A DNA stretch of 64,000 nucleotides from Planococcus plakortidis (lineage in GTDB: Bacteria > Bacillota > Bacilli > Bacillales_A > Planococcaceae): contig NZ_CP016539.2 in NCBI RefSeq assembly GCF_001687605.2, forward strand, positions 2,572,501 to 2,636,500. The letters run 5' to 3'. This document shows, one piece after another, positions 1 to 64,000 of the stretch. The position numbers were made by a program, and so were the translations under genes. The notes beneath the pieces were generated by a model, which saw nothing but the letters and a program-made list of their open reading frames with translations, ran no database searches and had not been told where the DNA came from. Positions within the stretch are counted from its first letter, which is position 1. Each line of letters opens with the position of its first letter.

Positions 1-2044
1 CTTTCGCTTTCGTTCCATCTGACAGCATCGTCAGGCAGTACGGGCAGCCGGATGAAATCATGGTCGGGCTCACTTCAAGCGCCTGCTCCGTGCGGGCTAC
101 GTTGACGCGGTGTCCGGCATCTTCTTCCATCCACATCAAGCCGCCGCCTGCACCACAGCACATGCCGTCCTGGCGATTGCGTTTCATTTCAACGAGTTCA
201 ACGCCTTCGATCGCTTTCAAGATTTCACGCGGTGCATCGTAGACATCGTTGTAACGGCCGAGGTAGCAGGAATCGTGGAAAGTGATTTTCTCGTTCACTG
301 CATGCTGCGGCTTCAGTTTGCCTTGCTGCACAAGGTCAAAGAGCATTTCCGTGTGGTGATAGACCTCAGCTTCAAAGCCGAAATCCGGGTATTCGTTTTT
401 GAAGATGTTATAAGCATGCGGGTCGATCGTGACGATCTTGGTGACGCCAGCTTTTTCGAATTCCTTGATATTGGCAGCCGCGAGCTCCTGGAACAGGAAT
501 TCGTTTCCGAGACGGCGCGGCGTATCGCCGGAGTTCTTTTCTTTGTTGCCGAGAATGGCGAATTTGACGCCTGCTTCATTCATCAAGCGTGCAAAGGAAA
601 GCGCGATTTTCTGTGATCGGTTGTCGAATGAACCCATCGATCCGACCCAGAACAGGTACTCGAACTCTTCTCCCGCTTTGCTGACTTCTTTTACCGTCGG
701 AATCGAGATATCCGGGCGAGCGTCTCTCCAGTTTTCTTTTTCCTTGCGGTTAAGGCCCCACGGATTGCCTTGCTTTTCGATGTTGGTCATTGCACGCTGT
801 GCGTCTTTATCCATTTTCCCTTCCGTCATAACAAGGTAACGGCGAAGGTCGATGATTTTGTCGACGTGCTCGTTCATGACCGGGCATTGGTCTTCACAGT
901 TGCGGCATGTCGTACAAGCCCAGATTTCCTCTTCCGTGATGACGTCGCCGATCAAGCTCGGGCTGTAGATATCCTCGATGACCGCGCCTTCAGCGCCAGC
1001 TGCCATCGCCAATTGGTTGCCTTGCGTATTGCCGAATGCCATTGCCGGCACCCACGGTTTTTTCTGGGTCATGACAGCTCCCGTATTGGTCAGGTTGTCA
1101 CGGAGTTTCGTGATCAAATCCATTGGTGACAGCATTTTGCCGGTTCCGGTGGCCGGGCACATATTCGTGCAGCGCCCGCATTCCACACAAGCGTAGAAAT
1201 CGATCATCTGGGCTTGCGTGAAATCGGTGATTTTCCCGACGCCGAATGTCGGCATGGCGTCAGGGTCTTCTTCGTTTTCTTCTTCCATATCCTCAAAATT
1301 GATCGGCTTCAGGCGGCCGACATGATCCAAACGGTGGAACCATGTGTTGACCGGCCCGAAGATCAAGTGCGCGTGCTTCGATTGCGGGACGTAGACCAAG
1401 AACGTCAATAGGAACAATAGATGCGCCCACCACATGATATAGAAGATGGCCGCCGCAGCCGTTTCCGGCAGCCAAGCGAATGCCGCTGCGATAACGCTTG
1501 CGACAGGTTCTGTCCAAGCTCCTTCGTGGCCGTGCCAGATCATGCTCATGCCGTTCCCGACAAGGACCGTGACCATCAAGCCGCCAATGAAGATCAAGAC
1601 GAGCCCCGATTTCCAGCCGCGCTTCAAACGGACCAATTTCTCGATATAGCGTCTGTAGAATGCCCATACGACAGCGACCAGGATCGTCAAGGTCACGAAT
1701 TCCTGGAACAAGGTGAATGCCGGATACAATGGGCCGAGCGGTAAATGCGAATCCGGCGACAAGCCTTTGATGATGAAATCGATGGCACTTGCCTGCACGA
1801 GCAGGAAGCCATAGAAGAACATCACGTGTATCGCGCCGCTCTTTTTGTCTTTCAATAATTTCTTCTGTCCAAACACATTGACCATCACTTTGCGGACCCG
1901 TTCATTGAAGTTTTCTTCAAATTCCACTTTTTTGCCGAGCTTGATATAGTCATAGCGCGACTTCAGCAAGTAGATGAACAAGTAAACGGCGTAAGCGGTT
2001 ACAAGTATAAATAAAACCCAGTTAGCGATGAGCAAAAACTCCAT
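1..2044 (-). CDS. fadF: FadF-type membrane Fe-S oxidoreductase (3' end cut by window)
   Basis: Probable (Fe-S)-binding reductase that passes electrons from acyl-CoA dehydrogenases to the membrane during fatty-acid oxidation. The first 681 codons are present; family members are about 700 residues, so only the C-terminal end is missing. The N-terminal quarter holds several hydrophobic helices (NarI-like). Around residue 284 comes the cluster motif CVECGRCTNMCP, and near 376 a second one, CRNCEDQCP, followed by CCG-type motifs with CCGAGGG and SGCPYCLTML near the left edge. In B. subtilis fadF lies in the same chromosomal neighbourhood as argS and speB, which supports the name. The ATG at 2044 was chosen because it opens directly on the first membrane helix. 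The upstream promoter carries a palindromic operator, listed separately. Confidence 0.85.
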   Translation of the reverse strand, partial: MEFLLIANWVLFILVTAYAVYLFIYLLKSRYDYIKLGKKVEFEENFNERVRKVMVNVFGQKKLLKDKKSGAIHVMFFYGFLLVQASAIDFIIKGLSPDSHLPLGPLYPAFTLFQEFVTLTILVAVVWAFYRRYIEKLVRLKRGWKSGLVLIFIGGLMVTVLVGNGMSMIWHGHEGAWTEPVASVIAAAFAWLPETAAAAIFYIMWWAHLLFLLTFLVYVPQSKHAHLIFGPVNTWFHRLDHVGRLKPINFEDMEEENEEDPDAMPTFGVGKITDFTQAQMIDFYACVECGRCTNMCPATGTGKMLSPMDLITKLRDNLTNTGAVMTQKKPWVPAMAFGNTQGNQLAMAAGAEGAVIEDIYSPSLIGDVITEEEIWACTTCRNCEDQCPVMNEHVDKIIDLRRYLVMTEGKMDKDAQRAMTNIEKQGNPWGLNRKEKENWRDARPDISIPTVKEVSKAGEEFEYLFWVGSMGSFDNRSQKIALSFARLMNEAGVKFAILGNKEKNSGDTPRRLGNEFLFQELAAANIKEFEKAGVTKIVTIDPHAYNIFKNEYPDFGFEAEVYHHTEMLFDLVQQGKLKPQHAVNEKITFHDSCYLGRYNDVYDAPREILKAIEGVELVEMKRNRQDGMCCGAGGGLMWMEEDAGHRVNVARTEQALEVSPTMISSGCPYCLTMLSDGTKAK

Positions 2045-2132
2045 CGTGTAGTCCCCCCCTGTTGAATATGTAAATCCCCGATTCTAACCCAAAGTTTACG
2101 TGAACTGCGGCAGAATGTCGATACTATGTTCT

Positions 2133-2161
2133 AGTTTAAAAGTGAATGAGCATTCAGTCAA
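2133..2161 (-). promoter_or_regulatory. fadF promoter with embedded palindromic operator
   Basis: On the minus strand, TTGACT (2161-2156) and TAAACT (2138-2133) are 17 bp apart. The spacer region holds the perfect palindrome TGAATGAGCATTCA (2143-2156, overlapping the last -35 base), leaving about 90 bp to the fadF start. The arms TGAATG/CATTCA resemble the half-sites of the Bacillus FadR operator, although the spacing here is shorter. Regulation by a FadR-like TetR repressor is an inference. Confidence 0.6.
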
Positions 2162-2332
2162 TAGAAATCTTCACACTGCCTAAATATAATTTCCAATAAC
2201 TGATATTCCACACCTGCCCCCTGCATTCCTGCCTGTATTAAATAATTCGCGCCTCTATTCTAAAATAGCGGCGCGATTGCCCTCGCGGGGAGACATTCCT
2301 TGATGCACGTGTGCCCATTGGGTTTTTATGCA

Positions 2333-2358
2333 AAAAAATAGCCGCTGCATTGGCGGCT
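2333..2358 (-). terminator. terminator of the cobalamin operon
   Basis: On the minus strand, just after cblS, the stem GCCGC/GCGGC with a CAAT-containing loop is followed by TATTTTTTT. It is a short but well-formed intrinsic terminator closing the 12-gene operon. Confidence 0.7.
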
Positions 2359-2364
2359 GAACTG

Positions 2365-3039
2365 CTATTGGGTCAATGGGCGAAAATGCCTTCCGAAAAG
2401 GCGTTTCGCTTCCGGCACTTTGCCTATTCTGACACCGATAAACAGGCAGGTGGCAGGGCCGCCTGATGTTGTGAGATCAATTTCTTGGGCTAACGGCATC
2501 CTGCGGCCGAACAGCTTTTCCGCTTCCTGTTCAATGCCCCCTGACCCAACCGGCCAGATGCGCTCGATTTGATCGCGGTCGAGGGCGTTCTTTACGATTT
2601 GCAAATCGGCGATCCGCTCCGGCTGATTTATCACCTCTTCCCCGGCGAGCGGCTCTCCGTAGATGAACCATGCAAGTTCATGCGGATCGGCGAGGGCGCG
2701 AAGCTTGCGCCCGATGATCGTTACCGACAGCGCCGATTGCAGGGTCTCGATATTGCTTTCGGTGCTTCCTGATACTGGCGGCACTGGCATGTCGAGCCCG
2801 GAAAATAATTGCGTGATTCCTGAGACGTAACGGGGCCATTGCAGGTCTCCGCTGAAATTATGGAGCAGGATGGCAATTGCTTCTCCCCCAGCCGCCCATT
2901 GTTCAGCCAATGCGACACGCGCAGCGAACTTCGCTGCGACTTCATCCGGCACATGCACGATGTCATGCGGCTTCTCCCCGATTGCCGCTGAATTGTCCGT
3001 CGTGATGACCAGGCCATCAATTACCAATTCGTTGCGCAT
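2365..3039 (-). CDS. cblS: alpha-ribazole kinase CblS (PurM/AIR synthase-like)
   Basis: Protein of 224 residues. It has features of the AIR-synthase/ThiL fold, such as an N-terminal LVITTDNSAAIG stretch and the segment HNFSGDLQWPRY near residue 60. In Listeria and Geobacillus, CblS phosphorylates alpha-ribazole brought in by CblT, supplying the lower ligand for cobalamin without CobT. The start was set to the ATG at 3039, which has GGAGG eight bases upstream and overlaps the cblT stop codon by one base (TGATG). A longer frame begins at 3225 but its first 62 residues are unlike the family. The position directly after cblT and at the end of a B12 operon supports the assignment more strongly than sequence motifs alone. 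Confidence 0.75.
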   Translation of the reverse strand: MRNELVIDGLVITTDNSAAIGEKPHDIVHVPDEVAAKFAARVALAEQWAAGGEAIAILLHNFSGDLQWPRYVSGITQLFSGLDMPVPPVSGSTESNIETLQSALSVTIIGRKLRALADPHELAWFIYGEPLAGEEVINQPERIADLQIVKNALDRDQIERIWPVGSGGIEQEAEKLFGRRMPLAQEIDLTTSGGPATCLFIGVRIGKVPEAKRLFGRHFRPLTQ

Positions 3040-3518
3040 CAAGCAAACCTCCGAGCCGCTTCTGTGACAAACGGGGCGATGAATGCGGCAACTGCGGCAT
3101 TCATCGAAGCGGCCAGCAGCAAACCCGGAACCGATGCGTAGAAAAACGCAGGAGATAGCAGGAAATAAAACGGGATGGCCGCCAACACGCCGTTCCCGAT
3201 AATGAATGCCCCCCATTTCAACCAATTCCTGCCGCTGCGATGCAGCTTCGCAAACAACCAGACGGCCGCAAACATTTCAAGCGCAATCAATAAATGAAAC
3301 GGGCCGAGGGGCATGCCGCCGAATAAAGCCGATAACAGGTGGCCCGCCGCGGCGATCAATCCGGCAAGCGGTGCTGCGAGAAACAGCGCGGCAACGAGTG
3401 CCGGCATCGCGTCGAGCGCAATCGAAGCGATGCCAAGCGGAATTTTAACCATGCCGCCGATTGCGGACAAACTGATGAAAACAGCGGCCAAAGCGATCTG
3501 CTGCGTTTTCACTGTCAT
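3039..3518 (-). CDS. cblT: ECF transporter S component, alpha-ribazole type CblT
   Basis: A 159-residue, highly hydrophobic protein with five or six predicted membrane helices, typical in size for the substrate-binding (S) subunit of an energy-coupling factor importer. The pairing with cblS inside a cobalamin salvage operon points to alpha-ribazole as substrate. No ECF ATPases or T component are in the window, so it presumably uses a shared group II EcfA/T module encoded elsewhere. The ATG overlaps the pduO stop codon (ATGA), and its own stop overlaps cblS, so translation of the three is probably coupled. Confidence 0.75.
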   Translation of the reverse strand: MTVKTQQIALAAVFISLSAIGGMVKIPLGIASIALDAMPALVAALFLAAPLAGLIAAAGHLLSALFGGMPLGPFHLLIALEMFAAVWLFAKLHRSGRNWLKWGAFIIGNGVLAAIPFYFLLSPAFFYASVPGLLLAASMNAAVAAFIAPFVTEAARRFA

Positions 3519-4104
3519 TCCTCCCGTTTTTTCGAGCGCCCGCCATCCTTGAATACTTTGGCGCTGCGCACATATTCATTGTCCGCTACATCCATGCGTG
3601 AATTGGCAACACGTGCAGCGGCGAAAAGATAATCGGACAAGCGGTTCAAATAGCGCTGGATGACCGCAGGGAATTCTTCGCCGGCTTTTGACAAGCTTAC
3701 GGTCTGGCGTTCCGCACGGCGTGTAATCGTGCGCGCGATATGCAAAGTCGCTGCTGCGGGCGTGCCTCCGGGAAGGATGAAACGCTCAAGAAGTGGCGGT
3801 TCGTCCATCAATACATCGATGCGCCGTTCCAATTGTTCGACCGATTCCTCATTTGTTTTATACTGTGGCGTGTTGCGGACATCAGCCAAATCACCGCCGC
3901 AATCGAACAGCTCATTTTGGATTGTCTGCAAATCTTCCAATAGATCGGCAAACACAGCCCGATCAAGTTCTGTCATCGCTTTTCCGATAAAAGAATTCAC
4001 CTCATCGATCGTGCCGTATGCTTCCACGCGCGGATCGTCTTTGTCTGTCCGCCCCCGATCAATCCTGTCTGTCCTTTATCCCCGGTTTTCGTGTATATAT
4101 TCAT
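3515..4104 (-). pseudogene. pduO: PduO-type cob(I)alamin adenosyltransferase, frameshifted
   Basis: Would make adenosylcobalamin from cob(I)alamin and ATP. The first frame starts at ATG 4104 (GGAG upstream) with the family N-terminus MNIYTKTGDKGQTGLIGG, the ATP-binding TKTGDKG region. The rest of the protein (EAYGTIDEVNSFIG onward, with the RRAER motif) lies in another frame, ending at 3515. The break falls at a run of five C at 4052-4056 on the plus strand (five G in the gene); one more G would restore ...LIGGRTDKDDPRVEAYG. Either this is a sequencing or assembly error in a homopolymer or the gene is inactivated. It overlaps the preceding cobU-like gene by 29 bases and cblT by 4. The family assignment is firm; the functional state is not. 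Confidence 0.85.
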
Positions 4105-4495
4105 CTCGACCATCTCCTTTGATTGTTTGCGGAATACCGTACCAAATGCGCGTGATGTGTTGCGCCTTGCCGAATAAATATTGATAGCTTCGCCCTGTAA
4201 CATCACGCCATTCGCGTTCAAGCGGATCGATTGGCACGATGCCGCGGCTGATGTCGGTCAATATCCAGATGCGTTCGCCTGCACTTTCCGCCAGTCCGCG
4301 GATTGCCGCAACTATTTCCTGTTCAGGGCATTGCCGTTCCAGCTGCTTGCGGATCCATTGCTCCAATCCCGCGATCACCGCGGGCTCACCCGGAGCCGGC
4401 AGTTCACCTTCGAGCCATCTGCCCAATTCCGGATTCATCTGTTCTTTTACATACTTGCGCTTGCCGTTAAAGGCTCCACCGAATACGATATGCAT
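4076..4495 (-). CDS. short CobU-like protein (second adenosylcobinamide kinase paralogue)
   Basis: 139 residues. The N-terminus has a degenerate P-loop, GGAFNGKRK (residues 6-14). The C-terminal half matches the CobU region GIVP...REWRDVTGRSYQYL and ends near GIPQTIK, but the middle of CobU is missing, including the HxxxxxxRI(x)HR segment that carries the guanylylated histidine. A full-size CobU is encoded five genes up in the same operon (5786-6334), and that copy has lost this C-terminal consensus. The ATG has GGAGGG upstream and overlaps the cobC 3' end by 49 bases. It is probably a cobinamide nucleotide kinase or partner subunit; exact function unknown. Confidence 0.65.
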   Translation of the reverse strand: MHIVFGGAFNGKRKYVKEQMNPELGRWLEGELPAPGEPAVIAGLEQWIRKQLERQCPEQEIVAAIRGLAESAGERIWILTDISRGIVPIDPLEREWRDVTGRSYQYLFGKAQHITRIWYGIPQTIKGDGRDEYIHENRG

Positions 4496-5031
4496 GGATC
4501 GCCCTCCTTATACGCCGACTTGCTGGCCCAAATGACGGTATAGCAATGCCCATGTGCTGCTTGCTGGGAAAAGAATTGCTGTCCGCTTGCTTTTGACAGG
4601 ATATAGCGGATCGGCCCGCCGTGAGTGACGACCGTAAAATTTCCCGTTTCGGAAAAAGCATCTATTGCCCGGTCAACCCGTTCGGCCAATTGCTGCAAAC
4701 TCTCACCGCCCGGCGGCTTTATTGTCTCGAGGGCATCAATCCACTTACGGTAACGTTCATTGTATTCCAAATCGCCATATGTCATTTCTTCCCATTCCCC
4801 GAAATTCAATTCCCGCCAGTCGGCAGTCGCTTCATAATGGGCGTCCGGGAACAGGAAATGCGCCGTTTGCCTGCAGCGCAGCAAATCACTGCCCCATACG
4901 AACCGTGTGCCGTGATCGGGCATTGCTTCGAACGGCAAAATCGGTTCATCGGTCCAGCCGATATAGGCCTTCCGCATATTGCCCGCGGTCGGCGCATGGC
5001 GGATCAGACGAAGAACAAAAGCATTCCCCAT
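4447..5031 (-). CDS. cobC: alpha-ribazole phosphatase CobC (histidine phosphatase)
   Basis: 194 residues. The catalytic LIRHAPTAGN motif of the phosphoglycerate-mutase/histidine phosphatase superfamily starts at about residue 9, and the second catalytic histidine lies in VVTHGGPIRY. In cobalamin assembly it removes the phosphate from alpha-ribazole-phosphate or adenosylcobalamin-phosphate, next to CobS. ATG 5031 was preferred to the upstream in-frame start because GGAG lies at the right distance and the catalytic motif then sits near the N-terminus as usual. Overlaps cobS by 28 bases and the short cobU-like gene by 49. Confidence 0.85.
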   Translation of the reverse strand: MGNAFVLRLIRHAPTAGNMRKAYIGWTDEPILPFEAMPDHGTRFVWGSDLLRCRQTAHFLFPDAHYEATADWRELNFGEWEEMTYGDLEYNERYRKWIDALETIKPPGGESLQQLAERVDRAIDAFSETGNFTVVTHGGPIRYILSKASGQQFFSQQAAHGHCYTVIWASKSAYKEGDPCISYSVEPLTASASM

Positions 5032-5774
5032 AATAATAGCTCCATCCCTTCTGCGTATGCCCCAAGCAAATCGCCCGTTACACCGCCGAAATTCTTGTCG
5101 CACCATTTTTTATAGCCGATTGTCGCAATGATCGCAGCAATTAAAAAGGCGAGTGCCACTGCCCATCCACAGAACGTAAACACGATGGCAAGCACAAGCA
5201 GCGACCAGGCGGACAATGCGGACATTAGTCTTCTACGGTCGATCAGACGCTGGAAATAAGCCGCGAGCCCTTCTGTTTTTGCCGGCTTTGCAGTGGCTGA
5301 TAAAACCGAGAGCCCGATCCGGCTGACGACCGGCACAGCGGCAAGGGCAATCAGTGAAACATATGGGATCAGTTCCGCAAACACTATGATCTTTCCTACA
5401 ATCGCAAAAATCAGCACCATCGCCCCGAATGCGCCAATCCGCGGGTCTCCCATGATTTCAAGGCGCCTGGCCTTGCTCCGGTAGGAAAAATAGGCATCGC
5501 CAGTATCCGCCAATCCGTCCAGGTGCAATCCTCCTGTCATCGCCCAGAGCGATGAAGCGATCACAAACGCAATCAATAACGGGCCGATATCTGTGGCGTC
5601 CCGCAAAAGCCAGGCCGTCGCTGAAGCAGCGCCCCCCATCACCAGGCCGATCACGGGCAACAAGCTGTACATCGCTGTCACTTGTGGCTTTTTCATAGCG
5701 ATTTCTTTATGCACCGGAATGGATGAAAAAAATTGAAATGCGAGCAACAGGCCTTCAAATGTCCGATTCGCCAT
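5004..5774 (-). CDS. cobS: adenosylcobinamide-GDP ribazoletransferase CobS
   Basis: Integral membrane cobalamin synthase joining adenosylcobinamide-GDP to alpha-ribazole. Family landmarks: GLLLAFQFFSSIPV at the N-terminus, the acidic GGLHLDGLADTGDAYFS stretch (metal/nucleotide site) about one third in, and MGDPRIGAFGA shortly after. At 256 residues it has the normal length, with six or seven hydrophobic segments. An in-frame GTG at 5789 overlaps the cobU stop codon as GTGA and is an alternative start. ATG 5774 places the conserved GLLLAFQ block near the N-terminus as in homologues. Confidence 0.9.
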   Translation of the reverse strand: MANRTFEGLLLAFQFFSSIPVHKEIAMKKPQVTAMYSLLPVIGLVMGGAASATAWLLRDATDIGPLLIAFVIASSLWAMTGGLHLDGLADTGDAYFSYRSKARRLEIMGDPRIGAFGAMVLIFAIVGKIIVFAELIPYVSLIALAAVPVVSRIGLSVLSATAKPAKTEGLAAYFQRLIDRRRLMSALSAWSLLVLAIVFTFCGWAVALAFLIAAIIATIGYKKWCDKNFGGVTGDLLGAYAEGMELLLWGMLLFFV

Positions 5775-5785
5775 CCGCCCTACCT

Positions 5786-6334
5786 TCACTTCCGCCGAAT
5801 GGCAAGGCCATTTTCCATTTCAATCGCTTCGTCCGCACAGCTTGCGAGCCATTGGTGAATCTTTCCGAGCCATTCCTGATATACAAGATCCATTAACGGC
5901 TCATCCAGTATTTCATTGGAAACGATGGCGAAATAAACAGCTTTCGCACGGATCGAATCGATGGTTTTTTTCAGTTCCCGCCATTTCTTTTCCATGCAGC
6001 CGGGCGTATCTGCGCATAAACTGCCATGCTCAAAACCTTCATATAATTCATTCGCAAGCCATGTCGTGACGCAATCCCACAGCACCGCGTCATTTTGCCG
6101 GATGAGCGGCAATGCTTCGGATAATTGCTGAGGCTGTTCGATCGTCCACCAGCCATCTTGTGCACGGTCCTTGCGATGGCGCGCGATACGGACGGCCATT
6201 TCCCTGTCATGGGCGACCCCGCTTGCAATATATACTCTCCGTTCTGAATGCGCCTCTCTTACAAGCATCTCAGCATATGCACTTTTGCCGCTGCGCACGC
6301 CTCCCGAGATGAATGTTAATTGTTTTCGAACCAT
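5786..6334 (-). CDS. cobU: adenosylcobinamide kinase / guanylyltransferase CobU
   Basis: 182 residues, the usual CobU size. It has the P-loop GGVRSGKS near residue 10, the segment HDREMAVRIARHR with the candidate guanylylated histidine, and the NEILDEP motif in place of NEVGxGIVP. The C-terminal consensus RxFRDxxGRxNQ is not recognisable here, yet it is present in the short CobU-like gene of the same operon. It phosphorylates adenosylcobinamide and transfers GMP to give adenosylcobinamide-GDP for CobS. The start at 6334 has GGAG and overlaps the cobD 3' end by 19 bases. Confidence 0.85.
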   Translation of the reverse strand: MVRKQLTFISGGVRSGKSAYAEMLVREAHSERRVYIASGVAHDREMAVRIARHRKDRAQDGWWTIEQPQQLSEALPLIRQNDAVLWDCVTTWLANELYEGFEHGSLCADTPGCMEKKWRELKKTIDSIRAKAVYFAIVSNEILDEPLMDLVYQEWLGKIHQWLASCADEAIEMENGLAIRRK

Positions 6335-7392
6335 CGATGCATCTCCTTTCTCAGCCGCTCCATTGCCGAAGCGCCCTTCATGCCGATGCGGAACCATTCG
6401 CCGTCCATCCCTTTAAATGAATGGGTATGGCGCAAGACGATCCCGGCTTCCAGCATCGCATGGAAAAAAGGCCCTGAACGCGACGGATCGGGCAATTGAA
6501 AACATAGGAAGTTAGCGACTGATGCCACGGATGGGCAGCCCATCGACTCCAGGTACGCTTCCATTTTTGCGCGTTCATCGGCCGCCGCAGCAATAATCTG
6601 CGCGCGGTACGCCTTTTCCGAAAAACAACGCGCCCCCGCCGCCGCTGCCAAACCATTGACATTCCAATGGGCTGCGGAGCCTGTCAATTGCTGGATGATA
6701 CTGGACTCGGCAATGACGTAGCCGAGCCGAAGACCCGCAAGCGCATACATCTTCGTCATCGATCGAACGACGATGACATGCGGGTAGCGTGTCAACAGCG
6801 GAATGAACGAAGCGTGTTCACCGATAAAATCGATAAATGCTTCATCGATGACCAATTCACATTTTCCTGTGCACAATGCGGCTATTTCTTCGAGTTGTGC
6901 CAAGTCCATTAGACGACCCGTCGGATTATGCGGATTGCACAAATAAAATGCATCGCAATTTGCCACCTGTTCTTGCACGTCTACCAGTTGCAATTGCCAA
7001 TCATTTTCGGGCGTTAAATCGATTTCCAATATATGAACTTTTTCAGATTCCAAAGTGCTCCGGTATTCAGAAAACGCCGGTTCCACCAGCATTACCCGTT
7101 TGCCTCGGTATCGCTTTGCAAGCCAGGTAAAGATTTCCGCAGCGCCATTTCCGGCAGCGACTTGTTCTTTTAAAACGCCGTGGTAGCCGGCCGCTGCCGA
7201 ACGGAACGGTTCCGCTTGCGGGTCCGGGTACGAAGACAACAAATCGTAAAAATCTGCCCATTGCTCTTTTAAAAAAGCAGGCGGTCCGAACGGATGGACG
7301 TTTTCGCTGAAATCGATCACATCTTCAGGTTGCTTCACGCCAGCCTGTTCATACAGGCGGTGAGGATTGGCTCCGTGTTCAGGCAAATTCAA
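6316..7392 (-). CDS. cobD: threonine-phosphate decarboxylase CobD (PLP enzyme)
   Basis: 358 residues of the histidinol-phosphate aminotransferase fold. The PLP lysine is in SMTKMYALAGLRLGY, and the family blocks NPHNPTGRL and VIDEAFIDF are present. In the B12 pathway it decarboxylates L-threonine-O-3-phosphate to (R)-1-amino-2-propanol-O-2-phosphate, the linker that CbiB attaches. The operon context separates it from a HisC role. The start is a TTG at 7392 behind GGGGG and overlaps the cbiB 3' end by 14 bases. A kinase for the threonine phosphate (PduX type) is not in the window. Confidence 0.88.
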   Translation of the reverse strand: MNLPEHGANPHRLYEQAGVKQPEDVIDFSENVHPFGPPAFLKEQWADFYDLLSSYPDPQAEPFRSAAAGYHGVLKEQVAAGNGAAEIFTWLAKRYRGKRVMLVEPAFSEYRSTLESEKVHILEIDLTPENDWQLQLVDVQEQVANCDAFYLCNPHNPTGRLMDLAQLEEIAALCTGKCELVIDEAFIDFIGEHASFIPLLTRYPHVIVVRSMTKMYALAGLRLGYVIAESSIIQQLTGSAAHWNVNGLAAAAGARCFSEKAYRAQIIAAAADERAKMEAYLESMGCPSVASVANFLCFQLPDPSRSGPFFHAMLEAGIVLRHTHSFKGMDGEWFRIGMKGASAMERLRKEMHRWFENN

Positions 7393-8332
7393 GCAGGATT
7401 CCCCCTATTGCAATCAGTGCGAAAAAACTGATCGCGGCAATATCCATCTGGCTGATGGCGCTTTTGATGTGTTTTGCTTCAAGTTTGACTAGCGGTTCGC
7501 CCATTTTGGCGCGGATCGACCGGACACCGCCATAGGAGTTGAAACCCCCAAGTTCGATGCCAAGCTGCACGGCCGTTGCCGCTTCCAGCCAGCCGCTGTT
7601 CGGGCTTGGATGCTTCCGGGCATCGCGCAACCAAATGGAAAGGCGGTTTTTCAGCGGCATGCCGCTGTCATTTCGGGTGAATAGCACAATCAATAATCCG
7701 GTCACCCGGCTCGGTACGTAATTCAACACATCGTCGAATTTGGCAGAGGCAAAACCGAAATCTCGGAATTCCTCGTTCCTATAGCCGACCATCGAATCGC
7801 ATGTATTGACCGCTTTGTAGATCCACAATCCCGGCGCGCCGAACAATAGCGCCCAAAACATCGGAGCGGTAATGCCATCGCTTGTATTTTCGGAAACCGT
7901 TTCGACGACACCGCGAGTAATTTCGCTTTCTCCCAAAGATTCCGTGTCTCGCCCGACAATCCATGACAGCTTGTTCCGGGCGAGGGCTAAATCACCTTGG
8001 ACAAGCGGTGCATAGACATCTTCCGCTGCCTGCTTCAAGCTTTTCTGGGACAAGCCGGCAGCGATTAACAGCGCTTCGGCCAAAATTCCGATCACTGGAT
8101 GGAGCGAATAGGCAGCCATGACGGCGAAGATTGTCGTTGAAGCGACAATCACTAGCACGATGGCAAGCATGATGAAGCCATTGCGAAACGCATGCTGCGG
8201 CACATTCAGGCGGCTTTTCAGCCTATTGATCAATGAACCGATCCAGCGAACGGGATGCGGCCATGTCGGCGGATCCCCGATCAGCCGGTCGAGCAATAGG
8301 CCGATGCCAATTGCCAGCACATAGTGGATCAT
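7379..8332 (-). CDS. cbiB: adenosylcobinamide-phosphate synthase CbiB
   Basis: 317 residues. It has the CbiB hallmarks LLLDRLIGDPPTWPHPVRWIG at the N-terminus, TRGVVETVSENTSDGITAP mid-protein, and several membrane helices. It condenses adenosylcobyric acid with aminopropanol phosphate (from CobD). ATG 8332 overlaps the TGA of the preceding ABC-CbiZ gene as ATGA. A frame extending to 8377 would lie inside that gene and was rejected. Confidence 0.92.
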   Translation of the reverse strand: MIHYVLAIGIGLLLDRLIGDPPTWPHPVRWIGSLINRLKSRLNVPQHAFRNGFIMLAIVLVIVASTTIFAVMAAYSLHPVIGILAEALLIAAGLSQKSLKQAAEDVYAPLVQGDLALARNKLSWIVGRDTESLGESEITRGVVETVSENTSDGITAPMFWALLFGAPGLWIYKAVNTCDSMVGYRNEEFRDFGFASAKFDDVLNYVPSRVTGLLIVLFTRNDSGMPLKNRLSIWLRDARKHPSPNSGWLEAATAVQLGIELGGFNSYGGVRSIRAKMGEPLVKLEAKHIKSAISQMDIAAISFFALIAIGGILLEFA

Positions 8333-9789
8333 GCTTTCTTCGCCTCGCGATACAGATGGATCGCTTCGACTGTACATTCGAAGACACCCGCGCCGATCAG
8401 CTTCCCGACTTCGGTGATCGGGCCAGCATACGGCAACGCTTCCCCCTGCTGCGTCGCGGCGACCAGGCAGCTATCGGTTGAGGTGCCCGTCGCGATCGTC
8501 CCGGTCAAGGGATCGATGACTTCTTCATGCTGCAAAGCTTTCGTTTTGGCTTCAGTCGCAGTGATCATCGCTTGAATGAACGCTTCATCCGACAGAATGC
8601 CGTTCACCATGATCCACGTATTGATCGTGCCGACGCGCTGCTCACGCGCCACGGCCTGCGATACATCAACGCCGTTGCCGACACCGGCCGTCACCGCCAC
8701 GACGATGCTGCCGAAATCAGCTTTGTATTCACGGACAATGGCATGCTCAGTACGCACAGCTGTCATCATCGCCACCGTATCCGTCGCTTTCAACCCGCTG
8801 TCTTCGATATAAGCGACCATTTCCACGTAACTATTGTCGATATTATAGGTGGCGTCGACGCGGCGGTTGAGGAAATTGCGGAACCAGCCCGAGCCTGCAT
8901 TGACAACTGCAGAGGAAACCGTCTTCAGCGGAAGCTCGCTCTGATAAGCGACGAATTCCGGCGTGATGAGAAAATCGCCGGCTCTCACTTTCTGACCTGG
9001 TGTTTTTCTCCGTACGTTTGGCAAAAGAGTGATCTGCGGCTTCGGCAGCTCTGGATGGGGATGGTTGCTGACACGCGTCCGATAGACAGACTCGACGTCA
9101 TGTGTCCGGACGACTTCGTGAGGCTCCCCTTTCCGGACGATGCTTCCTTCGTCCATCAATAAAAGTTCGTCGCAATACATCGATGCCAAGTTGATATCAT
9201 GAAAAATCGAGACAACTGTCAATTCTTTTTCGATGGCCTGCCTTTTGATCGTATCCAATAATTCTTTTTGATGGTTGATGTCAAGGTGGTTGGTCGGCTC
9301 ATCAAGAAGCAGGACCTCAGCGTTTTGCGCCAATGCCTGCGCCACGAAGACGCGCTGCTGCTCGCCGCCAGACATCTCCTCAAGCAAGGTCGATTCGTAG
9401 TGGCTGATGTTCATCAGCTGCATCGCTTCCTGGACGGCCGCTTCATCTTCCGCGGACCATGAGGAAAACCATCCGCTTTGGTGAGGGTACCTGCCGAGAG
9501 AAACCGTTTCGCGGACAGTATGTGAAAAAGCATGCGCATGAAGCTGCGGCAAGACCGCCATCTTGCGGGCCAATTCCTTGGCCGGGAAATCGTCGAGCGC
9601 CCTGCCGCCTATCCGGACCACGCCGGCTGTCGACCCCAAGACGCCGCTGATCAATTTCATCAACGTGGATTTCCCGCTGCCGTTCGGCCCGAGTATGCCG
9701 AGCATGCGGCCTTTTCCGACACCGAATGAAATGCGGTCGACGATTTTTTTATCGCCGTAGCCGCCTGATAGATTTTCGATTTGCAACAT
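8329..9789 (-). CDS. btuD: cobalamin ABC transporter ATPase fused to CbiZ amidohydrolase
   Basis: 486 residues in two parts. Residues 1 to about 250 are an ABC ATPase: Walker A GPNGSGKST near 34, signature MSGGEQQRV near 140, Walker B VLLLDEPTNHLD, and a switch His in SIFHDINLA. From about 285 to the end it matches adenosylcobinamide amidohydrolase CbiZ (VNAGSGWFRNFLNRRVD, TAGVGNGVD, IATGTSTDS). CbiZ opens imported pseudo- or incomplete corrinoids to adenosylcobyric acid, which CbiB can rebuild with the proper linker. The fusion therefore joins import and remodelling. B. subtilis YvrA is a known ATPase of similar extended length. Starts immediately after the btuC stop codon (TAAATG). Confidence 0.9.
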   Translation of the reverse strand: MLQIENLSGGYGDKKIVDRISFGVGKGRMLGILGPNGSGKSTLMKLISGVLGSTAGVVRIGGRALDDFPAKELARKMAVLPQLHAHAFSHTVRETVSLGRYPHQSGWFSSWSAEDEAAVQEAMQLMNISHYESTLLEEMSGGEQQRVFVAQALAQNAEVLLLDEPTNHLDINHQKELLDTIKRQAIEKELTVVSIFHDINLASMYCDELLLMDEGSIVRKGEPHEVVRTHDVESVYRTRVSNHPHPELPKPQITLLPNVRRKTPGQKVRAGDFLITPEFVAYQSELPLKTVSSAVVNAGSGWFRNFLNRRVDATYNIDNSYVEMVAYIEDSGLKATDTVAMMTAVRTEHAIVREYKADFGSIVVAVTAGVGNGVDVSQAVAREQRVGTINTWIMVNGILSDEAFIQAMITATEAKTKALQHEEVIDPLTGTIATGTSTDSCLVAATQQGEALPYAGPITEVGKLIGAGVFECTVEAIHLYREAKKA

Positions 9790-10782
9790 TTAAAGCCCTC
9801 CTCTGCGCTGGCGGAAAAAGATGAATGCAAAGACCGGCGCCCCGATGAATGCGGTGATGACCCCGATCGGCAATTCGGTCGGCGAGATAATCGTCCGCGC
9901 CACCAGGTCGCAAATAATCAATAGCGCGGCTCCATTGATGAACGATAAGGGCAGCACATGCCGGTGGTCAGAACCCCAGACGAGACGTGTCATGTGCGGG
10001 ACGACCAAGCCGACAAAGCCGATCGTCCCGGATACTGCGACGGCAGTTCCGGTCAGGACCGAGCCGCCGATCAAAATCGCCATCTTGCTCCTCTTGACGT
10101 CCACGCCCAGATGCTGTGCGCGCTCTTCCCCGAACAGCATGGCATTTAATTCCCTGCGGTAGAGCCATAAGACGAATGAACCGGCCAATACGAACGGCAA
10201 AGCCATCTGTACATAAGGCCAGCCTCGCATCGACACGCTGCCGAGTAGCCAACCGATGATCTGCCGGAGCTCTTCGCCGGTCAATGCGATCATCAAGGAC
10301 ATGATCGACCCGAGGAATGAACTGAAGATGATACCGGTTAAAATGACCGTCTCCATCTTCATCGACCGGTCAACAAGCCGCGCAAAGCCCATGACGGCGA
10401 GCATCGTGATCAATGCGCCGATCATGCTGATGACCGGCAAGGTGAACAGGCCGAGAAACGGAATGGAGATGCCGAAAAAAAGCGTCATCACGGCACCGAC
10501 AGCGGCACCGGACGACACTCCCAAAGTATAAGGATCAGCGAGCGGATTTTTCAGCAAGCCCTGAAAAGCTGCGCCCGCAATCGCAAGTGCCGCACCGACC
10601 AGTCCCGCAAGCACTACGCGTGGCATGCGGATATTCCATAAAATGTTCGCTGCGGCTTCGTCTGAAGAAGGATTCCAGATGACCGCCGGTGAAATCGGCA
10701 CCGTCCCGACCGTCACGCCAAGTACCATCGCCCCGGCCAATAAAATCAGGGAGACCAGATAGGCGAGTGCAGATTTACTCAC
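9790..10782 (-). CDS. btuC: cobalamin ABC transporter permease BtuC
   Basis: 330 residues, FecCD/BtuC family with about ten membrane helices. Family blocks seen: RMPRVVLAGLVGAALAIAGAAFQ-type helix 2 region (around residue 50), NPLADPYTLGVSSGAA, the coupling helix region GEERAQHLGVDV, and the C-terminal FIGAPVFAFIFFRQRRG. It starts with GTG at 10782, eight bases inside the btuF 3' end (GTGAGTAA). Confidence 0.9.
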   Translation of the reverse strand: MSKSALAYLVSLILLAGAMVLGVTVGTVPISPAVIWNPSSDEAAANILWNIRMPRVVLAGLVGAALAIAGAAFQGLLKNPLADPYTLGVSSGAAVGAVMTLFFGISIPFLGLFTLPVISMIGALITMLAVMGFARLVDRSMKMETVILTGIIFSSFLGSIMSLMIALTGEELRQIIGWLLGSVSMRGWPYVQMALPFVLAGSFVLWLYRRELNAMLFGEERAQHLGVDVKRSKMAILIGGSVLTGTAVAVSGTIGFVGLVVPHMTRLVWGSDHRHVLPLSFINGAALLIICDLVARTIISPTELPIGVITAFIGAPVFAFIFFRQRRGGL

Positions 10783-11752
10783 TGAAGGTCTCCGGATAAA
10801 TCAACTCTGCCATCGTCATCAAGCCTTCCGTCAAACGCGGGCCTGGGCGCGTGACGGTATCCGGATTCAATTCATGGACGGCATCTTCCTGCACGGCCGT
10901 CACATCTGCATAGCCGCTGCGCTCTTTGATCAGTTCAGCAGCATTTTCGATATAGCCGCCTTCTGTGGTGATGATGATTTCAGGGTTGGCCGCAACGACC
11001 GCTTCCGGATCCATGCTGATCCACCCTTCCTCGCCTCCTGCTACATTTTCCGCTTGGATCATTGTCAGCATTTCATGGATGAACGTACCCGTTCCGGCTG
11101 TATAAAGTTCCGGTTCGCTGCCGATCTCCACAAAGACCGATTTGGATTCATCGACACCAGCCGCCAGTTCTTCCACTTCCGCGACTTGCGCTTCCATTTC
11201 TTCAATCAACCCGTCTGCCGCTTCCACTGCGCCTGACACTTGGCCGATGACCGAAATCGTTTCATATACTTCATCAAATGTTTCTGCGTTTTCCACGACA
11301 AAGACATTCAATCCGGCATCACGCAACTGCTGATATCCTTCAGTTCCCATGCCGAGCCCTGATTCATGGGCCAAAACGACATCCGGCTGCAGGCTGATGA
11401 TTTTCTCCACATTGAATTCCTGGCCACCGATCTTTTCAAGATCCGCTACTTCTTCCGGGTAATTGTCGAAATCCGAAACGCCGACCATTTTGTCTCCCAA
11501 ACCGAGTTCGTAGGCGATTTCCGTATTAGAAGGAATCATCGAAACGAATGATTCCGGTTCTTCTTCGATGACCACTTCATCGCCCATTGCATCGACTAAG
11601 GTGACCGGAAATTCCGCTTCCGCTACTTCCGACGGCGGTTCAGCCGGTGTTTCTACATCTTGCTCTTCGACAGGCGCCGCACCGTCGCCGCATCCAGCCA
11701 GTACAATGGCAGCTATTCCTGCAGCTGTCCCGAATTTCCATCTGTTTTTCAT
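10775..11752 (-). CDS. btuF: cobalamin-binding lipoprotein BtuF
   Basis: 325-residue periplasmic-binding-type protein (class III, TroA-like fold) with a lipoprotein signal peptide: charged MKNRWK, hydrophobic stretch, then lipobox VLAGC. After it comes an acidic linker, then the binding domain with SMIPSNTEIAYELGLG and VLAHESGLG blocks. Expected to capture corrinoids outside the membrane and hand them to BtuC. First gene of the riboswitch-controlled operon; the ATG has GGAG upstream. The 5' leader between the riboswitch terminator and this gene carries an inserted intergenic repeat (11788-11886). Confidence 0.88.
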   Translation of the reverse strand: MKNRWKFGTAAGIAAIVLAGCGDGAAPVEEQDVETPAEPPSEVAEAEFPVTLVDAMGDEVVIEEEPESFVSMIPSNTEIAYELGLGDKMVGVSDFDNYPEEVADLEKIGGQEFNVEKIISLQPDVVLAHESGLGMGTEGYQQLRDAGLNVFVVENAETFDEVYETISVIGQVSGAVEAADGLIEEMEAQVAEVEELAAGVDESKSVFVEIGSEPELYTAGTGTFIHEMLTMIQAENVAGGEEGWISMDPEAVVAANPEIIITTEGGYIENAAELIKERSGYADVTAVQEDAVHELNPDTVTRPGPRLTEGLMTMAELIYPETFSE

Positions 11753-11787
11753 GTCTTTTCCTCCTGATGTTTTGTATTATCCCTACT

Positions 11788-11886
11788 AAGCGCTCGCTCG
11801 GGGTCATAAGCCGACTGCCCTATGCGGCTGAAAAGCGCCGCTTCGGCCATCCGTCTTACGCCTGTCGAGGCATAACAGCCGCTTCC
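11788..11886. repeat. intergenic hairpin repeat, family B, copy 1
   Basis: About 85 bases are shared with 14509-14604, including GGGTCATAAGCC, TGCGGCTGAAAAGCGCCGC and CCGTCTTA-GCCTGTCG. Both copies form a long imperfect inverted repeat. This copy sits in the btuF leader between attenuator and start codon. Confidence 0.7.
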
Positions 11887-11893
11887 ACATTTC

Positions 11894-11931
11894 ATAAAAA
11901 AAGTCCCCTGCAGTGAAACTGCGGGGGACTT
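11894..11931 (-). terminator. riboswitch-associated intrinsic terminator
   Basis: On the minus strand, a perfect 13-bp stem (AGTCCCCCGCAGT, loop TTC, ACTGCAGGGGACT with one G-T pair) is followed by seven T. It lies 3' of the B12 riboswitch and 5' of btuF, so it is the likely expression platform: corrinoid binding favours termination. Confidence 0.85.
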
Positions 11932-11979
11932 ACAGGACGGTTCGCAAAACAAGCGCGTCCAGCCTGTCCTCGCAAGCTT

Positions 11980-12165
11980 TCGATTCGGTGTTCATGAAGG
12001 CAGGTCTCCTGGCTTGTGATCGTCGCTCGCTGCGCCTTCCCGGGATTTCCCAGTGGCTTGTCGCAGTTCGCTCTCACATACAGTGGCGGGACCGCGCCGG
12101 AATCGCACCGGCTTCCCTTTTAACTCATGTTCTTAGACATAAGCACCTTCATGATTGCTATTCAA
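11980..12165 (-). promoter_or_regulatory. cobalamin riboswitch
   Basis: On the minus strand the B12 box AAGCCAGGAGACCTGCC lies at 12015-11999. The upstream core includes GGGAAGCCGGTG, CGATTCCGGCGCGG and TCCCGCCACTG between 12117 and 12081. Outer P1 arms GGTG (near 12142) and CACC (near 11987) can pair. It precedes a terminator and the btuF operon. All consensus pieces are in order, so the class is clear; the exact ends are approximate. Confidence 0.93.
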
Positions 12166-12181
12166 TTGATTTGATGACTCC

Positions 12182-12209
12182 ATTATACACCGAAAGCGCT
12201 AATTGTCTT
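12182..12209 (-). promoter_or_regulatory. btuF operon promoter
   Basis: AAGACA (12209-12204) and TATAAT (12187-12182) are 16 bp apart on the minus strand, just upstream of the riboswitch. The -35 hexamer abuts the argS stop codon, so the B12 operon can be transcribed independently of argS. Confidence 0.65.
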
Positions 12210-13871
12210 CTACATTTTTTCAGGAGCTTGGACGCCGACGGTCTTCAGGGCGTTTGCGAGTGTTGTCTTAACCCCTTCGATCAAGGCAAGGCGTGCACGC
12301 GTCAAGTCTTCGTTGCTGGCATCGAGCACTTTATTGGCATTATAGAAGCTGTGGAAGCTCGAAGCCAATTCGTGGATATATGTCGTGACACGGTGAGGCG
12401 CGCGAAGTTTCGCGGCGTCTGCGATGACTTGCGGGAAATCGCCGATCTTCTTCAGAACTTCGATTTCTTTTTCGTGTGCCAACAGTTCCAGATGCTCAGT
12501 TGAAGCGGTGAAGTCCTGTTCAGCAGCCTGGCGCAAAATCGAGCAGATGCGCGCATGCGCGTACTGGGAATAATAAACCGGGTTCTCGTTGGACTGGGAT
12601 ACGGCCAAATCCAAGTCGAAGTCCATATGCGAATCGCCAGAGCGCATCGCAAAGAAGTAACGGACCGCATCAAGGCCGACCAATTCGACCAATTCGCGCA
12701 TCGTGACGGCTTTGCCGGTACGTTTGCTCATCTTCATCTTTTCGCCGTCTTTATACAATTGCACCATTTGGATGATGCTCACTTCGAGCGTATCGCGGTC
12801 ATAGCCAAGCGCTTCGATCGCCGCTTTCATGCGCGGGATATACCCATGATGGTCAGCTCCCCAAATATTGATGAGCTTGTCGAAGCCGCGCTGGATTTTG
12901 TCTTCATGGTAAGCGATATCCGGCGTCAAATATGTGTACGTGCCGTCGTTCTTGATGAGCACGCGGTCTTTGTCATCGCCGAATGTCGTCGAGCGGAACC
13001 AAGTCGCACCGTCTTCTTCGTAAATATGGCCATTGTCGCGCAGTTTTTTCAGGGCCGCATCAATCTTGCCGTTTTCATAAAGGGAGGTTTCCGAATACCA
13101 CACATCAAAATGGACACGAAAATCAGCCAAGTCTTTCTGCAGTTTCGCGAGTTCCACTTTCAAGCCGTGCTCACGGAAGGCTTTGTAACGTTCCTGTTCT
13201 GTCATATGGAGGAATTTATCGCCATGCTCTTCAACAAGCGCCGCTGCGATATCGATGATGTCCTGTCCGCGGTAGCCATCTTCTGGCATGCTTTCGCCTT
13301 TCCCAAGCGCTTCGAAATAACGCCCTTCGATCGACAAGGCCAGGTTATTGATCTGGTTCCCTGCATCGTTGATGTAATATTCACGGGATACATCATAGCC
13401 TGCAAGGTCCAGGATATTGCACAGGGAGTCCCCGACAGAAGAGCCGCGGGCGTGTCCCAAATGAAGATCGCCTGTCGGATTCGCCGAGACGAATTCCACT
13501 TGGATGCGCTCGCTGTTGCCTGAGTTCGAACGGCCGTATTCTGCGCCCTGCTCAAGGACCGTCTTGATGACATCGTTCAAATAATCTTTCTTGATGATGA
13601 TATTAATGAAACCAGGGCCTGCGATATCGACTTTCTCGATATTCGCCGACTGAGTATCCAGGTTTTCTACGATAGCTTCGGCGATCGCGCGCGGCGGCTT
13701 TTTCGCGAGTTTCGTCAATTGCATCGCCACGTTCGTCGCATAATCGCCGTTTGCTTTATCTCTCGGCGACTCCAATTGGACCTGGACCGGTTCTTCTGTA
13801 AGCCCCGCTTTTTGGACCGCTTCGGCGATCGCCTGTTTAATGTTTTGCTGTACTTGTTCTACTGCGTTCAT
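12210..13871 (-). CDS. argS: arginyl-tRNA synthetase
   Basis: 553 residues, normal class I ArgRS length. The HIGH-type motif HLGH is at 137-140 ([14 protein letters not shown]), the KMSK motif at 380-383 followed by RTG, and ArgRS blocks such as YYINDAGNQ (165-173) and WGADHHGYI are present. Charges tRNA-Arg with arginine in the cytosol. The ATG overlaps the stop of the upstream ywiB gene (ATGA), as in other Bacillales, so the two are probably co-translated. No clear terminator separates it from the B12 operon promoter, so read-through is possible. Confidence 0.97.
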
Positions 13872-14278
13872 CTGGTTCCCTCCGTAAACTGTATTTCCAT
13901 CTCGTATTCGCCGGCAAAGTCGTTTCCTAACGCTAAATCGTAGCGCACCTTGAAACGGCTTTCCGTCATGATGAGTTCGTGCGCTTTGGTCGTGAGCATG
14001 AACGATTCTTCCCCGTGGCGCAAATTGCCGGTCTGTTCCTTATCCAATAGGAATGGCAGGCGCATCTGCAAGCCTCCGCTGCGCATCACGACAGCATCTG
14101 TTTCACCGAGTTTGACCGTTGTCCGGATATCGAGATCGTCCTGCCGCTCATCGTATTGTAGATAGCGGCGACCGTTTTTTTCGGTCAGAACGCCTTCTGA
14201 ACGCAGTTCCATCACTTGATCTTCGGCACCCGGCTGGCGGATGACCGTCGTCAATTTGATTTTCACCGATTTCTTCAT
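13868..14278 (-). CDS. ywiB: YwiB family protein (DUF1934)
   Basis: About 136 residues, a lipocalin-like small cytosolic protein of unknown role that sits upstream of argS in many Bacillales. The sequence is rich in alternating hydrophobic/charged beta-strand patterns ([28 protein letters not shown]) with no membrane segment. ATG 14278 was chosen over the ATG two codons earlier because AAAGG is then nine bases away. Conservation with argS suggests a translation-related link, but no function is established. Confidence 0.85.
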
Positions 14279-14313
14279 ATGCATCCGCCTTTCCGATAAA
14301 TAATAACCTTTTC

Positions 14314-14343
14314 ATTATAGCCCGATTGCCGCCGGTTTTTCAA
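14314..14343 (-). promoter_or_regulatory. ywiB-argS promoter
   Basis: TTGAAA (14343-14338) and TATAAT (14319-14314) are 18 bp apart on the minus strand, about 35 bp ahead of ywiB. Confidence 0.7.
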
Positions 14344-14416
14344 TCTAATCCGAGCTAGCCTTCACTGCTTCTATAAATAAAAAAGTGTCTTGTATTGCCA
14401 TAACTTAATTTTCGGC

Positions 14417-14458
14417 AAAACAAAGCCGGCCTATGATTTAATAGGCCGGCTTTGTTTT
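14417..14458 (-). terminator. terminator after speB
   Basis: Near-perfect stem AAAACAAAGCCGGCCTA / TAGGCCGGCTTTGTTTT with an eight-base loop. The structure is symmetric and could work in either direction; it separates speE-speB from ywiB-argS. Confidence 0.85.
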
Positions 14459-14508
14459 AGGTTTTGAAAGTAGCTATGCGCTTGCGCTTTTCTTCTTGTC
14501 TAGCTCCA

Positions 14509-14604
14509 GCGCCTAGCTCCTCGGGTCATAAGCCATTCTGGCTGTGCGGCTGAAAAGCGCCGCTTCGCCAGACCGTCTTATGCCTGTCGGAGCTGGACAG
14601 GCGC
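14509..14604. repeat. intergenic hairpin repeat, family B, copy 2
   Basis: Long imperfect inverted repeat (GCGCCTAGCTCC... to ...GGAGCTGGACAGGCGC) sharing its core with 11788-11886. It begins 12 bases after the speB stop codon, so it will be part of the speB 3' untranslated region. Confidence 0.75.
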
Positions 14605-14615
14605 TTCCGCTTTTC

Positions 14616-15488
14616 TTATTTAACCCACCCAAGGATCATTTCGCGGATGAGTTTGCTTGCGGTGTTCGCTGTTTGATCGGAATGATCGTAAACTGGCGCG
14701 AGTTCAACGAGGTCGAAGCCGACGACGTTGACGCCCGATGCTGCGATGGCATGGATCGAAGCAAGCAGTTCGCGCGATGTGATGCCGCCTGCGTCGACTG
14801 TTCCTGTCCCCGGTGCATGTGCCGGGTCGAGCACGTCCATATCAATTGTGATATAGACCGGACGGCCGTCGAGTGTCGGCAGAACTTGTTTCAACGGCTC
14901 GAGCACTTCGAATTTGTACAAATGCATGCCTTGCTCTTTCGCCCATTCGAATTCTTCTTTCATTCCTGAACGGATGCCGAACGAGTATACGTTTTTCGGG
15001 CCGATGTGATCGGCAATTTTACGGATCGGCGTTGAATGCGAATATTCTTCGCCTTCGTAGTTTTCACGGAGATCGGTATGGGCATCGAAATGGATGATGG
15101 CAAGATCGTCGTATTTGCTCGCGACCGCCTTCATGACCGGCAGCGACACCAAATGCTCGCCGCCCATGCCCATTGGGATTTTCCCGTCAGCCAACAACGT
15201 GTGCACATAAGTCTCGATCTCGAGAAGAGATTTTTCCGGATTGCCGAATGGCAGTGGGATATCTCCCGCATCGAAAAATTTCACATCTTCAAGCTCGCGG
15301 TCCAGGTACGGGCTGTATTCTTCCAGCCCAATCGAGACTTCGCGGATTTTATTCGGGCCAAAACGCGATCCCGGGCGGTAGCTGACGGTCCAGTCCATCG
15401 GCATGCCGTAAAGGACTGCTTTCGACTCTTCGTAATTCGGATGGCTTTTGATGAATACTTTTCCTGAATAAGTTTCGTCAAAGCGCAT
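14616..15488 (-). CDS. speB: agmatinase
   Basis: Ureohydrolase converting agmatine to putrescine and urea. 290 residues, as in B. subtilis SpeB, and closely similar to it from MRFDETYSGKVFIKSHP onward. Manganese ligands are seen in GGEH (H112), the DAHTD motif (135-139) and DMDVLDPAHAPG. ATG 15488 follows the speE stop by one base; a GTG nine bases earlier is the alternative. With speE it forms the two-gene spermidine operon. Confidence 0.95.
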   Translation of the reverse strand: MRFDETYSGKVFIKSHPNYEESKAVLYGMPMDWTVSYRPGSRFGPNKIREVSIGLEEYSPYLDRELEDVKFFDAGDIPLPFGNPEKSLLEIETYVHTLLADGKIPMGMGGEHLVSLPVMKAVASKYDDLAIIHFDAHTDLRENYEGEEYSHSTPIRKIADHIGPKNVYSFGIRSGMKEEFEWAKEQGMHLYKFEVLEPLKQVLPTLDGRPVYITIDMDVLDPAHAPGTGTVDAGGITSRELLASIHAIAASGVNVVGFDLVELAPVYDHSDQTANTASKLIREMILGWVK

Positions 15489-15489
15489 C

Positions 15490-16323
15490 TTATTCACCCG
15501 TCAAATCTTTCACGAATTTCGGCAAAACGAATGCCGCGTTGTGCAGTTCCGGCGTGTAATATTTTGTTTCGATATCGTGGAATCGCTCAGCCGGCACTTC
15601 CAGCGGGTTGTATTTTTTCGAACCGATCGTGAACGACCACAAACCGCTTGGGTACGTCGGGATGTTCGCGAGGTATAATTTCGTGATTGGGAAAATCTCT
15701 CTGACATCGCTTTGCACTTGCTTGATCAAATCCGGCGTGAACCACGGGTTGTCCGATTGTGCCACAAAGATGCCGTCTTCTTTCAAGGCTTTCGAGATGC
15801 CAGCGTAGAAGCCTTTCGAGAACAAATTCACTGCCGGCCCGACCGGTTCAGTGGAATCGACCATGATGACGTCGAATTCGTTTTCCGATTCCGCGATGTG
15901 CATGAAGCCGTCGCCGACGATCACTTCAACGCGCGCATCTTCCAAACCGGATGCGATCGATGGCAAGAATTTTTTCGAGTACTCGATGACTTTGCCGTCG
16001 ATATCGACAAGCGTCGCTTTTTTGACAGAAGGGTGTTTCAGGATTTCACGGATGACGCCTCCGTCTCCTCCGCCGACAACCAATACGTTCTCCGGGTTTG
16101 GGTGCGTGAACAAAGGCACGTGCGCCACCATTTCGTGGTAGACGAATTCGTCTTTTTCAGAAGTCATGACCATGCCATCCAAGAACAGCATATTGCCCCA
16201 TTCGGCTGTTTCAGCCATTTCTAAATATTGGAAATCTGTTTGTTCTGTATGAAGCGTTTTATTGATTTTCATTGTAATCCCGAAGTTTTCGGTTTGTTTT
16301 TCGGTATACCAGAATCCTGCCAT
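15490..16323 (-). CDS. speE: spermidine synthase
   Basis: 277 residues. Transfers aminopropyl from decarboxylated S-adenosylmethionine to putrescine. The nucleotide-binding GGGDGG motif is at 84-89, and the catalytic acidic block [10 protein letters not shown] near 155. N-terminal [12 protein letters not shown] is typical of Gram-positive SpeE. Upstream of speB in one transcript; no S-adenosylmethionine decarboxylase gene (speD) is in the window. Confidence 0.95.
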
Positions 16324-16368
16324 GTATAATCAAACTCCTTTATTGATCAGATTGAAATCACTTTACAA

Positions 16369-16396
16369 AGTATAAGTGTTTTCCGCAAAAGTGCAA
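16369..16396 (-). promoter_or_regulatory. speE-speB promoter
   Basis: TTGCAC (16396-16391) and TATACT (16374-16369) are 16 bp apart on the minus strand, about 45 bp before speE. Confidence 0.6.
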
Positions 16397-16504
16397 TACA
16401 ATTTTCCGCCACTTTTCTTTACCCGATTCGGCGTGGACTATGCATATTGAATAGATGCGCCTACTTTTGTCATGGCCTGGGCATATTCGGGATTCAGCGC
16501 ATGC

Positions 16505-16554
16505 AAAAAGGCTTTCTGCAAAGGGAATCGATTCCCTGCACAGAAAACCTTTTT
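16505..16554. terminator. long 50-bp dyad, probable bidirectional terminator
   Basis: AAAAAGG...CCTTTTT encloses cTTTCTG/CAGAAAa and a perfect central palindrome AGGGAATCGATTCCCT. It lies between ywhD (ending at 16752) and the speE promoter. A run of T at each end suits a terminator in both directions. The rest of the 16324-16751 gap shows no credible gene. Confidence 0.6.
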
Positions 16555-16751
16555 GGCCTGATGGGCGCGGAGGAAGTGACATGAGGCATTGGGCTTGGGT
16601 TTGTCGCAATGGCTCATAGCACTTGCCCGCTATCAGGTGTCCTAGCTTTCTAGATGAAAAGCTGTACTCTCAGTTTACTTTCTTTTCGGTTCAACTTCAA
16701 CTGCCTGAAGGACCGAATTTCAGGTTTCACATTTCGTTCAAGAATCCGCGC

Positions 16752-17267
16752 TTATTGCGCGAGGTCATTGTGCAATTGTTCCGAGCTGCGTTCCCACATT
16801 TCCGGATTGTGGGTCTTCAAATAATCGGCGAGCACTTTTTTCGACGGCGCATCCATATGGTCGACGATGATTTTGCGCTTCATCGATTTGTCCATCAGAT
16901 TGACGTGGTCGGCCAGTATTTTATAGCCGCGGCGCTTTTCGCGGTTGACGACCATTTCACATGCCGTGACGCCCGCATAGTAAGGCCCTGCCGGATTGAA
17001 GTCGATGGTGATCCATACAAGCCAATAATCTTTTCCGCCAGCGGAGTCTGCGCGATTGGTCGTGAATTTGATGCCGCGTTCGGTCTGGCTCCTTGCATGC
17101 ATCGCGCCGATATCGAGCACCGCGTCCTGTTCTTCGACGTCGATGATGAGCGGCGAAACGTTCTCAAGTGATAGGGAACCGATGCCATAGCCCTTGTGTC
17201 CGTCAGTTGGATCGTCTTTTATGATGGTGAATCCCAATTTCTTTTTCGGTTTCTCTTCATTTGCCAT
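16752..17267 (-). CDS. ywhD: YwhD family protein
   Basis: 171 residues; a conserved Bacillales protein next to speE and ywhB in B. subtilis as well. The function is not established. The first 10 residues are lysine-rich and hydrophilic, then KKLGFTIIKDDPTDGHKGYG begins the conserved part, with a second block WITIDFNPAGPYYAGVTACEM. No signal peptide or membrane helix. ATG 17267 has GGAGG nine bases upstream. A longer frame to 17498 overlaps the divergent ywhB gene and was rejected. Confidence 0.85.
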   Translation of the reverse strand: MANEEKPKKKLGFTIIKDDPTDGHKGYGIGSLSLENVSPLIIDVEEQDAVLDIGAMHARSQTERGIKFTTNRADSAGGKDYWLVWITIDFNPAGPYYAGVTACEMVVNREKRRGYKILADHVNLMDKSMKRKIIVDHMDAPSKKVLADYLKTHNPEMWERSSEQLHNDLAQ

Positions 17268-17295
17268 TTGTACAATTCCTCCATTCTGATATGAT
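17268..17295 (+). promoter_or_regulatory. ywhB promoter
   Basis: TTGTAC (17268-17273) and TATGAT (17290-17295) with a 16-bp spacer, in the 64-bp divergent region between ywhD and ywhB. Confidence 0.5.
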
Positions 17296-17331
17296 AAGCC
17301 TAACATCCAATGAAAAGGAGCTGCATCCATT

Positions 17332-17517
17332 ATGCCATACGTAACTGTAAAAATGATCGAAGGACGCACCGCTGAACAAAAACGCGCGCTTGTCGAGAAA
17401 GTGACGGCCGCTGTTTCCGAAACGACCGGTGCACCGACAGAAAAAGTTGTCGTCTTCCTCGAAGACTTGAAGAAAAGCGAGTACGCGGTCAACGGCAAGC
17501 TGTTGAGCGAAGAGTAG
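17332..17517 (+). CDS. ywhB: 4-oxalocrotonate tautomerase-like enzyme
   Basis: 61 residues, the exact size of the hexameric 4-OT family. The catalytic N-terminal proline follows the initiator (MPYVTVKMIEGR); conserved arginines at about 12 and 19 and the C-terminal FLEDLKKSEYAVNG fit B. subtilis YwhB. GGAG precedes the ATG. No aromatic degradation genes are adjacent, so the physiological substrate is unknown. Followed by a strong terminator. Confidence 0.92.
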   Translation: MPYVTVKMIEGRTAEQKRALVEKVTAAVSETTGAPTEKVVVFLEDLKKSEYAVNGKLLSEE

Positions 17518-17520
17518 ACA

Positions 17521-17545
17521 AAAACTCCCCTCGGGGAGTTTTTTT
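17521..17545 (+). terminator. ywhB terminator
   Basis: ACTCCCC-T-CGGGGAGT stem followed by seven T. Confidence 0.85.
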
Positions 17546-17577
17546 ATGCGCAAATGGATGGGCTCATCTCACTGCAC

Positions 17578-17699
17578 CTTCCGCTGTTCGACTACGCTTC
17601 AGGAGCTGCTTGAGGCTCGCAGGAAGCGAGTCATGCAGCTGACGCGACAGGACGTCGTGTTTTCAGCTGCCCGGGAACGGGGCGGGTGCCCGGCCAAGG
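17578..17699 (+). repeat. intergenic repeat, family C, copy 1
   Basis: About 120 bases closely similar to the reverse complement of 58550-58671; shared pieces include TTCGACTACG, GTCATGCAGCT, GCGACAGGACGTCG and TTTCAGCTGCCCGGG. It fills the gap 17546-17866, where no gene is supported. Confidence 0.75.
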
Positions 17700-17866
17700 C
17701 GGAAGAACGCCGCCTTTGTCTCGCCAGCCCGCGCGATCCCCCAGGCGTCGGCCTCCCCCTTAGCTCCGCCTATAGTTTGAGAGATGAATAGGAATTTCGT
17801 CAACATCTCAGCTACTTATGCTGACTATAACAACAGTATAATCGACTATGAGTATTGAGTACGTTT

Positions 17867-18373
17867 TTACGAAAGCTTCAATTGCTCGAGTTCGTCTAGA
17901 AAGCGGTAAGCTTCTCCGATTTCAGCTTCGGTGAAATTGAGCTTGCCTTTGACGCTATGTAATTTGGCGATTTGTTCGCCGCGCTCTAGATGGCCGAAGT
18001 ATAAAAGCGTCGAGGCCAGTTCCAGGAAACGCGCGCTTTGGGCATTGAGCAAAGCGGCGACTTCGGGATTTTTCGGGATGGAAGCGCCGACAGCATTGCG
18101 GAATTCCATGCCCTCATCCGTCACGTCGTATTTATATTGGACATAGGAGCCTTTGTCTTCAAGTGCTTCGGATAAAAAGCCCATATCGCATAATTCCTCG
18201 ATGCGTGCCGTCAATTCTTCCGAGTACGGGCCGTAAATATGGAATTCGTACTTCTCTTTGAACGGCACATTGAGCTTTTTCATGATATAGACCATTTTCT
18301 GCAGTTTTTTGCGGCCGGTCACTCCTTCGGCCGTCGCGATGAAATCGACGATTCTTGCGTGTTCTTGGAGCAA
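17867..18373 (-). CDS. ywgA: YwgA family protein
   Basis: 168 residues, all-alpha and soluble, conserved next to ywfO in Bacillales. Its N-terminus (VTGRKKLQKMVYIMKKLN) resembles the winged-helix/Panacea-like SocA type proteins, but the function is unknown. It starts with TTG at 18373 directly after the ywfO TAG; GGAGGGG sits just upstream, so the two genes are translationally coupled. The C-terminus is rich in Glu/Leu (FLDELEQLKLS). Confidence 0.85.
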   Translation of the reverse strand: MLQEHARIVDFIATAEGVTGRKKLQKMVYIMKKLNVPFKEKYEFHIYGPYSEELTARIEELCDMGFLSEALEDKGSYVQYKYDVTDEGMEFRNAVGASIPKNPEVAALLNAQSARFLELASTLLYFGHLERGEQIAKLHSVKGKLNFTEAEIGEAYRFLDELEQLKLS

Positions 18374-19684
18374 CTAAACCCCTCCTTCTCTTAGCATTTC
18401 CAGGATTTGCTGCTTGACGGCTTTTTTCTTGCCGTCGATGAGCAGTTCCGCTGGAAAGTACAATTTATAATCGGTACGGCGCTTGCCGGAAATGGCGTCG
18501 ACGATCTGCGACAGCCTTGAGAGTTCCTTGATATCGCCGTTTGGCATCAATAGCTGGATCGGCAGCCGTTCTTCCTCTTCCCCCGGCCGGTAGAAATCAT
18601 AGGGCAAATCGGAAGTCGAGTCGTCGATCAAATAATATTCGGGATCGATGCCCGCTTTCTTGAACAAAGCCGAAAGCTCCCCGAGTTTCTTATAATCCGT
18701 CCCCGGATCGAAATCGACGTACTGGAACAGGCGGCGATTGACGAAGCGATCGCATAGGTCGGCAAGGATCGGGTCGCGTTCGTTCATCCACAACTGGAAG
18801 TAGGTCATCAAGACCCCTTCATCGAGCGCCAGATAATCGGCGAGCGTGAAGCTGCGGTCGAAAAAGGCGAGAAAGTGGGTCGGCGGCTGCTGGAATTGAT
18901 AACCGCTTTCGCTCAATTCCTTGGCTCGCTGCAAGATCTTCCGCAAAATCACTTCCGCGCTTCTCGCCACTGGGTGGAAATACACTTGCCAATACATTTG
19001 GTAGCGGCTCATGATGTAGTCCTCGACCGCGTGCATGCCGCTCGACTTGATGACGACTTGGTCATCGAGCGGCCGCATGACGCGCAAGATGCGTTCCATG
19101 TCGAAGTGGCCGTACGACACACCGGTATAATAGGCATCACGCTGCAAATAATCCATCCGGTCGGCATCGATCTGGCTGGAAATGAGCGACACGACTTGTT
19201 TATTGGAATAGGTTTTGGCGATGACTTCCGCTACATGTGCCGGAAAATCCGCGGATACTTTTTTCAAGATGGCGTTCACTTCTGTATCACCTGTCAAGAT
19301 GGCGCGCGTAAATTCCTCATGATCCACATTGAAGACTTTTTCAAATGAATGCGAAAACGGCCCATGCCCGAGGTCGTGAAGAAGCGCTGCGCATAAGACC
19401 GTCAAGCGCTCGCTTTCATCCCATTCCGGGCGGCCGTGGAAGACATCGTCCGAGATGCGCCGGACGATTTCGTAGACGCCGAGCGAATGGTTGAAGCGGC
19501 TATGCTCCGCCCCGTGGAAGACGAGGTAGGATGTCCCGAGTTGTTTGATGCGGCGCAGGCGTTGGAATTCCTTTGAATTGACGAGGTCCCAAATCACTTG
19601 GTCGCGCACGTGGATATACCGGTGAACCGGATCTTTGAACACTTTTTCTTCAACTAATTTCTGTGTAGCGTAGCTCACGGGCAC
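18374..19684 (-). CDS. ywfO: HD-domain dNTP triphosphohydrolase YwfO
   Basis: 436 residues, SAMHD1/dGTPase-like. Metal-binding HD residues are visible in HSRFNHSLGV (61-70) and LLHDLGHGPFSHSFE (102-115), with the later aspartate in SQIDADRMDYLQRDAYYTG. Expected to hydrolyse dNTPs to nucleoside plus triphosphate, regulating nucleotide pools. ATG 19684 follows GGAGGAG. In operon with ywgA. Confidence 0.9.
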   Translation of the reverse strand: MPVSYATQKLVEEKVFKDPVHRYIHVRDQVIWDLVNSKEFQRLRRIKQLGTSYLVFHGAEHSRFNHSLGVYEIVRRISDDVFHGRPEWDESERLTVLCAALLHDLGHGPFSHSFEKVFNVDHEEFTRAILTGDTEVNAILKKVSADFPAHVAEVIAKTYSNKQVVSLISSQIDADRMDYLQRDAYYTGVSYGHFDMERILRVMRPLDDQVVIKSSGMHAVEDYIMSRYQMYWQVYFHPVARSAEVILRKILQRAKELSESGYQFQQPPTHFLAFFDRSFTLADYLALDEGVLMTYFQLWMNERDPILADLCDRFVNRRLFQYVDFDPGTDYKKLGELSALFKKAGIDPEYYLIDDSTSDLPYDFYRPGEEEERLPIQLLMPNGDIKELSRLSQIVDAISGKRRTDYKLYFPAELLIDGKKKAVKQQILEMLREGGV

Positions 19685-19726
19685 TCCTCCTCGAATCGTA
19701 CTGGTTATTCTACACGAATCGCACGC

Positions 19727-20548
19727 TCATTCAAGCGTCCGTTCAAGCATTTTTTCATTGCGTTCAAGCACCCGCTTCAAATAAAACGAGTACAGTTCAA
19801 ATTCATTTTCCTGAAGCGGCATCGGGGCCGGCGAACCGAGCAGCGCATGCAAATCGAGCACCACTTCAGGAACTGTGATGTCGCGGCCGAGCAATTCGCT
19901 GAGCGACGCCATCACGTCCGGCTGGATCTCTGGGTAGCTGAACTTCGTCTCTTCCCCTTGCTTGCCTGCTTCATAGAAATCACGGATCACTTCCGCCCGC
20001 TCCGCCCCGCTTCCCTCTATGCACAAATATACTTGCACGGCGATGCCGCGGCGGATGCGCCGCTGGGAAATGCCGGCGAATTTCTTGCCGCCGATGCTCA
20101 GGTCATAGCTTCCGGGGCAATACGAACCGACGATTTCGTAGGCGTCGATTTCCGCTTCCGGGAACAAGGCTTCGACGAGTTCGACCATCATATCGTAGCC
20201 TTGCGGAATGTCGATGGCGCCTTCTTTTTCCGACAGGACGATGGAGATATTCAACACGCCGGAATCAAGAACGACGGCAAGGCCGCCGGAATTCCGGACA
20301 ATCGCCTGGTAGCCGTTGCTCTTCAGGACCTCCATCGCCTGATCGATATGCGGCAAGCGATGGTCCTGTATGCCAAGCACGACCGTGTCATCGTGCACCC
20401 AGGTCCGGACTGTCGGCTGGCTTTTCTGTGAACCGACCAATTCGCACAGCGTATCATCCGCCGCGAACGATTCGAGCGCTGACCGCTTGCGTGCACTCAG
20501 CGACTGGTCCCAAAAGCGCCAGTTTTTGTCTTCCATAAATAAAGCCAT
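19727..20548 (-). CDS. lipL: octanoyl-[GcvH]:protein N-octanoyltransferase LipL
   Basis: 273 residues. Moves octanoyl from the glycine-cleavage H protein to the E2 subunits of 2-oxoacid dehydrogenases. The catalytic cysteine is in [10 protein letters not shown] (C144), followed by the conserved lysine in [16 protein letters not shown] matches the family's substrate loop. ATG 20548 was chosen for its GAGGAG site; an upstream in-frame start at 20599 adds 17 residues unlike the family. Divergent from hemQ. Confidence 0.92.
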
Positions 20549-20720
20549 GCTGTCATTCTCCTCTTTTATGTTCGTTCTTTTCAGTTTACCCTTTTCCATG
20601 CAGGCTGAAAAGGCGCTATGCCCATGTCAAATTGGTGACAGGCCCCATTCGGATAGGAACTTATGTCTTGCATATGATAAACTGTGGAAGAGAGATTCAC
20701 ATAAAAGGAGTGTTCTACTG

Positions 20721-21470
20721 ATGAATGAAGCAGCAATCACATTAGACGGCTGGTACGTGCTCCATGACTTCCGTTCCATGGACTGGGTCGCTTGGAAAAT
20801 GTTGACCGATGAAGAGCGTCAATTCGCGATTGACGAATTCAATACTTTCATGGAAAAAGTCAACCAAGCCGATGAAAACAAAACCGGTGCCCACGCCCTT
20901 TATTCCATCATCGGGCAAAAAGCTGATATCATGCTTATGCTTTTGCGTGAAACGATGGATGAATTGCGCGAGCTCGAAACCGAGTACAATAAATTGACTT
21001 TGATCGCCTATACCGTGCCGACCTATTCTTACGTTTCCGTTGTGGAATTGTCGAATTACCTGGCAGGCGAAAGCAACGAAGACCCATACCAAAACCCGCA
21101 TGTCCGTTCGCGCCTGTACCCGGAACTCCAACGTTCCCAGTACATCTGCTTCTATCCGATGGACAAGCGCCGCGAAGGCAACGACAACTGGTACATGCTG
21201 CCGATGCAGGAGCGCAAAGATTTGATGCTGTCACACGGCAAAATCGGCCGCAGCTACGCAGGCAAGGTCAAGCAGATCATTTCCGGATCTGTCGGATTCG
21301 ATGATTACGAGTGGGGCGTTACTTTATTTGCCGAAGACGTTCTCCAATTCAAGAAGCTTGTCTATGAAATGCGTTTCGACGAAGTCTCCGCCCGCTACGG
21401 CGAATTCGGCTCATTCTATGTCGGCACGATTCTCGACAAAGAAAAAACCGTGAAATTCCTCGAAGTCTAA
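20721..21470 (+). CDS. hemQ: coproheme decarboxylase HemQ
   Basis: 249 residues, chlorite-dismutase-like fold. Catalyses the last step of the Gram-positive coproporphyrin-dependent haem pathway, oxidatively decarboxylating coproheme to haem b. Key residues: Tyr145 in ICFYPMDKR, Lys149, and the proximal His172 in [13 protein letters not shown] 20721 has AAAGGAG nine bases ahead; the open frame to 20370 runs antisense into lipL and is not coding. No other haem genes are nearby. Confidence 0.95.
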
Positions 21471-21483
21471 ATTCATCCATACT

Positions 21484-21515
21484 GCCGCTCCCCTTCACTG
21501 GGGGGCGGCTTTTTT
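21484..21515 (+). terminator. hemQ terminator
   Basis: GCCGCTCCCC / GGGGGGCGGC stem followed by six T. Confidence 0.85.
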
Positions 21516-21635
21516 GAGCCACAGAACCCCATTCACGCCCCTTCAGAATGTTCACACTTTTCTTGAATTCGCCATATTTTTCCTGCCACTTGCTGCATCG
21601 ATTCGGGTATATTAAAAGAAAAACGGGGTGTTTGT

Positions 21636-22658
21636 ATGTTCGTGATGCGCCAGACAAACTATGCAAAATGGGCTTTCGCTTTATTGCTGCTCGTCCTCTT
21701 CAGCAATTTCCTGGTTTACCGTTCCCCTTTTTCGGCTGCTGTCGTACCCGATGACACGTTTTGGCTCGTTGCCGGCTCATTGGTCGACTTTGCCATCGTC
21801 GCGCCATTATTGCTGCTCGCTTCTTTTCGCCTGAATGCCAAGCAATTGGCTGCTTTCATTGCGGCTGGGTTAATCGCGGCACGCTTCATCATTCCCTCTC
21901 TTTATTTCGAACCGTTTGCCTTGCTGTTCTATTTCGGCGCTGCGTTTGAAGTGCTCGTACTGGCAGCCGAACTTGCGCTGCTTGCCTTGTTGCTCATCCA
22001 GATCCCGAGAATCCGGCGTGATATGGCCAAGGAGACGGGCAGCCCGCTGTTCACCTTGTTTCCAGCTGTATACAGAAACATCAAACCGAATCCACTCATC
22101 AATATCATATTATCCGAAGCACTCGCTTTCTATTACGCTTTCTTCACCTGGAAAAAGCGTCCCACAGATGACCCGAGGGCCATTACGCTCCATAAAAACA
22201 CCAGTTCCATCGCATTTACCCTTATGCTGATCCACGCCATCATCATCGAGACCATCGGCATCCATTGGTGGCTGCACGACAAATCCGCTTTGCTCTCCAT
22301 CATCCTGCTCGTCTTGAATGTCTATAGCGTCATCTATTTCATCGGTGACATCCAAGCCACCCGCTTGAACCCCTTAACCGTCAAGAACGGCAAGTTGAAT
22401 GTATCGTTAGGGTTGAACAAGAGGATCAGCGTGCCACTCGATTCGATCGAGTCGGTGCGTTGGGGCGCTGAACCTGAAGCCGATGCACTGGAATTCGTAG
22501 CTAAAGACTTCGAAGAGCCGGAGCCTGAAGTGGTGATCGATTTCAAGCTTCCACAGCAAGCGGTGCTGTTTTTCGGAAAAACCCGCACAGTCTCGCAAAT
22601 TGCGCTGAAAGTGGACAATCCTGAGAAATTGAAGCAATTGCTAAGTTCCATAAAATAA
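21636..22658 (+). CDS. membrane protein of unknown function
   Basis: 340 residues, not recognised. Six likely membrane helices: about 11-28, 43-63, 70-90, 94-122, 191-211 and 219-238. From about 245 to the end the protein is soluble with short beta-rich stretches (LNVSLGLNKRISVPL, EVVIDFKLPQQAVLFFG) resembling a small PH-like or cytosolic sensor domain. It has its own upstream region and no obvious partner genes; hemQ lies upstream behind a terminator. The start ATG follows GGGGTG. Confidence 0.75.
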   Translation: MFVMRQTNYAKWAFALLLLVLFSNFLVYRSPFSAAVVPDDTFWLVAGSLVDFAIVAPLLLLASFRLNAKQLAAFIAAGLIAARFIIPSLYFEPFALLFYFGAAFEVLVLAAELALLALLLIQIPRIRRDMAKETGSPLFTLFPAVYRNIKPNPLINIILSEALAFYYAFFTWKKRPTDDPRAITLHKNTSSIAFTLMLIHAIIIETIGIHWWLHDKSALLSIILLVLNVYSVIYFIGDIQATRLNPLTVKNGKLNVSLGLNKRISVPLDSIESVRWGAEPEADALEFVAKDFEEPEPEVVIDFKLPQQAVLFFGKTRTVSQIALKVDNPEKLKQLLSSIK

Positions 22659-22662
22659 AAAA

Positions 22663-22685
22663 GCTGCCTGCAATATGCAGGCAGC
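22663..22685 (-). terminator. hairpin with minus-strand T-tract
   Basis: GCTGCCTGCaataTGCAGGCAGC. On the minus strand it is followed by TTTTTT. On the plus strand the T-tract is missing and the family A repeat remnant starts right after the stem, as if an insertion had cut a bidirectional terminator. Confidence 0.6.
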
Positions 22686-22775
22686 GAAGCGGTCGAGGAG
22701 GCTTGGGCGCGAGCCCGCGGAGCCGTGCGATAAGCTTCGGAAAATAAGGCTTTTCATCTTTCCCGAGCCTTATTT
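22686..22775 (+). repeat. family A repeat remnant (3' half) with hairpin
   Basis: CGAAGCGG-CGAGGAGGCTTGGGCGCGAGCC...GATAAGCTTCGGAAAATA matches the right half of the terminator-flanked elements at 26.8 and 35.5 kb. It ends in a hairpin with arms AAATAAGGC/GCCTTATTT (22742-22775), which may terminate the leftward acyltransferase gene. Confidence 0.6.
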
Positions 22776-22797
22776 ACGTTCCGATCCCCGAACCAAA

Positions 22798-23889
22798 TCA
22801 GGCTTCCGTCAAGCCCTTATTGCCGCTGTCTGTGACCGGCTTGACTTTCTTGACGGAAGGCACCGTCAATACAAGGCGGCCGAACGGCAATTTCTGGACG
22901 AGCATGATGAGCCCGACTGTAATGGCCATCACCGCTACATACCATACCGGAAACAGGGAAAGCGTCCATACGCCTTCGGGCAAATTGCGCTGCAGCATAT
23001 TGATGACGAACGGATGGATTAAATAAACGCCCATCGACATGGCCCCCAGCTTGGATGCAAGGGTGTGCAGCAACGGATTCCGTGCAATTTTTTCAGAAAT
23101 CGCCATGATGAACAAAATAAGGATCGGCAAATTGAGGATATTGGAAACCCGGTTGGACCCTATGTAACGTCCCCATTCATATTCGACTGCTGCGAAATAG
23201 AGGATTAACAGTATACCGACAAATAAGCCGACTCTCCATTTATACGCCCATTGTTTCGCCGCTTCCCAGTTATAGGCAAGAAACCCGCCGAAGATGAAAA
23301 AGAAAATCCATTTGGGCAAAAAGGCGCGCTGTTCCATTATGAGCCCGGCCAGCCCACCGAATTGCGACGGTTCCATGAACTTCATCGCGTAAACATGGAT
23401 GAGGGCTGATGCTATCAATGCAATCATCCAAGCGGCTTTGCCCTTGATCAATTGCAGCAAAGGGAAAACTAAATAGAATTGCAGCACGATGGAAATGAAA
23501 TAAAGGTGAGAATATGTCTCCCCAAACGCCACTTCGAACAAAAAGCGCTTGATGCCCCCATCCAGCGGGTTTGCCCCGAAAACCAGCCAAAGGTAAAACA
23601 AATAAAAGGCCGTCCAGAACAGGAAGGGAATGACGATTTTCTTCAAACGCGAAGTAAAGAACCGCTGGAAGAAAAACCCTTTATTCTTCACCTGTAAAAA
23701 TAATAAGAGCCCGCTGACGATGGCAAAGATCGGTGTGCCGAAACGGCTCGCCTGGTTGAGGAATAAAATGACATCCTCCCATTCACCGCGCTGGACATAA
23801 TATAGCGCGGATACATGCACAAGCACGACCATGAGGCAGCCGACTGCCCGCATCACATGTATGTCAAAAATATGAGCTTGCTGTTTCAT
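22798..23889 (-). CDS. acyltransferase family 3 membrane protein
   Basis: 363 residues with about ten membrane helices. Typical of acyltransferase 3 (OafA/OatA/WecH) proteins: N-terminal RAVGCLMVVLVHVSALY with the catalytic histidine, then RFGTPIFAIVSGLLLF, and a late helix SMGVYLIHPFVINML. Such proteins O-acetylate cell-envelope sugars or peptidoglycan. No C-terminal SGNH domain, so not a full OatA. Substrate unknown; monocistronic, with promoter space in 23890-24032. Confidence 0.88.
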   Translation of the reverse strand: MKQQAHIFDIHVMRAVGCLMVVLVHVSALYYVQRGEWEDVILFLNQASRFGTPIFAIVSGLLLFLQVKNKGFFFQRFFTSRLKKIVIPFLFWTAFYLFYLWLVFGANPLDGGIKRFLFEVAFGETYSHLYFISIVLQFYLVFPLLQLIKGKAAWMIALIASALIHVYAMKFMEPSQFGGLAGLIMEQRAFLPKWIFFFIFGGFLAYNWEAAKQWAYKWRVGLFVGILLILYFAAVEYEWGRYIGSNRVSNILNLPILILFIMAISEKIARNPLLHTLASKLGAMSMGVYLIHPFVINMLQRNLPEGVWTLSLFPVWYVAVMAITVGLIMLVQKLPFGRLVLTVPSVKKVKPVTDSGNKGLTEA

Positions 23890-24032
23890 ATGTATCTACA
23901 TCCTTATCCGTTAATCAAACCTTATCCATTGTATGACTAGCTGCAATAGGGATACAACATATTTACAGAAACTTAATATGATCTGCTGAAATTTCCATTT
24001 TTCTGAGCAATGGAAATGTTCACGCCGATATG

Positions 24033-24068
24033 AAAAAGCTGCCTGCATGTGCTCTGCAGGCAGCTTTT
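24033..24068 (-). terminator. ywdK terminator
   Basis: AAGCTGCCTGCA / TGCAGGCAGCTT with a seven-base loop and T-rich ends on both strands. Confidence 0.85.
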
Positions 24069-24076
24069 CTCTCGCA

Positions 24077-24454
24077 TTATAATGTTTTCATGGCAGCGAT
24101 GATGAGCATGACCCATCCCGCGATAAACGCGACGCCGCCGATTGGCGTGATGGCCCCAAGCACGCTGATGCCCGTCAAGCTCAGGACATAAAGGCTTCCC
24201 GAGAAAACCACGATGCCGGCAAGCATCAAATACCCGGCCCAACTGAGTGAACCGAGCGGGCCGATGAGCGCCGAGCTCATCAAGATGGCGACGGCGATCA
24301 AGCCGATTGAATGGAACATCTGGTATTGCACTGCTGTTTGCCACGTATCCAAATATTTATCCGCTACTCGGCCTTCGAGCATATGTGCCCCGAAAGCGCC
24401 TAAAGCGACGGCCAGCAGTCCATTAACCGCTCCTGCGATCAAGAAAAATTTCAT
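24077..24454 (-). CDS. ywdK: DUF423 membrane protein YwdK
   Basis: 125 residues, four hydrophobic helices. DUF423 hallmarks: GAFGAHML near residue 20 and the segment WQTAVQYQMFHSIGL. Conserved beside ung and ywdI in Bacillales; function unknown. ATG preceded by GGAAAGAGG. Twenty bases downstream of ywdI, so probably in one transcript with ung. Confidence 0.88.
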   Translation of the reverse strand: MKFFLIAGAVNGLLAVALGAFGAHMLEGRVADKYLDTWQTAVQYQMFHSIGLIAVAILMSSALIGPLGSLSWAGYLMLAGIVVFSGSLYVLSLTGISVLGAITPIGGVAFIAGWVMLIIAAMKTL

Positions 24455-24474
24455 ATGTTTCGTCCTCTTTCCAT

Positions 24475-24741
24475 TTAAAATTCAAAAAGCGAATCGCCGT
24501 TCGCCCCTTCTTCCTGAAGCCTTGTAGCTGAAGGAACCGACTGTGGCCGGTTCACCGTCTCCGCCATAGCAAGCGGCATGGCGCGCGGTTTCTTTGGCGC
24601 TTGGCTGCCGTCTTCGAGAAGCAGGTCGCATAAAGCACGGATTGCGGCAAGGGATTCCCGGATTTTTTCGGGTCCGCCTTCCCGCGCACGGGCCGTATGC
24701 TTATCGATTTCATCTAAAATGCGTGTCGTTTCGATGCCCAT
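24475..24741 (-). CDS. ywdI: YwdI family protein
   Basis: 88 residues. The N-terminal half is a helix with heptad-like spacing (ETTRILDEIDKH, IRESLAAIRALCDLLLED); the second half is proline- and alanine-rich and probably disordered, ending DSLFEF. Function unknown. Located between ung and ywdK, exactly as in B. subtilis. Confidence 0.8.
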   Translation of the reverse strand: MGIETTRILDEIDKHTARAREGGPEKIRESLAAIRALCDLLLEDGSQAPKKPRAMPLAMAETVNRPQSVPSATRLQEEGANGDSLFEF

Positions 24742-24800
24742 GTGTCGTAGCCCCTCTCGCTATTAGTCCCAACCAGTTTACCACGTCCAAACCGGATCCG

Positions 24801-25475
24801 TCAGTCCAGGCAGAAATCGATCGGCGTTTCGCCACGCGATTGTAACAGCTTGTTCACTTTTGAGAACGGCTTGCTGCCGAAAAATCCGCGATGCGCACTA
24901 AGCGGGCTCGGATGAGGTGCTTCGATGATATCATGGCGTTCGGTATCGATCAGCCGTTTTTTCGTCTGTGCCGGCTTGCCCCATAAAATGAAGATGACCG
25001 GTTCTTCGCGTTCCGATAATTTCCGGATCACTTCATCCGTGAACTGCTCCCACCCCTTTTTCTGGTGTGAATGTGCTTGCCCTTTTCTCACCGTCAACAC
25101 GGTGTTAAGCATAAGGACGCCTTGGTCTGACCATTTCGTCAAAGTGCCATCCACCGGTTTCCCGCAGCCGATGTCGTCTTCTAGCTCCTTGAAGATATTG
25201 CGCAGGCTTGGCGGATGGGCGATGCCCGGCTGGACGGAAAAGCTCAAGCCATGCGCTTGATTTGGGCCGTGGTAAGGGTCTTGTCCCAGTATGACCGCCT
25301 TGACGTCTTGATAAGCTGTATGTTCGAAAGCATTCCAGATATTCTCTTTTACGGGGTAGACGGTTTCTTTTGCATATTCTTCTTTTAAGAACTCCCTCAA
25401 TTCCCGGTAATAGCTTTTACCGAATTCTTCCTCCAGGATTTCTTGCCAGTCATTGCTGAAAATTTGCTTTGCCAT
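24801..25475 (-). CDS. ung: uracil-DNA glycosylase
   Basis: 224 residues, family 1 UNG. Removes uracil from DNA to start base-excision repair. The water-activating loop [18 protein letters not shown] includes Asp66, and the minor-groove loop [14 protein letters not shown] is near residue 190. ATG 25475 is preceded by GGAGG. First gene of ung-ywdI-ywdK. Confidence 0.97.
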
Positions 25476-25604
25476 AGTAGCTCTTCCTCCGATCAGTCAC
25501 TTTTCTTTTCAATACCCGTTCTCTTTTTCTCTAGTCATCTTCCGCTGCAAGCGCTTCAATTCGCCAGTCTGCCGTGTTACGATGGAGAAAAGGGGCGGGA
25601 TCAT

Positions 25605-25859
25605 ATGGCAGACTGGCGGCAACGAATCTCTGATATTTCCAAAACGAAAGGCGATAGTGCACCCGAAAGCGCCAAACGCGCCGGCATGGGCTGCCTGGTC
25701 GGCTTGATCGTTATAGCAGCCATTTTAACATTGGTGATGGCAGTGGGCCTATTCACCAGCGGGCATTGGGTCATTGGAGGCGTCACGCTATTATTTTCTC
25801 TGGCTTCGAGTGCAACAGTGCTCGCCCTGGCTTGGCCTCACAGGCCCAAACCTTTGTAA
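25605..25859 (+). CDS. small two-helix membrane protein
   Basis: 84 residues, not recognised. Basic, soluble N-terminus of about 30 residues (MADWRQRISDISKTKGD), then two membrane helices (GCLVGLIVIAAILTLVMAVG and VIGGVTLLFSLASSATVLAL). ATG 25605 follows AAAGGGG at the right spacing. Alone between ung (divergent) and pdxK. Confidence 0.65.
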   Translation: MADWRQRISDISKTKGDSAPESAKRAGMGCLVGLIVIAAILTLVMAVGLFTSGHWVIGGVTLLFSLASSATVLALAWPHRPKPL

Positions 25860-25919
25860 ATGATGCAAAATTTCTATAAAATTAGCTCAATGACTAAATA
25901 GCCTAAAGGAGATTGACTT

Positions 25920-26753
25920 ATGACACTCAAAAAGACACTCACCATAGCAGGATCCGATACGTCCGGCGGCGCCGGCATCCAGGCCGACCTGAAAACGTTC
26001 CAGGAACACGGCACATACGGCATGAACGCATTGACGGTCATCGTCACGATGGACCCGGATAACCATTGGAGCCATGGCATCCACCCGATCGCGCTCGATA
26101 CGCTTGATGCCCAGTTGAAAACAGCGTTCTCTACCGGAATCGATTCGTTGAAAACCGGCATGCTGCCGACCGTCGATATCATCGAAATGGCCGGCAAAGC
26201 CATCGAAGCATCCGGCATTACCGATGTGGTCATTGACCCCGTAATGGCTTGCAAAGGCGAAGACGAAGTGCTGTTCCCAGAAAACGTCGATGCGATGGTC
26301 AAATACTTGCTGCCGAACGCAAAAGTCGTGACACCGAACCTCGTGGAAGCCGGCCAATTGTCTGGGCTCGGCACGCTTCACACGGTCGAAGACCTGCAAA
26401 AAGCGGCAGAAAAGATCCACGCACACGGAGCGAAATTCGTCGTCATCAAAGGCGGCAAGCAATTGAAGCATGAAAAAGCAGCTGACCTTCTGTACGACGG
26501 GGAAAAACATTACCTGTTGACGGCAGAGAAAACCGATACGACCTATAACCACGGTGCCGGCTGCACATTCGCTGCGGCGATCACCGCGAATCTTGCCAAT
26601 GGCCAATCGGTCAAAGATGCGGTCTACAACGCAAAAATCTTTGTTTCTACAGCGATTGCACATGGCTGGAAGCTCAATGAATACGTAGGTCCTGTCATGC
26701 ATGGGGCTGCAAATAAGTTCCAAAAAGCTGAAGTCCAGGTTGTGGAATTGTAA
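25920..26753 (+). CDS. pdxK: pyridoxine/HMP kinase PdxK (ThiD-like)
   Basis: 277 residues, ribokinase family. It phosphorylates pyridoxal/pyridoxine (and HMP) with ATP in B6 salvage. The block GSDTSGGAGIQADLKTFQ is at the N-terminus; the C-terminal anion-hole NHGAGCTFAAAITA has the catalytic region with a Cys as in B. subtilis PdxK rather than the usual GTGD Asp of ThiD. Position near ung supports PdxK. GGAG upstream. Followed by a terminator that is duplicated around an inserted repeat element. Confidence 0.9.
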   Translation: MTLKKTLTIAGSDTSGGAGIQADLKTFQEHGTYGMNALTVIVTMDPDNHWSHGIHPIALDTLDAQLKTAFSTGIDSLKTGMLPTVDIIEMAGKAIEASGITDVVIDPVMACKGEDEVLFPENVDAMVKYLLPNAKVVTPNLVEAGQLSGLGTLHTVEDLQKAAEKIHAHGAKFVVIKGGKQLKHEKAADLLYDGEKHYLLTAEKTDTTYNHGAGCTFAAAITANLANGQSVKDAVYNAKIFVSTAIAHGWKLNEYVGPVMHGAANKFQKAEVQVVEL

Positions 26754-26766
26754 TTCAGGCTAGATA

Positions 26767-26798
26767 GAAAAGGAGGGCGCTTCGGCGCCCTCCTTTTC
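26767..26798 (+). terminator. pdxK terminator, left copy
   Basis: GGAGGGCGC-TTCG-GCGCCCTCC stem flanked by A and T runs. The 32-bp block is identical to 27152-27183. Confidence 0.9.
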
Positions 26799-26970
26799 CA
26801 GAGTGTTGAAAAAGTCTATCAATCCATTACGAACTAGAATGGAGTCATTTTTCTACATTCAAAAATCAATGATCTTTCTAAGTATTTGGAGAAGCGTTCG
26901 CTCGACTCCTGTGGATCAGCGAGACGACCGAGACCCCGCAAGGAATGAATGAGCGAAGCTTAGCTGAGCG

Positions 26971-27053
26971 CATTCATTTGCGACGCATCTGCCACGCAGA
27001 TGTGGGAGCAAGCGGTTTTTCTGCGATGCTCGAACGCAGTGAGAGTTGAGCAC
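26971..27053 (+). repeat. family D repeat, copy 1 (nested)
   Basis: CATTCATTTGCGACGCATCTGC...GATGTGGGAGCAA-CGG...TGCGATGCTCGAACGCAGTGAGAGTTGAGCA. The same order of pieces is found at 58388-58510. Confidence 0.7.
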
Positions 27054-27151
27054 AAGGGTTTCGAAGCGACTGAGGAGGCTCGGGCGCGAGCCCACGGAAA
27101 GCGAGCGATAAGCTTCGGAAAATACGATTTCCTACCTTTCTCGACAAGCTG

Positions 27152-27183
27152 GAAAAGGAGGGCGCTTCGGCGCCCTCCTTTTC
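27152..27183. terminator. pdxK terminator, right copy
   Basis: Identical to 26767-26798. It also lies just beyond the oppC-like stop codon (27248, minus strand), so it can serve the convergent gene. Confidence 0.9.
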
Positions 27184-27247
27184 TATTATCGTTTCCCGCT
27201 CCCCTGCCCGTAACCCTCACCAATGGTAATTGTTATGGAATGGATAT

Positions 27248-28258
27248 TCATTTAGGCGGATCTTCATTTTTCAAGCGCACCATTTTTTCCCGCAGCTGTT
27301 GCCGGTCCCATTCAACCAATGGATCTTCTTGCGCCGCTTGGCGGGTTTTTTGGAGTTTCGGCTGTTTCGAACGCAGATAGCCTTCCATCATCAACGAGAC
27401 AGCGAAAATGGCCAGCCCGATAAACAGTACCGGCATAAGCGGCAGCCATGGCGCTCCTTGCAAATAGCGGAAAGTTGAACCGAACAGCCCAGCCCATTCA
27501 TAGGAAATCGACATCGGCGGATCTCCAAACCAAGGGTCATAACTCACTTTGGTGCCCCCAAGAAAGAGATTCAACAACCCGAGATGCGCGAGGACGATGA
27601 AAGTTTCCATGACTTGCTGGCCATACAGCACGGCGATTTTCTCGCGCATTTGGGGGTAGAGATGCTTGCGGATGATGCGCGAACTTCCCGCGCCAAGCGT
27701 CTTGGCTGCGAGTATGTATTCCTTGTCGAGGAGCAATGCCGCTTCATTTGCGATCAAGATCGAGACGATCGGTACGGTCAATAATGCCATCATCACCACT
27801 TGTATCGCGATGCGTTCCCACAGGGTCGTCGAAAAGCCTTCCGGCGGCATCCACAACACCGGCGCCAGCACATAGGCTGCAAACAAGGTCAGTGGAATGT
27901 AATGCATCGAGTCGGCAAAGCTTGAAAGCCACTTCCGGTGCTTGCCCAGATATGTCCCAAGGATATAGCCGGCCGGTACGGCGATCAGCATGCGTAAGGC
28001 TGCCACTGCAAGGGCCGCCAAAATGGTGTATTTTGCGCCAAGCATCAATTTGCCGAGTAAATCATATCCGTATTGGTCCGTCCCGAGCGGATACTGCCAG
28101 CTCGGGGAAATCGGCGCGCCTTCCACTGCCCGCCCGTTTTCCGTCACATAATAAATCTGGCGCGGGACATTCCCAAAGATCCATTCATAAACAAAACTGC
28201 CGACGAGGAAAAAGGCCAAGATACTAAATCCGATTAGAAAATAGGGCTGTTTCCACAT
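27248..28258 (-). CDS. OppC/DppC-type ABC transporter permease
   Basis: 336 residues, six predicted helices. N-terminal helix, then an extracytoplasmic loop with PLGTDQYGYDLLGKLMLGAKYT typical of OppC/DppC, and the EAA loop EYILAAKTLGAGSSRIIRKHLYP that contacts the ATPase. Partner of the frameshifted permease upstream (TAAATG junction). Neither a substrate-binding protein nor an ATPase is adjacent, so the imported substrate (peptide, nickel or other) cannot be told. The C-terminal 40 residues are a charged extension. Confidence 0.85.
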   Translation of the reverse strand: MWKQPYFLIGFSILAFFLVGSFVYEWIFGNVPRQIYYVTENGRAVEGAPISPSWQYPLGTDQYGYDLLGKLMLGAKYTILAALAVAALRMLIAVPAGYILGTYLGKHRKWLSSFADSMHYIPLTLFAAYVLAPVLWMPPEGFSTTLWERIAIQVVMMALLTVPIVSILIANEAALLLDKEYILAAKTLGAGSSRIIRKHLYPQMREKIAVLYGQQVMETFIVLAHLGLLNLFLGGTKVSYDPWFGDPPMSISYEWAGLFGSTFRYLQGAPWLPLMPVLFIGLAIFAVSLMMEGYLRSKQPKLQKTRQAAQEDPLVEWDRQQLREKMVRLKNEDPPK

Positions 28259-29123
28259 TTACGCCACCGCCTTTTTACGTTGGCGGGCAACGAAAAACCA
28301 TTCTCCGAAACTATACAGCAGGAACATCGGCAGGAAAAAGCTGAAAATCGCGACCAAAAAGCCCATCGGATTCATATTGCCGCTGAGGAACAGCATAATG
28401 CCTGGCAAATTGAACATCAATTCCAATACAAATAGATTCGACAGCATGAACCACATCGTTTTTTTTGGATTGGAAGAATACGCTGATGATGGCGTTCCGG
28501 AACATATGGACAAGCACGATGTACACTTTCGAAAAGCCGAGTGCGCGTGCCAATTCGACATACATCTGGCGCTCTTCTTCCTGGAACGTCAGCATCGCCA
28601 GCCGGTAAAGCTGGATCGTCGGCAAGATAGCTAGGCACAGGACCGGCAGCCAGTAGATGCGGTCATCTCCAGCCACAGCGATTTTCGAAACCAGGATGCC
28701 GGTTTGCTTGAAAAACGCGATAACCAACAGCTGCGCCGTCATGATGATCAGGAGGTCCGGGATGGATTCCAGAAAATAAAGCGCCATCTTCACGCGTTCA
28801 CGCACTTTTTCAGGCAGCAGCATCGTCGCCACCGTCAGGGCCAGCGAGACGGCAACTGCCGCGATCAAAGCTATAAACAAAATTTCGAGCGAATAGGCGA
28901 TATAAGCGAAGACATTCGGGAATAACGCAATCTCCTGCCCCGCCCTGTAATGGAAGAATGTGATATCGCCAACCGGCCAAAGCCCTATCACTGTCGACCG
29001 GATCGATTCGACGTATTCTTGCCATCGCCATTCCCCCAAAAGCCACCCGGCAATCAGCGTTGGCAAGCTAGCGGCCAAAATGATCCCGGCAATGGCCAGC
29101 AAAATATTCAATAAGCCTTTCAT
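28259..29123 (-). pseudogene. OppB/DppB-type permease, frameshifted
   Basis: First part from ATG 29123 (AAAGG nine bases upstream) encodes helices and the EAA loop ELARALGFSKVYIVLVHMFRN. The continuation KKTMWFMLSNLFVLELMF to the stop at 28259 is in another frame. The break is at eight T on the plus strand (28459-28466, A8 in the gene); seven would restore one frame. The joined product would be about 287 residues with its final two helices. Either an indel in the assembly or a recent inactivation; if real, the pair of permeases is non-functional. Confidence 0.8.
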
Positions 29124-29258
29124 GGTCCCCATCCTTTTTCGGAAAATTCTCTCTTCCTCCATTCTATCATTATTCTTTATGCCTTAGAGCGTACTAATCG
29201 CATTCATCCTCAGAGTTCCTTATACTGATAGAATACCGATTTAATTAGGAGGCACACC

Positions 29259-29609
29259 ATGGAACTAGTAGAAGTCAACCAACTCCAAGCGGCGATCGAT
29301 TCGTTCGCCGGCAAGGAGGTCTACCTTCACCTGGAAACGACGAATGGCAGCTACGCCAGCCATTTCAATGAAGGCTTTTTCAACGCCGGGGCATTCATCC
29401 GCAATGTCGTCATCAATTTCGAACTGGGGAAAGTCGTCGGCGACAGCCCGCATCGTGTCGGGCTGAAACTCCCGCAAGGCTGGGTCTATGCACAAGGCAT
29501 CACTCATTTTGAAATCGATGAAGAAGGCCGTTTGCTGCTCGCCGGCCACGACGGAACCGGAAAATTGGCGGTGGCGCTGCAACTCAGCGAAACACCGTTC
29601 AGCTATTAA
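29259..29609 (+). CDS. yojF: YojF family protein (DUF1806)
   Basis: 116 residues, soluble, beta-rich. Conserved directly upstream of the bacillithiol deacetylase bshB2 in Bacillales; function unknown, possibly an accessory to bacillithiol synthesis. Twelve bases separate it from bshB2. The start has TTAGGAGG at ideal distance. Confidence 0.88.
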   Translation: MELVEVNQLQAAIDSFAGKEVYLHLETTNGSYASHFNEGFFNAGAFIRNVVINFELGKVVGDSPHRVGLKLPQGWVYAQGITHFEIDEEGRLLLAGHDGTGKLAVALQLSETPFSY

Positions 29610-29621
29610 GGAGGAATTTCA

Positions 29622-30302
29622 ATGACCATCCCGAAAGAACGACATGTATTGGTCGTCTTCCCCCACCCCGACGACGAAGCGTTCGGCGTGTCGGGAACGA
29701 TCACGACCCATATCCAACAAGGAACGCCCGTTACATACGCCTGCCTGACACTTGGCGAAATGGGCCGCAACCTCGGCAACCCGCCGTTTGCGACGCGTGA
29801 ATCTTTGCCGGCCATCCGTAAGAAAGAGCTTCTCGCTTCGGCCAAGGCGATGGGTTTGACGGATCTTCGCATGATGGGCCTTCGCGATAAGACCATCGAG
29901 TTCGAAGATGACGAAAAAATGGTGCGCATGATGGAAGAGCTAATTGAAGACACCAATCCATCCCTGATCATCACGTTCTATCCTGATTTTGCTGTGCACC
30001 CTGACCACGAAGCCACGGCCCGTGCCGTCGTACGCGCTGTGCGCCGAATGGAAGACCGCCCGAAACTGCATTGTGTGGCGTTCGCCAACAATACACTGGA
30101 AGTGCTCGGGGAACCTGATGTCGTCTATGATATCAAGCCTGTCCGCGAACAGAAGATGAATTCGATGAAAGCCCATATTTCGCAAACTGCCTGGATGCTC
30201 GAGGAAATGGAGCATAAGCTGCAAAACGGTGACACCGAAACCGAAAACTGGCTCACCCTTGAACGTTTCTACACTTACCGCTGGGATCAGGATTTCGAAT
30301 AA
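29622..30302 (+). CDS. bshB2: bacillithiol biosynthesis deacetylase BshB2
   Basis: 226 residues, LmbE/PIG-L zinc deacetylase. Zinc motif FPHPDDEAFGVSG (residues 13-25) and the second-site FAVHPDHEAT block are intact. Deacetylates GlcNAc-malate to GlcN-malate in bacillithiol synthesis. GGAGG precedes the ATG. Presence supports a Bacillales host. bshA and bshC are not in the window. Confidence 0.92.
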   Translation: MTIPKERHVLVVFPHPDDEAFGVSGTITTHIQQGTPVTYACLTLGEMGRNLGNPPFATRESLPAIRKKELLASAKAMGLTDLRMMGLRDKTIEFEDDEKMVRMMEELIEDTNPSLIITFYPDFAVHPDHEATARAVVRAVRRMEDRPKLHCVAFANNTLEVLGEPDVVYDIKPVREQKMNSMKAHISQTAWMLEEMEHKLQNGDTETENWLTLERFYTYRWDQDFE

Positions 30303-30314
30303 GCTCATAGGCCG

Positions 30315-30357
30315 AATCCCGCCCCGCATGCCAAAAAGCCATGCGGGGCGGGATTTT
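30315..30357 (+). terminator. yojF-bshB2 terminator
   Basis: Sixteen-base stem AATCCCGCCCCGCATG / CATGCGGGGCGGGATT followed by TTCTT. The remaining gap to 30643 is AT-rich, with a TATAAT at 30587-30592 that probably serves the next gene. Confidence 0.9.
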
Positions 30358-30643
30358 CTTTATGGACGATTACCCTCACTTCGCACATCCCGCTTCCATG
30401 ATACTTAACATGCGCCCTTCGCCCCGTTCCCTAAAACTACCACACTGACTCTGGAGGGAGGTTCCTCCACCATTATTATCCATATTCAGCGATAAGATTT
30501 TCTTTCTTAAAACTACTATTATTTTCTGCTGTTTTCAGATAATATAAACATTACTAATGACAGCGGTTCCAAAGGGGAAAGTGTTGTATAATTAGTATTA
30601 TTTTCGTTTATTCATACAATAAAGAGAAAAGGGGAATACTATT

Positions 30644-31996
30644 TTGAAAAAGTTTTCAGCTTCTACTTGGTTATTATTCCTGATTCCGTCGTTCCTGGGG
30701 ATCCTGTTGTTCCTCATCCCGATTCCGACAGAGGAAGGTTGGAAAGTGACGATTGCTGTCCTTGCAGGCATTATGGCCGGACAGATCGAATCGTTCGTCC
30801 CTTGGGTCATGCTGGTCATCTTGATCATCGCCGCCCTCGGCTCTTTGGCTTTCATCGGCAAAAAAGAGAACACTTCCGACACCGTCCCATTTTTCGAGAA
30901 ATTGTTCAATGTTAACCTGTTCTGGACATTGACGCGGCTTGTCGCCGCCGTGTTCGCTTTCATGGTCCTGTTCCAAGTCGGCCCTGAGCCGGTATGGAAC
31001 GAAAATACCGGCGGCTTGTTGTTGTCAGGAGACGGCTTATTGTCATTCCTGTTCACGATCTTCCTGTTCGCCGGATTGTTCCTGCCGCTTTTGATGAACT
31101 TCGGGCTGCTTGAATTCTTCGGTACCATGATGGTCAAAATCATGCGCCCGCTGTTCCGGCTCCCTGGCCGCTCTTCCATCGATGCACTGGCTTCATGGGT
31201 CGGCGATGGCACGATTGGCGTCCTGCTGACAAGCAAGCAATACGAAGACAATAAATATACCCAGCGCGAAGCTGCGATTATCGGAACGACCTTCTCTGTC
31301 GTCTCGATTACCTTCGCCATCGTCGTCATTGAAGAAATCGGCCTTGGCTCTTATTTCCTTCCATATTACGGCACTGTCGTTCTTGCCGGCTTGATCTTGG
31401 CGCTCATCATGCCGCGCATTTACCCACTTGCGCAGAAAAAAACGGAATTCATGGATGGCTCGCCTCAAGAATCGATTTCTGAAGATGTACCGGATGGACA
31501 AGGCCTGGCATCGCACGGGCTTGAGAAAGCGCTCGAAAAAGCAGACCGCAACCGCTCTGTCGGCAATTTCTTCACAGACGGCATGAAGAATGTACTGGAT
31601 ATGTGGATCGGCGTAGCGCCTGTCGTCATGGCTTTCGGTACGATCGCCTTGATCCTTGCCGAGTACACATCAACTTTCGTCATTCTCGGCGCACCGTTCG
31701 AGCCATATTTGAACCTTCTTGGCGTGCCTGAAGCTGCCGAAGCGGCACAATTGATGGTCGTCGGTTTTGCGGATATGTTCTTGCCGGCCATTCTCGGTGC
31801 GGGCATCGAATCCGAAATGACACGTTTTGTTGTCGCGACCATGTCTGTTACGCAATTGATCTATATGTCTGAAGTCGGGGGCTTGTTGCTCGGCTCCAAG
31901 ATCCCGGTCAATATTTTCGATTTGATCGTCGTCTTCCTTTTGCGCACGGTCATCGCTTTGCCAATCGTTGTCGGCGTGGCACACCTATTGTTTTAA
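30644..31996 (+). CDS. YjiH family membrane protein (nucleoside recognition/GATE domain)
   Basis: 450 residues with about ten to eleven membrane helices, related to the spore-maturation/NupC gate domain family. Visible landmarks: WVGDGTIGVLLTSKQYE and the C-terminal block ADMFLPAILGAGIESEMTRF. Probably a transporter; substrate unknown. It starts with TTG at 30644 behind AAAGGGG. A dyad ATAAT-TAGT-ATTAT overlaps the -10 region and may be an operator. Confidence 0.85.
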   Translation: MKKFSASTWLLFLIPSFLGILLFLIPIPTEEGWKVTIAVLAGIMAGQIESFVPWVMLVILIIAALGSLAFIGKKENTSDTVPFFEKLFNVNLFWTLTRLVAAVFAFMVLFQVGPEPVWNENTGGLLLSGDGLLSFLFTIFLFAGLFLPLLMNFGLLEFFGTMMVKIMRPLFRLPGRSSIDALASWVGDGTIGVLLTSKQYEDNKYTQREAAIIGTTFSVVSITFAIVVIEEIGLGSYFLPYYGTVVLAGLILALIMPRIYPLAQKKTEFMDGSPQESISEDVPDGQGLASHGLEKALEKADRNRSVGNFFTDGMKNVLDMWIGVAPVVMAFGTIALILAEYTSTFVILGAPFEPYLNLLGVPEAAEAAQLMVVGFADMFLPAILGAGIESEMTRFVVATMSVTQLIYMSEVGGLLLGSKIPVNIFDLIVVFLLRTVIALPIVVGVAHLLF

Positions 31997-32004
31997 TGAA
32001 GATC

Positions 32005-32043
32005 AAAAAGGCGCTTTTCCGGTTTCGGAAAAGCGCCTTTTTC
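32005..32043. terminator. bidirectional terminator between yjiH-like gene and tdh
   Basis: AAAAAGGCGCTTTTCCG / CGGAAAAGCGCCTTTTT; convergent genes on both sides. Confidence 0.9.
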
Positions 32044-32988
32044 TTATGCTTGCTGTAATTTTTGCTTCAGTTTTTCCAGCATATCTGCCGTCATGGCGTC
32101 CAAATCATACGCTGTTTTGAAGTTCCATTCGTCTTTTGCGGCACTGGCATCAATACTATCCGGCCAGCTGTCTGCGATTGCCTGGCGAGCAGGATCCACC
32201 TCATAGCCCAATTTGAAGTCCGGTATATATTTACGGATTGAAGCCGCGATTTCTTCAGGTTCAAAGCTCATCGCCGTGACATTGAATGCGTTGCGGTGGA
32301 CCAGTTTGTCCGCATCGGCTTCCATCAAGTCGACAATCGCCTGAAGCGCATCCGGCATATACATCATATCCATGCGAGTGCCTTCTGCAATATAGGAAGT
32401 ATAGCTGCCCTTTTCAATTGCCTGGTAATAGATATCCACGGCGTAATCTGTCGTTCCCCCGCCTGGAGGCGCAACATTCGAAATCAATCCTGGGAAACGC
32501 AGGCCGCGTGTATCGACGCCGAATTTCGTGAAGTAATAATCGCAAAGCAATTCCCCTGCCACCTTGTTTACGCCATACATCGTCGTCGGGCGTTGTAGGG
32601 TGTCTTGCGGAGTGTCGTTCTTCGGCGTTGATGGGCCGAACGCGCCGATTGAGCTCGGCGTGAAAAATTGCATATCGAGTTCACGGGCTGCTTCAAGGGC
32701 ATTGACCAATCCACCCATATTCAAGTTCCACGCAAGCAGCGGCTTTTCCTCTGCCGTCGCTGACAATAGCGCTGCCATATGGATCATGGTATCGGCGTTG
32801 AAATCACGCGCCAAAGTGAGCATGCGTTCTGCATCCGTCACGTCCAAAAGTTCAAACGGCCCGTCCTGGTTATCCGATGGGCGAATATCGGTAGCCAATA
32901 CATTCTCGGCGCCATATGTTTCACGCAATTTACCTACCAATTCCGAGCCGATCTGCCCTAAAGCTCCTGTCACCATGATTCGTTTCAT
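32044..32988 (-). CDS. tdh: NAD-dependent L-threonine 3-dehydrogenase (SDR type)
   Basis: 314 residues, extended short-chain dehydrogenase. Rossmann motif GALGQIG (8-14), catalytic Ser112/113 and Tyr138-x3-Lys142 (MYGVNK). Matches the short-chain TDH type rather than the zinc MDR type. Oxidises threonine to 2-amino-3-ketobutyrate, the substrate of Kbl, whose gene is 7 kb away (40263-41453). ATG 32988 follows GGAG; the longer frame to 33024 lacks support. A sugar epimerase is the alternative reading, less likely given the [10 protein letters not shown] and [10 protein letters not shown] blocks. Confidence 0.85.
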
Positions 32989-33126
32989 TTTCAAGCACTC
33001 CTTTTCCACAAAGCATTTGTCCACTCTAAAAAGACAATTAAATCTCCATAAAAGCTTCTAAATCAAGCTTTTCGTTAAAGCCATTATAAATTGTTCTCTT
33101 TAAAAAAACAACGACTTTTACTTACT

Positions 33127-33155
33127 TTGTGCCGGACGATTAAACCTACTATACA
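33127..33155 (+). promoter_or_regulatory. amino-acid ABC importer promoter
   Basis: TTGTGC (33127-33132) and TATACA (33150-33155) with a 17-bp spacer, in the tdh/ABC divergent region. Confidence 0.6.
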
Positions 33156-33228
33156 GGTACGGTTTATTGTGATTAAATAGAACAACAACGCCTTGATGGC
33201 AAAAACTTAATGAAATGGGGAAGCATCA

Positions 33229-34047
33229 ATGAAGAAACAATGGGCATTTCTGCCGATCGGCGCAGCGGCACTATTCCTCGCGGCTTGCGGATCTTCCGAT
33301 AACGCAGACAACACAGACTCAGGCAGCAGCACAGAAGGCGGAACGGACTTGCTCGCAGAAATCCAGGAAGAAGGAACTTTAGTGATCGGAACGGAAGGGA
33401 CATATCCTCCTTTCACATTCCATGATGACAGCGGCGAATTGACTGGCTTCGATGTCGAAATCGCCCGTGAAGTCGCGGACCGCCTCGGCGTCGAAGCGGA
33501 ATTCCTCGAAACGCAATGGGACGCCATGTTTGCAGGCCTTGATGCTGAGCGGTTCGATATGGTCGCGAACCAAGTCGGGATCAACGAAGAGCGCCAGGAA
33601 AGCTACGATTTCTCGGATCCTTATATCACTTCGACGGCCGTTCTTGTGGTAGCGGAAGGCAATGAAGAAATCCAAAGCTTCGATGATCTGGAAGGCAAGC
33701 TCTCGGCGCAGTCATTGACCAGCAATTACGCCGAAATGGCCACTTCCTATGGCGCAGAGCTTGAAGGCGTCGAAGGCTTTAACCAAGCGATCGAACTATT
33801 GGTATCTGGGCGTGTCGATGCAACAGTCAACGATAATTTGACAGTCCTTGATTTCCAGAACCAGCGTCCGGATGCCGGCATTAAAGTCGTGGATGAATCC
33901 GGCGATGCGGCGCAAAGCGCGTTATTGTTCCGAAAAGGCAATGACACGCTCGTCGAGGCAGCAAACGAGGCACTTGCTGAGATGATCGAGGACGGCACGT
34001 ATGAAGAAATCTCCAATAAGTGGTTCGGCGAAAATGTACTTGAATAG
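33229..34047 (+). CDS. amino-acid ABC transporter substrate-binding lipoprotein (cystine-like)
   Basis: 272 residues, family 3 solute-binding protein. Lipobox LAAC at about 17-20 after a charged MKKQ start, then a Ser/Asp/Thr-rich linker, and the binding fold starting at [18 protein letters not shown]. The [12 protein letters not shown] and [10 protein letters not shown] blocks resemble cystine-binding TcyA/TcyJ proteins, but specificity is an inference. First gene of a three-gene import operon. Confidence 0.85.
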
Positions 34048-34735
34048 CATTTTCTCAAACCCTGAACGGTTGGAGCGGCTCGGCGATATCGCCCAGTCCT
34101 CCTTCTGGCCTTTGATCGAAGCGGCTGTGCAATTCACCTTGCCGCTTTCGGTCATTTCTTTTATCCTCGGGCTAGTCCTGGCGGTCATCACTGCGCTTGC
34201 CCGCATCTCCACCGTCCGGATCCTGCAATGGATTGCGCGTGTCTATGTCTCGATCATCCGGGGCACGCCGCTACTCGTCCAATTATTTATCCTGTTTTAC
34301 GGCTTGCCGACGGTCGGCGTCACCATCGATCCCTTCCCGGCCGCTGTCATCGGTTTTTCCTTGAATGTCGGTGCCTACGCTTCGGAAGTCATCCGTGCGG
34401 CGATCTTGTCGATTCCAAAAGGCCAATGGGAAGCAGCCGATACAATCGGCATGTCCTATTCCCAGACCTTGCGGCGCGTCATTTTGCCTCAAGCATCGCG
34501 CGTCTCGGTGCCGCCGCTTTCCAATACCTTCATCAGCCTGGTCAAGGATACGTCTCTTGCCGCGTTGATCCTGGTGACGGAAATGTTCCGAGTCGCCCAG
34601 CAAATCGCTGCGACCAATTACGAATTCCTGCTGCTTTACGGACAGGCGGCATTGATCTACTGGATCATTTGTTTCTTACTGTCACTCGTCCAAGGGCGCT
34701 TGGAAAACCGCTTTGACCGTTATGTTTCCCGTTAA
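34034..34735 (+). CDS. amino-acid ABC transporter permease
   Basis: 233 residues with five or so helices, HisM/TcyB family. The permease signature [22 protein letters not shown] is near the middle, preceded by the [17 protein letters not shown] block. ATG 34034 lies within the last codons of the binding protein (14-base overlap) and has a poor ribosome site. An in-frame ATG at 34001 has GAGGA eight bases upstream and is a real alternative, adding 11 residues. Confidence 0.88.
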
Positions 34736-34766
34736 AGCCAGATCGATCTATAGATAGGAGTTTATT

Positions 34767-35516
34767 ATGATTTCAATCAAAAATTTGCATAAGAGCTTCG
34801 GCGAGCTGGAAGTGCTGAAAGGCATCGACCTCGACGTCGAAAAAGGGCAAACGATCGTCGTCATCGGCCCTTCCGGTTCAGGAAAGACCACCTTTCTCCG
34901 CTGCCTCAATATTTTAGAGAAACCAAGTGACGGCACGGTGGAGATCGGCGGGCTGGTGGCTGATTTTTCAAAGCCGATGTCCAAAAAACAAATCATGGCC
35001 TTTCGCAAGCAATCAGCGATGGTGTTCCAGCATTACAACTTGTTCCCCCATATGACGGCACTTGAAAATATTATGGAAGGGCCAGTCACCGTCCAGAAAA
35101 AAGACAAAGCGCAAGCGAAAGAAAAAGCTCTGGCACTGCTTGAGAAAGTCGGACTGTCGGACAAAGCCGATTCATATCCGCACCAGCTATCAGGCGGGCA
35201 ACAGCAGCGCGTCGGCATTGCCCGCGCGCTCGCGCTTGAACCGAAAGTCATGCTGTTCGATGAACCGACTTCCGCACTCGATCCCGAACTTGTCGGAGAA
35301 GTGCTGAAAGTTATGAAAGACTTGGCACAAGAAGGCATGACGATGGTCGTCGTCACCCACGAAATGCGCTTTGCAAAAGGCGCAGCCGACGAAGTATTGT
35401 TCATGGACAGCGGACGGATTGTTGAACGCGGCACACCGGACAATGTGTTCAATCACCCTCAAGAAGAACGCACGAAACGCTTCTTGAATTTAATTCAAGA
35501 CACGGATGCCATTTAA
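34767..35516 (+). CDS. amino-acid ABC transporter ATP-binding protein
   Basis: 249 residues. Walker [10 protein letters not shown] (34-42), signature [15 protein letters not shown], Walker [15 protein letters not shown], switch VTHEMRFA. The PAAT (polar amino acid) subfamily is indicated by [16 protein letters not shown] and the C-terminal [12 protein letters not shown]. It completes the operon; a terminator follows, duplicated around a repeat element. Confidence 0.93.
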
Positions 35517-35522
35517 CCAAAG

Positions 35523-35555
35523 AAAAGCCCCAGTGCATATAGCACTGGGGATTTT
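35523..35555 (+). terminator. amino-acid ABC operon terminator, left copy
   Basis: CCCCAGTGC-atata-GCACTGGGG followed by ATTTT. Nearly identical (one mismatch in 33) to 35793-35825. Confidence 0.9.
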
Positions 35556-35792
35556 CAGAGTGTTGAAGAAGTCTATTGATCCATTACGAATGAGAATGGG
35601 ATCTTTTTTTTCATTCAAAAATACAATGATATTTCTAAGTATTTGGAGAAGCGTTCGCTCGACTCCTGTGGATCAGCGAGACGACCGAGACCCCGCAAGG
35701 CGCAAAGCGACTGAGGAGGCTTGGGCGCGAGCCCACGGAAAGCGAGCGATAAGCTTCTGAAAATACAATTTCTCACCTTTCTCGACAGCCTG

Positions 35793-35825
35793 AAAATCCC
35801 CAGTGCATATAGCACTGGGGATTTT
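35793..35825. terminator. amino-acid ABC operon terminator, right copy
   Basis: Same hairpin as 35523-35555, now adjacent to the 3' end of the leftward yfcC-type gene (35832), for which its plus-strand A-run gives a minus-strand T-tract. Confidence 0.9.
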
Positions 35826-35831
35826 TTGCAT

Positions 35832-37244
35832 TCATGAAACGCCGATAAAAACAGCGATGACGAGTGCGACGAGCGCAATGAACAGCCAGCCGACGACCAG
35901 CTTCCAGACGAATTTCACCCATTTTTCATAAGGGATGCCCGCCACCGCCAAATAACCCATTAACGCAGCGGATGTCGGGATGATGGAATTGGTGATGCCG
36001 TCTCCGTACTGATACGCGAGCACCGCCACTTGGCGCTCGATAGCCAATAGATCCGATAAAGGCGTCATGATCGGCATCGTCGTTGCCGCCTGGCCGCTTC
36101 CGGAAGGGATGAAGAAGTTGATGACCACTTGCGTGAAGAACATGCCGATGACCGTCAAGGCATTCGGCAAGCCGCTGATGACGCTCGACAAGCCATGGAT
36201 CATCGTATCCATGATGACCCCTTGCTCCATGATCACCAGAATCGCGCGGGCGAACCCGACGATCAAGGCACCGAAGACGACCAGCTTCATGCCGTCGACA
36301 AAGGCGTCGAACATCCGGTTGACACCGAGGTTTCCGACGAGCCCCGCCGCAAAGCCGATGATGACGAACGAAGCTGCAAGTTCAGTCAAATACCATCCCC
36401 ATTCGAATACACCGTAGACATTAATGCCAAGGCCAACCGCCAGGAACACGAACACCATGCCGTGGCGCCAGTTGAATGCACCGAGCGCTTCCGCTTGGTC
36501 TTTTGTCGAGGATTTCTGTGCGCGCTTCTCGATTTCATAGATGACGCTTTGTTTCGGGTCTTTCTTCACTTTCGCCGCATAACGCATGACGTACCAGATC
36601 GCGAAGCCGAGGAAGAAGATATACGCCCCGAAGCGGAAGCCGATTCCAGAGAAAATCTGCAACTCGGCGATGCCTTGTGCAATCCCGACAGTGAATGGGT
36701 TAAGCATGCCCCCGATAAAACCGGACGCTGCACCGAGCGAGACCATCGCAGTTCCGGTCATGGCGTCAAAGCCGATCGCCCGTGCCACGGCAATGCCGAT
36801 CGGCACGAAGATGATGACTTCTTCCGCCATGCCGATCGTGGCACCAAGGACCGAAAACAGGGTCATGATGATCGGGATAAGAAACTTTTCACGCTTCTCG
36901 AGCTTGTCGACCACTTTGGCGATTCCGGATTCGATCGCCCCTGTCGCCCGGATGATGCCGAATGCGCCACCGACCAGGAAGATATAGAAGATGATGCTGG
37001 AAGCTTCGGACATGCCCGTCGGAATCGCCTTGAACAATTCAAAGAAGCCGACCGGGCTCTGTTCCACTTCCGCGAAGGAATTATCGATGACGACCGTGCG
37101 CCCATCCACTTCCTCCCGTTCGTATTGCCCCGCAGGAATTAAGTACGAAGCGACCATCGCGGCAATCATAATCAAAAATAGAATCGCGTATGTATGCGGA
37201 ACCTTGCCTCCGCTTTTTTTAAGCTTTTCGGGTTTGGCCGTCAT
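35832..37244 (-). CDS. YfcC family transporter
   Basis: 470 residues with about twelve helices, of the YfcC/ArsB-NhaD-like superfamily (arginine/ornithine or dicarboxylate-type carriers). Family blocks: HTYAILFLIMIAAMVASYLIPAG region at the N-terminus, GMAEEVIIFVPIGIAVARA, and NFFIPSGSGQAATTMPIMTPL. Likely takes up amino acids or short peptides. ATG 37244 has GGAGG upstream and overlaps the epimerase stop codon (ATGA), so the two form a catabolic pair. Confidence 0.87.
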   Translation of the reverse strand: MTAKPEKLKKSGGKVPHTYAILFLIMIAAMVASYLIPAGQYEREEVDGRTVVIDNSFAEVEQSPVGFFELFKAIPTGMSEASSIIFYIFLVGGAFGIIRATGAIESGIAKVVDKLEKREKFLIPIIMTLFSVLGATIGMAEEVIIFVPIGIAVARAIGFDAMTGTAMVSLGAASGFIGGMLNPFTVGIAQGIAELQIFSGIGFRFGAYIFFLGFAIWYVMRYAAKVKKDPKQSVIYEIEKRAQKSSTKDQAEALGAFNWRHGMVFVFLAVGLGINVYGVFEWGWYLTELAASFVIIGFAAGLVGNLGVNRMFDAFVDGMKLVVFGALIVGFARAILVIMEQGVIMDTMIHGLSSVISGLPNALTVIGMFFTQVVINFFIPSGSGQAATTMPIMTPLSDLLAIERQVAVLAYQYGDGITNSIIPTSAALMGYLAVAGIPYEKWVKFVWKLVVGWLFIALVALVIAVFIGVS

Positions 37245-38365
37245 GCATTGTTCCCTCCTACGCTGCAAGATGTGACCGTCAATTTCTTCAGCTTCTCGGC
37301 ATCCACTTCAATGCCAAGCCCTGGCTTGCCGCTTAAAAGCACATGCGGATGCTCATATTTCAAGTCGCCGATTTCTTCGCTGAATAAAAGTGGGCCAGTC
37401 AGTTCCGTACTTTCGATATTGATCCGTGACATCGCCGCGTGATAGCCGGCGCTCGACGCCACGGACGACTCCACCATCGAGCCGATCTGGCACAGCATGC
37501 CCGCCGCTTCTGCGGTTTTCGCCATCTGTACGGCATGGAAGATACCGCCGCATTTCATCAATTTGATGTTGATGACATCAGCCGCATCGAGACGGATGAT
37601 TTCGAGCAAATCTTCCATAGACTGCACGGTCTCATCTGCCATGATCGGTACGGCCGTTTTCTGCCGAACTTCTGCCAAACCGCGGATATCCCCCATGCGG
37701 ATCGGCTGTTCGACCCAGCTGAGACCCGCCGCTTCCAGCTGGCGGATAGCCGCTACCGCTGTCCCGACCGATTTCCACCCCTGGTTGACATCCACCCGGA
37801 TCGGCATTTCGGGACCGACTTCCTGGCGCACAGCCAAAATACGTTCCACGTCCAGTTGTGCATTTCCCGCCCCGACTTTCAATTTCAATGATCCATACCC
37901 AGCTTCAACGGCCTGTCTCGCTTTGTCCGCCATGATTTCAGGCGCTTCGATGCTCAAGACACGCGGGTAGGAAAGATGCTCTTTCGATTGCCCGCCAAGT
38001 AAATTATAGACCGGCTGTCCCGCAGCCTTCCCCATCAAATCATAGCAAGCGATATCGACCGCGGCTTTCGCGGCCGGGTTGCCCGCCAAAATTCCGTTCA
38101 TCTTATGGTGAATCGCTTCAATATCGAATGGGTTCATGCCGATCACGGCCGGCAGGAACAATTCCTTCAACACTTCATAGCTTGCCGTGAAATACTCGCC
38201 TGTCACGTGCTCGTCCGGCACCGCCTCCCCGTAACCGACCAAGCCATTATCCGTTTCCAGTTCGAGGATCAAGGACGGCATATCCGGATAGGTCGCATAG
38301 GAGATGATGAATGGTTCATGCAACGGAAAGCGCACTGCATGCAATCGTGCTTGAGTGATTTTCAT
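37241..38365 (-). CDS. dipeptide epimerase (enolase superfamily)
   Basis: 374 residues. Every catalytic position of the L-Ala-D/L-Glu epimerase group is present: the lysine pair K161-x-K163 (SLKLKVG), metal ligands D192 (DVNQ), E219 (WVEQP) and D244 (ADETV), and the opposite lysine K268 (NIKLMKCGG). Spacing matches YkfB-type enzymes. It likely epimerises murein-derived or other dipeptides; muconate cycloisomerase is the alternative. Divergent from the M20 hydrolase. Confidence 0.88.
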   Translation of the reverse strand: MKITQARLHAVRFPLHEPFIISYATYPDMPSLILELETDNGLVGYGEAVPDEHVTGEYFTASYEVLKELFLPAVIGMNPFDIEAIHHKMNGILAGNPAAKAAVDIACYDLMGKAAGQPVYNLLGGQSKEHLSYPRVLSIEAPEIMADKARQAVEAGYGSLKLKVGAGNAQLDVERILAVRQEVGPEMPIRVDVNQGWKSVGTAVAAIRQLEAAGLSWVEQPIRMGDIRGLAEVRQKTAVPIMADETVQSMEDLLEIIRLDAADVINIKLMKCGGIFHAVQMAKTAEAAGMLCQIGSMVESSVASSAGYHAAMSRINIESTELTGPLLFSEEIGDLKYEHPHVLLSGKPGLGIEVDAEKLKKLTVTSCSVGGNNA

Positions 38366-38435
38366 AATGAAGCCCCCAATTATAAGTAGTCTTGTATGAT
38401 TATACTATAAAAACTTTTGAAATAGCGTAATAATT

Positions 38436-38464
38436 TTGATGCTTCCTGAAATAGGGCGTATAAT
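38436..38464 (+). promoter_or_regulatory. M20 hydrolase promoter
   Basis: TTGATG (38436-38441), 17-bp spacer, TATAAT (38459-38464). Confidence 0.75.
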
Positions 38465-38514
38465 GGCGTCAGTGTGTTTGTAAAATTAATTCAGGATAAA
38501 GGAGTTTATGATTG

Positions 38515-39714
38515 ATGAGCTTATTAAAACAAACCGATATATTAATCGATTCCCTTCAAGAGGAAATGGTGGATATCCGCCGGCATCTTCACATGCATCC
38601 CGAACTGTCACACCAGGAAGTGGAAACTCCCGCTTATATCGCAGACCGCTTAGAGGAAATGGGTGTCGAAGTGCGCCGTGGCGTCGGCGGCCGCGGAGTC
38701 GTCGGCACGATCCGCGGCGGCAAGCCCGGGAAGACTATCGCGTTCCGCGCCGATTTCGATGCGCTGCCGATCGACGACCAAAAAGAGGTTTCCTATAAAT
38801 CGACGATCCCCGGCGTCATGCACGCGTGCGGCCATGACGGCCACACCGCTGGCCTCCTCGGTTTCGCGAAAGCGATGATGGCCATTCAAGACGACCTGCC
38901 CGGCACAATTGTGCTGATCCACCAATTCGGCGAAGAACTGTCACCAGGAGGCGCACGCGCGATGATCGAAGACGGCTGCCTCGACGGCGTCGATCTCGTA
39001 TTCGGCGCACATCTCCAAAGCAAGATGGAATCCGGCAAAGTCTATCTACGCGATGGCTATTTGCAAGCTTCTGAAGATGCCATCAAAATCAATGTCTACG
39101 GCTCCGGTACCCACGGCGCCGAACCGCATACCGGCATCGACCCGATCTTAGCCGCGAGCCACATCATGGTCGCACTGCAATCGATCGTCAGCCGCAATGC
39201 CGACCCGCTGAAAGAACTTGTCGTATCGATCGGCAAATTCCATGCTGGAGACGCCGATAACGTCATCCCGAGTAAAGCGGTCATGGAAGGCACGATCCGC
39301 GTATTCGATCCGGAACTGCGCAAACTCGCCAGCGAACGCGTGCGCGGAGTCGCTGAAAACGTCGCCGCTGCCATGGGCGCACGCGCTGAAGTGATTGTCG
39401 AAACCGGCTACGACTCGCTATGGAACCACCCGGAAGCGGCAGAAATCGTCCGTACATCCGCACGCCCTGTCGTCGGTGAGGACAATGTCATCGACATCGA
39501 CCCGATCATGCCGGTCGAGGATTTTGCGTATTACACACAAGTGAAGCCCGGTGCATACTTTTTTGTCGGCGCTAAAATGGCAGACGAAGCACTTGTCTAT
39601 CCGCATCATCATGAAAACTTCGATTTCAATGAAGACGCGATGAATACGGCGGCAAAAGTGTTTGCTTCCATCTATTTCAACGCCCAGCACGCAGAAACTG
39701 ATTCTGCCAAATAA
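38515..39714 (+). CDS. M20 family amidohydrolase (N-acyl amino acid / aminoacylase type)
   Basis: 399 residues, M20D subfamily. Metal residues: C105 and H107 in ACGHDGHTAG, the glutamates of FGEELSPGGA, and a late histidine in YPHHHENFDFNED. N-terminal IRRHLHMHPELSHQEVET is diagnostic. It hydrolyses N-acyl or amino-acid conjugates. ATG 38515 with GGAG nine bases upstream; TTG three bases earlier possible. The promoter is divergent from the dipeptide epimerase/YfcC pair, suggesting one scavenging locus. Confidence 0.9.
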   Translation: MSLLKQTDILIDSLQEEMVDIRRHLHMHPELSHQEVETPAYIADRLEEMGVEVRRGVGGRGVVGTIRGGKPGKTIAFRADFDALPIDDQKEVSYKSTIPGVMHACGHDGHTAGLLGFAKAMMAIQDDLPGTIVLIHQFGEELSPGGARAMIEDGCLDGVDLVFGAHLQSKMESGKVYLRDGYLQASEDAIKINVYGSGTHGAEPHTGIDPILAASHIMVALQSIVSRNADPLKELVVSIGKFHAGDADNVIPSKAVMEGTIRVFDPELRKLASERVRGVAENVAAAMGARAEVIVETGYDSLWNHPEAAEIVRTSARPVVGEDNVIDIDPIMPVEDFAYYTQVKPGAYFFVGAKMADEALVYPHHHENFDFNEDAMNTAAKVFASIYFNAQHAETDSAK

Positions 39715-39720
39715 TAAAGC

Positions 39721-39755
39721 AAATCCCCTTCAGCTGATCGCTGGAGGGGGATTTT
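39721..39755 (+). terminator. M20 hydrolase terminator
   Basis: AAATCCCCtTCAGC / GCTGGAGGGGGATTT with a five-base loop, followed by TATTTT. Confidence 0.85.
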
Positions 39756-40072
39756 ATTTTAAGCTAACCGGAATATAGTGCGAGTGAGACGGGTGAGCGA
39801 GGTATATTGTTCATTGGTTGCTTCATCTTCAAGCAGCCGCCACCCGCTTTGGGCATACCTCCCGCCCATGGGCGCGGTTCGGCTTTTTATTTCACTGGAT
39901 ATTGCATGTGAGGAAGTGTCGCTGTTAATTGACTTCATTCGGTTGTGGAGAGGCTTAATAGGACTCGATAGATACTAGGATGTTTATTTAATTTGTATTT
40001 TCAAGGCTGTCCAAAACTATTCATGCTAATCTCAGTGACGGATGAATTTCATTTCCACCTACACCTAGAGAT

Positions 40073-40186
40073 GAAGCGTAAAGGGGCGACTCCGGGAGGA
40101 TTAGCGAGACAATTGAGACCCTGCAGGAGCGTTAGCGACGAAGCGGCTCAATGCGAGCCCTCTGGAAAGCGTCCCCTTGAAGCGCA
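40073..40186 (+). repeat. family A core repeat, degenerate copy without flanking duplication
   Basis: GAAGCGTAAAGGGGCGACTCC...TTAGCGAGACAATTGAGACCCTGCAGGAGC...GCGACGAAGCGGCTC...GCGAGCCCTCTGGAAAGCG follows the core of the terminator-flanked elements, but the outer ends and the doubled terminator are absent. It lies in the gap 39756-40225, where I see no gene. Confidence 0.6.
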
Positions 40187-40225
40187 ATCTCCCCCCTACT
40201 CGCCCTTACTCTTCATATGCCAAAA

Positions 40226-40258
40226 ACACCCGCACAGCCCAATGAGCTGTGCGGGTGT
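40226..40258 (-). terminator. kbl terminator
   Basis: ACACCCGCACAGC / GCTGTGCGGGTGT stem; on the minus strand it is followed by TTTT. Confidence 0.85.
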
Positions 40259-40262
40259 CGTG

Positions 40263-41453
40263 TTACTTGATGACATTCAGTTCCTTGCCGACTTTTGCGT
40301 AGATCTCAATCGCTTCGTCGAGCATTTCTTTCGTATGTGCCGCTGTAGGCATGTTGCGTACACGGCCCGTGCCGCGTGGGACCGTCGGGAAGACGATCGA
40401 TTTCGCGTAGACGCCTTCTTCGAACAGGCGCTTCGAGAACTGCTGGGTCAATTTCTCGTCGCCGATGATGCATGGCGTAATCGGTGTTTCGGATTCGCCG
40501 ATATCAAAGCCAAGCTCTTTCAAGCCTTTCTTCAAATAATCGCCGTTGTCCCAAAGCTTGTCGTGAAGTTCTGTCGAGTCGATGATCTTTTGGACCGCAG
40601 CAGTCGTCGCTGCCACATCCCCTGGTGTTACCGCTGTCGAGAACAAGAACGGGCGGGAGCGCACGCGCAGCCAGTCGATCAGGTTTTTCTTGCCGGCCAC
40701 ATAGCCGCCGACCACGCCGACTGCTTTCGAGAGCGTGCCCATTTGCATATCGACTTCTTTTTCCAAGCCGAAATGCTTCACGGTGCCTTTCCCTTTGCCC
40801 GTAACGCCAGATCCGTGCGCGTCATCGACGTATGTGATCAAGTCGAACTCTTTTGCGATTTCCACGATTTCCGGAAGCTTCGCGATATCACCGTCCATTG
40901 AGAAGACGCCATCCGTGATGACCATCACTTTGTTGTAAAGGCCGGATTCAGTCGCTTCTTTTGCTTTCTGGCGCAGGTCTTCCATATCAGAGTGTTTGAA
41001 CGCGATGATTTTCGCTTTCGACAAGCGGCAGCCGTCGATGATCGACGCATGGTTCAATTGATCGGACAGGATGGCATCGTTTTTATCCATGACTGCAGAA
41101 ATTGCCGCCATATTGCAGTTAAAGCCGGATTGGAATGAAATCGCCGCTTCTGTTCCTTTGAACTCAGCCAATTTTTCTTCCAATTCCACATGCAAGTCGA
41201 GCGTGCCGTTGATGGTACGGACAGCGCCAGCGCCGACTCCGTATTTTTCGACCGCTTTGATCGCTACTTTCTTCAAGTCTTCATCTGTTGCAAGCCCCAG
41301 GTAGTTGTTTGATGACAAGTTGATCAGGTCCTTGCCACCGATTTTAATAATCGCTCCGTTCGGTCCTTCTACCGGATCGATCTCATTATATAAGCCTTGA
41401 TCTTTCAATTCCGTTAAGTTTTCTTCCAAAAACGCCTCTAATTTTTTCGACAC
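40263..41453 (-). CDS. kbl: glycine C-acetyltransferase (2-amino-3-ketobutyrate CoA ligase)
   Basis: 396 residues, alpha-oxoamine synthase family. PLP lysine K243 in [13 protein letters not shown]; the [11 protein letters not shown] block holds the PLP-ring aspartate and histidine. Cleaves 2-amino-3-ketobutyrate with CoA into glycine and acetyl-CoA, the step after Tdh. GTG start at 41453 behind AAAGGAAGAGG; an upstream ATG at 41498 adds 15 unlikely residues. Usually next to tdh; here separated by about 7 kb. Confidence 0.93.
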
Positions 41454-41548
41454 AGTCCTCTTCCTTTCAAAAAACGAATTCTGACTCCATCTTATCACAC
41501 CGCCATTTTTTCCAAAAGAAAAAGCAGGCCTAAGACGGCCGCTCCTCT

Positions 41549-42991
41549 TTATGCTAATTCAGATGCTGTTTTCCGTTCTTTCTGGAAGCGGAAATAATAG
41601 ACGGCCCCTAAGAGCAAAATCATCGCCAATAAAATAGCCACAAGAATCCATAATGCTTGTTCGAACGGAACATTTCCTTCAAAGCCGAAAATCGACTCTC
41701 TCAATGCTTTGATTGCATACGTCATGGGGGAATATGGGTGGACAGCTTGGAAAAAGCCATTCGTCAATTGGATCGGAAAGGTTCCTTCACTGGCACCAAG
41801 CTGCAAAACCAACAGCAAGATTCCCAGGAAGTTTCCCACTTTATCGAATGCAGCAACCAAAACAGACAAGATGAACATCCACGTATTCGAAATGACAAAG
41901 AGAATCAACAGGAAAGACCCTAGATTTTCCACAGGGATATCCAAGACTTTCAATATGAACACAGCTAATAAAGCCGCTTGGAACGTTCCCTGTGCCAATA
42001 TGACCGATAGTTTACTGCCCCACCAAATAAGCAGTGTCGTCGATTCACGGTCGCGTGTCCGGAAAGGATAAATGGTCGAAAAAGCGATTGCCCCGACAAA
42101 CAAGCTGAGCGCAATAATATAAGGCGCAAAGCTCTGGCCATAGTTTTCGACTTCAGTTACGGTCTCTTTATTTACCTCCACGGGTTCGCTGATGAGCTTG
42201 GCATTTGCCGTTTCAAACGCATACGCTGAAATTTCTTCCGACGCTGCGGACAACTCATCGCTCAAACTCGCTGATCCACTGCCTAATTCATCGATGCCTT
42301 GGCTGATCTGCTTGTTTCCTTCGATTAGTTTTTCAAGCTCTGCAGCTAGCGGTGAAGGTGCTTGGGCGGCAAGGGCTTCCATGCCATCCCCTAATTGCCC
42401 TGCCGATTCTGCCAGCTGCTCCGCTCCATCCGCTAACTCCCCTGCACCGGATGAAGCTTCTTTATAGCCGTCATTCATGTCGTTTACCGTTTCAAATACT
42501 TTTTCGGTGTATAATTCCCGGACTTCGGAAGCTACTGCCGTTTCCACGGCCAAGATGCTTTGGTCCGCAATCGATTTACCAGAGTAACTATACCCTGGAT
42601 TGGTCTCCACATCCAAAGCCATTTCTTTCGGCTCGTCGGTCAAAAGTGAGGAAGCATTACTCGAAAAATCTTCGGGCAAAGTAATGGAAGCATAATAATC
42701 CCCTTTGACCACACCAGCATGTGCTTCATCACTTCCGACGAAATGCCATTCAAAATCATCATTGCCTTTAAGCTCGGCCACAATCTCCTCACCGATATGA
42801 ATGCTTTCCCCTTCTAATTCAACTTCTTGGTCTTCATTGACGACCGCAATTGGAAGATCCTCCGTTTTTCCATATGGATCCCACATTGAGGTCAAAAACG
42901 AGGCGCTGTAAATAACCGGTAAAAACATGACGGCTATTAGCGAGATAATCAGCATTTTTTTCGAGAAAACCGTTTTCAGTTCATGAATCAT
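41549..42991 (-). CDS. YhgE/Pip-type ABC-2 membrane protein
   Basis: 480 residues. One N-terminal helix, a long extracytoplasmic part (about 35-275) with a coiled-coil region of repeating GAxxLADG-like units ([21 protein letters not shown]), then five C-terminal helices. This YhgE/Pip architecture is shared with phage infection proteins and ESX-type transport components; role here unknown. ATG 42991 overlaps the MarR gene stop (ATGA), implying that the regulator controls it. Shorter than the usual 700 or more residues. Confidence 0.85.
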
Positions 42992-43446
42992 TGTTTGTCG
43001 CCGTCCTTCTTCATTTTTAAGCATTTTACGATTTCGTCCAATTGGCTAGTGAACTTTATGATCTCATCACCTGTAAAGCGTTCCGCCAGCAACTCATTCA
43101 GATTTTCAAAGATGACTGTCTCGCTAATCACCAATAGTTCCGTTCCTTTTTGAGTAATTGAAATGGCTTTTTTACGTAAATCCTGATTAGTCAATATGGC
43201 AATCAAGCCATCTTGCTCCAATTTCTTGATCCGGTTGGAAATGGCTGTTTTAAAGACTCCCTGGATATCCGCGATCTCACTTTGGGAAATGGCTGGATTT
43301 TTTTTGATGATCCGCAAAGTCTGCAATTGTTGCGGAGAATAGGCTTTTAACTCTTCATGATTAGCGAATATATCTGCTACATAGGCATTTACTTCCAAAA
43401 TGGCTTCACTGAATTTCGAGTACGCCGTGAATAGTTCCTGAGACAT
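42988..43446 (-). CDS. MarR family transcriptional regulator
   Basis: 152 residues, winged helix. Recognition region NPAISQSEIADIQGVFKTAISNRIKKLEQDGLI is typical (about 50-82), with the wing at NQDLRKKAISIT. Co-transcribed with the YhgE/Pip gene, and its own promoter region has a perfect 9-9 palindrome, so it probably represses its own operon. Ligand unknown. Confidence 0.88.
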   Translation of the reverse strand: MSQELFTAYSKFSEAILEVNAYVADIFANHEELKAYSPQQLQTLRIIKKNPAISQSEIADIQGVFKTAISNRIKKLEQDGLIAILTNQDLRKKAISITQKGTELLVISETVIFENLNELLAERFTGDEIIKFTSQLDEIVKCLKMKKDGDKQ

Positions 43447-43448
43447 TA

Positions 43449-43497
43449 GTATACCCCCTGTACTTATTTCTTTTTATAGTACACCCACTGTACTATA
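43449..43497 (-). promoter_or_regulatory. two palindromic operators upstream of the MarR gene
   Basis: Perfect dyad TATAGTACA-cccac-TGTACTATA at 43475-43497, and a second, imperfect AGTATA-ccccc-TGTACT at 43449-43465. They lie immediately upstream of the start codon and share the AGTACA/TGTACT half-site. Confidence 0.75.
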
Positions 43498-43556
43498 TAT
43501 TCAAGTATTTACTTCGCTCTTTGCTGTAACGATGGATCTAGCTGTAAAAAACACAG

Positions 43557-43585
43557 CAAAAAAAGAGCGGGCAACTGCCCGCTCT
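43557..43585 (-). terminator. metalloprotease terminator
   Basis: GAGCGGGCA-act-TGCCCGCTC stem, with a T-run on the minus strand. Confidence 0.85.
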
Positions 43586-43594
43586 CATCATCAC

Positions 43595-45706
43595 TTATTT
43601 TTTGTTATTGCCTTTTCCTTTACCTTTGCTTTTATCTTCTTTGTACAACACTTCGTACGTAAATTCTTTTGCTTCTTTCTGGTCCGGCGCTGCAGCATAA
43701 GAAGTGATCATTTTCAAATTGCCTTCACGCAGCACTTGCTGCAAGTCTAGCGCTTCTTTGTCCGTCACGTTGAACGGATCGACATTGAATACGCGTTGCT
43801 TGCCGTTTTTCTTCGTTTGGATGAATGTCGTCGTGAAGTCGACGTACTCGCCTTTCAACTGGCCGAGTGACTGGAATGGCTCTGTAGACGTTCCATCTGC
43901 TGAGAAATCACCCAGTCGGATATCTTTGATGAACCAGCCTGCTTCGTTAGAACCCCAGTCCGTTAAGTTGCGGAACGATACCAATACATCTTGCCCTGCG
44001 TATGCCGACAAATCGAATGTTTCAGTAGACCAATTCGTTTTCTCGCCTGTGAAACCTGGCAAATTGTCTTTAATCGTCGGGTAGCCTTCTTCCACTACAT
44101 CGTCGCGTGTGTTTTCGTTGCCGAGTGATTTCCACGTTTCGCCGTTATCCGTAGACACTTGAACTGTCGCGAAATCCCATTGCTCTTCGATATTGTAATA
44201 ATGCTCAAAGCTCAAGGTCGGGTTTTCAACTGGTACTGTTGCCCCGAAGATCAAGGCTTGGTCTGCTTCATCACCGTTATTCGGATGAAGCACTTGCTCG
44301 GAAGCGTCAAGCGGGTTGGCGACCGTTTTCCATTGCAATGGCAGGAAATCGACGCCATCGAACTTCATGCCGCGCACGGTGCGGTCCAAATCGAATTCCT
44401 TGAAGTCGCCGCCCCATGCCGGAACGCCTTCTTTTTCAAAGGTTTTTGCTTTCTCGAAATCGACGGTCTTGCCGCGGACACCGTCACCGACCGGCAGTTC
44501 GCGCAAATCGATGCTGTCGAACTTATAATCCTTGCTGACCGTGTCGTCATCCAAAGTCAATGCCGTCATGAAGTCCTGGTACAGTTCAGTGAATGTTTTG
44601 TTTGTGCCATAGTCTTCAAGCACTTTGTCGACACTCGCCATGCCTTGTGTCGTGCCATCAGTCGCCAGCTCACGGATGAACTCCTGGCCGAACTTGTCGT
44701 ACATGTAAAGCGTGAACAAGTAAACCTGTCCGTAGTCCGCGATCGTTTCAGGACCTGTTGCAGCTGTTCCATGCTCATCCCAGTTGACGAGCGAGTTTTC
44801 CGGGTGGTCCAAATAGAAGTTGATCGACCCTTCGCCGTGCCCGTAGCCGCCAAGGAATTCAGAGAATGTCGACATGCCTTCGTTGAGCCATGTTTCTTCG
44901 GCGCCGTCGTTATCGGCTTGGATCAAATGCTGAAGTTCGTGGATTGTCGTCCCAAAGAATGTGTTCTCCAAACGCGTTTCCCATGAATTCGTGTCGATCG
45001 TGATGATGTTGCGGTCCGTGTAGTTCTCAAGCGTCTGCCAGAAGAAGCCGGCTACGAAGAACGGATAGGACGGGTTGTTCCAGCCTTCGTCCTGGACGTT
45101 ATCGACGAGCATGATGACTTTATCAGATCCTTCATAATACCCTTCCGGTAAGCCGACCATGCCAGGAAGCGGCGAATTCGAGCCATCGAGTGAATCCGGA
45201 GTGCCGAAGAAATCGGTCGCTTTCGGATAGATATTGCTGTCGAATTCAGCCTTCAATTTATCCACTTGCGCTTGCGTGACGACATCAGCCGGTTTCGGGT
45301 TGTTCGGGCCGTATGCCAAGTCATTAGCAACCCAGATTTCCACGTTATCTCCTACGCTGCGTAGCGTAAATTCCTTGAATTCCAAGTTGCGGTTCAAAAA
45401 TAGCTTCGTGCCACCGTCATAAGTGAAATGTTCGCTTGCCGCAGCATTTTCTTCACCGTCTGCTGTTTCATCATTCAATGCTCCAGCCTGGTCTTTGATA
45501 CGCTGCTCGGCTTCTTTTTGGAACGCCTCGTCATTTGCCAGGCGATTTAGTTCCTGGTCGATGTCGATGCGTTCGCCGTAGCGATCCTCGTCCCAGGCAC
45601 CGAGTGACGGCAACTCCTCGACTGGTGCTGCGCTCGCTGCAGGGGAATATAGGGAAAGCGCCAATGCGCTCGCTGATAGAATAGGGAACCACTTGCTTTT
45701 TTTCAT
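43595..45706 (-). CDS. secreted zinc metalloprotease (M6/immune-inhibitor-A-like)
   Basis: 703 residues. Sec signal peptide (MKKSKW, hydrophobic core, ASA-AP cleavage site at about 27). Zinc motif HELQH at 256-260 and the likely third ligand in WLNEGMSTF (E276). The C-terminal half looks like a beta-sandwich with immune-inhibitor-A-type repeats (TVQVSTDNGETWKSLG, VLVSFRNLTDWGSNEAGWFI) and ends in a basic KSKGKGKG tail. Probably an extracellular degradative protease. ATG 45706 has AAGGAG; the longer frame to 45823 is not supported. Confidence 0.85.
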   Translation of the reverse strand: MKKSKWFPILSASALALSLYSPAASAAPVEELPSLGAWDEDRYGERIDIDQELNRLANDEAFQKEAEQRIKDQAGALNDETADGEENAAASEHFTYDGGTKLFLNRNLEFKEFTLRSVGDNVEIWVANDLAYGPNNPKPADVVTQAQVDKLKAEFDSNIYPKATDFFGTPDSLDGSNSPLPGMVGLPEGYYEGSDKVIMLVDNVQDEGWNNPSYPFFVAGFFWQTLENYTDRNIITIDTNSWETRLENTFFGTTIHELQHLIQADNDGAEETWLNEGMSTFSEFLGGYGHGEGSINFYLDHPENSLVNWDEHGTAATGPETIADYGQVYLFTLYMYDKFGQEFIRELATDGTTQGMASVDKVLEDYGTNKTFTELYQDFMTALTLDDDTVSKDYKFDSIDLRELPVGDGVRGKTVDFEKAKTFEKEGVPAWGGDFKEFDLDRTVRGMKFDGVDFLPLQWKTVANPLDASEQVLHPNNGDEADQALIFGATVPVENPTLSFEHYYNIEEQWDFATVQVSTDNGETWKSLGNENTRDDVVEEGYPTIKDNLPGFTGEKTNWSTETFDLSAYAGQDVLVSFRNLTDWGSNEAGWFIKDIRLGDFSADGTSTEPFQSLGQLKGEYVDFTTTFIQTKKNGKQRVFNVDPFNVTDKEALDLQQVLREGNLKMITSYAAAPDQKEAKEFTYEVLYKEDKSKGKGKGNNKK

Positions 45707-45803
45707 GAATATGTATCTCCTTCCAGAAATATCAGAATATTTTTTCTTTATAAAGATTACCACTTCTTTCGTTCTCACAGAATAGTGTAAATTATTTATT
45801 TCG

Positions 45804-45840
45804 CTATCCGAAATAAAGGACATAAGTTATATTCGGATAG
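45804..45840. promoter_or_regulatory. inverted repeat upstream of the metalloprotease
   Basis: CTATCCGAA (45804-45812) and TTCGGATAG (45832-45840) are perfect 9-bp arms about 100 bp ahead of the start codon. Either an operator or an RNA hairpin; no regulator is adjacent. Confidence 0.45.
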
Positions 45841-45916
45841 TGCATTCGTTAGGTAAATTATATTAATATTCTGATTTGACAGTCTTTCGAATTTGTTAAG
45901 ATCTATAGAATTCCAT

Positions 45917-45945
45917 TAAAAAAAGCGGGCAGATGCCCGCTTTTC
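45917..45945 (-). terminator. mccB terminator
   Basis: AAAGCGGGCA-ga-TGCCCGCTTT with T-run on the minus strand. Confidence 0.85.
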
Positions 45946-45951
45946 CAAAAC

Positions 45952-48017
<2,066 letters not shown>

Positions 48018-48028
48018 GCTGATTCCCC

Positions 48029-48502
48029 TTATGCCGTTTCTTCTTTGAACACTTGGCGCCACTCGTCTTTTTTCGCCAGCATTTCTTTAGCCAGCTCGTG
48101 TGCGCCTTCTAAGCTGTGGCTTGCTGCCCAGCCGCATTGCACTTCGTTGCAAGCCGGCACTTCGTCTGCCGCAATGACATCCGTCAAAGTCGCTTCGAGA
48201 ATGCGTAAAATATCTTCGTAGTCATCGTGGTTAATAACTGACAAGTAAAAGCCCGTTTGGCAGCCCATTGGCCCGATGTCGATAATTTGGTCCGAATGGT
48301 TGCGGCTATGCTCCGCCATCATATGCTCAAGTGAGTGAAGCCCTGGCATATCCATATGTTCTTTATTCGGCTGCTTGAAGCGGATATCGTATTTTTTGAT
48401 CGTGTCGCCGTTCGAGCCTGTTTTCTCTCCAGCCAGGCGGACATAAGGTGCCGCCACTTTTGTATGGTCCAGGTTAAAACTTTCCACATTCATTTTTTTC
48501 AT
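48029..48502 (-). CDS. luxS: S-ribosylhomocysteine lyase LuxS
   Basis: 157 residues. Zinc motif HSLEH (56-60), catalytic Cys81 in [10 protein letters not shown], third zinc ligand Cys123 in NEVQCGW. Splits S-ribosylhomocysteine into homocysteine and DPD, the autoinducer-2 precursor. In B. subtilis the equivalent operon slot after yrrT is held by mtnN, with luxS elsewhere. ATG 48502 with AAAGGGAG upstream. Confidence 0.96.
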
Positions 48503-48515
48503 TGCAATCTCCCTT

Positions 48516-49151
48516 TCATCGTTTAGTCGCATCCATCAAGAATACGTAATCGTTCATCCGCGTGAACTCTACATCAAAACCATTCTCCCGGAATATCGCT
48601 TCCATGACAGGCACGGTCGTGTAATGCTCGCGCTTCAAATCTTCCACGAGATTCGCATGGCCTTCGCCTTCTTCATAGACGATGCGCCCGAGTTTCGCTT
48701 CTTCGGATTCAAAGACCGTATCCGCGAACACGATTTTTCCGCCACTCGGCAAGATGGAAGCGTAGAGCTTGATCGCCCGCTCTTTTTCCTGGTCCGTCAA
48801 GTGGTGGAAAGCATAGCTGCTGGTGAAGCTATTCGGTGGCTGTGGAAGCTCGAAATCCAGAAAATCACCATCCAATATCCCAAGTTCCGGGAACTTCTCG
48901 CCGCTTGCTTTGCGCATGGCGGCATTCGGCTCGATGCCCACCACCTTATATCCCTGTTCCAGGAGCTCCGCTGTCAGATTGCCTGTACCCGTGCCGAATT
49001 CAACAACCGGGCTTACCGCTTTCTTCGCGACCGCTCCCAGGATCTCCTCGTAATTTTCGAAAACGGCGGCATATTCCGGATCTTCGCCGCCGACCGAGGC
49101 ATCGTAGGTATGCACCCATTCATCAAAAATCTCGACAAATTCTCTCCCCAT
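48516..49151 (-). CDS. yrrT: class I SAM-dependent methyltransferase YrrT
   Basis: 211 residues. SAM-binding motif [12 protein letters not shown] near residue 50, then VVGIEPN and the post-I acidic DGDFLDF. Conserved first gene of the mcc operon; substrate unknown. Its product S-adenosylhomocysteine would feed the downstream genes. Palindrome in the promoter region listed separately. Confidence 0.88.
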
Positions 49152-49188
49152 AATTGCACTCCTGCCCTCTTGGATGTTATTATTAATT

Positions 49189-49211
49189 AAACCAATAGTA
49201 TTACTTGGTTT
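49189..49211 (-). promoter_or_regulatory. dyad upstream of yrrT, candidate CymR site
   Basis: AAACCAA-N9-TTGGTTT about 40 bp ahead of yrrT. In B. subtilis this operon is repressed by CymR; assigning this dyad to CymR is an inference from context. Confidence 0.5.
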
Positions 49212-49269
49212 TATTTATAACATATGCTTTTCCTGAGTTCAACCGCCAACCTTTTAAGCACTGATTTTT

Positions 49270-49299
49270 TCAAAAAAAAAACCCGGCATGTGCCGGGTC
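49270..49299 (-). terminator. yczE terminator
   Basis: ACCCGGCA-tg-TGCCGGGT stem followed on the minus strand by about ten T. Confidence 0.85.
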
Positions 49300-49307
49300 T
49301 TCTGTCA

Positions 49308-49951
49308 TCATATTTTTAAAATCGGCGGCAGTTCCGCCTGATGCTTTAAAATCAACTTCCTTAACAAGCTTTCGCTTTGCACGAGCGATACTTGGACCAC
49401 CCGGCCGACCAACAGGGCGATGACGATGGTCCCGATGCCGACAGGGCCCCGAGCATCCAGCCGAGCAACGCGACCGCCACTTCTATGGAGGTACGGATCG
49501 TGCTGACGCTGAAACCTGTTTTTTGGACCAGGATCAGCATCAAATCATCCCGTGGGCCAGCCCCCATTTTCGGCGCAACATAAACACCGACTCCATATCC
49601 CGTGACAATGATGCCCGCCGTGAAAATCAGGATCTGGCCGAACAGGGAATGGATATCGGGAATGAGGAAATTGAATAAATCAATAAACAATCCGATCAGC
49701 AGCATATTGAGCCACGTTCCGAATTGCGGCCATTTGCGGCGCACAAGCGAAGTGGCGCTGATCAGCGTAAAGCCCGCGATGATCGACCAGGAACCGATTG
49801 TCAGCCCGAAGTTCTGATACAGGCCGACATGCAACACATCCCACGGGCCGATTCCGAGCTGGTCCCCTTTGATTGTCATCGAAATGCCGAGGCCCAATAA
49901 CATCATGCCAAACAGGAAAAACAGCCAACGATAATATATAGATACTTTCAT
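49308..49951 (-). pseudogene. yczE: YczE/YyaS/YitT-type membrane protein, frameshifted near the 3' end
   Basis: About 214 residues if joined, as in B. subtilis YczE: five membrane helices, with KGDQLGIGPWDVLHVGL and VYVAPKMGAGPRDDLML loops. After EVAVALLGWMLG the expected GGPVGIGTIVIALLVGR lies in the next frame, ending at TGA 49310-49308. The break coincides with four C at 49447-49450 on the plus strand; a fifth would restore the frame. Read as is, the protein ends in an unrelated tail at 49361. The role of the family is poorly defined (membrane support of polyketide/peptide synthases in Bacillus). Confidence 0.8.
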
Positions 49952-50005
49952 CCTCTATCCTTCTTTCTTCAGGGTCCTGCATAGCGAAGAGCGGCAAGGG
50001 AGCAA

Positions 50006-50494
50006 TCACGGCTTCGCAGTCAATTCCGCAAACTCGCCTCCTGTTGCTTTCAGCAAATCTTCCGGCGCCAGTTTCAGCTGCGCCCCGACTTTTCCGGCAG
50101 AGACGATCATCTCATCCAGCCGGGAAGCCTGTTCAGCGACGAATGTCCTGAACGGCTTTTTCATGCCGAACGGTGAACAGCCTCCACGTACGTATCCCGT
50201 GAGCGGCAAAATCTCTTTCACCGGTACCATCTCGATTTTCTTTTCACCGCACGCTTTTGCAGCCAGCTTTAAGTCCAGCTCCAATGCGACCGGCACGAGA
50301 AATACATAATGATTTTTCGATGCCCCAGCCGCGACGAGTGTCTTATAGACCGTTTCTACAGGCACGCCGATTTTCGCCGCTACCGAGACGCCGTCTATTT
50401 TCCCATCATCGGCGCTGTACTGGAGCGGCTCATAATCGATACGTTCACGGTCCAAAATGCGCGCGGCGTTGGTCTTTGCTGCTTTTTTTGCCAC
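50006..50494 (-). CDS. ybaK: Cys-tRNA(Pro)/Cys-tRNA(Cys) deacylase YbaK
   Basis: 162 residues, YbaK/EbsC subfamily of the ProX/INS editing fold. Catalytic lysine within VYKTLVAAG and the GYVRGGCSPFGMKK block identify the family. Hydrolyses mischarged Cys-tRNA-Pro. Fourteen bases after topB, so likely on the same transcript. Confidence 0.9.
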   Translation of the reverse strand: MAKKAAKTNAARILDRERIDYEPLQYSADDGKIDGVSVAAKIGVPVETVYKTLVAAGASKNHYVFLVPVALELDLKLAAKACGEKKIEMVPVKEILPLTGYVRGGCSPFGMKKPFRTFVAEQASRLDEMIVSAGKVGAQLKLAPEDLLKATGGEFAELTAKP

Positions 50495-50508
50495 CTTGCC
50501 CCCTCCTG

Positions 50509-52668
50509 TCAGTCCTTTTGCTCGAGCAATTTCTTCAAGGCATCCGCCATCGCCGTATTTTGCGGCGGCTCCTCCTGCTTCTTCAAGTATTTATTGACAT
50601 CTTTCTTGTTCGCTTTCGATTGTCCTGCTTTTTTGCGTTTTTCAAACGCCGATAATTTCTCACGGTGTCCGCATTTACAGACGAACATTTTATTGTCGCC
50701 GTCGCCCACCATGTCCATGCGTTTATGGCAGTTCGGGCAGCGGGCATTGGTCTGCATCGAGACGTTTTTCTTGAAGCCGCATTCGCGGTCCTGGCACACA
50801 TGCATCTTGCCGCGTTTGCCGTTCACTTCAAGAAGCGGCTTGCCGCAGTCCGGGCACATTTTGCCGGTGATGTTATCGTGCTTGAATTTCTTGTCGCTCG
50901 ATTTGATCTCAGCGACCGACTTTTTCGAGAACGCAACCATTTCTTCCATGAACTGCTGTTTCTTCAACTGCCCTTTGGCGATTTTCGTCAATTGCGTTTC
51001 CCAATCCGCCGTCAATTTCGGCGATTTCAAATCTTCCGGGACGAGTTCCAATAGCTGGCGGCCTTTCGATGTAATCGTCAAGTCCTTTCCTTTCTTCTCG
51101 ATCAGGAAACTATTGAATAATTTATCGATGATATCTGCGCGAGTAGCGACAGTTCCAAGGCCCCCGGTTTCACCGAGCGTCTGAATCAATTCTTTCGATT
51201 CCCCCGCCATGAACTGGGCCGGGTTTTCCATCGCCCCAAGCAAAGTGCCTTCATTGAAGAAAGCAGGAGGTTTCGTTTTGCCTTCGGTCAAGGTGATTCC
51301 TTTCAATTCGACCGTCTGTCCTTTTTCGAATGGCGGCAACGTCGACTCGCCTTCCTCGTCGGCATCTTTATAGACACGTTTCCACCCCTCGTTGCGGATC
51401 GTGTTGCCTTTAGCCTGGAATGTCTCGCCGGAGACGTCCAAAGTGACGGTCGTCCGGTCGTATTCGTACTGCGGCAGGAAGACCGCGAGGAAGCGGCGGA
51501 CGATCATATCATAGAGCTTGTATTCCTTATCGCTTAACTCATGGAGCATCGGCGTCTCCTCAGTCGGGATGATGGCGTGGTGATCGGATACTTTCGCATC
51601 GTCAATGACGCCTTTTTGCGGGACGCCAGAATTCTTCAGCGCGGCATTCGCAAGCGAACGGTATTCGCCGACCTGCACCGCCTTGATATGGTCTTTTAAC
51701 GTCCTTTTCATGTCACTCGTCAAATGCTTTGAGTCTGTCCGCGGATAAGTGACGATTTTGTAGCGCTCGTACAGGTTCTGCAAGGTGTTGAGCGTTTCTT
51801 TGGCGGACCAGCTATAGCGTTTATAGGCTTCTTTCTGCAGTTCCGTCAAATCGAATAATGGCGGCGCCGGTTGTTTTTTCGGCGTGATTTTCACGTCCGT
51901 CACCGTGCCTTTATTCGCCTTATCGAGCTTGGCGAATAAACGGTCGATCCGCTCTTTATCGAAACTCTGCGCCGATTTTCCGTCTGTCCAGGTGAACGAA
52001 GCGTTATCGCTGATTGCCTGAAGTCCGTAATACGGTTTCGGCTGGAAATTGCGGATGTCCTGTTCGCGCTGCGCAATCATTGCGAGCGTCGGCGTCTGCA
52101 CGCGGCCTGTCGATAACTGGGCATTATGCTTCACCGTCAGTGCACGCGTCGCGTTGATGCCTACTACCCAATCAGCCTCTGCACGGGCGACCGCTGCCTG
52201 GAATAAGCTTTCATACGCTTTTCCATCTTTCAGGTTTTGGAAGCCGTCTTTGATCGCTTTATCGGTGACAGAGGAGATCCAGAGCCGTTTCACCGGCTTG
52301 TTGACTTTGGCATGTTCCAAAATCCAGCGGGCGACCAGTTCCCCTTCGCGCCCGGCATCGGTCGCGATGATGACTTCTTTTACATCGCTGCGGTTCAACT
52401 GCGCTTTGACTGCATTGTATTGCTTCATGGTCTGCTTGATCGGGACCAATTTGAACGGCTCTGGAAGAATCGGCAAACTTTCCATCTTCCATTCCTTCAA
52501 GTCGTTATTATATTGCTCCGGCTGTGCATGCGTCACCAAATGGCCGAGTGCCCAGGTGACGATATATTGTTTGCCTTCTAAAAAGCCGTTTCCCTTTTGG
52601 GAGCATCCGAGCACTCGCGCAATATCGCGCGCCACGGATGGCTTTTCTGCAAGAACTACTGATTTCAT
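50509..52668 (-). CDS. topB: DNA topoisomerase III
   Basis: 719 residues, type IA. Toprim at the N-terminus (VVLAEKPSVARDIARVLG; acidic DAGREGE at 104-110), active-site Tyr308 in VTYPRTDS, and two C-terminal zinc ribbons (CPDCGKPLL...CQDRECGF; CPNCHKRM...CKCGH). Decatenates and relaxes DNA and assists RecQ-type helicases. B. subtilis TopB is about the same size (727). The A-T-rich leader lies downstream of an element-flanking terminator. Confidence 0.97.
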   Translation of the reverse strand: MKSVVLAEKPSVARDIARVLGCSQKGNGFLEGKQYIVTWALGHLVTHAQPEQYNNDLKEWKMESLPILPEPFKLVPIKQTMKQYNAVKAQLNRSDVKEVIIATDAGREGELVARWILEHAKVNKPVKRLWISSVTDKAIKDGFQNLKDGKAYESLFQAAVARAEADWVVGINATRALTVKHNAQLSTGRVQTPTLAMIAQREQDIRNFQPKPYYGLQAISDNASFTWTDGKSAQSFDKERIDRLFAKLDKANKGTVTDVKITPKKQPAPPLFDLTELQKEAYKRYSWSAKETLNTLQNLYERYKIVTYPRTDSKHLTSDMKRTLKDHIKAVQVGEYRSLANAALKNSGVPQKGVIDDAKVSDHHAIIPTEETPMLHELSDKEYKLYDMIVRRFLAVFLPQYEYDRTTVTLDVSGETFQAKGNTIRNEGWKRVYKDADEEGESTLPPFEKGQTVELKGITLTEGKTKPPAFFNEGTLLGAMENPAQFMAGESKELIQTLGETGGLGTVATRADIIDKLFNSFLIEKKGKDLTITSKGRQLLELVPEDLKSPKLTADWETQLTKIAKGQLKKQQFMEEMVAFSKKSVAEIKSSDKKFKHDNITGKMCPDCGKPLLEVNGKRGKMHVCQDRECGFKKNVSMQTNARCPNCHKRMDMVGDGDNKMFVCKCGHREKLSAFEKRKKAGQSKANKKDVNKYLKKQEEPPQNTAMADALKKLLEQKD

Positions 52669-52796
52669 AAGCTAAAACCCCTTTTCTACAGCGTCTAGTA
52701 TAGCATCTTCTCCCCATTCTTGTGGAGGAAGCCTACTTGATTGGCCTTATGCTTTGTTCATTATGCTTTGTTCAATTAAGTTTAGTGTTCAGGCCG

Positions 52797-52824
52797 AAAA
52801 AAACCTCCCGAGGGAGGTTTTTTT
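52797..52824 (-). terminator. flavin reductase terminator, distal copy
   Basis: A7-CCTCCCGAGGGAGG-T7, identical to 53144-53171. Confidence 0.9.
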
Positions 52825-53143
52825 CTTAGCTTGTCAAGAAACCTCGGCAGCTTTTTTGCGTTTCGCTCCAGCCGGACGCTTTCCGCGGGCACGGCCTCAG
52901 CCGCTTCGTCGCTGGCGCTCCTGCAGGGTCTTCGGCTCGCGCTGTTCCCGCAGGAGTCGCCGGCTTCCGCTTCACTGCGATTTTTTGACTACTCAATCCT
53001 ATCGAACTGGTGTATGCTGACACAAAAAAAGAAGTGAGCGAACGCTTCTCCAAATACTTAGATAGATCATTGATTTTTAAATGTCGAAAAGGTGATCCTT
53101 TTTTAATTCATGACTGACTTAATAGACTTCTTTAACATTCCAT

Positions 53144-53171
53144 AAAAAAACCTCCCGAGGGAGGTTTTTTT
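53144..53171 (-). terminator. flavin reductase terminator, proximal copy
   Basis: Same 28-bp block as 52797-52824; its edge overlaps the stop codon (TGA 53173-53171) of the leftward flavin reductase gene. Confidence 0.9.
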
Positions 53172-53740
53172 CAATGGTCGTCGATATCGAGTGTATCTTT
53201 TGACAGGTGGGTGCTCATCTCAGCATATTGTACGAATACGCGAGCTAGTTCGCGCAGGCGGTCATGGACATCCTCATTGATGATGGCGTTCGTATCATCG
53301 AAATGGCTCGTATGCGTATAGACGTAATTCGGCGTCACGAGGCAGCGGAAATAATCAAGAATCGGCTTCAGCTGATTTTCGATGACCAAGTGATGCTGGT
53401 ACGTGCCGCCGTTTGCGACGATCGACACCGGTTTGTAGCGCATCGTCCGCGGATGCAACATGTCGAATGCATTTTTCAAGACGCCAGGAATCGACCCTTG
53501 GAAAATCGGAGAGGCGATGATATAGCCATCCGCCTCTTCAAAACGGCGCACCATTTCCCGCATGCTGTCATTGTATTCCGCATTCGGGCGGCCATCCACG
53601 AACTGATGCTCGTATTCACTCATGCTTAAAATGCTCAATTCCATTTCTGGATTCGCTTGCTCCAGATAGACTTTGACCTGTTCCAATACAGCGCCGGTCT
53701 TGCGCCCAAGTATTGTTCCATCCACTAATAAAATCTTCAT
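53171..53740 (-). CDS. NADPH-dependent FMN reductase family protein
   Basis: 189 residues, flavodoxin-like. FMN-phosphate loop LLVDGTILGRKTG at the start and the second flavin contact SPIFQGSIPGVLKNAFDML around residue 77. May be an azobenzene/quinone-type reductase or an FMN supplier; the substrate is unknown. ATG preceded by GGAGGA. Single gene with its own terminator. Confidence 0.85.
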   Translation of the reverse strand: MKILLVDGTILGRKTGAVLEQVKVYLEQANPEMELSILSMSEYEHQFVDGRPNAEYNDSMREMVRRFEEADGYIIASPIFQGSIPGVLKNAFDMLHPRTMRYKPVSIVANGGTYQHHLVIENQLKPILDYFRCLVTPNYVYTHTSHFDDTNAIINEDVHDRLRELARVFVQYAEMSTHLSKDTLDIDDH

Positions 53741-53890
53741 GATCCTGAATCCTCCTCGACTACGTATAAGCAGGCAGTGAAATCCGCTGCCTTTCCTATT
53801 GATTGATCTGGTGCAGTGTACTGCAGCTATCCTTTATCATAGCAAAGACACATTCCCCTTGCGTATCGATAGGGCTTATAATGGAAGATT

Positions 53891-55726
53891 TCATTCTTTA
53901 GTCTGAGAATCCTTTTTGATGCGTTTCGTTTCCAGGCGCTCCTGTATCCGGTCTGAATCGCGCTCCGGCCCCGTGAAGCTGATGATGGTATCACCTTGTT
54001 TCGGTTCCAGGACTTTGTCGGAAGTGAAGAACTCAATATTGCCTTGCGCCGTTTCAATGAATAATGGAATCGTGTTGGCAGACCACTTCTTATTGAATTC
54101 CTCGAAAGTGAAGCGTTCCGTCAATTTCGTGGAGCGGATAGCGTAGCCTTGTTCCTCTTTTTCATCGAGCACGTGAATGTTCCAGTCTTCGGTAAAGAGG
54201 ATCCTGCCGCTCAATGAAGAATGGAAATCGGCCGGATCGCCTTCATGCAGTGCCGTCTGGTACAAATTGATCCGCCCCATTTCAGGGACGAAGTTATTGA
54301 CGACCAGCGCGTTGAAGGAATCCGTTTCCGATGCCACGATCATTTTTTCATAAGGCGTCAAATCCACTTCATATTCCGTATGCTCGGAAAGGATATTCCC
54401 GACATAGGTCTTGATGCCGATCTGGCGCGCTTTTTGCAGGCGCCCCCAGGAATCATCGACCAGCAGCACATTCTTCTCCATATCGTACAAGGCTTTCGCC
54501 ATCGCAGTCGTGAACCTGCTGGCCCCGATGATGATGATTCCAGGGTCTTCCGCTGAAGCCAAGCCCAATTTGCGCCCCACCCAGGTAATGGAAAATCCAT
54601 GCGCAACCACTGTGGAGAATACGAGCGCAAAGGTCAGCGCGGTCAAAAGTTCCGCATCGTCAAACCCGGCATCCAATAAGACGCTGGCGAAATAACCGGA
54701 AACGGTCAAGGCGACAATGCCGCGCGGGGCAATCCACCCGACCAGGGCTTTTTCCTGCCAGCTCAACTCGGTGCCGATCGTCGACAGCCAGATGGACAGC
54801 GGCCGGACGATAAACAGCATGACCAATACAAAGGAAATGATCGACCAATTGAAGATTTCAAACAGCACTTCCATGCTGAGAGAAGCCGTGAGCATCAAGA
54901 ACACGCTCGAAATCAACAGGATCGACATCGTCTCTTTGAAATGCCGCATATCATTGATCGAGGTGATGTTCATATTGGCCATGACCATCCCCATCGCCGT
55001 GACGGCGAGCAATCCGGTTTCATGCATCACGATATCCGAGATGACAAATGTCAATAGCACGACGCCGAACACCATCGGCGATTTCAGGAATTCGGGAATT
55101 TGGCCTCGTTCGAACATCCAGCCCATCCCAAACCCTGCCCCTGCCCCGATCACTGTGGCAAAAATCGAAGCCAGGAAGAACAGGCCGAATGCAGCGGCCG
55201 TTACATCCCCTTCCGCAAATAACACGAATTGGAACGCAAACAGGGCCAATAATGCGCCGAAGGGATCGACAATGATGCCTTCCCATTTCAATAACGCGGC
55301 CGGCCGGGATTTCAGTTTGGCTTGCCGGAGCAGCGGCATGATGACGGTCGGCCCGGTCACGATGAACAAGCCCCCGATGACGAATGACACTGCCCATGAC
55401 AGGCCGGCCACATAATGCGCAGCCAAGGTCCCGCCCATCCAGGCAAGCAAAGCACCGAATGTCACGATGCGCCACACCGGCTTACTGAAGCCGCGGATTT
55501 CCTTGAAGTTTAAATTCAAGCTGCCTTCAAACAAGATGATGGCAACTGCAAGCGACACAAGCGGCCGGAACAAATCCCCAAAGCTTTCTTCAGGGGAAAT
55601 CACAGCAAATATCGGGCCGATCAACAACCCGGCAATCGACATCAACACAATCGCAGGAAGGCGGAGACGCCAGGCGATCCACTGCGACAGAACGCCGAGG
55701 AAAATAATTAACATAAGGTCGAACAA
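53891..55726 (-). CDS. CPA1-type cation:proton antiporter with C-terminal TrkA-like domain
   Basis: 611 residues. About twelve helices (1-390) with the ion-pathway motif VDPFGALLALFAFQ and GWIAPRGIVALTV; then a Rossmann-like TrkA-N domain from about 400 (IIIIGASRFTTAMAKALYD) and a short TrkA-C-like end. Similar to NhaP-type K+/Na+ antiporters. Start uncertain: a TTG at 55726 opens the frame, ATG four codons later is the alternative, and neither has a strong ribosome site. Confidence 0.87.
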   Translation of the reverse strand: MFDLMLIIFLGVLSQWIAWRLRLPAIVLMSIAGLLIGPIFAVISPEESFGDLFRPLVSLAVAIILFEGSLNLNFKEIRGFSKPVWRIVTFGALLAWMGGTLAAHYVAGLSWAVSFVIGGLFIVTGPTVIMPLLRQAKLKSRPAALLKWEGIIVDPFGALLALFAFQFVLFAEGDVTAAAFGLFFLASIFATVIGAGAGFGMGWMFERGQIPEFLKSPMVFGVVLLTFVISDIVMHETGLLAVTAMGMVMANMNITSINDMRHFKETMSILLISSVFLMLTASLSMEVLFEIFNWSIISFVLVMLFIVRPLSIWLSTIGTELSWQEKALVGWIAPRGIVALTVSGYFASVLLDAGFDDAELLTALTFALVFSTVVAHGFSITWVGRKLGLASAEDPGIIIIGASRFTTAMAKALYDMEKNVLLVDDSWGRLQKARQIGIKTYVGNILSEHTEYEVDLTPYEKMIVASETDSFNALVVNNFVPEMGRINLYQTALHEGDPADFHSSLSGRILFTEDWNIHVLDEKEEQGYAIRSTKLTERFTFEEFNKKWSANTIPLFIETAQGNIEFFTSDKVLEPKQGDTIISFTGPERDSDRIQERLETKRIKKDSQTKE

Positions 55727-55872
55727 TAAACTGTCGATGGCATCTCACTTCCTTTTCATTTTTTTGTTATTATAAAGGAGTTCTAGTGCGCAATGAAAGC
55801 GAGAAGCCGAGCGTATCCATTTAAATTTTCTCCATCTATGGTACAATACAGAGAAAAACTAGGGTGATTTTG

Positions 55873-56055
55873 TTGAACAGACAGGAAATCGAATACGCCA
55901 TCGCCGAACTGAAGAGCGATTACGTACGCCAACAGGGCGATATTGAGAAATTGGAAACGACCGGCCACCACAAAATGGTCGATAAAGCCGAAGAGCGGCT
56001 TGAAAAAATGGAACAGCGTCTTGCGGAATTAAACAAAAAACTCGCGGAACTTTAA
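55873..56055 (+). CDS. small coiled-coil protein (SE1561 family)
   Basis: 60 residues. NRQEIEYAIAELKSDYVRQQ, then an amphipathic helix with leucine heptads (EERLEKMEQRLAELNKKLAEL), so probably a coiled coil. Function unknown; family known from staphylococci and Bacillales. TTG at 55873 chosen because AGGGTGA precedes it; GTG at 55864 adds three residues. Followed by a terminator and then the ABC-F gene. Confidence 0.75.
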   Translation: MNRQEIEYAIAELKSDYVRQQGDIEKLETTGHHKMVDKAEERLEKMEQRLAELNKKLAEL

Positions 56056-56068
56056 CCGCGGTTTTTTT
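56043..56068 (+). terminator. terminator after the SE1561-family gene
   Basis: CGCGG-aactttaa-CCGCG followed by T8; overlaps the end of the gene. Confidence 0.7.
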
Positions 56069-56092
56069 TATGGAAAGTGGAGGAACATATAC

Positions 56093-57658
56093 ATGAGTTT
56101 ATTGACAGTAGAAAACCTGAGCCATACTTTCGGGGACCGGACTTTATTCAACGACATCTCTTTCCGCCTGGTCGAAGGTGAACACGTAGGGCTAGTCGGC
56201 GCGAACGGCGTCGGCAAGTCAACTTTGATGAACATCCTGACAGGGAAATTGATCCACGATACCGGTAAAGTCGAATGGCAGCCGAAGACCCATTACGGCT
56301 ATTTAGACCAGCATACGCAATTGACGCCGGGCCGTACGATCCGCGAAACTTTGCAAGATGCTTTTTTGCCCCTTTACGAAAAGGAAAAGGAATTGAACGA
56401 CATCGCCATGAAAATGGGCGAAGCCGACCCCGAACAGCTGGAAGCTCTGCTTGAGCAGATGGCCGAAGTGCAGGACGCCCTCGATGCCGGCGATTTTTAT
56501 ACGCTGGATGTTAAAGTCGACGAAATTGCACGCGGTCTCGGGCTCGATGCGATCGGTCTCGAACGCAGCGTCGAATCGCTTTCCGGCGGACAGAGAACCA
56601 AGCTGCTCTTGGCAAAATTATTGTTGGAAAAGCCGAAAGTGCTATTGCTCGATGAGCCGACCAACTATTTGGATGAAGAACATATCCAATGGCTCGTCAA
56701 TTACCTGAAAAACTATCCGCATGCATTCCTGCTCATCTCGCATGATACGGAATTCATGAGCGCGGTCACCGGAGTCATCTTCCACCTGGAATTCTCCCGC
56801 CTGTCCCGCTATACCGCAACGTATGAGAAATTCATCGAACTTGCGGAGTTGGCCAAAAAACAGCATTTGGACGCTTACGAAAAACAAGCGGAAATGATCA
56901 AGAAGACCGAGACCTTCATCGCGAAAAACAAAGCACGCGCCTCGACGACTGGCCGTGCCAAATCACGGCAGAAGCAATTGGACCGCATGGACCGCATCGA
57001 AAAACCGGAAATCGCGGCCAAACCACAATTTTCTTTCAAGGAAACGCGCAGCCCGAGCCGCTACGTCGTCGAAGCCGAAGCTTTGCGCATCGGCTACGAA
57101 AAGCCGTTGCTCCCCCCTTTATCGTTCATGATTGAACGCGGTGAAAAAATCGCGCTCGTCGGCATGAATGGTGTCGGGAAATCGACTTTGCTCAAGACGA
57201 TGCTTGGCAAGATCGAGCCGATCGATGGGGAAGTCATCCGCGGTGAATATTTGACGCCGAGCTATTTCGAGCAGGAAGTCAAAGCCCCGACGCATACACC
57301 GATTGATGAAATCTGGGATGCCTACCCGTCGATGGACCAGGGCCAAGTGCGCGGCGCCCTGGCCCGTACCGGACTTAAGAGTGAACATATCGGCCGCCCG
57401 ATGAACCAATTGAGCGGCGGTGAGCAAGCGAAAGTGCGCTTGTGCAAGCTGATGCTCGAAGAAAGCAATTGGCTGATTTTCGATGAACCGACGAACCACT
57501 TGGATGTCGACGCGAAAGCCGAACTCAAGCGCGCGATGCAAGCTTATAAAGGCACCATCGTGCTCGTCAGCCACGAACCGGATTTCTATGACGGCCTGGC
57601 CACCAAAGTCTGGAACGTCGAAGACTGGATCGAAGCCGGCAAGCAAACTCAAGAATAA
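56093..57658 (+). CDS. ABC-F family ATPase (YfmM-like)
   Basis: 521 residues, two ABC domains in one chain and no membrane part. Walker A GANGVGKST and GMNGVGKST, signatures LSGGQRTKLLLAKLL and LSGGEQAKVRLCKLM, Walker B LLLDEPTNYLD and LIFDEPTNHLD. The linker (about 250-300) is lysine/arginine-rich (KNKARASTTGRAKSRQKQL), as in ribosome-associated ABC-F factors. Closest in layout to B. subtilis YfmM. Not obviously a drug-resistance type. GGAGG upstream. Confidence 0.9.
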   Translation: MSLLTVENLSHTFGDRTLFNDISFRLVEGEHVGLVGANGVGKSTLMNILTGKLIHDTGKVEWQPKTHYGYLDQHTQLTPGRTIRETLQDAFLPLYEKEKELNDIAMKMGEADPEQLEALLEQMAEVQDALDAGDFYTLDVKVDEIARGLGLDAIGLERSVESLSGGQRTKLLLAKLLLEKPKVLLLDEPTNYLDEEHIQWLVNYLKNYPHAFLLISHDTEFMSAVTGVIFHLEFSRLSRYTATYEKFIELAELAKKQHLDAYEKQAEMIKKTETFIAKNKARASTTGRAKSRQKQLDRMDRIEKPEIAAKPQFSFKETRSPSRYVVEAEALRIGYEKPLLPPLSFMIERGEKIALVGMNGVGKSTLLKTMLGKIEPIDGEVIRGEYLTPSYFEQEVKAPTHTPIDEIWDAYPSMDQGQVRGALARTGLKSEHIGRPMNQLSGGEQAKVRLCKLMLEESNWLIFDEPTNHLDVDAKAELKRAMQAYKGTIVLVSHEPDFYDGLATKVWNVEDWIEAGKQTQE

Positions 57659-57663
57659 ATTCA

Positions 57664-57705
57664 AAACCCGCTGCACACGTAGAATTTTGTGTGCAGCGGG
57701 TTTTT
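57664..57705 (+). terminator. ABC-F gene terminator
   Basis: AAACCCGCTGCACAC / GTGTGCAGCGGGTTT stem followed by TT and G. Confidence 0.88.
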
Positions 57706-57718
57706 GATGTGAAAGTTT

Positions 57719-58196
57719 TTTTGTGAAATCGTCTCACATTCTATTTTTGCTTCAGCTCGCTAATCGCCGCTCGGCTTTGGGTTGGCCTCTTGCCATAAGC
57801 CAGGAAGAACACCTGTCTCATGGCATCGGCTCACCCTTGGCGCTGGGCGGCTTAGATATTTCGTTTGGTCTAGCCTGTTCAAATAGATCTACTTCATTTA
57901 ATTAGTTGCCGGCTAGTGGGGGAATCGCTTCCCGAGTCTAGTTTCGACTGAGATATTAGAGTTTGTTTGTGGAATCGTTCCTAACCTTTATCTTGCTTCA
58001 GCTCGCTAATCGCCGCCCGGCTTTGGGTTGGCCTCTTGCCATAAGCCAGGAAGAACACCTGTCTCATGGCATCGGCTCACCCTTGGCGCTGGGCGGCTTA
58101 GAAATTTCATTGTGTGCAGCCTGCTCAAATAGATCTACTTCTTTAATCAGTTGCCGGCTAGCGGGGAAATCGCTTCCCTAAAATAGCGTCTGGCAC
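57719..58196 (+). repeat. 246-bp direct tandem duplication
   Basis: Two units (about 57719-57950 and 57965-58196), offset exactly 246 bp over a long identical core: TTCAGCTCGCTAATCGCCGC, GGCCTCTTGCCATAAGCC, GGAAGAACACCTGTCTCATG, GGCATCGGCTCACCC. The edges have diverged. Lies in a 1.06-kb gap (57706-58768) with no supported gene. Related short frames (57723-57905, 57963-58181) lack ribosome sites. Confidence 0.85.
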
Positions 58197-58387
58197 GTTG
58201 GTGCTTCAGCCGAAAATTTTGTTGGTGGATCATAACTAACTAGCCTCTTTAAGAACAAAGATCACTTGAGCTACAAAACATGAAGCATTTCCTCATTTTT
58301 TATCGAGTGGAAAGAAAAATTTTTCATTTCCTCTAAAGCTGGAGACGGAGTGGAAGGGGTGAATGGATGGCGAGGGGAAGCAGAGTC

Positions 58388-58510
58388 CATTCATTTGCGA
58401 CGCATCTGCGTAGCAAATATTTTTTTGCGATGCCCGAACATAGTGAGGGTTGAGCAGATGTGGGAGCAACGGTTCTACTGCGATGTTCGAACGCAGTGAG
58501 AATTGAGCAA
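58388..58510 (+). repeat. family D repeat, copy 2, with internal sub-repeats
   Basis: CATTCATTTGCGACGCATCTGC as at 26971, followed by units of TGCGATG-C-CGAACRYAGTGAG--TTGAGCA at about 58427 and 58480 and a more degenerate third at 58521. Non-coding. Confidence 0.65.
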
Positions 58511-58549
58511 CGCGTATCAAGCGATGCTCAAACACAGAGAAATTTGGCA

Positions 58550-58671
58550 CATTGGCGGGGCACCCGCCCCATCCCCGGGCAGCTGAAAGCGCGACGTCCT
58601 GTCGCATTAGCTGCATGACCCGCATCCAGCGGGCCCCAAGCGCCCCCTGCAACGTAGTCGAAAAGCGGAAG
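58550..58671 (-). repeat. intergenic repeat, family C, copy 2
   Basis: Reverse complement of the 17578-17699 repeat, with roughly three quarters of positions shared, including GCGACAGGACGTCG and TTTCAGCTGCCCGGG. Confidence 0.75.
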
Positions 58672-58768
58672 TTTTTCCACTCACTTATTTTTATTTCTCT
58701 AATATCCTGTTGGCCCCAAGCAGCTATTAATACTTATCCTGTTTTTCGTATCTTTCACTTACTTACTT

Positions 58769-60217
58769 TCAATAAGTCGTCAGCTTGAAGAGCTTTTGGA
58801 AGTTGTAGATGCCGCGCTGCCAGAACGTGAACTCGTCCTGGAATTCTTCCAGTTCAAGTGTGTAGAGAGCGTCTTCGTTATTCCACAGACGGTCAAAATA
58901 GGTATCCAGTTCACCCACCAATTCACTGTCCGCCGGCGCTTTGATGAGGATGTCCGCCTCTAGGTTATAATCCATCAATGCTCTTTCCGTCATATTTGCC
59001 GCTCCACCCAAGATGACGGCCTCACCTTCTCTTTGCACGATTACGGTTTTTGTATGGAATTGCCCGACGACCGGGTTGTACCAGCGGACTTCCAAAGAAT
59101 CGCTCGCTTCATCCATCATGCCGTTCACCGCCGGCCGGTTCGGCAAGCCGGTTTTTTCATTGCCGAATGCATTTTCGTTTGGATCGAGCACGAGCTGCAC
59201 TTCCACGCCGCGATTCGATGCGTCCACTAAGCTGTTGACGACACTGGTCTCGGATAAATAGAACATGGCCATTTGGATGCTATCGCCTTTTTCCGTGCTG
59301 TCCATTTCCTTCAAAAGAGCCTTCAATATCTGCCGCTCCGTCACATATTGCACTTCATAATCGCCTTCTTGACCAGGCATCTCAGCCCTTGGCAGTTCAG
59401 GGCCTCCCGATAGTTTCGAGACCGCTTCCTCAGCTTCCAGGATATCATCGAGCACCGGCCCGCTGACACGGAATGCCATATTTCCGTGAAGGCCGCTTGC
59501 ATCATGCGGATTGGCTGAACTGATGATCGCTTCCTGCTCTGACACGACCGTTTTCCGGTGATTGGCTTTGATGTTCATCAGCTTCATATAAGAAGATAGC
59601 GTCATGTCCGGCGCTTCGCTCGACATGGCATTTGCAATCCATCCTTCGCCGTCGTTATCGAACCATTGGAAAATTACCCGGTAAAGCCCTGAATACAGCG
59701 GCATCGAATCGCGCAATTTGTCGAGGTCGGTGATAATCACTTCGACCCCTTCCGCTTCCAAGGTTTCCAGCAGCAAGCTTTCATAGGAACCGTATCCGAT
59801 ATTCAGCGGGTCGGTGATGAAATAGATCGGAAAATCGGGATTTTCTTTCTTTTTCTCGATTAAATGATCGGCCAAACGTTCCGCAACCGCTGGATAGGCT
59901 GTTTCCGTATCGTTGTAATTATCGAATAGGAACAGATCGAGCACGAGAAATTCTTCAGCCTCATCGATCAGTTCATGGATTTCGTCAAAAATCCGCAACT
60001 CGCTCTCCAAACCTGTGCCGTCCTTATCCTGTGCATAGCTCAGGTCATAAATCATCTCCACTTGCTCGGCGCTGTGCAAGTCCCCGGCGAATGAAACACC
60101 TTCCGGTAAAGGCTTAAATGTGTGCCAAATAATGACAATTATATACATTGCAGCGAGCACTCCCACTATGCCCATGATGATGCGCCGACGCTTGCTGTAA
60201 CTCTTGAATTTTTTCAT
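58769..60217 (-). CDS. phospholipase D-like membrane-anchored protein
   Basis: 482 residues. N-terminal basic stretch and one membrane helix (about 10-33), then two PLD half-domains. First motif NHRKTVVSEQEAIISSAN (about 233), second FHTKTVIVQREGEAVILGG (about 388). The canonical HxKx4D aspartate is glutamate in the first and glutamine in the second. May act on phospholipids or nucleic acids outside the membrane, or have reduced activity; a cardiolipin-synthase role is possible but not shown. ATG 60217 with GGAG upstream. Confidence 0.82.
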   Translation of the reverse strand: MKKFKSYSKRRRIIMGIVGVLAAMYIIVIIWHTFKPLPEGVSFAGDLHSAEQVEMIYDLSYAQDKDGTGLESELRIFDEIHELIDEAEEFLVLDLFLFDNYNDTETAYPAVAERLADHLIEKKKENPDFPIYFITDPLNIGYGSYESLLLETLEAEGVEVIITDLDKLRDSMPLYSGLYRVIFQWFDNDGEGWIANAMSSEAPDMTLSSYMKLMNIKANHRKTVVSEQEAIISSANPHDASGLHGNMAFRVSGPVLDDILEAEEAVSKLSGGPELPRAEMPGQEGDYEVQYVTERQILKALLKEMDSTEKGDSIQMAMFYLSETSVVNSLVDASNRGVEVQLVLDPNENAFGNEKTGLPNRPAVNGMMDEASDSLEVRWYNPVVGQFHTKTVIVQREGEAVILGGAANMTERALMDYNLEADILIKAPADSELVGELDTYFDRLWNNEDALYTLELEEFQDEFTFWQRGIYNFQKLFKLTTY

Positions 60218-60290
60218 TAAGCCCCCGCTCCTTTGCTTCATTATAAGCGGAAGGGCTACGAAAAAATATCAGTTATTATTTTCCATATAA

Positions 60291-60319
60291 AAACCCCAGC
60301 CACTATTCGGCTGGGGTTT
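60291..60319 (-). terminator. sigma factor gene terminator
   Basis: AAACCCCAGC / GCTGGGGTTT with a nine-base loop, T-tract on the minus strand. Confidence 0.85.
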
Positions 60320-60327
60320 GGAAAATA

Positions 60328-60864
60328 TCAAGCTATCACTACATATTCGCGGGTTCTGACGTCTTCCATCAGCATGTCTTTCAAGCGCTGTTTGCCGCGG
60401 TGCAGGCGGGATTTCACCGTACCGATCGACACTTTCATCGTCTCGGCGATTTCAACGAGTGAATACTGATGCACATAAAAATAGACGATTGTCGTCCGGT
60501 AAATCGCATCCAGTTCCGAAATTTTGTGGCGGATCATGACAGAGACATCTTGTTTTTCCAATAATTCGGCAGTTCCGGTCTCATCGGTCGGGATCAAATC
60601 CAGCAACGAGACGTCTAGCCCTTCCGGCTGATTGGCAATATGTTTGCTGCGGCGCACATTCTTGCGGTAGCGGTCGCGGAATGTATTCATGCAAATGGTC
60701 GTCAACCAGGCTTTGGCGTGATCGACTTCAGCGATCGAGGATTCATAGCGTACTACTTTCAGCCATACTTCCTGCATCAAGTCTTCAGCTTCGGCTTTAT
60801 TGCGGGTAAGTTTCAGGCATAGATGATAGATATAGCGGTTATATTCGGCATATAGCTCTTCCAT
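60328..60864 (-). CDS. sigma-70 family RNA polymerase sigma factor (ECF type)
   Basis: 178 residues, only regions 2 and 4. Region 2 includes NKAEAEDLMQEVWLKVVRY and the WLTTICMNTFRDRYRK -10 contact; region 4 has SLVEIAETMKVSIGTVKSR LHRGKQRL as helix-turn-helix for the -35. It directs RNA polymerase to a stress regulon. A terminator follows at once and no anti-sigma gene is on either side, which is unusual for this type. Target promoters cannot be told. Confidence 0.88.
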   Translation of the reverse strand: MEELYAEYNRYIYHLCLKLTRNKAEAEDLMQEVWLKVVRYESSIAEVDHAKAWLTTICMNTFRDRYRKNVRRSKHIANQPEGLDVSLLDLIPTDETGTAELLEKQDVSVMIRHKISELDAIYRTTIVYFYVHQYSLVEIAETMKVSIGTVKSRLHRGKQRLKDMLMEDVRTREYVVIA

Positions 60865-60968
60865 CGGCGTTACCTCCGTCCGGTGATCTTATGCCCTTAT
60901 TGTGCCTGAGTTCAGCCTTACGCTCTATCGTTCCCTCTTTCAGTATCCTTACAATGTTGTAAGAAACG

Positions 60969-60998
60969 AAAAAGCCGGCCTAAGTTGCTGGCCGGCTT
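60969..60998 (-). terminator. CNNM-type gene terminator
   Basis: AAGCCGGCC / GGCCGGCTT stem with T-tract on the minus strand; overlaps nothing coding. Confidence 0.85.
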
Positions 60999-61002
60999 CC
61001 TC

Positions 61003-62277
61003 CTATTGTCTCTTGGCTGAATTTTCGCTTACAGGTTCTTCTTCTTCAGGTTCAGCGATTTTCGTGATCGTCAACCGCTCGATGCGGTTCCGATCCATTT
61101 CATTGACGACTACGTGCAAGTTTTCATACGTGAACTCTTCGCCGACGTCCGGCACATGCCCGAGTTGCTGCATGACAAAGCCGGCAATCGTATCATGGTC
61201 TTCCGGAACTTCGACTTCAAACATTTCATTGACATCCTCGATTTCGAGGCGGCCGTGGCAAGACAATTGGCTGTCGGTCATTTCGAATACCAGCTCATCG
61301 TCTTCGTCATCCGTTTCGTCTTCGATGTCCTGGCCGATCATTTCCTCGATGATGTCTTCGTGTGTCACAATCCCAAGCGTCCCGCCGTATTCATCCAAAA
61401 TGACGGCCATATGCTTTTTCTTCGCCATCATCAACTTGAAGACTTTCTCGACGCTTACCGATTGCACGACGAATAATGGATTGTCGTCCATCAATTCCGC
61501 CAAGGTCAAATTCGGGTTCATCGACCATTCGATGAGTTTCTTGGAATAGAACAAGCCGACGACATTGTCCATGCTTTCTTCGTAAACAGGGTAGCGCGTG
61601 TACGAGGAATCCAAAATCAAGTCACGGACTTCTTCGTAGGTCATCTCTATGGAAATCCCCACCGTATCCGTGCGGTGCGTCGACATGACGTCCGACACGT
61701 CCTTATGCGGGAAATCGAGCACGCCTTTGATGCGCTCCGATTCATCCGCTTCAAACGTTCCTTCGGTCGACGCGATATCGACCATCGTCCGCAGTTCTTC
61801 TTTGGTCATCGTCGCTTCCTTGACGCTGCCTTTCGAAATGATGCGGATGAAGATATTCGTGAACTGCGCAAGTAGCCACGTCAATGGTTTAAAGATCAGC
61901 ACCAAAAAGGAGATGACCGGCGCGACAATATAAGCGATCTTATCCGCAAACGTCGCGGCGATGGTCTTCGGCAATACTTCGCCGAAGATGATCAGGACCA
62001 CCGTCAAGATGGCTGTCGCGAGCCCGACCTCCCATCCTTCCGTGATGGCGATGGTCGTGACGAGTGTAGGCAGCATGATATTGGAAATATTATTACCGAT
62101 CAAGATAGTCGTGATCATCCGGTCCGGCTTCGCGATCAGTTTCTCAAGCTTCTGGGATTTGATGTCTCCCTGCTCCGCGCGAAGATGGACCTTCATCCTA
62201 TTAACTGCCGTGAGTGCCGTTTCGCTTCCCGACAGGAAAAACGACATGATCAGAAATAAAGCCAATGCTATAAACAA
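61003..62277 (-). CDS. CNNM/HlyC-CorC family membrane protein (DUF21-CBS)
   Basis: 424 residues from the preferred start. DUF21 membrane part with four helices (SFFLSGSETALTAVNRMK; IIFGEVLPKTIAA), then a CBS pair (about 200-320: TRYPVYEESMDNVVGLF, VILDEYGGTLGIVTHEDIIEE) and a C-terminal CorC/HlyC domain. Such proteins are linked to Mg2+ export or resistance. A TTG at 62277 has GGAGG eight bases upstream and opens on the first helix; the upstream ATG at 62337 adds 20 residues without a ribosome site. Confidence 0.85.
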   Translation of the reverse strand: MFIALALFLIMSFFLSGSETALTAVNRMKVHLRAEQGDIKSQKLEKLIAKPDRMITTILIGNNISNIMLPTLVTTIAITEGWEVGLATAILTVVLIIFGEVLPKTIAATFADKIAYIVAPVISFLVLIFKPLTWLLAQFTNIFIRIISKGSVKEATMTKEELRTMVDIASTEGTFEADESERIKGVLDFPHKDVSDVMSTHRTDTVGISIEMTYEEVRDLILDSSYTRYPVYEESMDNVVGLFYSKKLIEWSMNPNLTLAELMDDNPLFVVQSVSVEKVFKLMMAKKKHMAVILDEYGGTLGIVTHEDIIEEMIGQDIEDETDDEDDELVFEMTDSQLSCHGRLEIEDVNEMFEVEVPEDHDTIAGFVMQQLGHVPDVGEEFTYENLHVVVNEMDRNRIERLTITKIAEPEEEEPVSENSAKRQ

Positions 62278-62427
62278 ATTTACTTCCTCCAGTAAAATAC
62301 ATATCAAATTTTTTCGAACTGTTTCCGTATTATCCATAGTACCACAGCAATTTTCCTCTTGTCGAAAAGGACAACTTAGCTATGCTATAATTTCCACATA
62401 CTAAAAATACTGGAAAGCAGGGATTTC

Positions 62428-63807
62428 ATGAACGCCACTCAAATCGATAAGTACTTCAAAGATCACCGCCAGGCACACCTCGAAGAATTGAAAAACTTTT
62501 TGCGCATTCCATCGGTCAGCTCCCTTTCCGAGCATAAAGCCGATATGCAAAAAGGCGCAGAATGGCTTATTCAATCGTTGACGAAAGCCGGCCTTGAGAA
62601 TGCCAGCATCGATGAAACGGAAGGCCATCCGGTGGTCTACGCCGACTGGCTCCATGCCGAGGGCAAACCGACGATCCTCGTGTACGGCCATTACGATGTC
62701 CAGCCGGTCGACCCGCTTCACTTATGGGAAACGCCGCCGTTCGACCCTCACGTACGCGACAATAAATTGTATGCCCGCGGCGCGAGCGACGATAAGGGCC
62801 AAGTATTCATGCATATGAAAGCGGTCGAAGCATTGCTTCAGTTGAACGGCGAACTCCCCGTCAACATCAAATTCATCCTTGAAGGCGAAGAAGAGATTGG
62901 CAGCCCGAGCTTGCCGAAATACGTGGAAGACAACAAGGAAAAACTTGCGGCTGATATCATCGTCATTTCCGATACCGGCATGCAAGGACCAGGGCGCCCC
63001 GCTGTCTGTTACGGGCTGCGCGGGCTCGCGGGCATCCAGATCGATGTCAACGGCCCTAAAGGCGACTTGCACTCCGGGCTTTACGGCGGCGCTGTCCAGA
63101 ACCCGCTTCACGCCATCGTGGAAATCCTGGAATCGTTCCGCGATAAAGAAGGGGTCATCCAAGTGGAAGGCTTCTACGACGATGTGCGCCCCGTCTCGGA
63201 TGAGGAACGCGCGGAATTCGCCGCGCTTGATTTCGATCTGGAAAATGAAAAGCAGGCAATCGGCATTACGGAAGATTTCGGCGAAAAAGGCTATTCGTTT
63301 GTCGAACGGACATGGATCCGCCCGACGCTCGAAATCAACGGCATCACCGGCGGGTTTTCCGGCGAAGGCATCAAGACCGTCCTGCCCGCTGAAGCCAGCT
63401 CGAAGATCACATGCCGGCTCGTCCCTGACCAGGATCCAGACGACATCATCGCCAAGCTGAAAGCGCATGTTGAAGCCCATAAACCGGCAGGCGTCACGGT
63501 CAGCATCACGGAGTTCGATAAAGGCAAGCCGTTCCTGACTCCATACGACCATCCGGCCATCCAGGCAGCGGGCCGCTCGTATGAAAAAGTGTATCAAGTG
63601 CCGACTGCTTTCACGCGCATGGGCGGATCGATTCCGATTGTCGCTGCGTTCGATGAAATTCTCGGATTCCCGGTCGTCTTGATGGGCTTCGGGCTTGCCT
63701 CGGAGAATTTCCATGCGCCGAATGAGCATTTCCATTTGGAGAATTTCGATAAAGGGCTCCGCGTCATCAGCGATTACTTGCTTGAAGCATCAAAACTAGG
63801 CCAATAA
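62428..63807 (+). CDS. M20 family dipeptidase
   Basis: 459 residues, carnosinase/PepV-like M20. Metal and catalytic residues: H88 and D90 in VYGHYDVQP, D121/D122 in GASDDKGQ, E155 region in LEGEEEIGS, and the late His in ENFHAPNEHF. Dimerisation domain in the middle. Cleaves di- and tripeptides in the cytosol. ATG 62428 has AGCAGGG upstream. Monocistronic. Confidence 0.93.
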   Translation: MNATQIDKYFKDHRQAHLEELKNFLRIPSVSSLSEHKADMQKGAEWLIQSLTKAGLENASIDETEGHPVVYADWLHAEGKPTILVYGHYDVQPVDPLHLWETPPFDPHVRDNKLYARGASDDKGQVFMHMKAVEALLQLNGELPVNIKFILEGEEEIGSPSLPKYVEDNKEKLAADIIVISDTGMQGPGRPAVCYGLRGLAGIQIDVNGPKGDLHSGLYGGAVQNPLHAIVEILESFRDKEGVIQVEGFYDDVRPVSDEERAEFAALDFDLENEKQAIGITEDFGEKGYSFVERTWIRPTLEINGITGGFSGEGIKTVLPAEASSKITCRLVPDQDPDDIIAKLKAHVEAHKPAGVTVSITEFDKGKPFLTPYDHPAIQAAGRSYEKVYQVPTAFTRMGGSIPIVAAFDEILGFPVVLMGFGLASENFHAPNEHFHLENFDKGLRVISDYLLEASKLGQ

Positions 63808-63813
63808 TCTTCA

Positions 63814-63846
63814 AAGCCTTCCCTGAGCTGGGGAGGCTCTTATTTT
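63814..63846 (+). terminator. dipeptidase terminator
   Basis: AGCCTTCCC-tgagct-GGGGAGGCT followed by CTTATTTT. Confidence 0.75.
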
Positions 63847-63880
63847 ATATGGAATTGCATTCATTTACCGGAGGGTTTCG

Positions 63881-64000
63881 ATGGTTATTTTGTATTGGAT
63901 TGGCGCATATTTGCTTGGCACTGTTTTGACTGCCCTGTTGTTAGGAAAATGGAAAGGCATAGATATCACTTCTTCAGGAAGCGGCAACCCGGGTGCCCGC
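63881..64000 (+). CDS. plsY: glycerol-3-phosphate acyltransferase PlsY-type (5' part only)
   Basis: First 40 residues, cut by the window edge. GGAGGG precedes the ATG. A membrane helix (VILYWIGAYLLGTVLTALLLG) is followed by SGSGNPGAR, which is the acyl-phosphate-binding GSGNxGA motif of PlsY. The R in place of the usual T suggests a PlsY paralogue; the full gene is needed to tell. Confidence 0.75.
   Translation, partial: MVILYWIGAYLLGTVLTALLLGKWKGIDITSSGSGNPGAR

Follow-up and report, generated by a model that had tools for sequence, protein, structure and literature searches.

The insert at the pdxK terminator and its copies

In the window, by which we mean the whole 64,000-nucleotide stretch of Planococcus plakortidis DNA that was analysed, a pdxK-like gene (25920-26753) is followed downstream by an intrinsic terminator hairpin, GAAAAGGAGGGCGCTTCGGCGCCCTCCTTTTC, and the same hairpin stands again, matching at 32 of 32 positions, on the far side of a 353-bp non-coding insert (Table 1). 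The insert starts with CAGAGTGTTGAAAAAG and finishes with CTTTCTCGACAAGCTG, imperfect inverted repeats of the pattern CAGnnTGT... / ...ACAnnCTG. The first-pass annotation had described just this arrangement, a 32-bp terminator on either side of an insert with imperfectly repeated ends, and it proved exact down to the coordinates. There is no credible gene in the insert, whose short internal frames are not gene-like and include no transposase frame; in its length, its want of a transposase gene and its terminal inverted repeats, it is a MITE. As for a structured-RNA reading, Rfam gave no match for the element at family threshold, and its transcript has a better fold than shuffled sequences do (z -3.8), as is expected for an inverted-repeat element.

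The same design with other terminators had been claimed for two further loci, at 35.5 and 52.8 kb, and it is indeed present at both, with flanking hairpins identical at 32 of 33 positions around copy 2 and at 29 of 29 around copy 3. Copy 2 has 15 of 15 terminal bases in common with the complete IS elements described below. The right-end half of copy 3 still carries 215 bp from the right end of a complete IS (93.5% identity), and copy 3 is thus derived from such an IS by internal deletion.

Table 1. Element copies and flanking terminators in the window, and loci of the hairpin-removing group
Feature	Position	Strand	Remarks
Left target copy, pdxK terminator hairpin, 32 bp	26767..26798	+	32/32 identical to 27152-27183
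MITE copy 1, non-autonomous, 353 bp	26799..27151	+	Ends CAGAGTGTTGAAAAAG / CTTTCTCGACAAGCTG; no transposase frame
Right target copy, pdxK terminator hairpin, 32 bp	27152..27183	+	32/32 identical to left copy
Left terminator copy of ABC-transporter ATPase gene, 33 bp	35523..35555	+	One base changed
MITE copy 2, 237 bp	35556..35792	+	88-91% identity to copy 1 over shared parts
Right terminator copy at copy 2, 33 bp	35793..35825	+	
Terminator copy at copy 3, 29 bp	52797..52825	+	29/29 identical to 53144-53172
MITE copy 3, reversed, about 318 bp	52826..53143	-	Decayed ends
Second terminator copy at copy 3, 29 bp	53144..53172	+	
GGGGCTGTCCC group loci	L119:2332-2660 (G016); L198-L204, L209, L210		

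Empty sites, abundance and duplicated flanks

The pdxK site is empty in the relatives G014, G019, G001, G040 and G015, each of which has one terminator, no element and the same transporter neighbour. The gap between pdxK and the transporter is 106-118 bp in the empty-site relatives versus 494 bp here, a difference close to the 385 bp expected for the element plus its duplication. A single terminator, with the element absent, is also found in relatives at the copy-2 site (at least six of them) and at the copy-3 site (at least seven), and so at all three loci the empty-site strains hold one terminator, not two. At the copy-2 and copy-3 sites, other relatives hold elements in the opposite orientation, and these are independent insertions into the same hairpin.

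Any one copy, viewed alone, looks bounded by two identical hairpins, as it would if the element brought its own terminators at both ends or had landed between terminators already standing in tandem. The target hairpins, however, differ at nearly every site, and the orthologous sites carry one terminator; both versions of this explanation are refuted, and we assign them virtually no probability. The terminator is the duplicated target and not part of the element, as had been proposed from the window alone. In one relative (G016, L328), beside the gene matching window position 53171, we also noted a near-perfect palindrome of about 40 bp, CACCCCAAAAGTTAGAGTTGAACTCTAACTTTTGGGGTG, inside the copy-3 terminator, perhaps what remains of a further mobile element.

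A whole-genome search returned 77 matches to the MITE in this genome, falling into 40 clusters, and 44 of 46 Planococcus genomes have matches; a search for it on plasmids gave none. Where both ends of a copy were read, here or in the related genomes, the target hairpin is duplicated in 61 of 69 cases, a set in which the pdxK copy was entered twice and two orthologous copies were scored with too short a boundary. This genome by itself contributes 22 of 27, to which copy 3 of the window is additional. As a random control, 6 of 20,000 position pairs of the window pass the duplicated-flank test (a score of 14 or more; the test applied to the copies also permits small indels, so that the two scorings differ slightly), and against 61 of 69 this excludes a chance origin of the duplicated flanks. 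The first-pass annotation had named a majority of copies lacking paired hairpins as grounds for abandoning the idea, and the majority turns out to have them. Given the many copies and the empty sites, the insert is mobile.

The duplications left by the MITE are 27-38 bp long. In all 59 copies with a usable boundary their centre falls no more than 1 nt from the hairpin dyad, and in 56 of them no more than 0.5 nt; duplication length correlates with palindrome length at 0.45. The target of the MITE is a hairpin, usually an intrinsic terminator, and the hairpin is duplicated whole. Because a terminator stays on both sides, it is plausible that insertion costs the host little; a small cost may explain why so many copies are tolerated, and insertion should be near-neutral, which fits 40 loci in one genome. 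Such elements would also offer, downstream of genes, a landing site that is nearly neutral. They account for a large repeat family and for the doubled terminators of Planococcus genomes.

An IS1182-family partner

No intact partner transposase was found in this genome, where PF13751 matches only a broken remnant that belongs to another IS1182 group, the hairpin-removing one described below (C1:2384750-2385537, equivalent to L047:2751-3537; 95% identity over 162 aa). Complete IS elements with the same ends do occur in the genus: one of 1660 bp in G001 (L197), with a 36-bp terminator on each side; one of 1532 bp in P. salinarum (L206/L211), with a duplicated 32-bp terminator; and a third in G036 (L208), where the terminators on the two sides differ. 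Whole-terminator duplications by the partner IS in the genus thus measure 32-36 bp. The partner protein, read through a -1 frameshift for the family test, scores 457 bits against NCBIfam NF033551 (cut-off 270), and its matches to PF13751, PF05598 and PF01609 all exceed their cut-offs. An IS with the same ends and a transposase, for which the first-pass annotation had recommended a search, therefore exists and belongs to the IS1182 family.

The MITE has 14-15 of 15 terminal bases in common with the complete IS, and since both ends and target behaviour are shared, we infer that the IS1182-family transposase of the complete IS moves the MITE. The suggestion that the insert is a non-autonomous IS1182-family relative is borne out by the shared ends, the family of the transposase and the duplication of whole hairpins by the complete IS.

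Several observations concern the transposase genes themselves. In the duplicating group the transposase is spread over two overlapping frames, with an in-frame A_AAA_AAG followed by a stop a few bases later (L211:3079, L224:3061, L225:3076, L226:3070, L236:3076, L240:3061, L261:3076 and L223:3061); the motif has the same position in the elements of Planococcus, Bacillus, Cytobacillus and Niallia, and the split frames are probably read by programmed -1 frameshifting. The Burkholderia, Collimonas and Lentisphaera transposases are single frames. In G025, several contigs end inside such an IS (L086, L099, L105), the left end abutting a different terminator hairpin each time, and these contig ends are likely collapsed IS copies. 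A distant IS1182-type element in G044, with ends CAGAGTGTAGACAAAAG, starts right behind a terminator hairpin (L081:1325-1375), its other end lying beyond the contig. For two other IS1182-type transposases of the genus, the L082 and L089 types, a rapid scan revealed no long hairpin repeats.

Relatives beyond the genus and a proposed mechanism

A transposase scan of species genomes yielded 57 loci. Among the 45 examined, there are 35 in which the element ends adjoin a direct repeat that is itself a hairpin, and the other 10 have either no direct repeat or a non-palindromic one. The 33 IS copies that were measured carry duplications of 14-52 bp, in every case with an offset of 0.0 from the dyad. 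Hosts of duplicating elements include Bacillus, Cytobacillus, Niallia, Clostridium, Burkholderia, Collimonas, a Desulfuromonadales genome and Lentisphaera; relatives that duplicate hairpins occur in Bacillota, Pseudomonadota and Lentisphaerota. Plasmid-borne relatives, picked for diversity, have hairpin duplications of 17-28 bp in 8 of 8 cases. Because some targets (L212, L229, L246) are weak or AT-rich palindromes that are not terminator-like, what is targeted is probably the hairpin as such, not termination. The first-pass annotation had ascribed long variable duplications and palindromic targets to the IS1182 family; the refinement made here is that the duplications are centred on the dyad and that the target is probably not only terminators.

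The length of a target-site duplication is normally set by the geometry of the transposase. In Clostridium carboxidivorans, 11 full IS copies that are 99-100% identical have duplications of 18, 21, 22, 24, 27, 34, 36, 36, 37, 41 and 52 bp, a spread among near-identical copies that no fixed stagger explains; a fixed 32-bp stagger is likewise ruled out by the 14-52 bp range in the IS relatives. Duplication length in these 11 copies follows palindrome length with a slope of 1.0, the correlation being moderate (r 0.65), as it is across the 33 IS copies (r 0.68).

The explanation that we consider best, and to which we attach good though not full confidence, is that strand transfer takes place at both 5' feet of a hairpin that has been extruded, and that gap repair follows; the strand-transfer logic is that of pathway b in Wan 2017. 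The target palindrome would be extruded as a cruciform, the 3' ends of the element would be joined to the 5' feet of both hairpins, and unfolding with gap repair would then leave one hairpin on each side, with the MITE being moved in trans by an IS1182-family transposase. It is with the same good confidence, given to this mechanism and the movement in trans jointly, that we regard the insert as a MITE that is an internally deleted relative of the ISBspe1-like branch of the IS1182 family (DDE transposase). Variable, dyad-centred duplications lend indirect support to an extruded-hairpin target at strand transfer, and the duplication of hairpins by helper elements and by relatives in several phyla suggests that the enzyme reads the folded shape of its target and not its sequence. 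Here one enzyme gives 18-52 bp, as set by the target hairpin, so that the proposed cruciform-directed transposition becomes directly testable. Against the preferred explanation stand the no more than moderate correlation with palindrome length, the roughly 10 of 45 relatives that have no hairpin repeat, and the lack of an intact partner transposase in this genome.

A model that needs no fold has a flexible transposase dimer bind the palindrome arms in linear, unextruded duplex and make a long staggered cut. In its favour, duplication lengths outside C. carboxidivorans cluster weakly near two and three helical turns (Rayleigh p about 0.01, uncorrected for kinship), as this model would predict, and palindromes often run past the duplicated part. 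In C. carboxidivorans, however, the 18-52 bp left by a single transposase show no helical phase (Rayleigh p about 0.9, n = 11), and the targets have no common sequence for two subunits to read, so that we consider the linear-duplex model unlikely. Still less probable, to our minds, is a hairpin that arises at the replication fork on a single strand, the lagging-strand template, in place of a duplex cruciform: single strands do fold readily into hairpins, but both joints are exactly symmetric about the dyad and both orientations occur at one hairpin, for which two opposed hairpins are the simpler fit. Finally, insertion might be random, with a fixed long duplication, and selection might keep only the terminator sites; intergenic insertion is generally tolerated and the copies read here are located at terminators, yet selection cannot centre a duplication on the dyad to half a base, nor can it vary its length from 14 to 52 bp. 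This last explanation is refuted and retains next to no probability, and strand transfer to an extruded hairpin remains our preferred account.

A hairpin-removing group in the same genus

The genus also contains a second IS1182-family group, 2063 bp long with ends GGGGCTGTCCC and a 606-aa transposase, present in 7 copies in G001. Like the duplicating group it belongs to the IS1182 family, has the same kind of target and has given rise to MITE derivatives. Its junctions, by contrast, consist of A/T-rich arms only, complementary in most cases, with no long duplication; the hairpin is gone, removed by the group with only complementary A/T arms left behind. This is the IS1272-type outcome, in which the hairpin is deleted and nothing is duplicated. 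Comparison of G016 with G015 shows that a 294-bp MITE of the GGGGCTGTCCC type has replaced the very same pdxK terminator hairpin in G016. In the transposase tree, a single clade (100/98) unites the IS1182 prototype with the GGGGCTGTCCC replacing group; elsewhere the tree has poor resolution and very long branches, and it lends no support to a single origin of the duplicating mode. The duplicating and replacing branches, occurring in one genus and once at the same terminator, offer a matched comparison.

Relation to known elements

Hairpin targeting by the IS1182 family is already known from IS1272, with the opposite outcome. IS1272 / TnSha1 targets hairpins, often terminators, and deletes the hairpin with no duplication (Furi 2016, PMC4923244). 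Duplication of a whole hairpin has been drawn as a hypothetical branch (Fig. 13, pathway b), by authors whose own element, IS1272, removes the hairpin (Wan 2017, PMC5678879). On the palindromic targets that some IS1182 members have, the two papers refer to Siguier and colleagues (PMC4923244, PMC5678879). The elements studied here resemble IS1272 in their IS1182-family transposase, in hairpin targets without sequence preference and in variable target length. They differ from it in outcome: IS1272 deletes the hairpin, whereas this branch keeps and duplicates it, both sides retaining the hairpin in the 61 of 69 MITE copies given above, and the whole stem-loop is duplicated as in pathway b of Wan 2017.

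Also comparable are the ISBspe1-like elements, so called after an annotation on a plasmid of Alkalihalophilus pseudofirmus OF4, which share about 52% transposase identity and CAG..TGT / ACA..CTG ends and have a duplicated 20-bp hairpin, but which are complete IS and not MITEs. Bacterial MITEs in general are likewise short, geneless and IS-derived, with terminal inverted repeats and many intergenic copies; in the sections consulted, a review of them names no MITE that targets and duplicates terminators, and the pneumococcal SPRITE described there merely resembles a terminator (PMC10969869). No published whole-terminator duplication was found in the literature searched, a scope outside which most subscription papers and ISfinder fall, and our claim of novelty is provisional.

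About a hundred natural examples of hairpin duplication are now on hand. We lean, with less confidence than we place in the mechanism itself, towards a broader proposal, in which an IS1182-family branch that occurs in several phyla would use DNA shape as its target code, inserting at the 5' feet of cruciforms and duplicating hairpins of any length, and a sister branch in the same genus would remove the hairpin. The two branches would then be a natural pair, one for each outcome that structure-directed transposition can have, and the duplicating branch would have built a terminator-doubling repeat family in Planococcus.

Other repeats in the window

A truncated right-end fragment of the MITE, its left end absent, lies right behind a terminator hairpin at 22677-22766. 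Another repeat family is represented by a 120-bp inverted repeat pair (17578-17697 and 58552-58671, 85%), the second member of which is adjoined by a fragment of the middle part of the MITE. Downstream of a gene end, at 57706-58144, a 193-bp sequence stands in two tandem copies that are 88% identical.

Follow-up and report, generated by a model that had tools for sequence, protein, structure and literature searches.

A Planococcus MITE family, probably derived from IS1182-type transposons, that duplicates the terminator hairpins at which it inserts

As a rule, the target duplications made by DDE transposons are short and constant in length. Direct repeats as long as about 60 bp are catalogued for the IS1182 family, and long duplications in this family are therefore probably not wholly new. 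Bacterial genomes also harbour MITEs and other repeats between genes, for example BOX and RUP in pneumococci or bcr1 in Bacillus cereus, which are short, multicopy and non-coding, and some of which are thought to be mobilised in trans. To our knowledge, BOX, RUP and bcr1 do not target and duplicate whole terminators. The closest described systems are IS1272 and TnSha1 of staphylococci (PMC5678879, PMC4923244). Like the elements presented here, they belong to the IS1182 family, insert at hairpins that are mostly terminators and that have no sequence consensus, and are found in both orientations at one terminator. Siguier et al. are cited in both of these papers for the targeting of palindromes by some IS1182 members. 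Furi et al. (2016; PMC4923244) described hairpin targeting with deletion and without duplication. Wan et al. (2017; PMC5678879) drew three branches, namely replacement of the stem-loop, duplication of the whole stem-loop and duplication of the loop, with evidence for replacement only; whole-hairpin duplication is the hypothetical pathway b of their Fig. 13. Hairpin targeting by IS1182 elements is thus already known. Our literature search on terminator-targeting MITEs and whole-hairpin duplication returned the IS1272 papers only, and neither whole-terminator duplication at the scale reported here nor the Planococcus MITE family was found in it.

The locus under study, copy 2, lies in a window of 64,000 nucleotides of the Planococcus plakortidis chromosome (NZ_CP016539.2, positions 2,572,501 to 2,636,500), whose numbering we use below. 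Direct reading of its 303 bases (35523-35825) bears out the initial annotation: a 33-bp palindromic terminator is followed by a 237-bp insert and then by a second copy of the terminator, which differs from the first at one position. The left copy (35523-35555), a bidirectional A-stem-loop-stem-T hairpin, reads AAAAGCCCCAGTGCATATAGCACTGGGGATTTT, and the right copy (35793-35825, 33 bp) reads AAAATCCCCAGTGCATATAGCACTGGGGATTTT. The insert (35556-35792, plus strand) has no transposase gene; it begins with CAGAGTGTTGAAGAAGTCTAT, which forms the left terminal repeat (35556-35576, plus strand), and ends with CTTTCTCGACAGCCTG. The reverse complement of the right terminal repeat (35777-35792, minus strand) is CAGGCTGTCGAGAAAG, and a core hairpin module of 131 nt occupies positions 35637-35767 (plus strand). 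The flanking genes are convergent, as had been noted. The upstream one, an amino-acid ABC transporter ATPase judging by its sequence (34767-35516, plus strand), ends at 35516, and the stop of the downstream one, similarly identified as a YfcC-like carrier (35832-37268, minus strand), is at 35832. By sequence and position, the target fits an intrinsic terminator, with a G+C-rich hairpin, a 3' T run and a location at gene ends. A terminator consensus scan of copy 2 detected one of the two terminator copies, on the minus strand, which is no more than expected by chance, and we gave it no weight.

Two related copies are found in the same window. In copy 1 (26767-27183, plus strand), two identical terminators of 32 bp enclose a MITE of 353 bp (26799-27151). 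In copy 3 (52797-53172, minus strand), the MITE is chimeric and the enclosing terminators, again identical to each other, are 29 bp long. The left 145 bp of copy 2 had been described as nearly identical to copy 1; the homology stands, but alignment sets it at 149 nt with 88% identity, together with 92 nt at 91% on the right. The copy 3 element (52826-53143) has its left arm in common with copy 2 and a different right half.

A DNA search of the complete 3.26-Mb chromosome yielded 62 matches, grouped into about 40 loci. All 40 were included in the copy analysis, in which fixed end models recognised both ends of 27 copies. Direct repeats of 28-36 bp, with 0-4 mismatches and at 0-2 bases from the element ends, flank 21 of these 27; decay, unresolved ends or other causes may account for the six copies without a clear duplication. 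The flanking repeat is different at every locus and each one is a hairpin, while the inner element ends are constant, with the terminal inverted repeat CAGrsTGTyGArrAAG at both. In targets rebuilt from the flanks, the duplication is centred on the dyad in 21 of 21 cases, the offset at its start balancing that at its end to within 1 nt. Eleven or more dyad pairs are present in 20 of the 21 target duplications, versus 0.07% of random 32-mers from the window. The elements fall into size classes of about 237, 309, 353 and 424 bp, which differ by optional internal modules. Copy 2 had been proposed to define the basic unit, and this holds in that the smallest class measures 237-238 bp; the ultimate parent, however, would be a full IS1182-family insertion sequence. 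According to simple and rather crude ORF calls, the gene pairs flanking the 40 loci are convergent in 20 cases, tandem in 19 and divergent in one, which is expected of locations at gene ends.

The element is short and multicopy, lacks a transposase gene, and has terminal inverted repeats, a target-site duplication and empty sites in other genomes. Copy 2 is thus a MITE and its terminator copies are the target-site duplication; in Planococcus these elements make up a new family within a known transposon family. The element has no match above the gathering score in Rfam, the plasmid collection contains only weak matches to the core module, and the phage collection contains none. At another locus (L042, around G000:C1:2683780-2684270), a copy-3-like element and a 309-bp MITE stand in series, separated and flanked by copies of one terminator, which looks as though it had been hit twice. 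This is a 22nd copy with a terminator on either side, one of which is internally deleted.

Orthologous sites in related genomes bear directly on the origin of the two terminators. In six relatives (G005, G028, G014, G019, G043 and G035), the gene pair that flanks copy 2 is separated by just one terminator and lacks the insert, and the same is true of the copy 1 site in ten relatives. The initial annotation had regarded terminators older than the insert as evidence against duplication; what predates the insert in the six genomes is one terminator copy only. A single pre-existing terminator confirms the duplication and excludes an element that carries its own terminators. The terminator of copy 2 has received three further insertions in four relatives, which vary in sequence, size or orientation. 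The insert of G015 is forward, with 83.5% identity to copy 2, that of G016 is inverted, with 84% element identity, and G041 and G042 share a larger, inverted insert that is 70% identical, with flanks at about 90%. As these occupied sites differ, the terminator appears to have been hit more than once, and since it is palindromic, either insert orientation is equivalent.

The link to a transposon family comes from G025, a genome of the same genus, in which C-terminal fragments of an IS1182 transposase (NF033551) adjoin the end CAGAGTGTTGAGTAA, the partner end being CAGGCTGTCGAGAAA. IS1182 sets from the genus that were considered earlier as parent candidates did not have the MITE ends in common; those of G025 match. 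The outer 15 of 15 bases on the right of copy 2 and the outer 11 of 11 on the left are identical to the G025 ends, the left one corresponding to the transposase-3' end and the right one to the other end. The core of copy 2, to which a module inside IS1182-family elements is related, is collinear with that of the G025 IS (72% identity over 86 bp), and one end of copy 3 matches the 5' end of that IS at 88% identity across 158 bp. The G025 copies are broken at contig ends, but the junctions that can be read lie at terminators. Four junction pairs have the same terminator, which indicates that the parent IS duplicates terminators too. Because its ends are common with those of an IS bearing an IS1182 transposase, copy 2 can be assigned, by sequence, to the IS1182 family as a probable MITE derivative. 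The initial annotation of a terminator-duplicating insertion is thus supported and additionally connected with known transposons. An intact IS with exact MITE-type ends was not found assembled in any genome examined, nor is the full G025 transposase gene assembled. The P. plakortidis genome has no full-length partner IS; all it retains is an IS1182 remnant from a different subgroup, shortened by deletion. In this remnant (L031; G000:C1:2384876-2385425), a large internal deletion fuses N- and C-terminal parts of the transposase; it belongs to the CTGTCCC-ended subgroup and has a core-like module alongside.

We consider, with a probability of about 0.9, that copy 2 is an internal-deletion MITE of IS1182, mobilised in trans, which duplicated its hairpin target upon insertion. 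It would be a non-autonomous derivative of an IS1182-family insertion sequence, moved by an IS1182-type DDE transposase of which its own genome has no intact copy. The target of the transposase would be a palindrome able to form a hairpin, which in practice means an intrinsic terminator, presumably recognised as an extruded cruciform or a single-strand hairpin. On each of the two strands, a 3' end of the transposon would be joined to the 5' foot of the hairpin, symmetrically about the dyad, and gap repair by the host might then fill in and copy the whole hairpin to both sides. As a result, each convergent gene would retain a terminator and the insert would be insulated. We dropped the simple rule that the duplication equals the palindrome in length, as the correlation between the two is only moderate (r about 0.47 in the P. 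plakortidis genome and 0.44 in the family). Where the palindrome exceeds about 35 bp, the duplication mostly ends within it. Both observations suggest that the position of the joint may be set by the distance from the loop rather than by the base of the stem.

Hairpin duplication extends to full transposons of the bacterial family. Among 28 full IS1182 elements surveyed (L101-L128), 22 have a resolvable duplication; all 22 duplications are palindromic, with lengths of 21-52 bp, and all but one are centred on the dyad. In the few elements without a clear duplication, decay, unresolved ends or other causes may be involved. The CAGACTGTAGACAAA-ended IS (L103-L128) resemble the MITE in their related terminal repeats, their hairpin duplication and, in several cases, a core module, but they differ from it in their size of about 1.6-1.7 kb, the presence of a transposase and several terminal base positions. 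An independent set of named genomes with the exact left end consists of Planococcus only; in these, 13 of 13 sampled exact left ends abut a terminator, and a second terminator copy was recognised at eight. Within the genus, 14 of 46 genomes contain the exact left-end pattern; among the other genomes sampled from the family, one does. The duplicated unit is a complete hairpin, variable in length and with the dyad at its centre, so that the target is apparently defined by structure, not by sequence or fixed spacing. This family-wide behaviour supports a mechanism that had been proposed earlier but not demonstrated.

Other IS1182 subgroups of the genus (L075-L078; L073-L074, L092-L093 and L099; and the derivative L172) have the same transposase family, and several are located at terminators. 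In L076-L078, only about 8 bp are duplicated, at the terminator loop. At the site orthologous to copy 1, the stem-loop seen in G015 is gone from G016, and the L172 element with GGGGCTGTCCC ends is in its place, a replacement as reported for IS1272. Whereas IS1272 deletes or replaces the stem-loop without duplication, the Planococcus MITE duplicates the entire hairpin: at copy 2 it is present twice. The three outcomes in the genus together match the three pathways proposed for IS1272 by Wan et al. (2017). It is tempting to go further and suggest that IS1182 transposases read DNA hairpins by shape, the three outcomes being set solely by where the ends are joined on the extruded hairpin, an idea that we favour by a small measure. 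If true, it would provide natural evidence for structure-dependent transposition and represent a natural route of insertion that is harmless to flanking genes. The terminator would be a safe harbour, as genes are avoided and both neighbours are left with a terminator. With its empty sites, repeated insertions and sister-subgroup outcomes, Planococcus is a convenient test case for the model put forward by Wan et al. (2017), and MITE insertion explains many duplicated terminators in its genomes.

Folding the 131-nt core gives a long hairpin, 10 of whose 33 pairs show compensatory changes on both sides. Covariation is above that of all 500 shuffles and all slid controls, a comparison that corrects only in part for relatedness. 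In the P. plakortidis genome, the core model matches 69 places, many of them without MITE ends; these are possibly an exapted RNA element, or decayed MITEs. Copies of this kind (L241-L280) are often located between tandem genes, with 17 co-oriented and 7 opposite in a post hoc count from crude gene calls. In a further post hoc count of high-scoring end-less copies, the eight that clearly lie in a tandem context are co-oriented without exception (8/8).

Several alternatives to IS1182-type mobilisation with target duplication can be weighed against these data. The presence of a hairpin on both sides of each copy might mean that the hairpins are the outer ends of the element itself, brought in with it. 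Their sequence varies from locus to locus while the inner ends stay constant, and the same hairpin stands alone at orthologous empty sites in relatives, so that this explanation is refuted and its chances are practically nil. The MITE might instead be mobilised by a transposase outside the IS1182 family, its ends resembling those of IS1182 by coincidence. No intact partner with both exact ends has been assembled, only the C-terminal transposase fragments of G025, which leaves some room for this view. Nevertheless, coincidence is very improbable given that 15 and 11 bp at the ends match exactly in the right arrangement, that the core is collinear, that copy 3 reaches 88% identity over 158 bp and that IS1182 elements duplicate hairpins in the same unusual way.

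Selection could also shape the distribution, if the unit were kept because a second terminator for convergent genes, or a regulatory RNA made from the core hairpin, benefits the host, with the insertion bias being secondary. The 20 convergent loci out of 40 and the single divergent one (by the crude ORF calls), the strong covariation of the core and the mostly co-oriented core-only copies between tandem genes are in line with such a role. We regard it as unlikely, since copy 2 is missing from close relatives, inserts at one terminator vary in subtype and orientation, and full IS elements show the same targeting, so that target choice explains the positions without selection. As for the opposite orientations at the copy 2 site (G000 and G015 versus G016, G041 and G042), they might stem from inversion of one ancestral insert, the palindromic flanking terminators being inverted as well as direct repeats. 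Inversion between the terminator copies is a possible explanation for G016, and the element identity of G015 and G016 (about 84%) is similar to flank identity at that distance. For the site as a whole, a single inverted ancestor is doubtful, if less so than a selective origin: the G041/G042 subtype is longer and only 70% identical despite flanks about 90% identical to those of G000, and other similarly close relatives are empty.

The window contains further repeats. An additional core-module homologue is located at 40066-40194 (model match G000:C1:2612566-2612694). At 57706-58144 and 58370-58671, which have an inverted counterpart at 17578-17697, there are tandem 193-nt repeats (88% identity, 246-nt spacing) and other repeat families that have the motif 'GCGATGCTCGAACGCAGTGAGAGTTGAGCA' in common with long MITE forms. 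Finally, a degenerate MITE right half at 22677-22766, directly behind a terminator-like stem (GCTGCCTGCAATATGCAGGCAGC), is probably a decayed copy.
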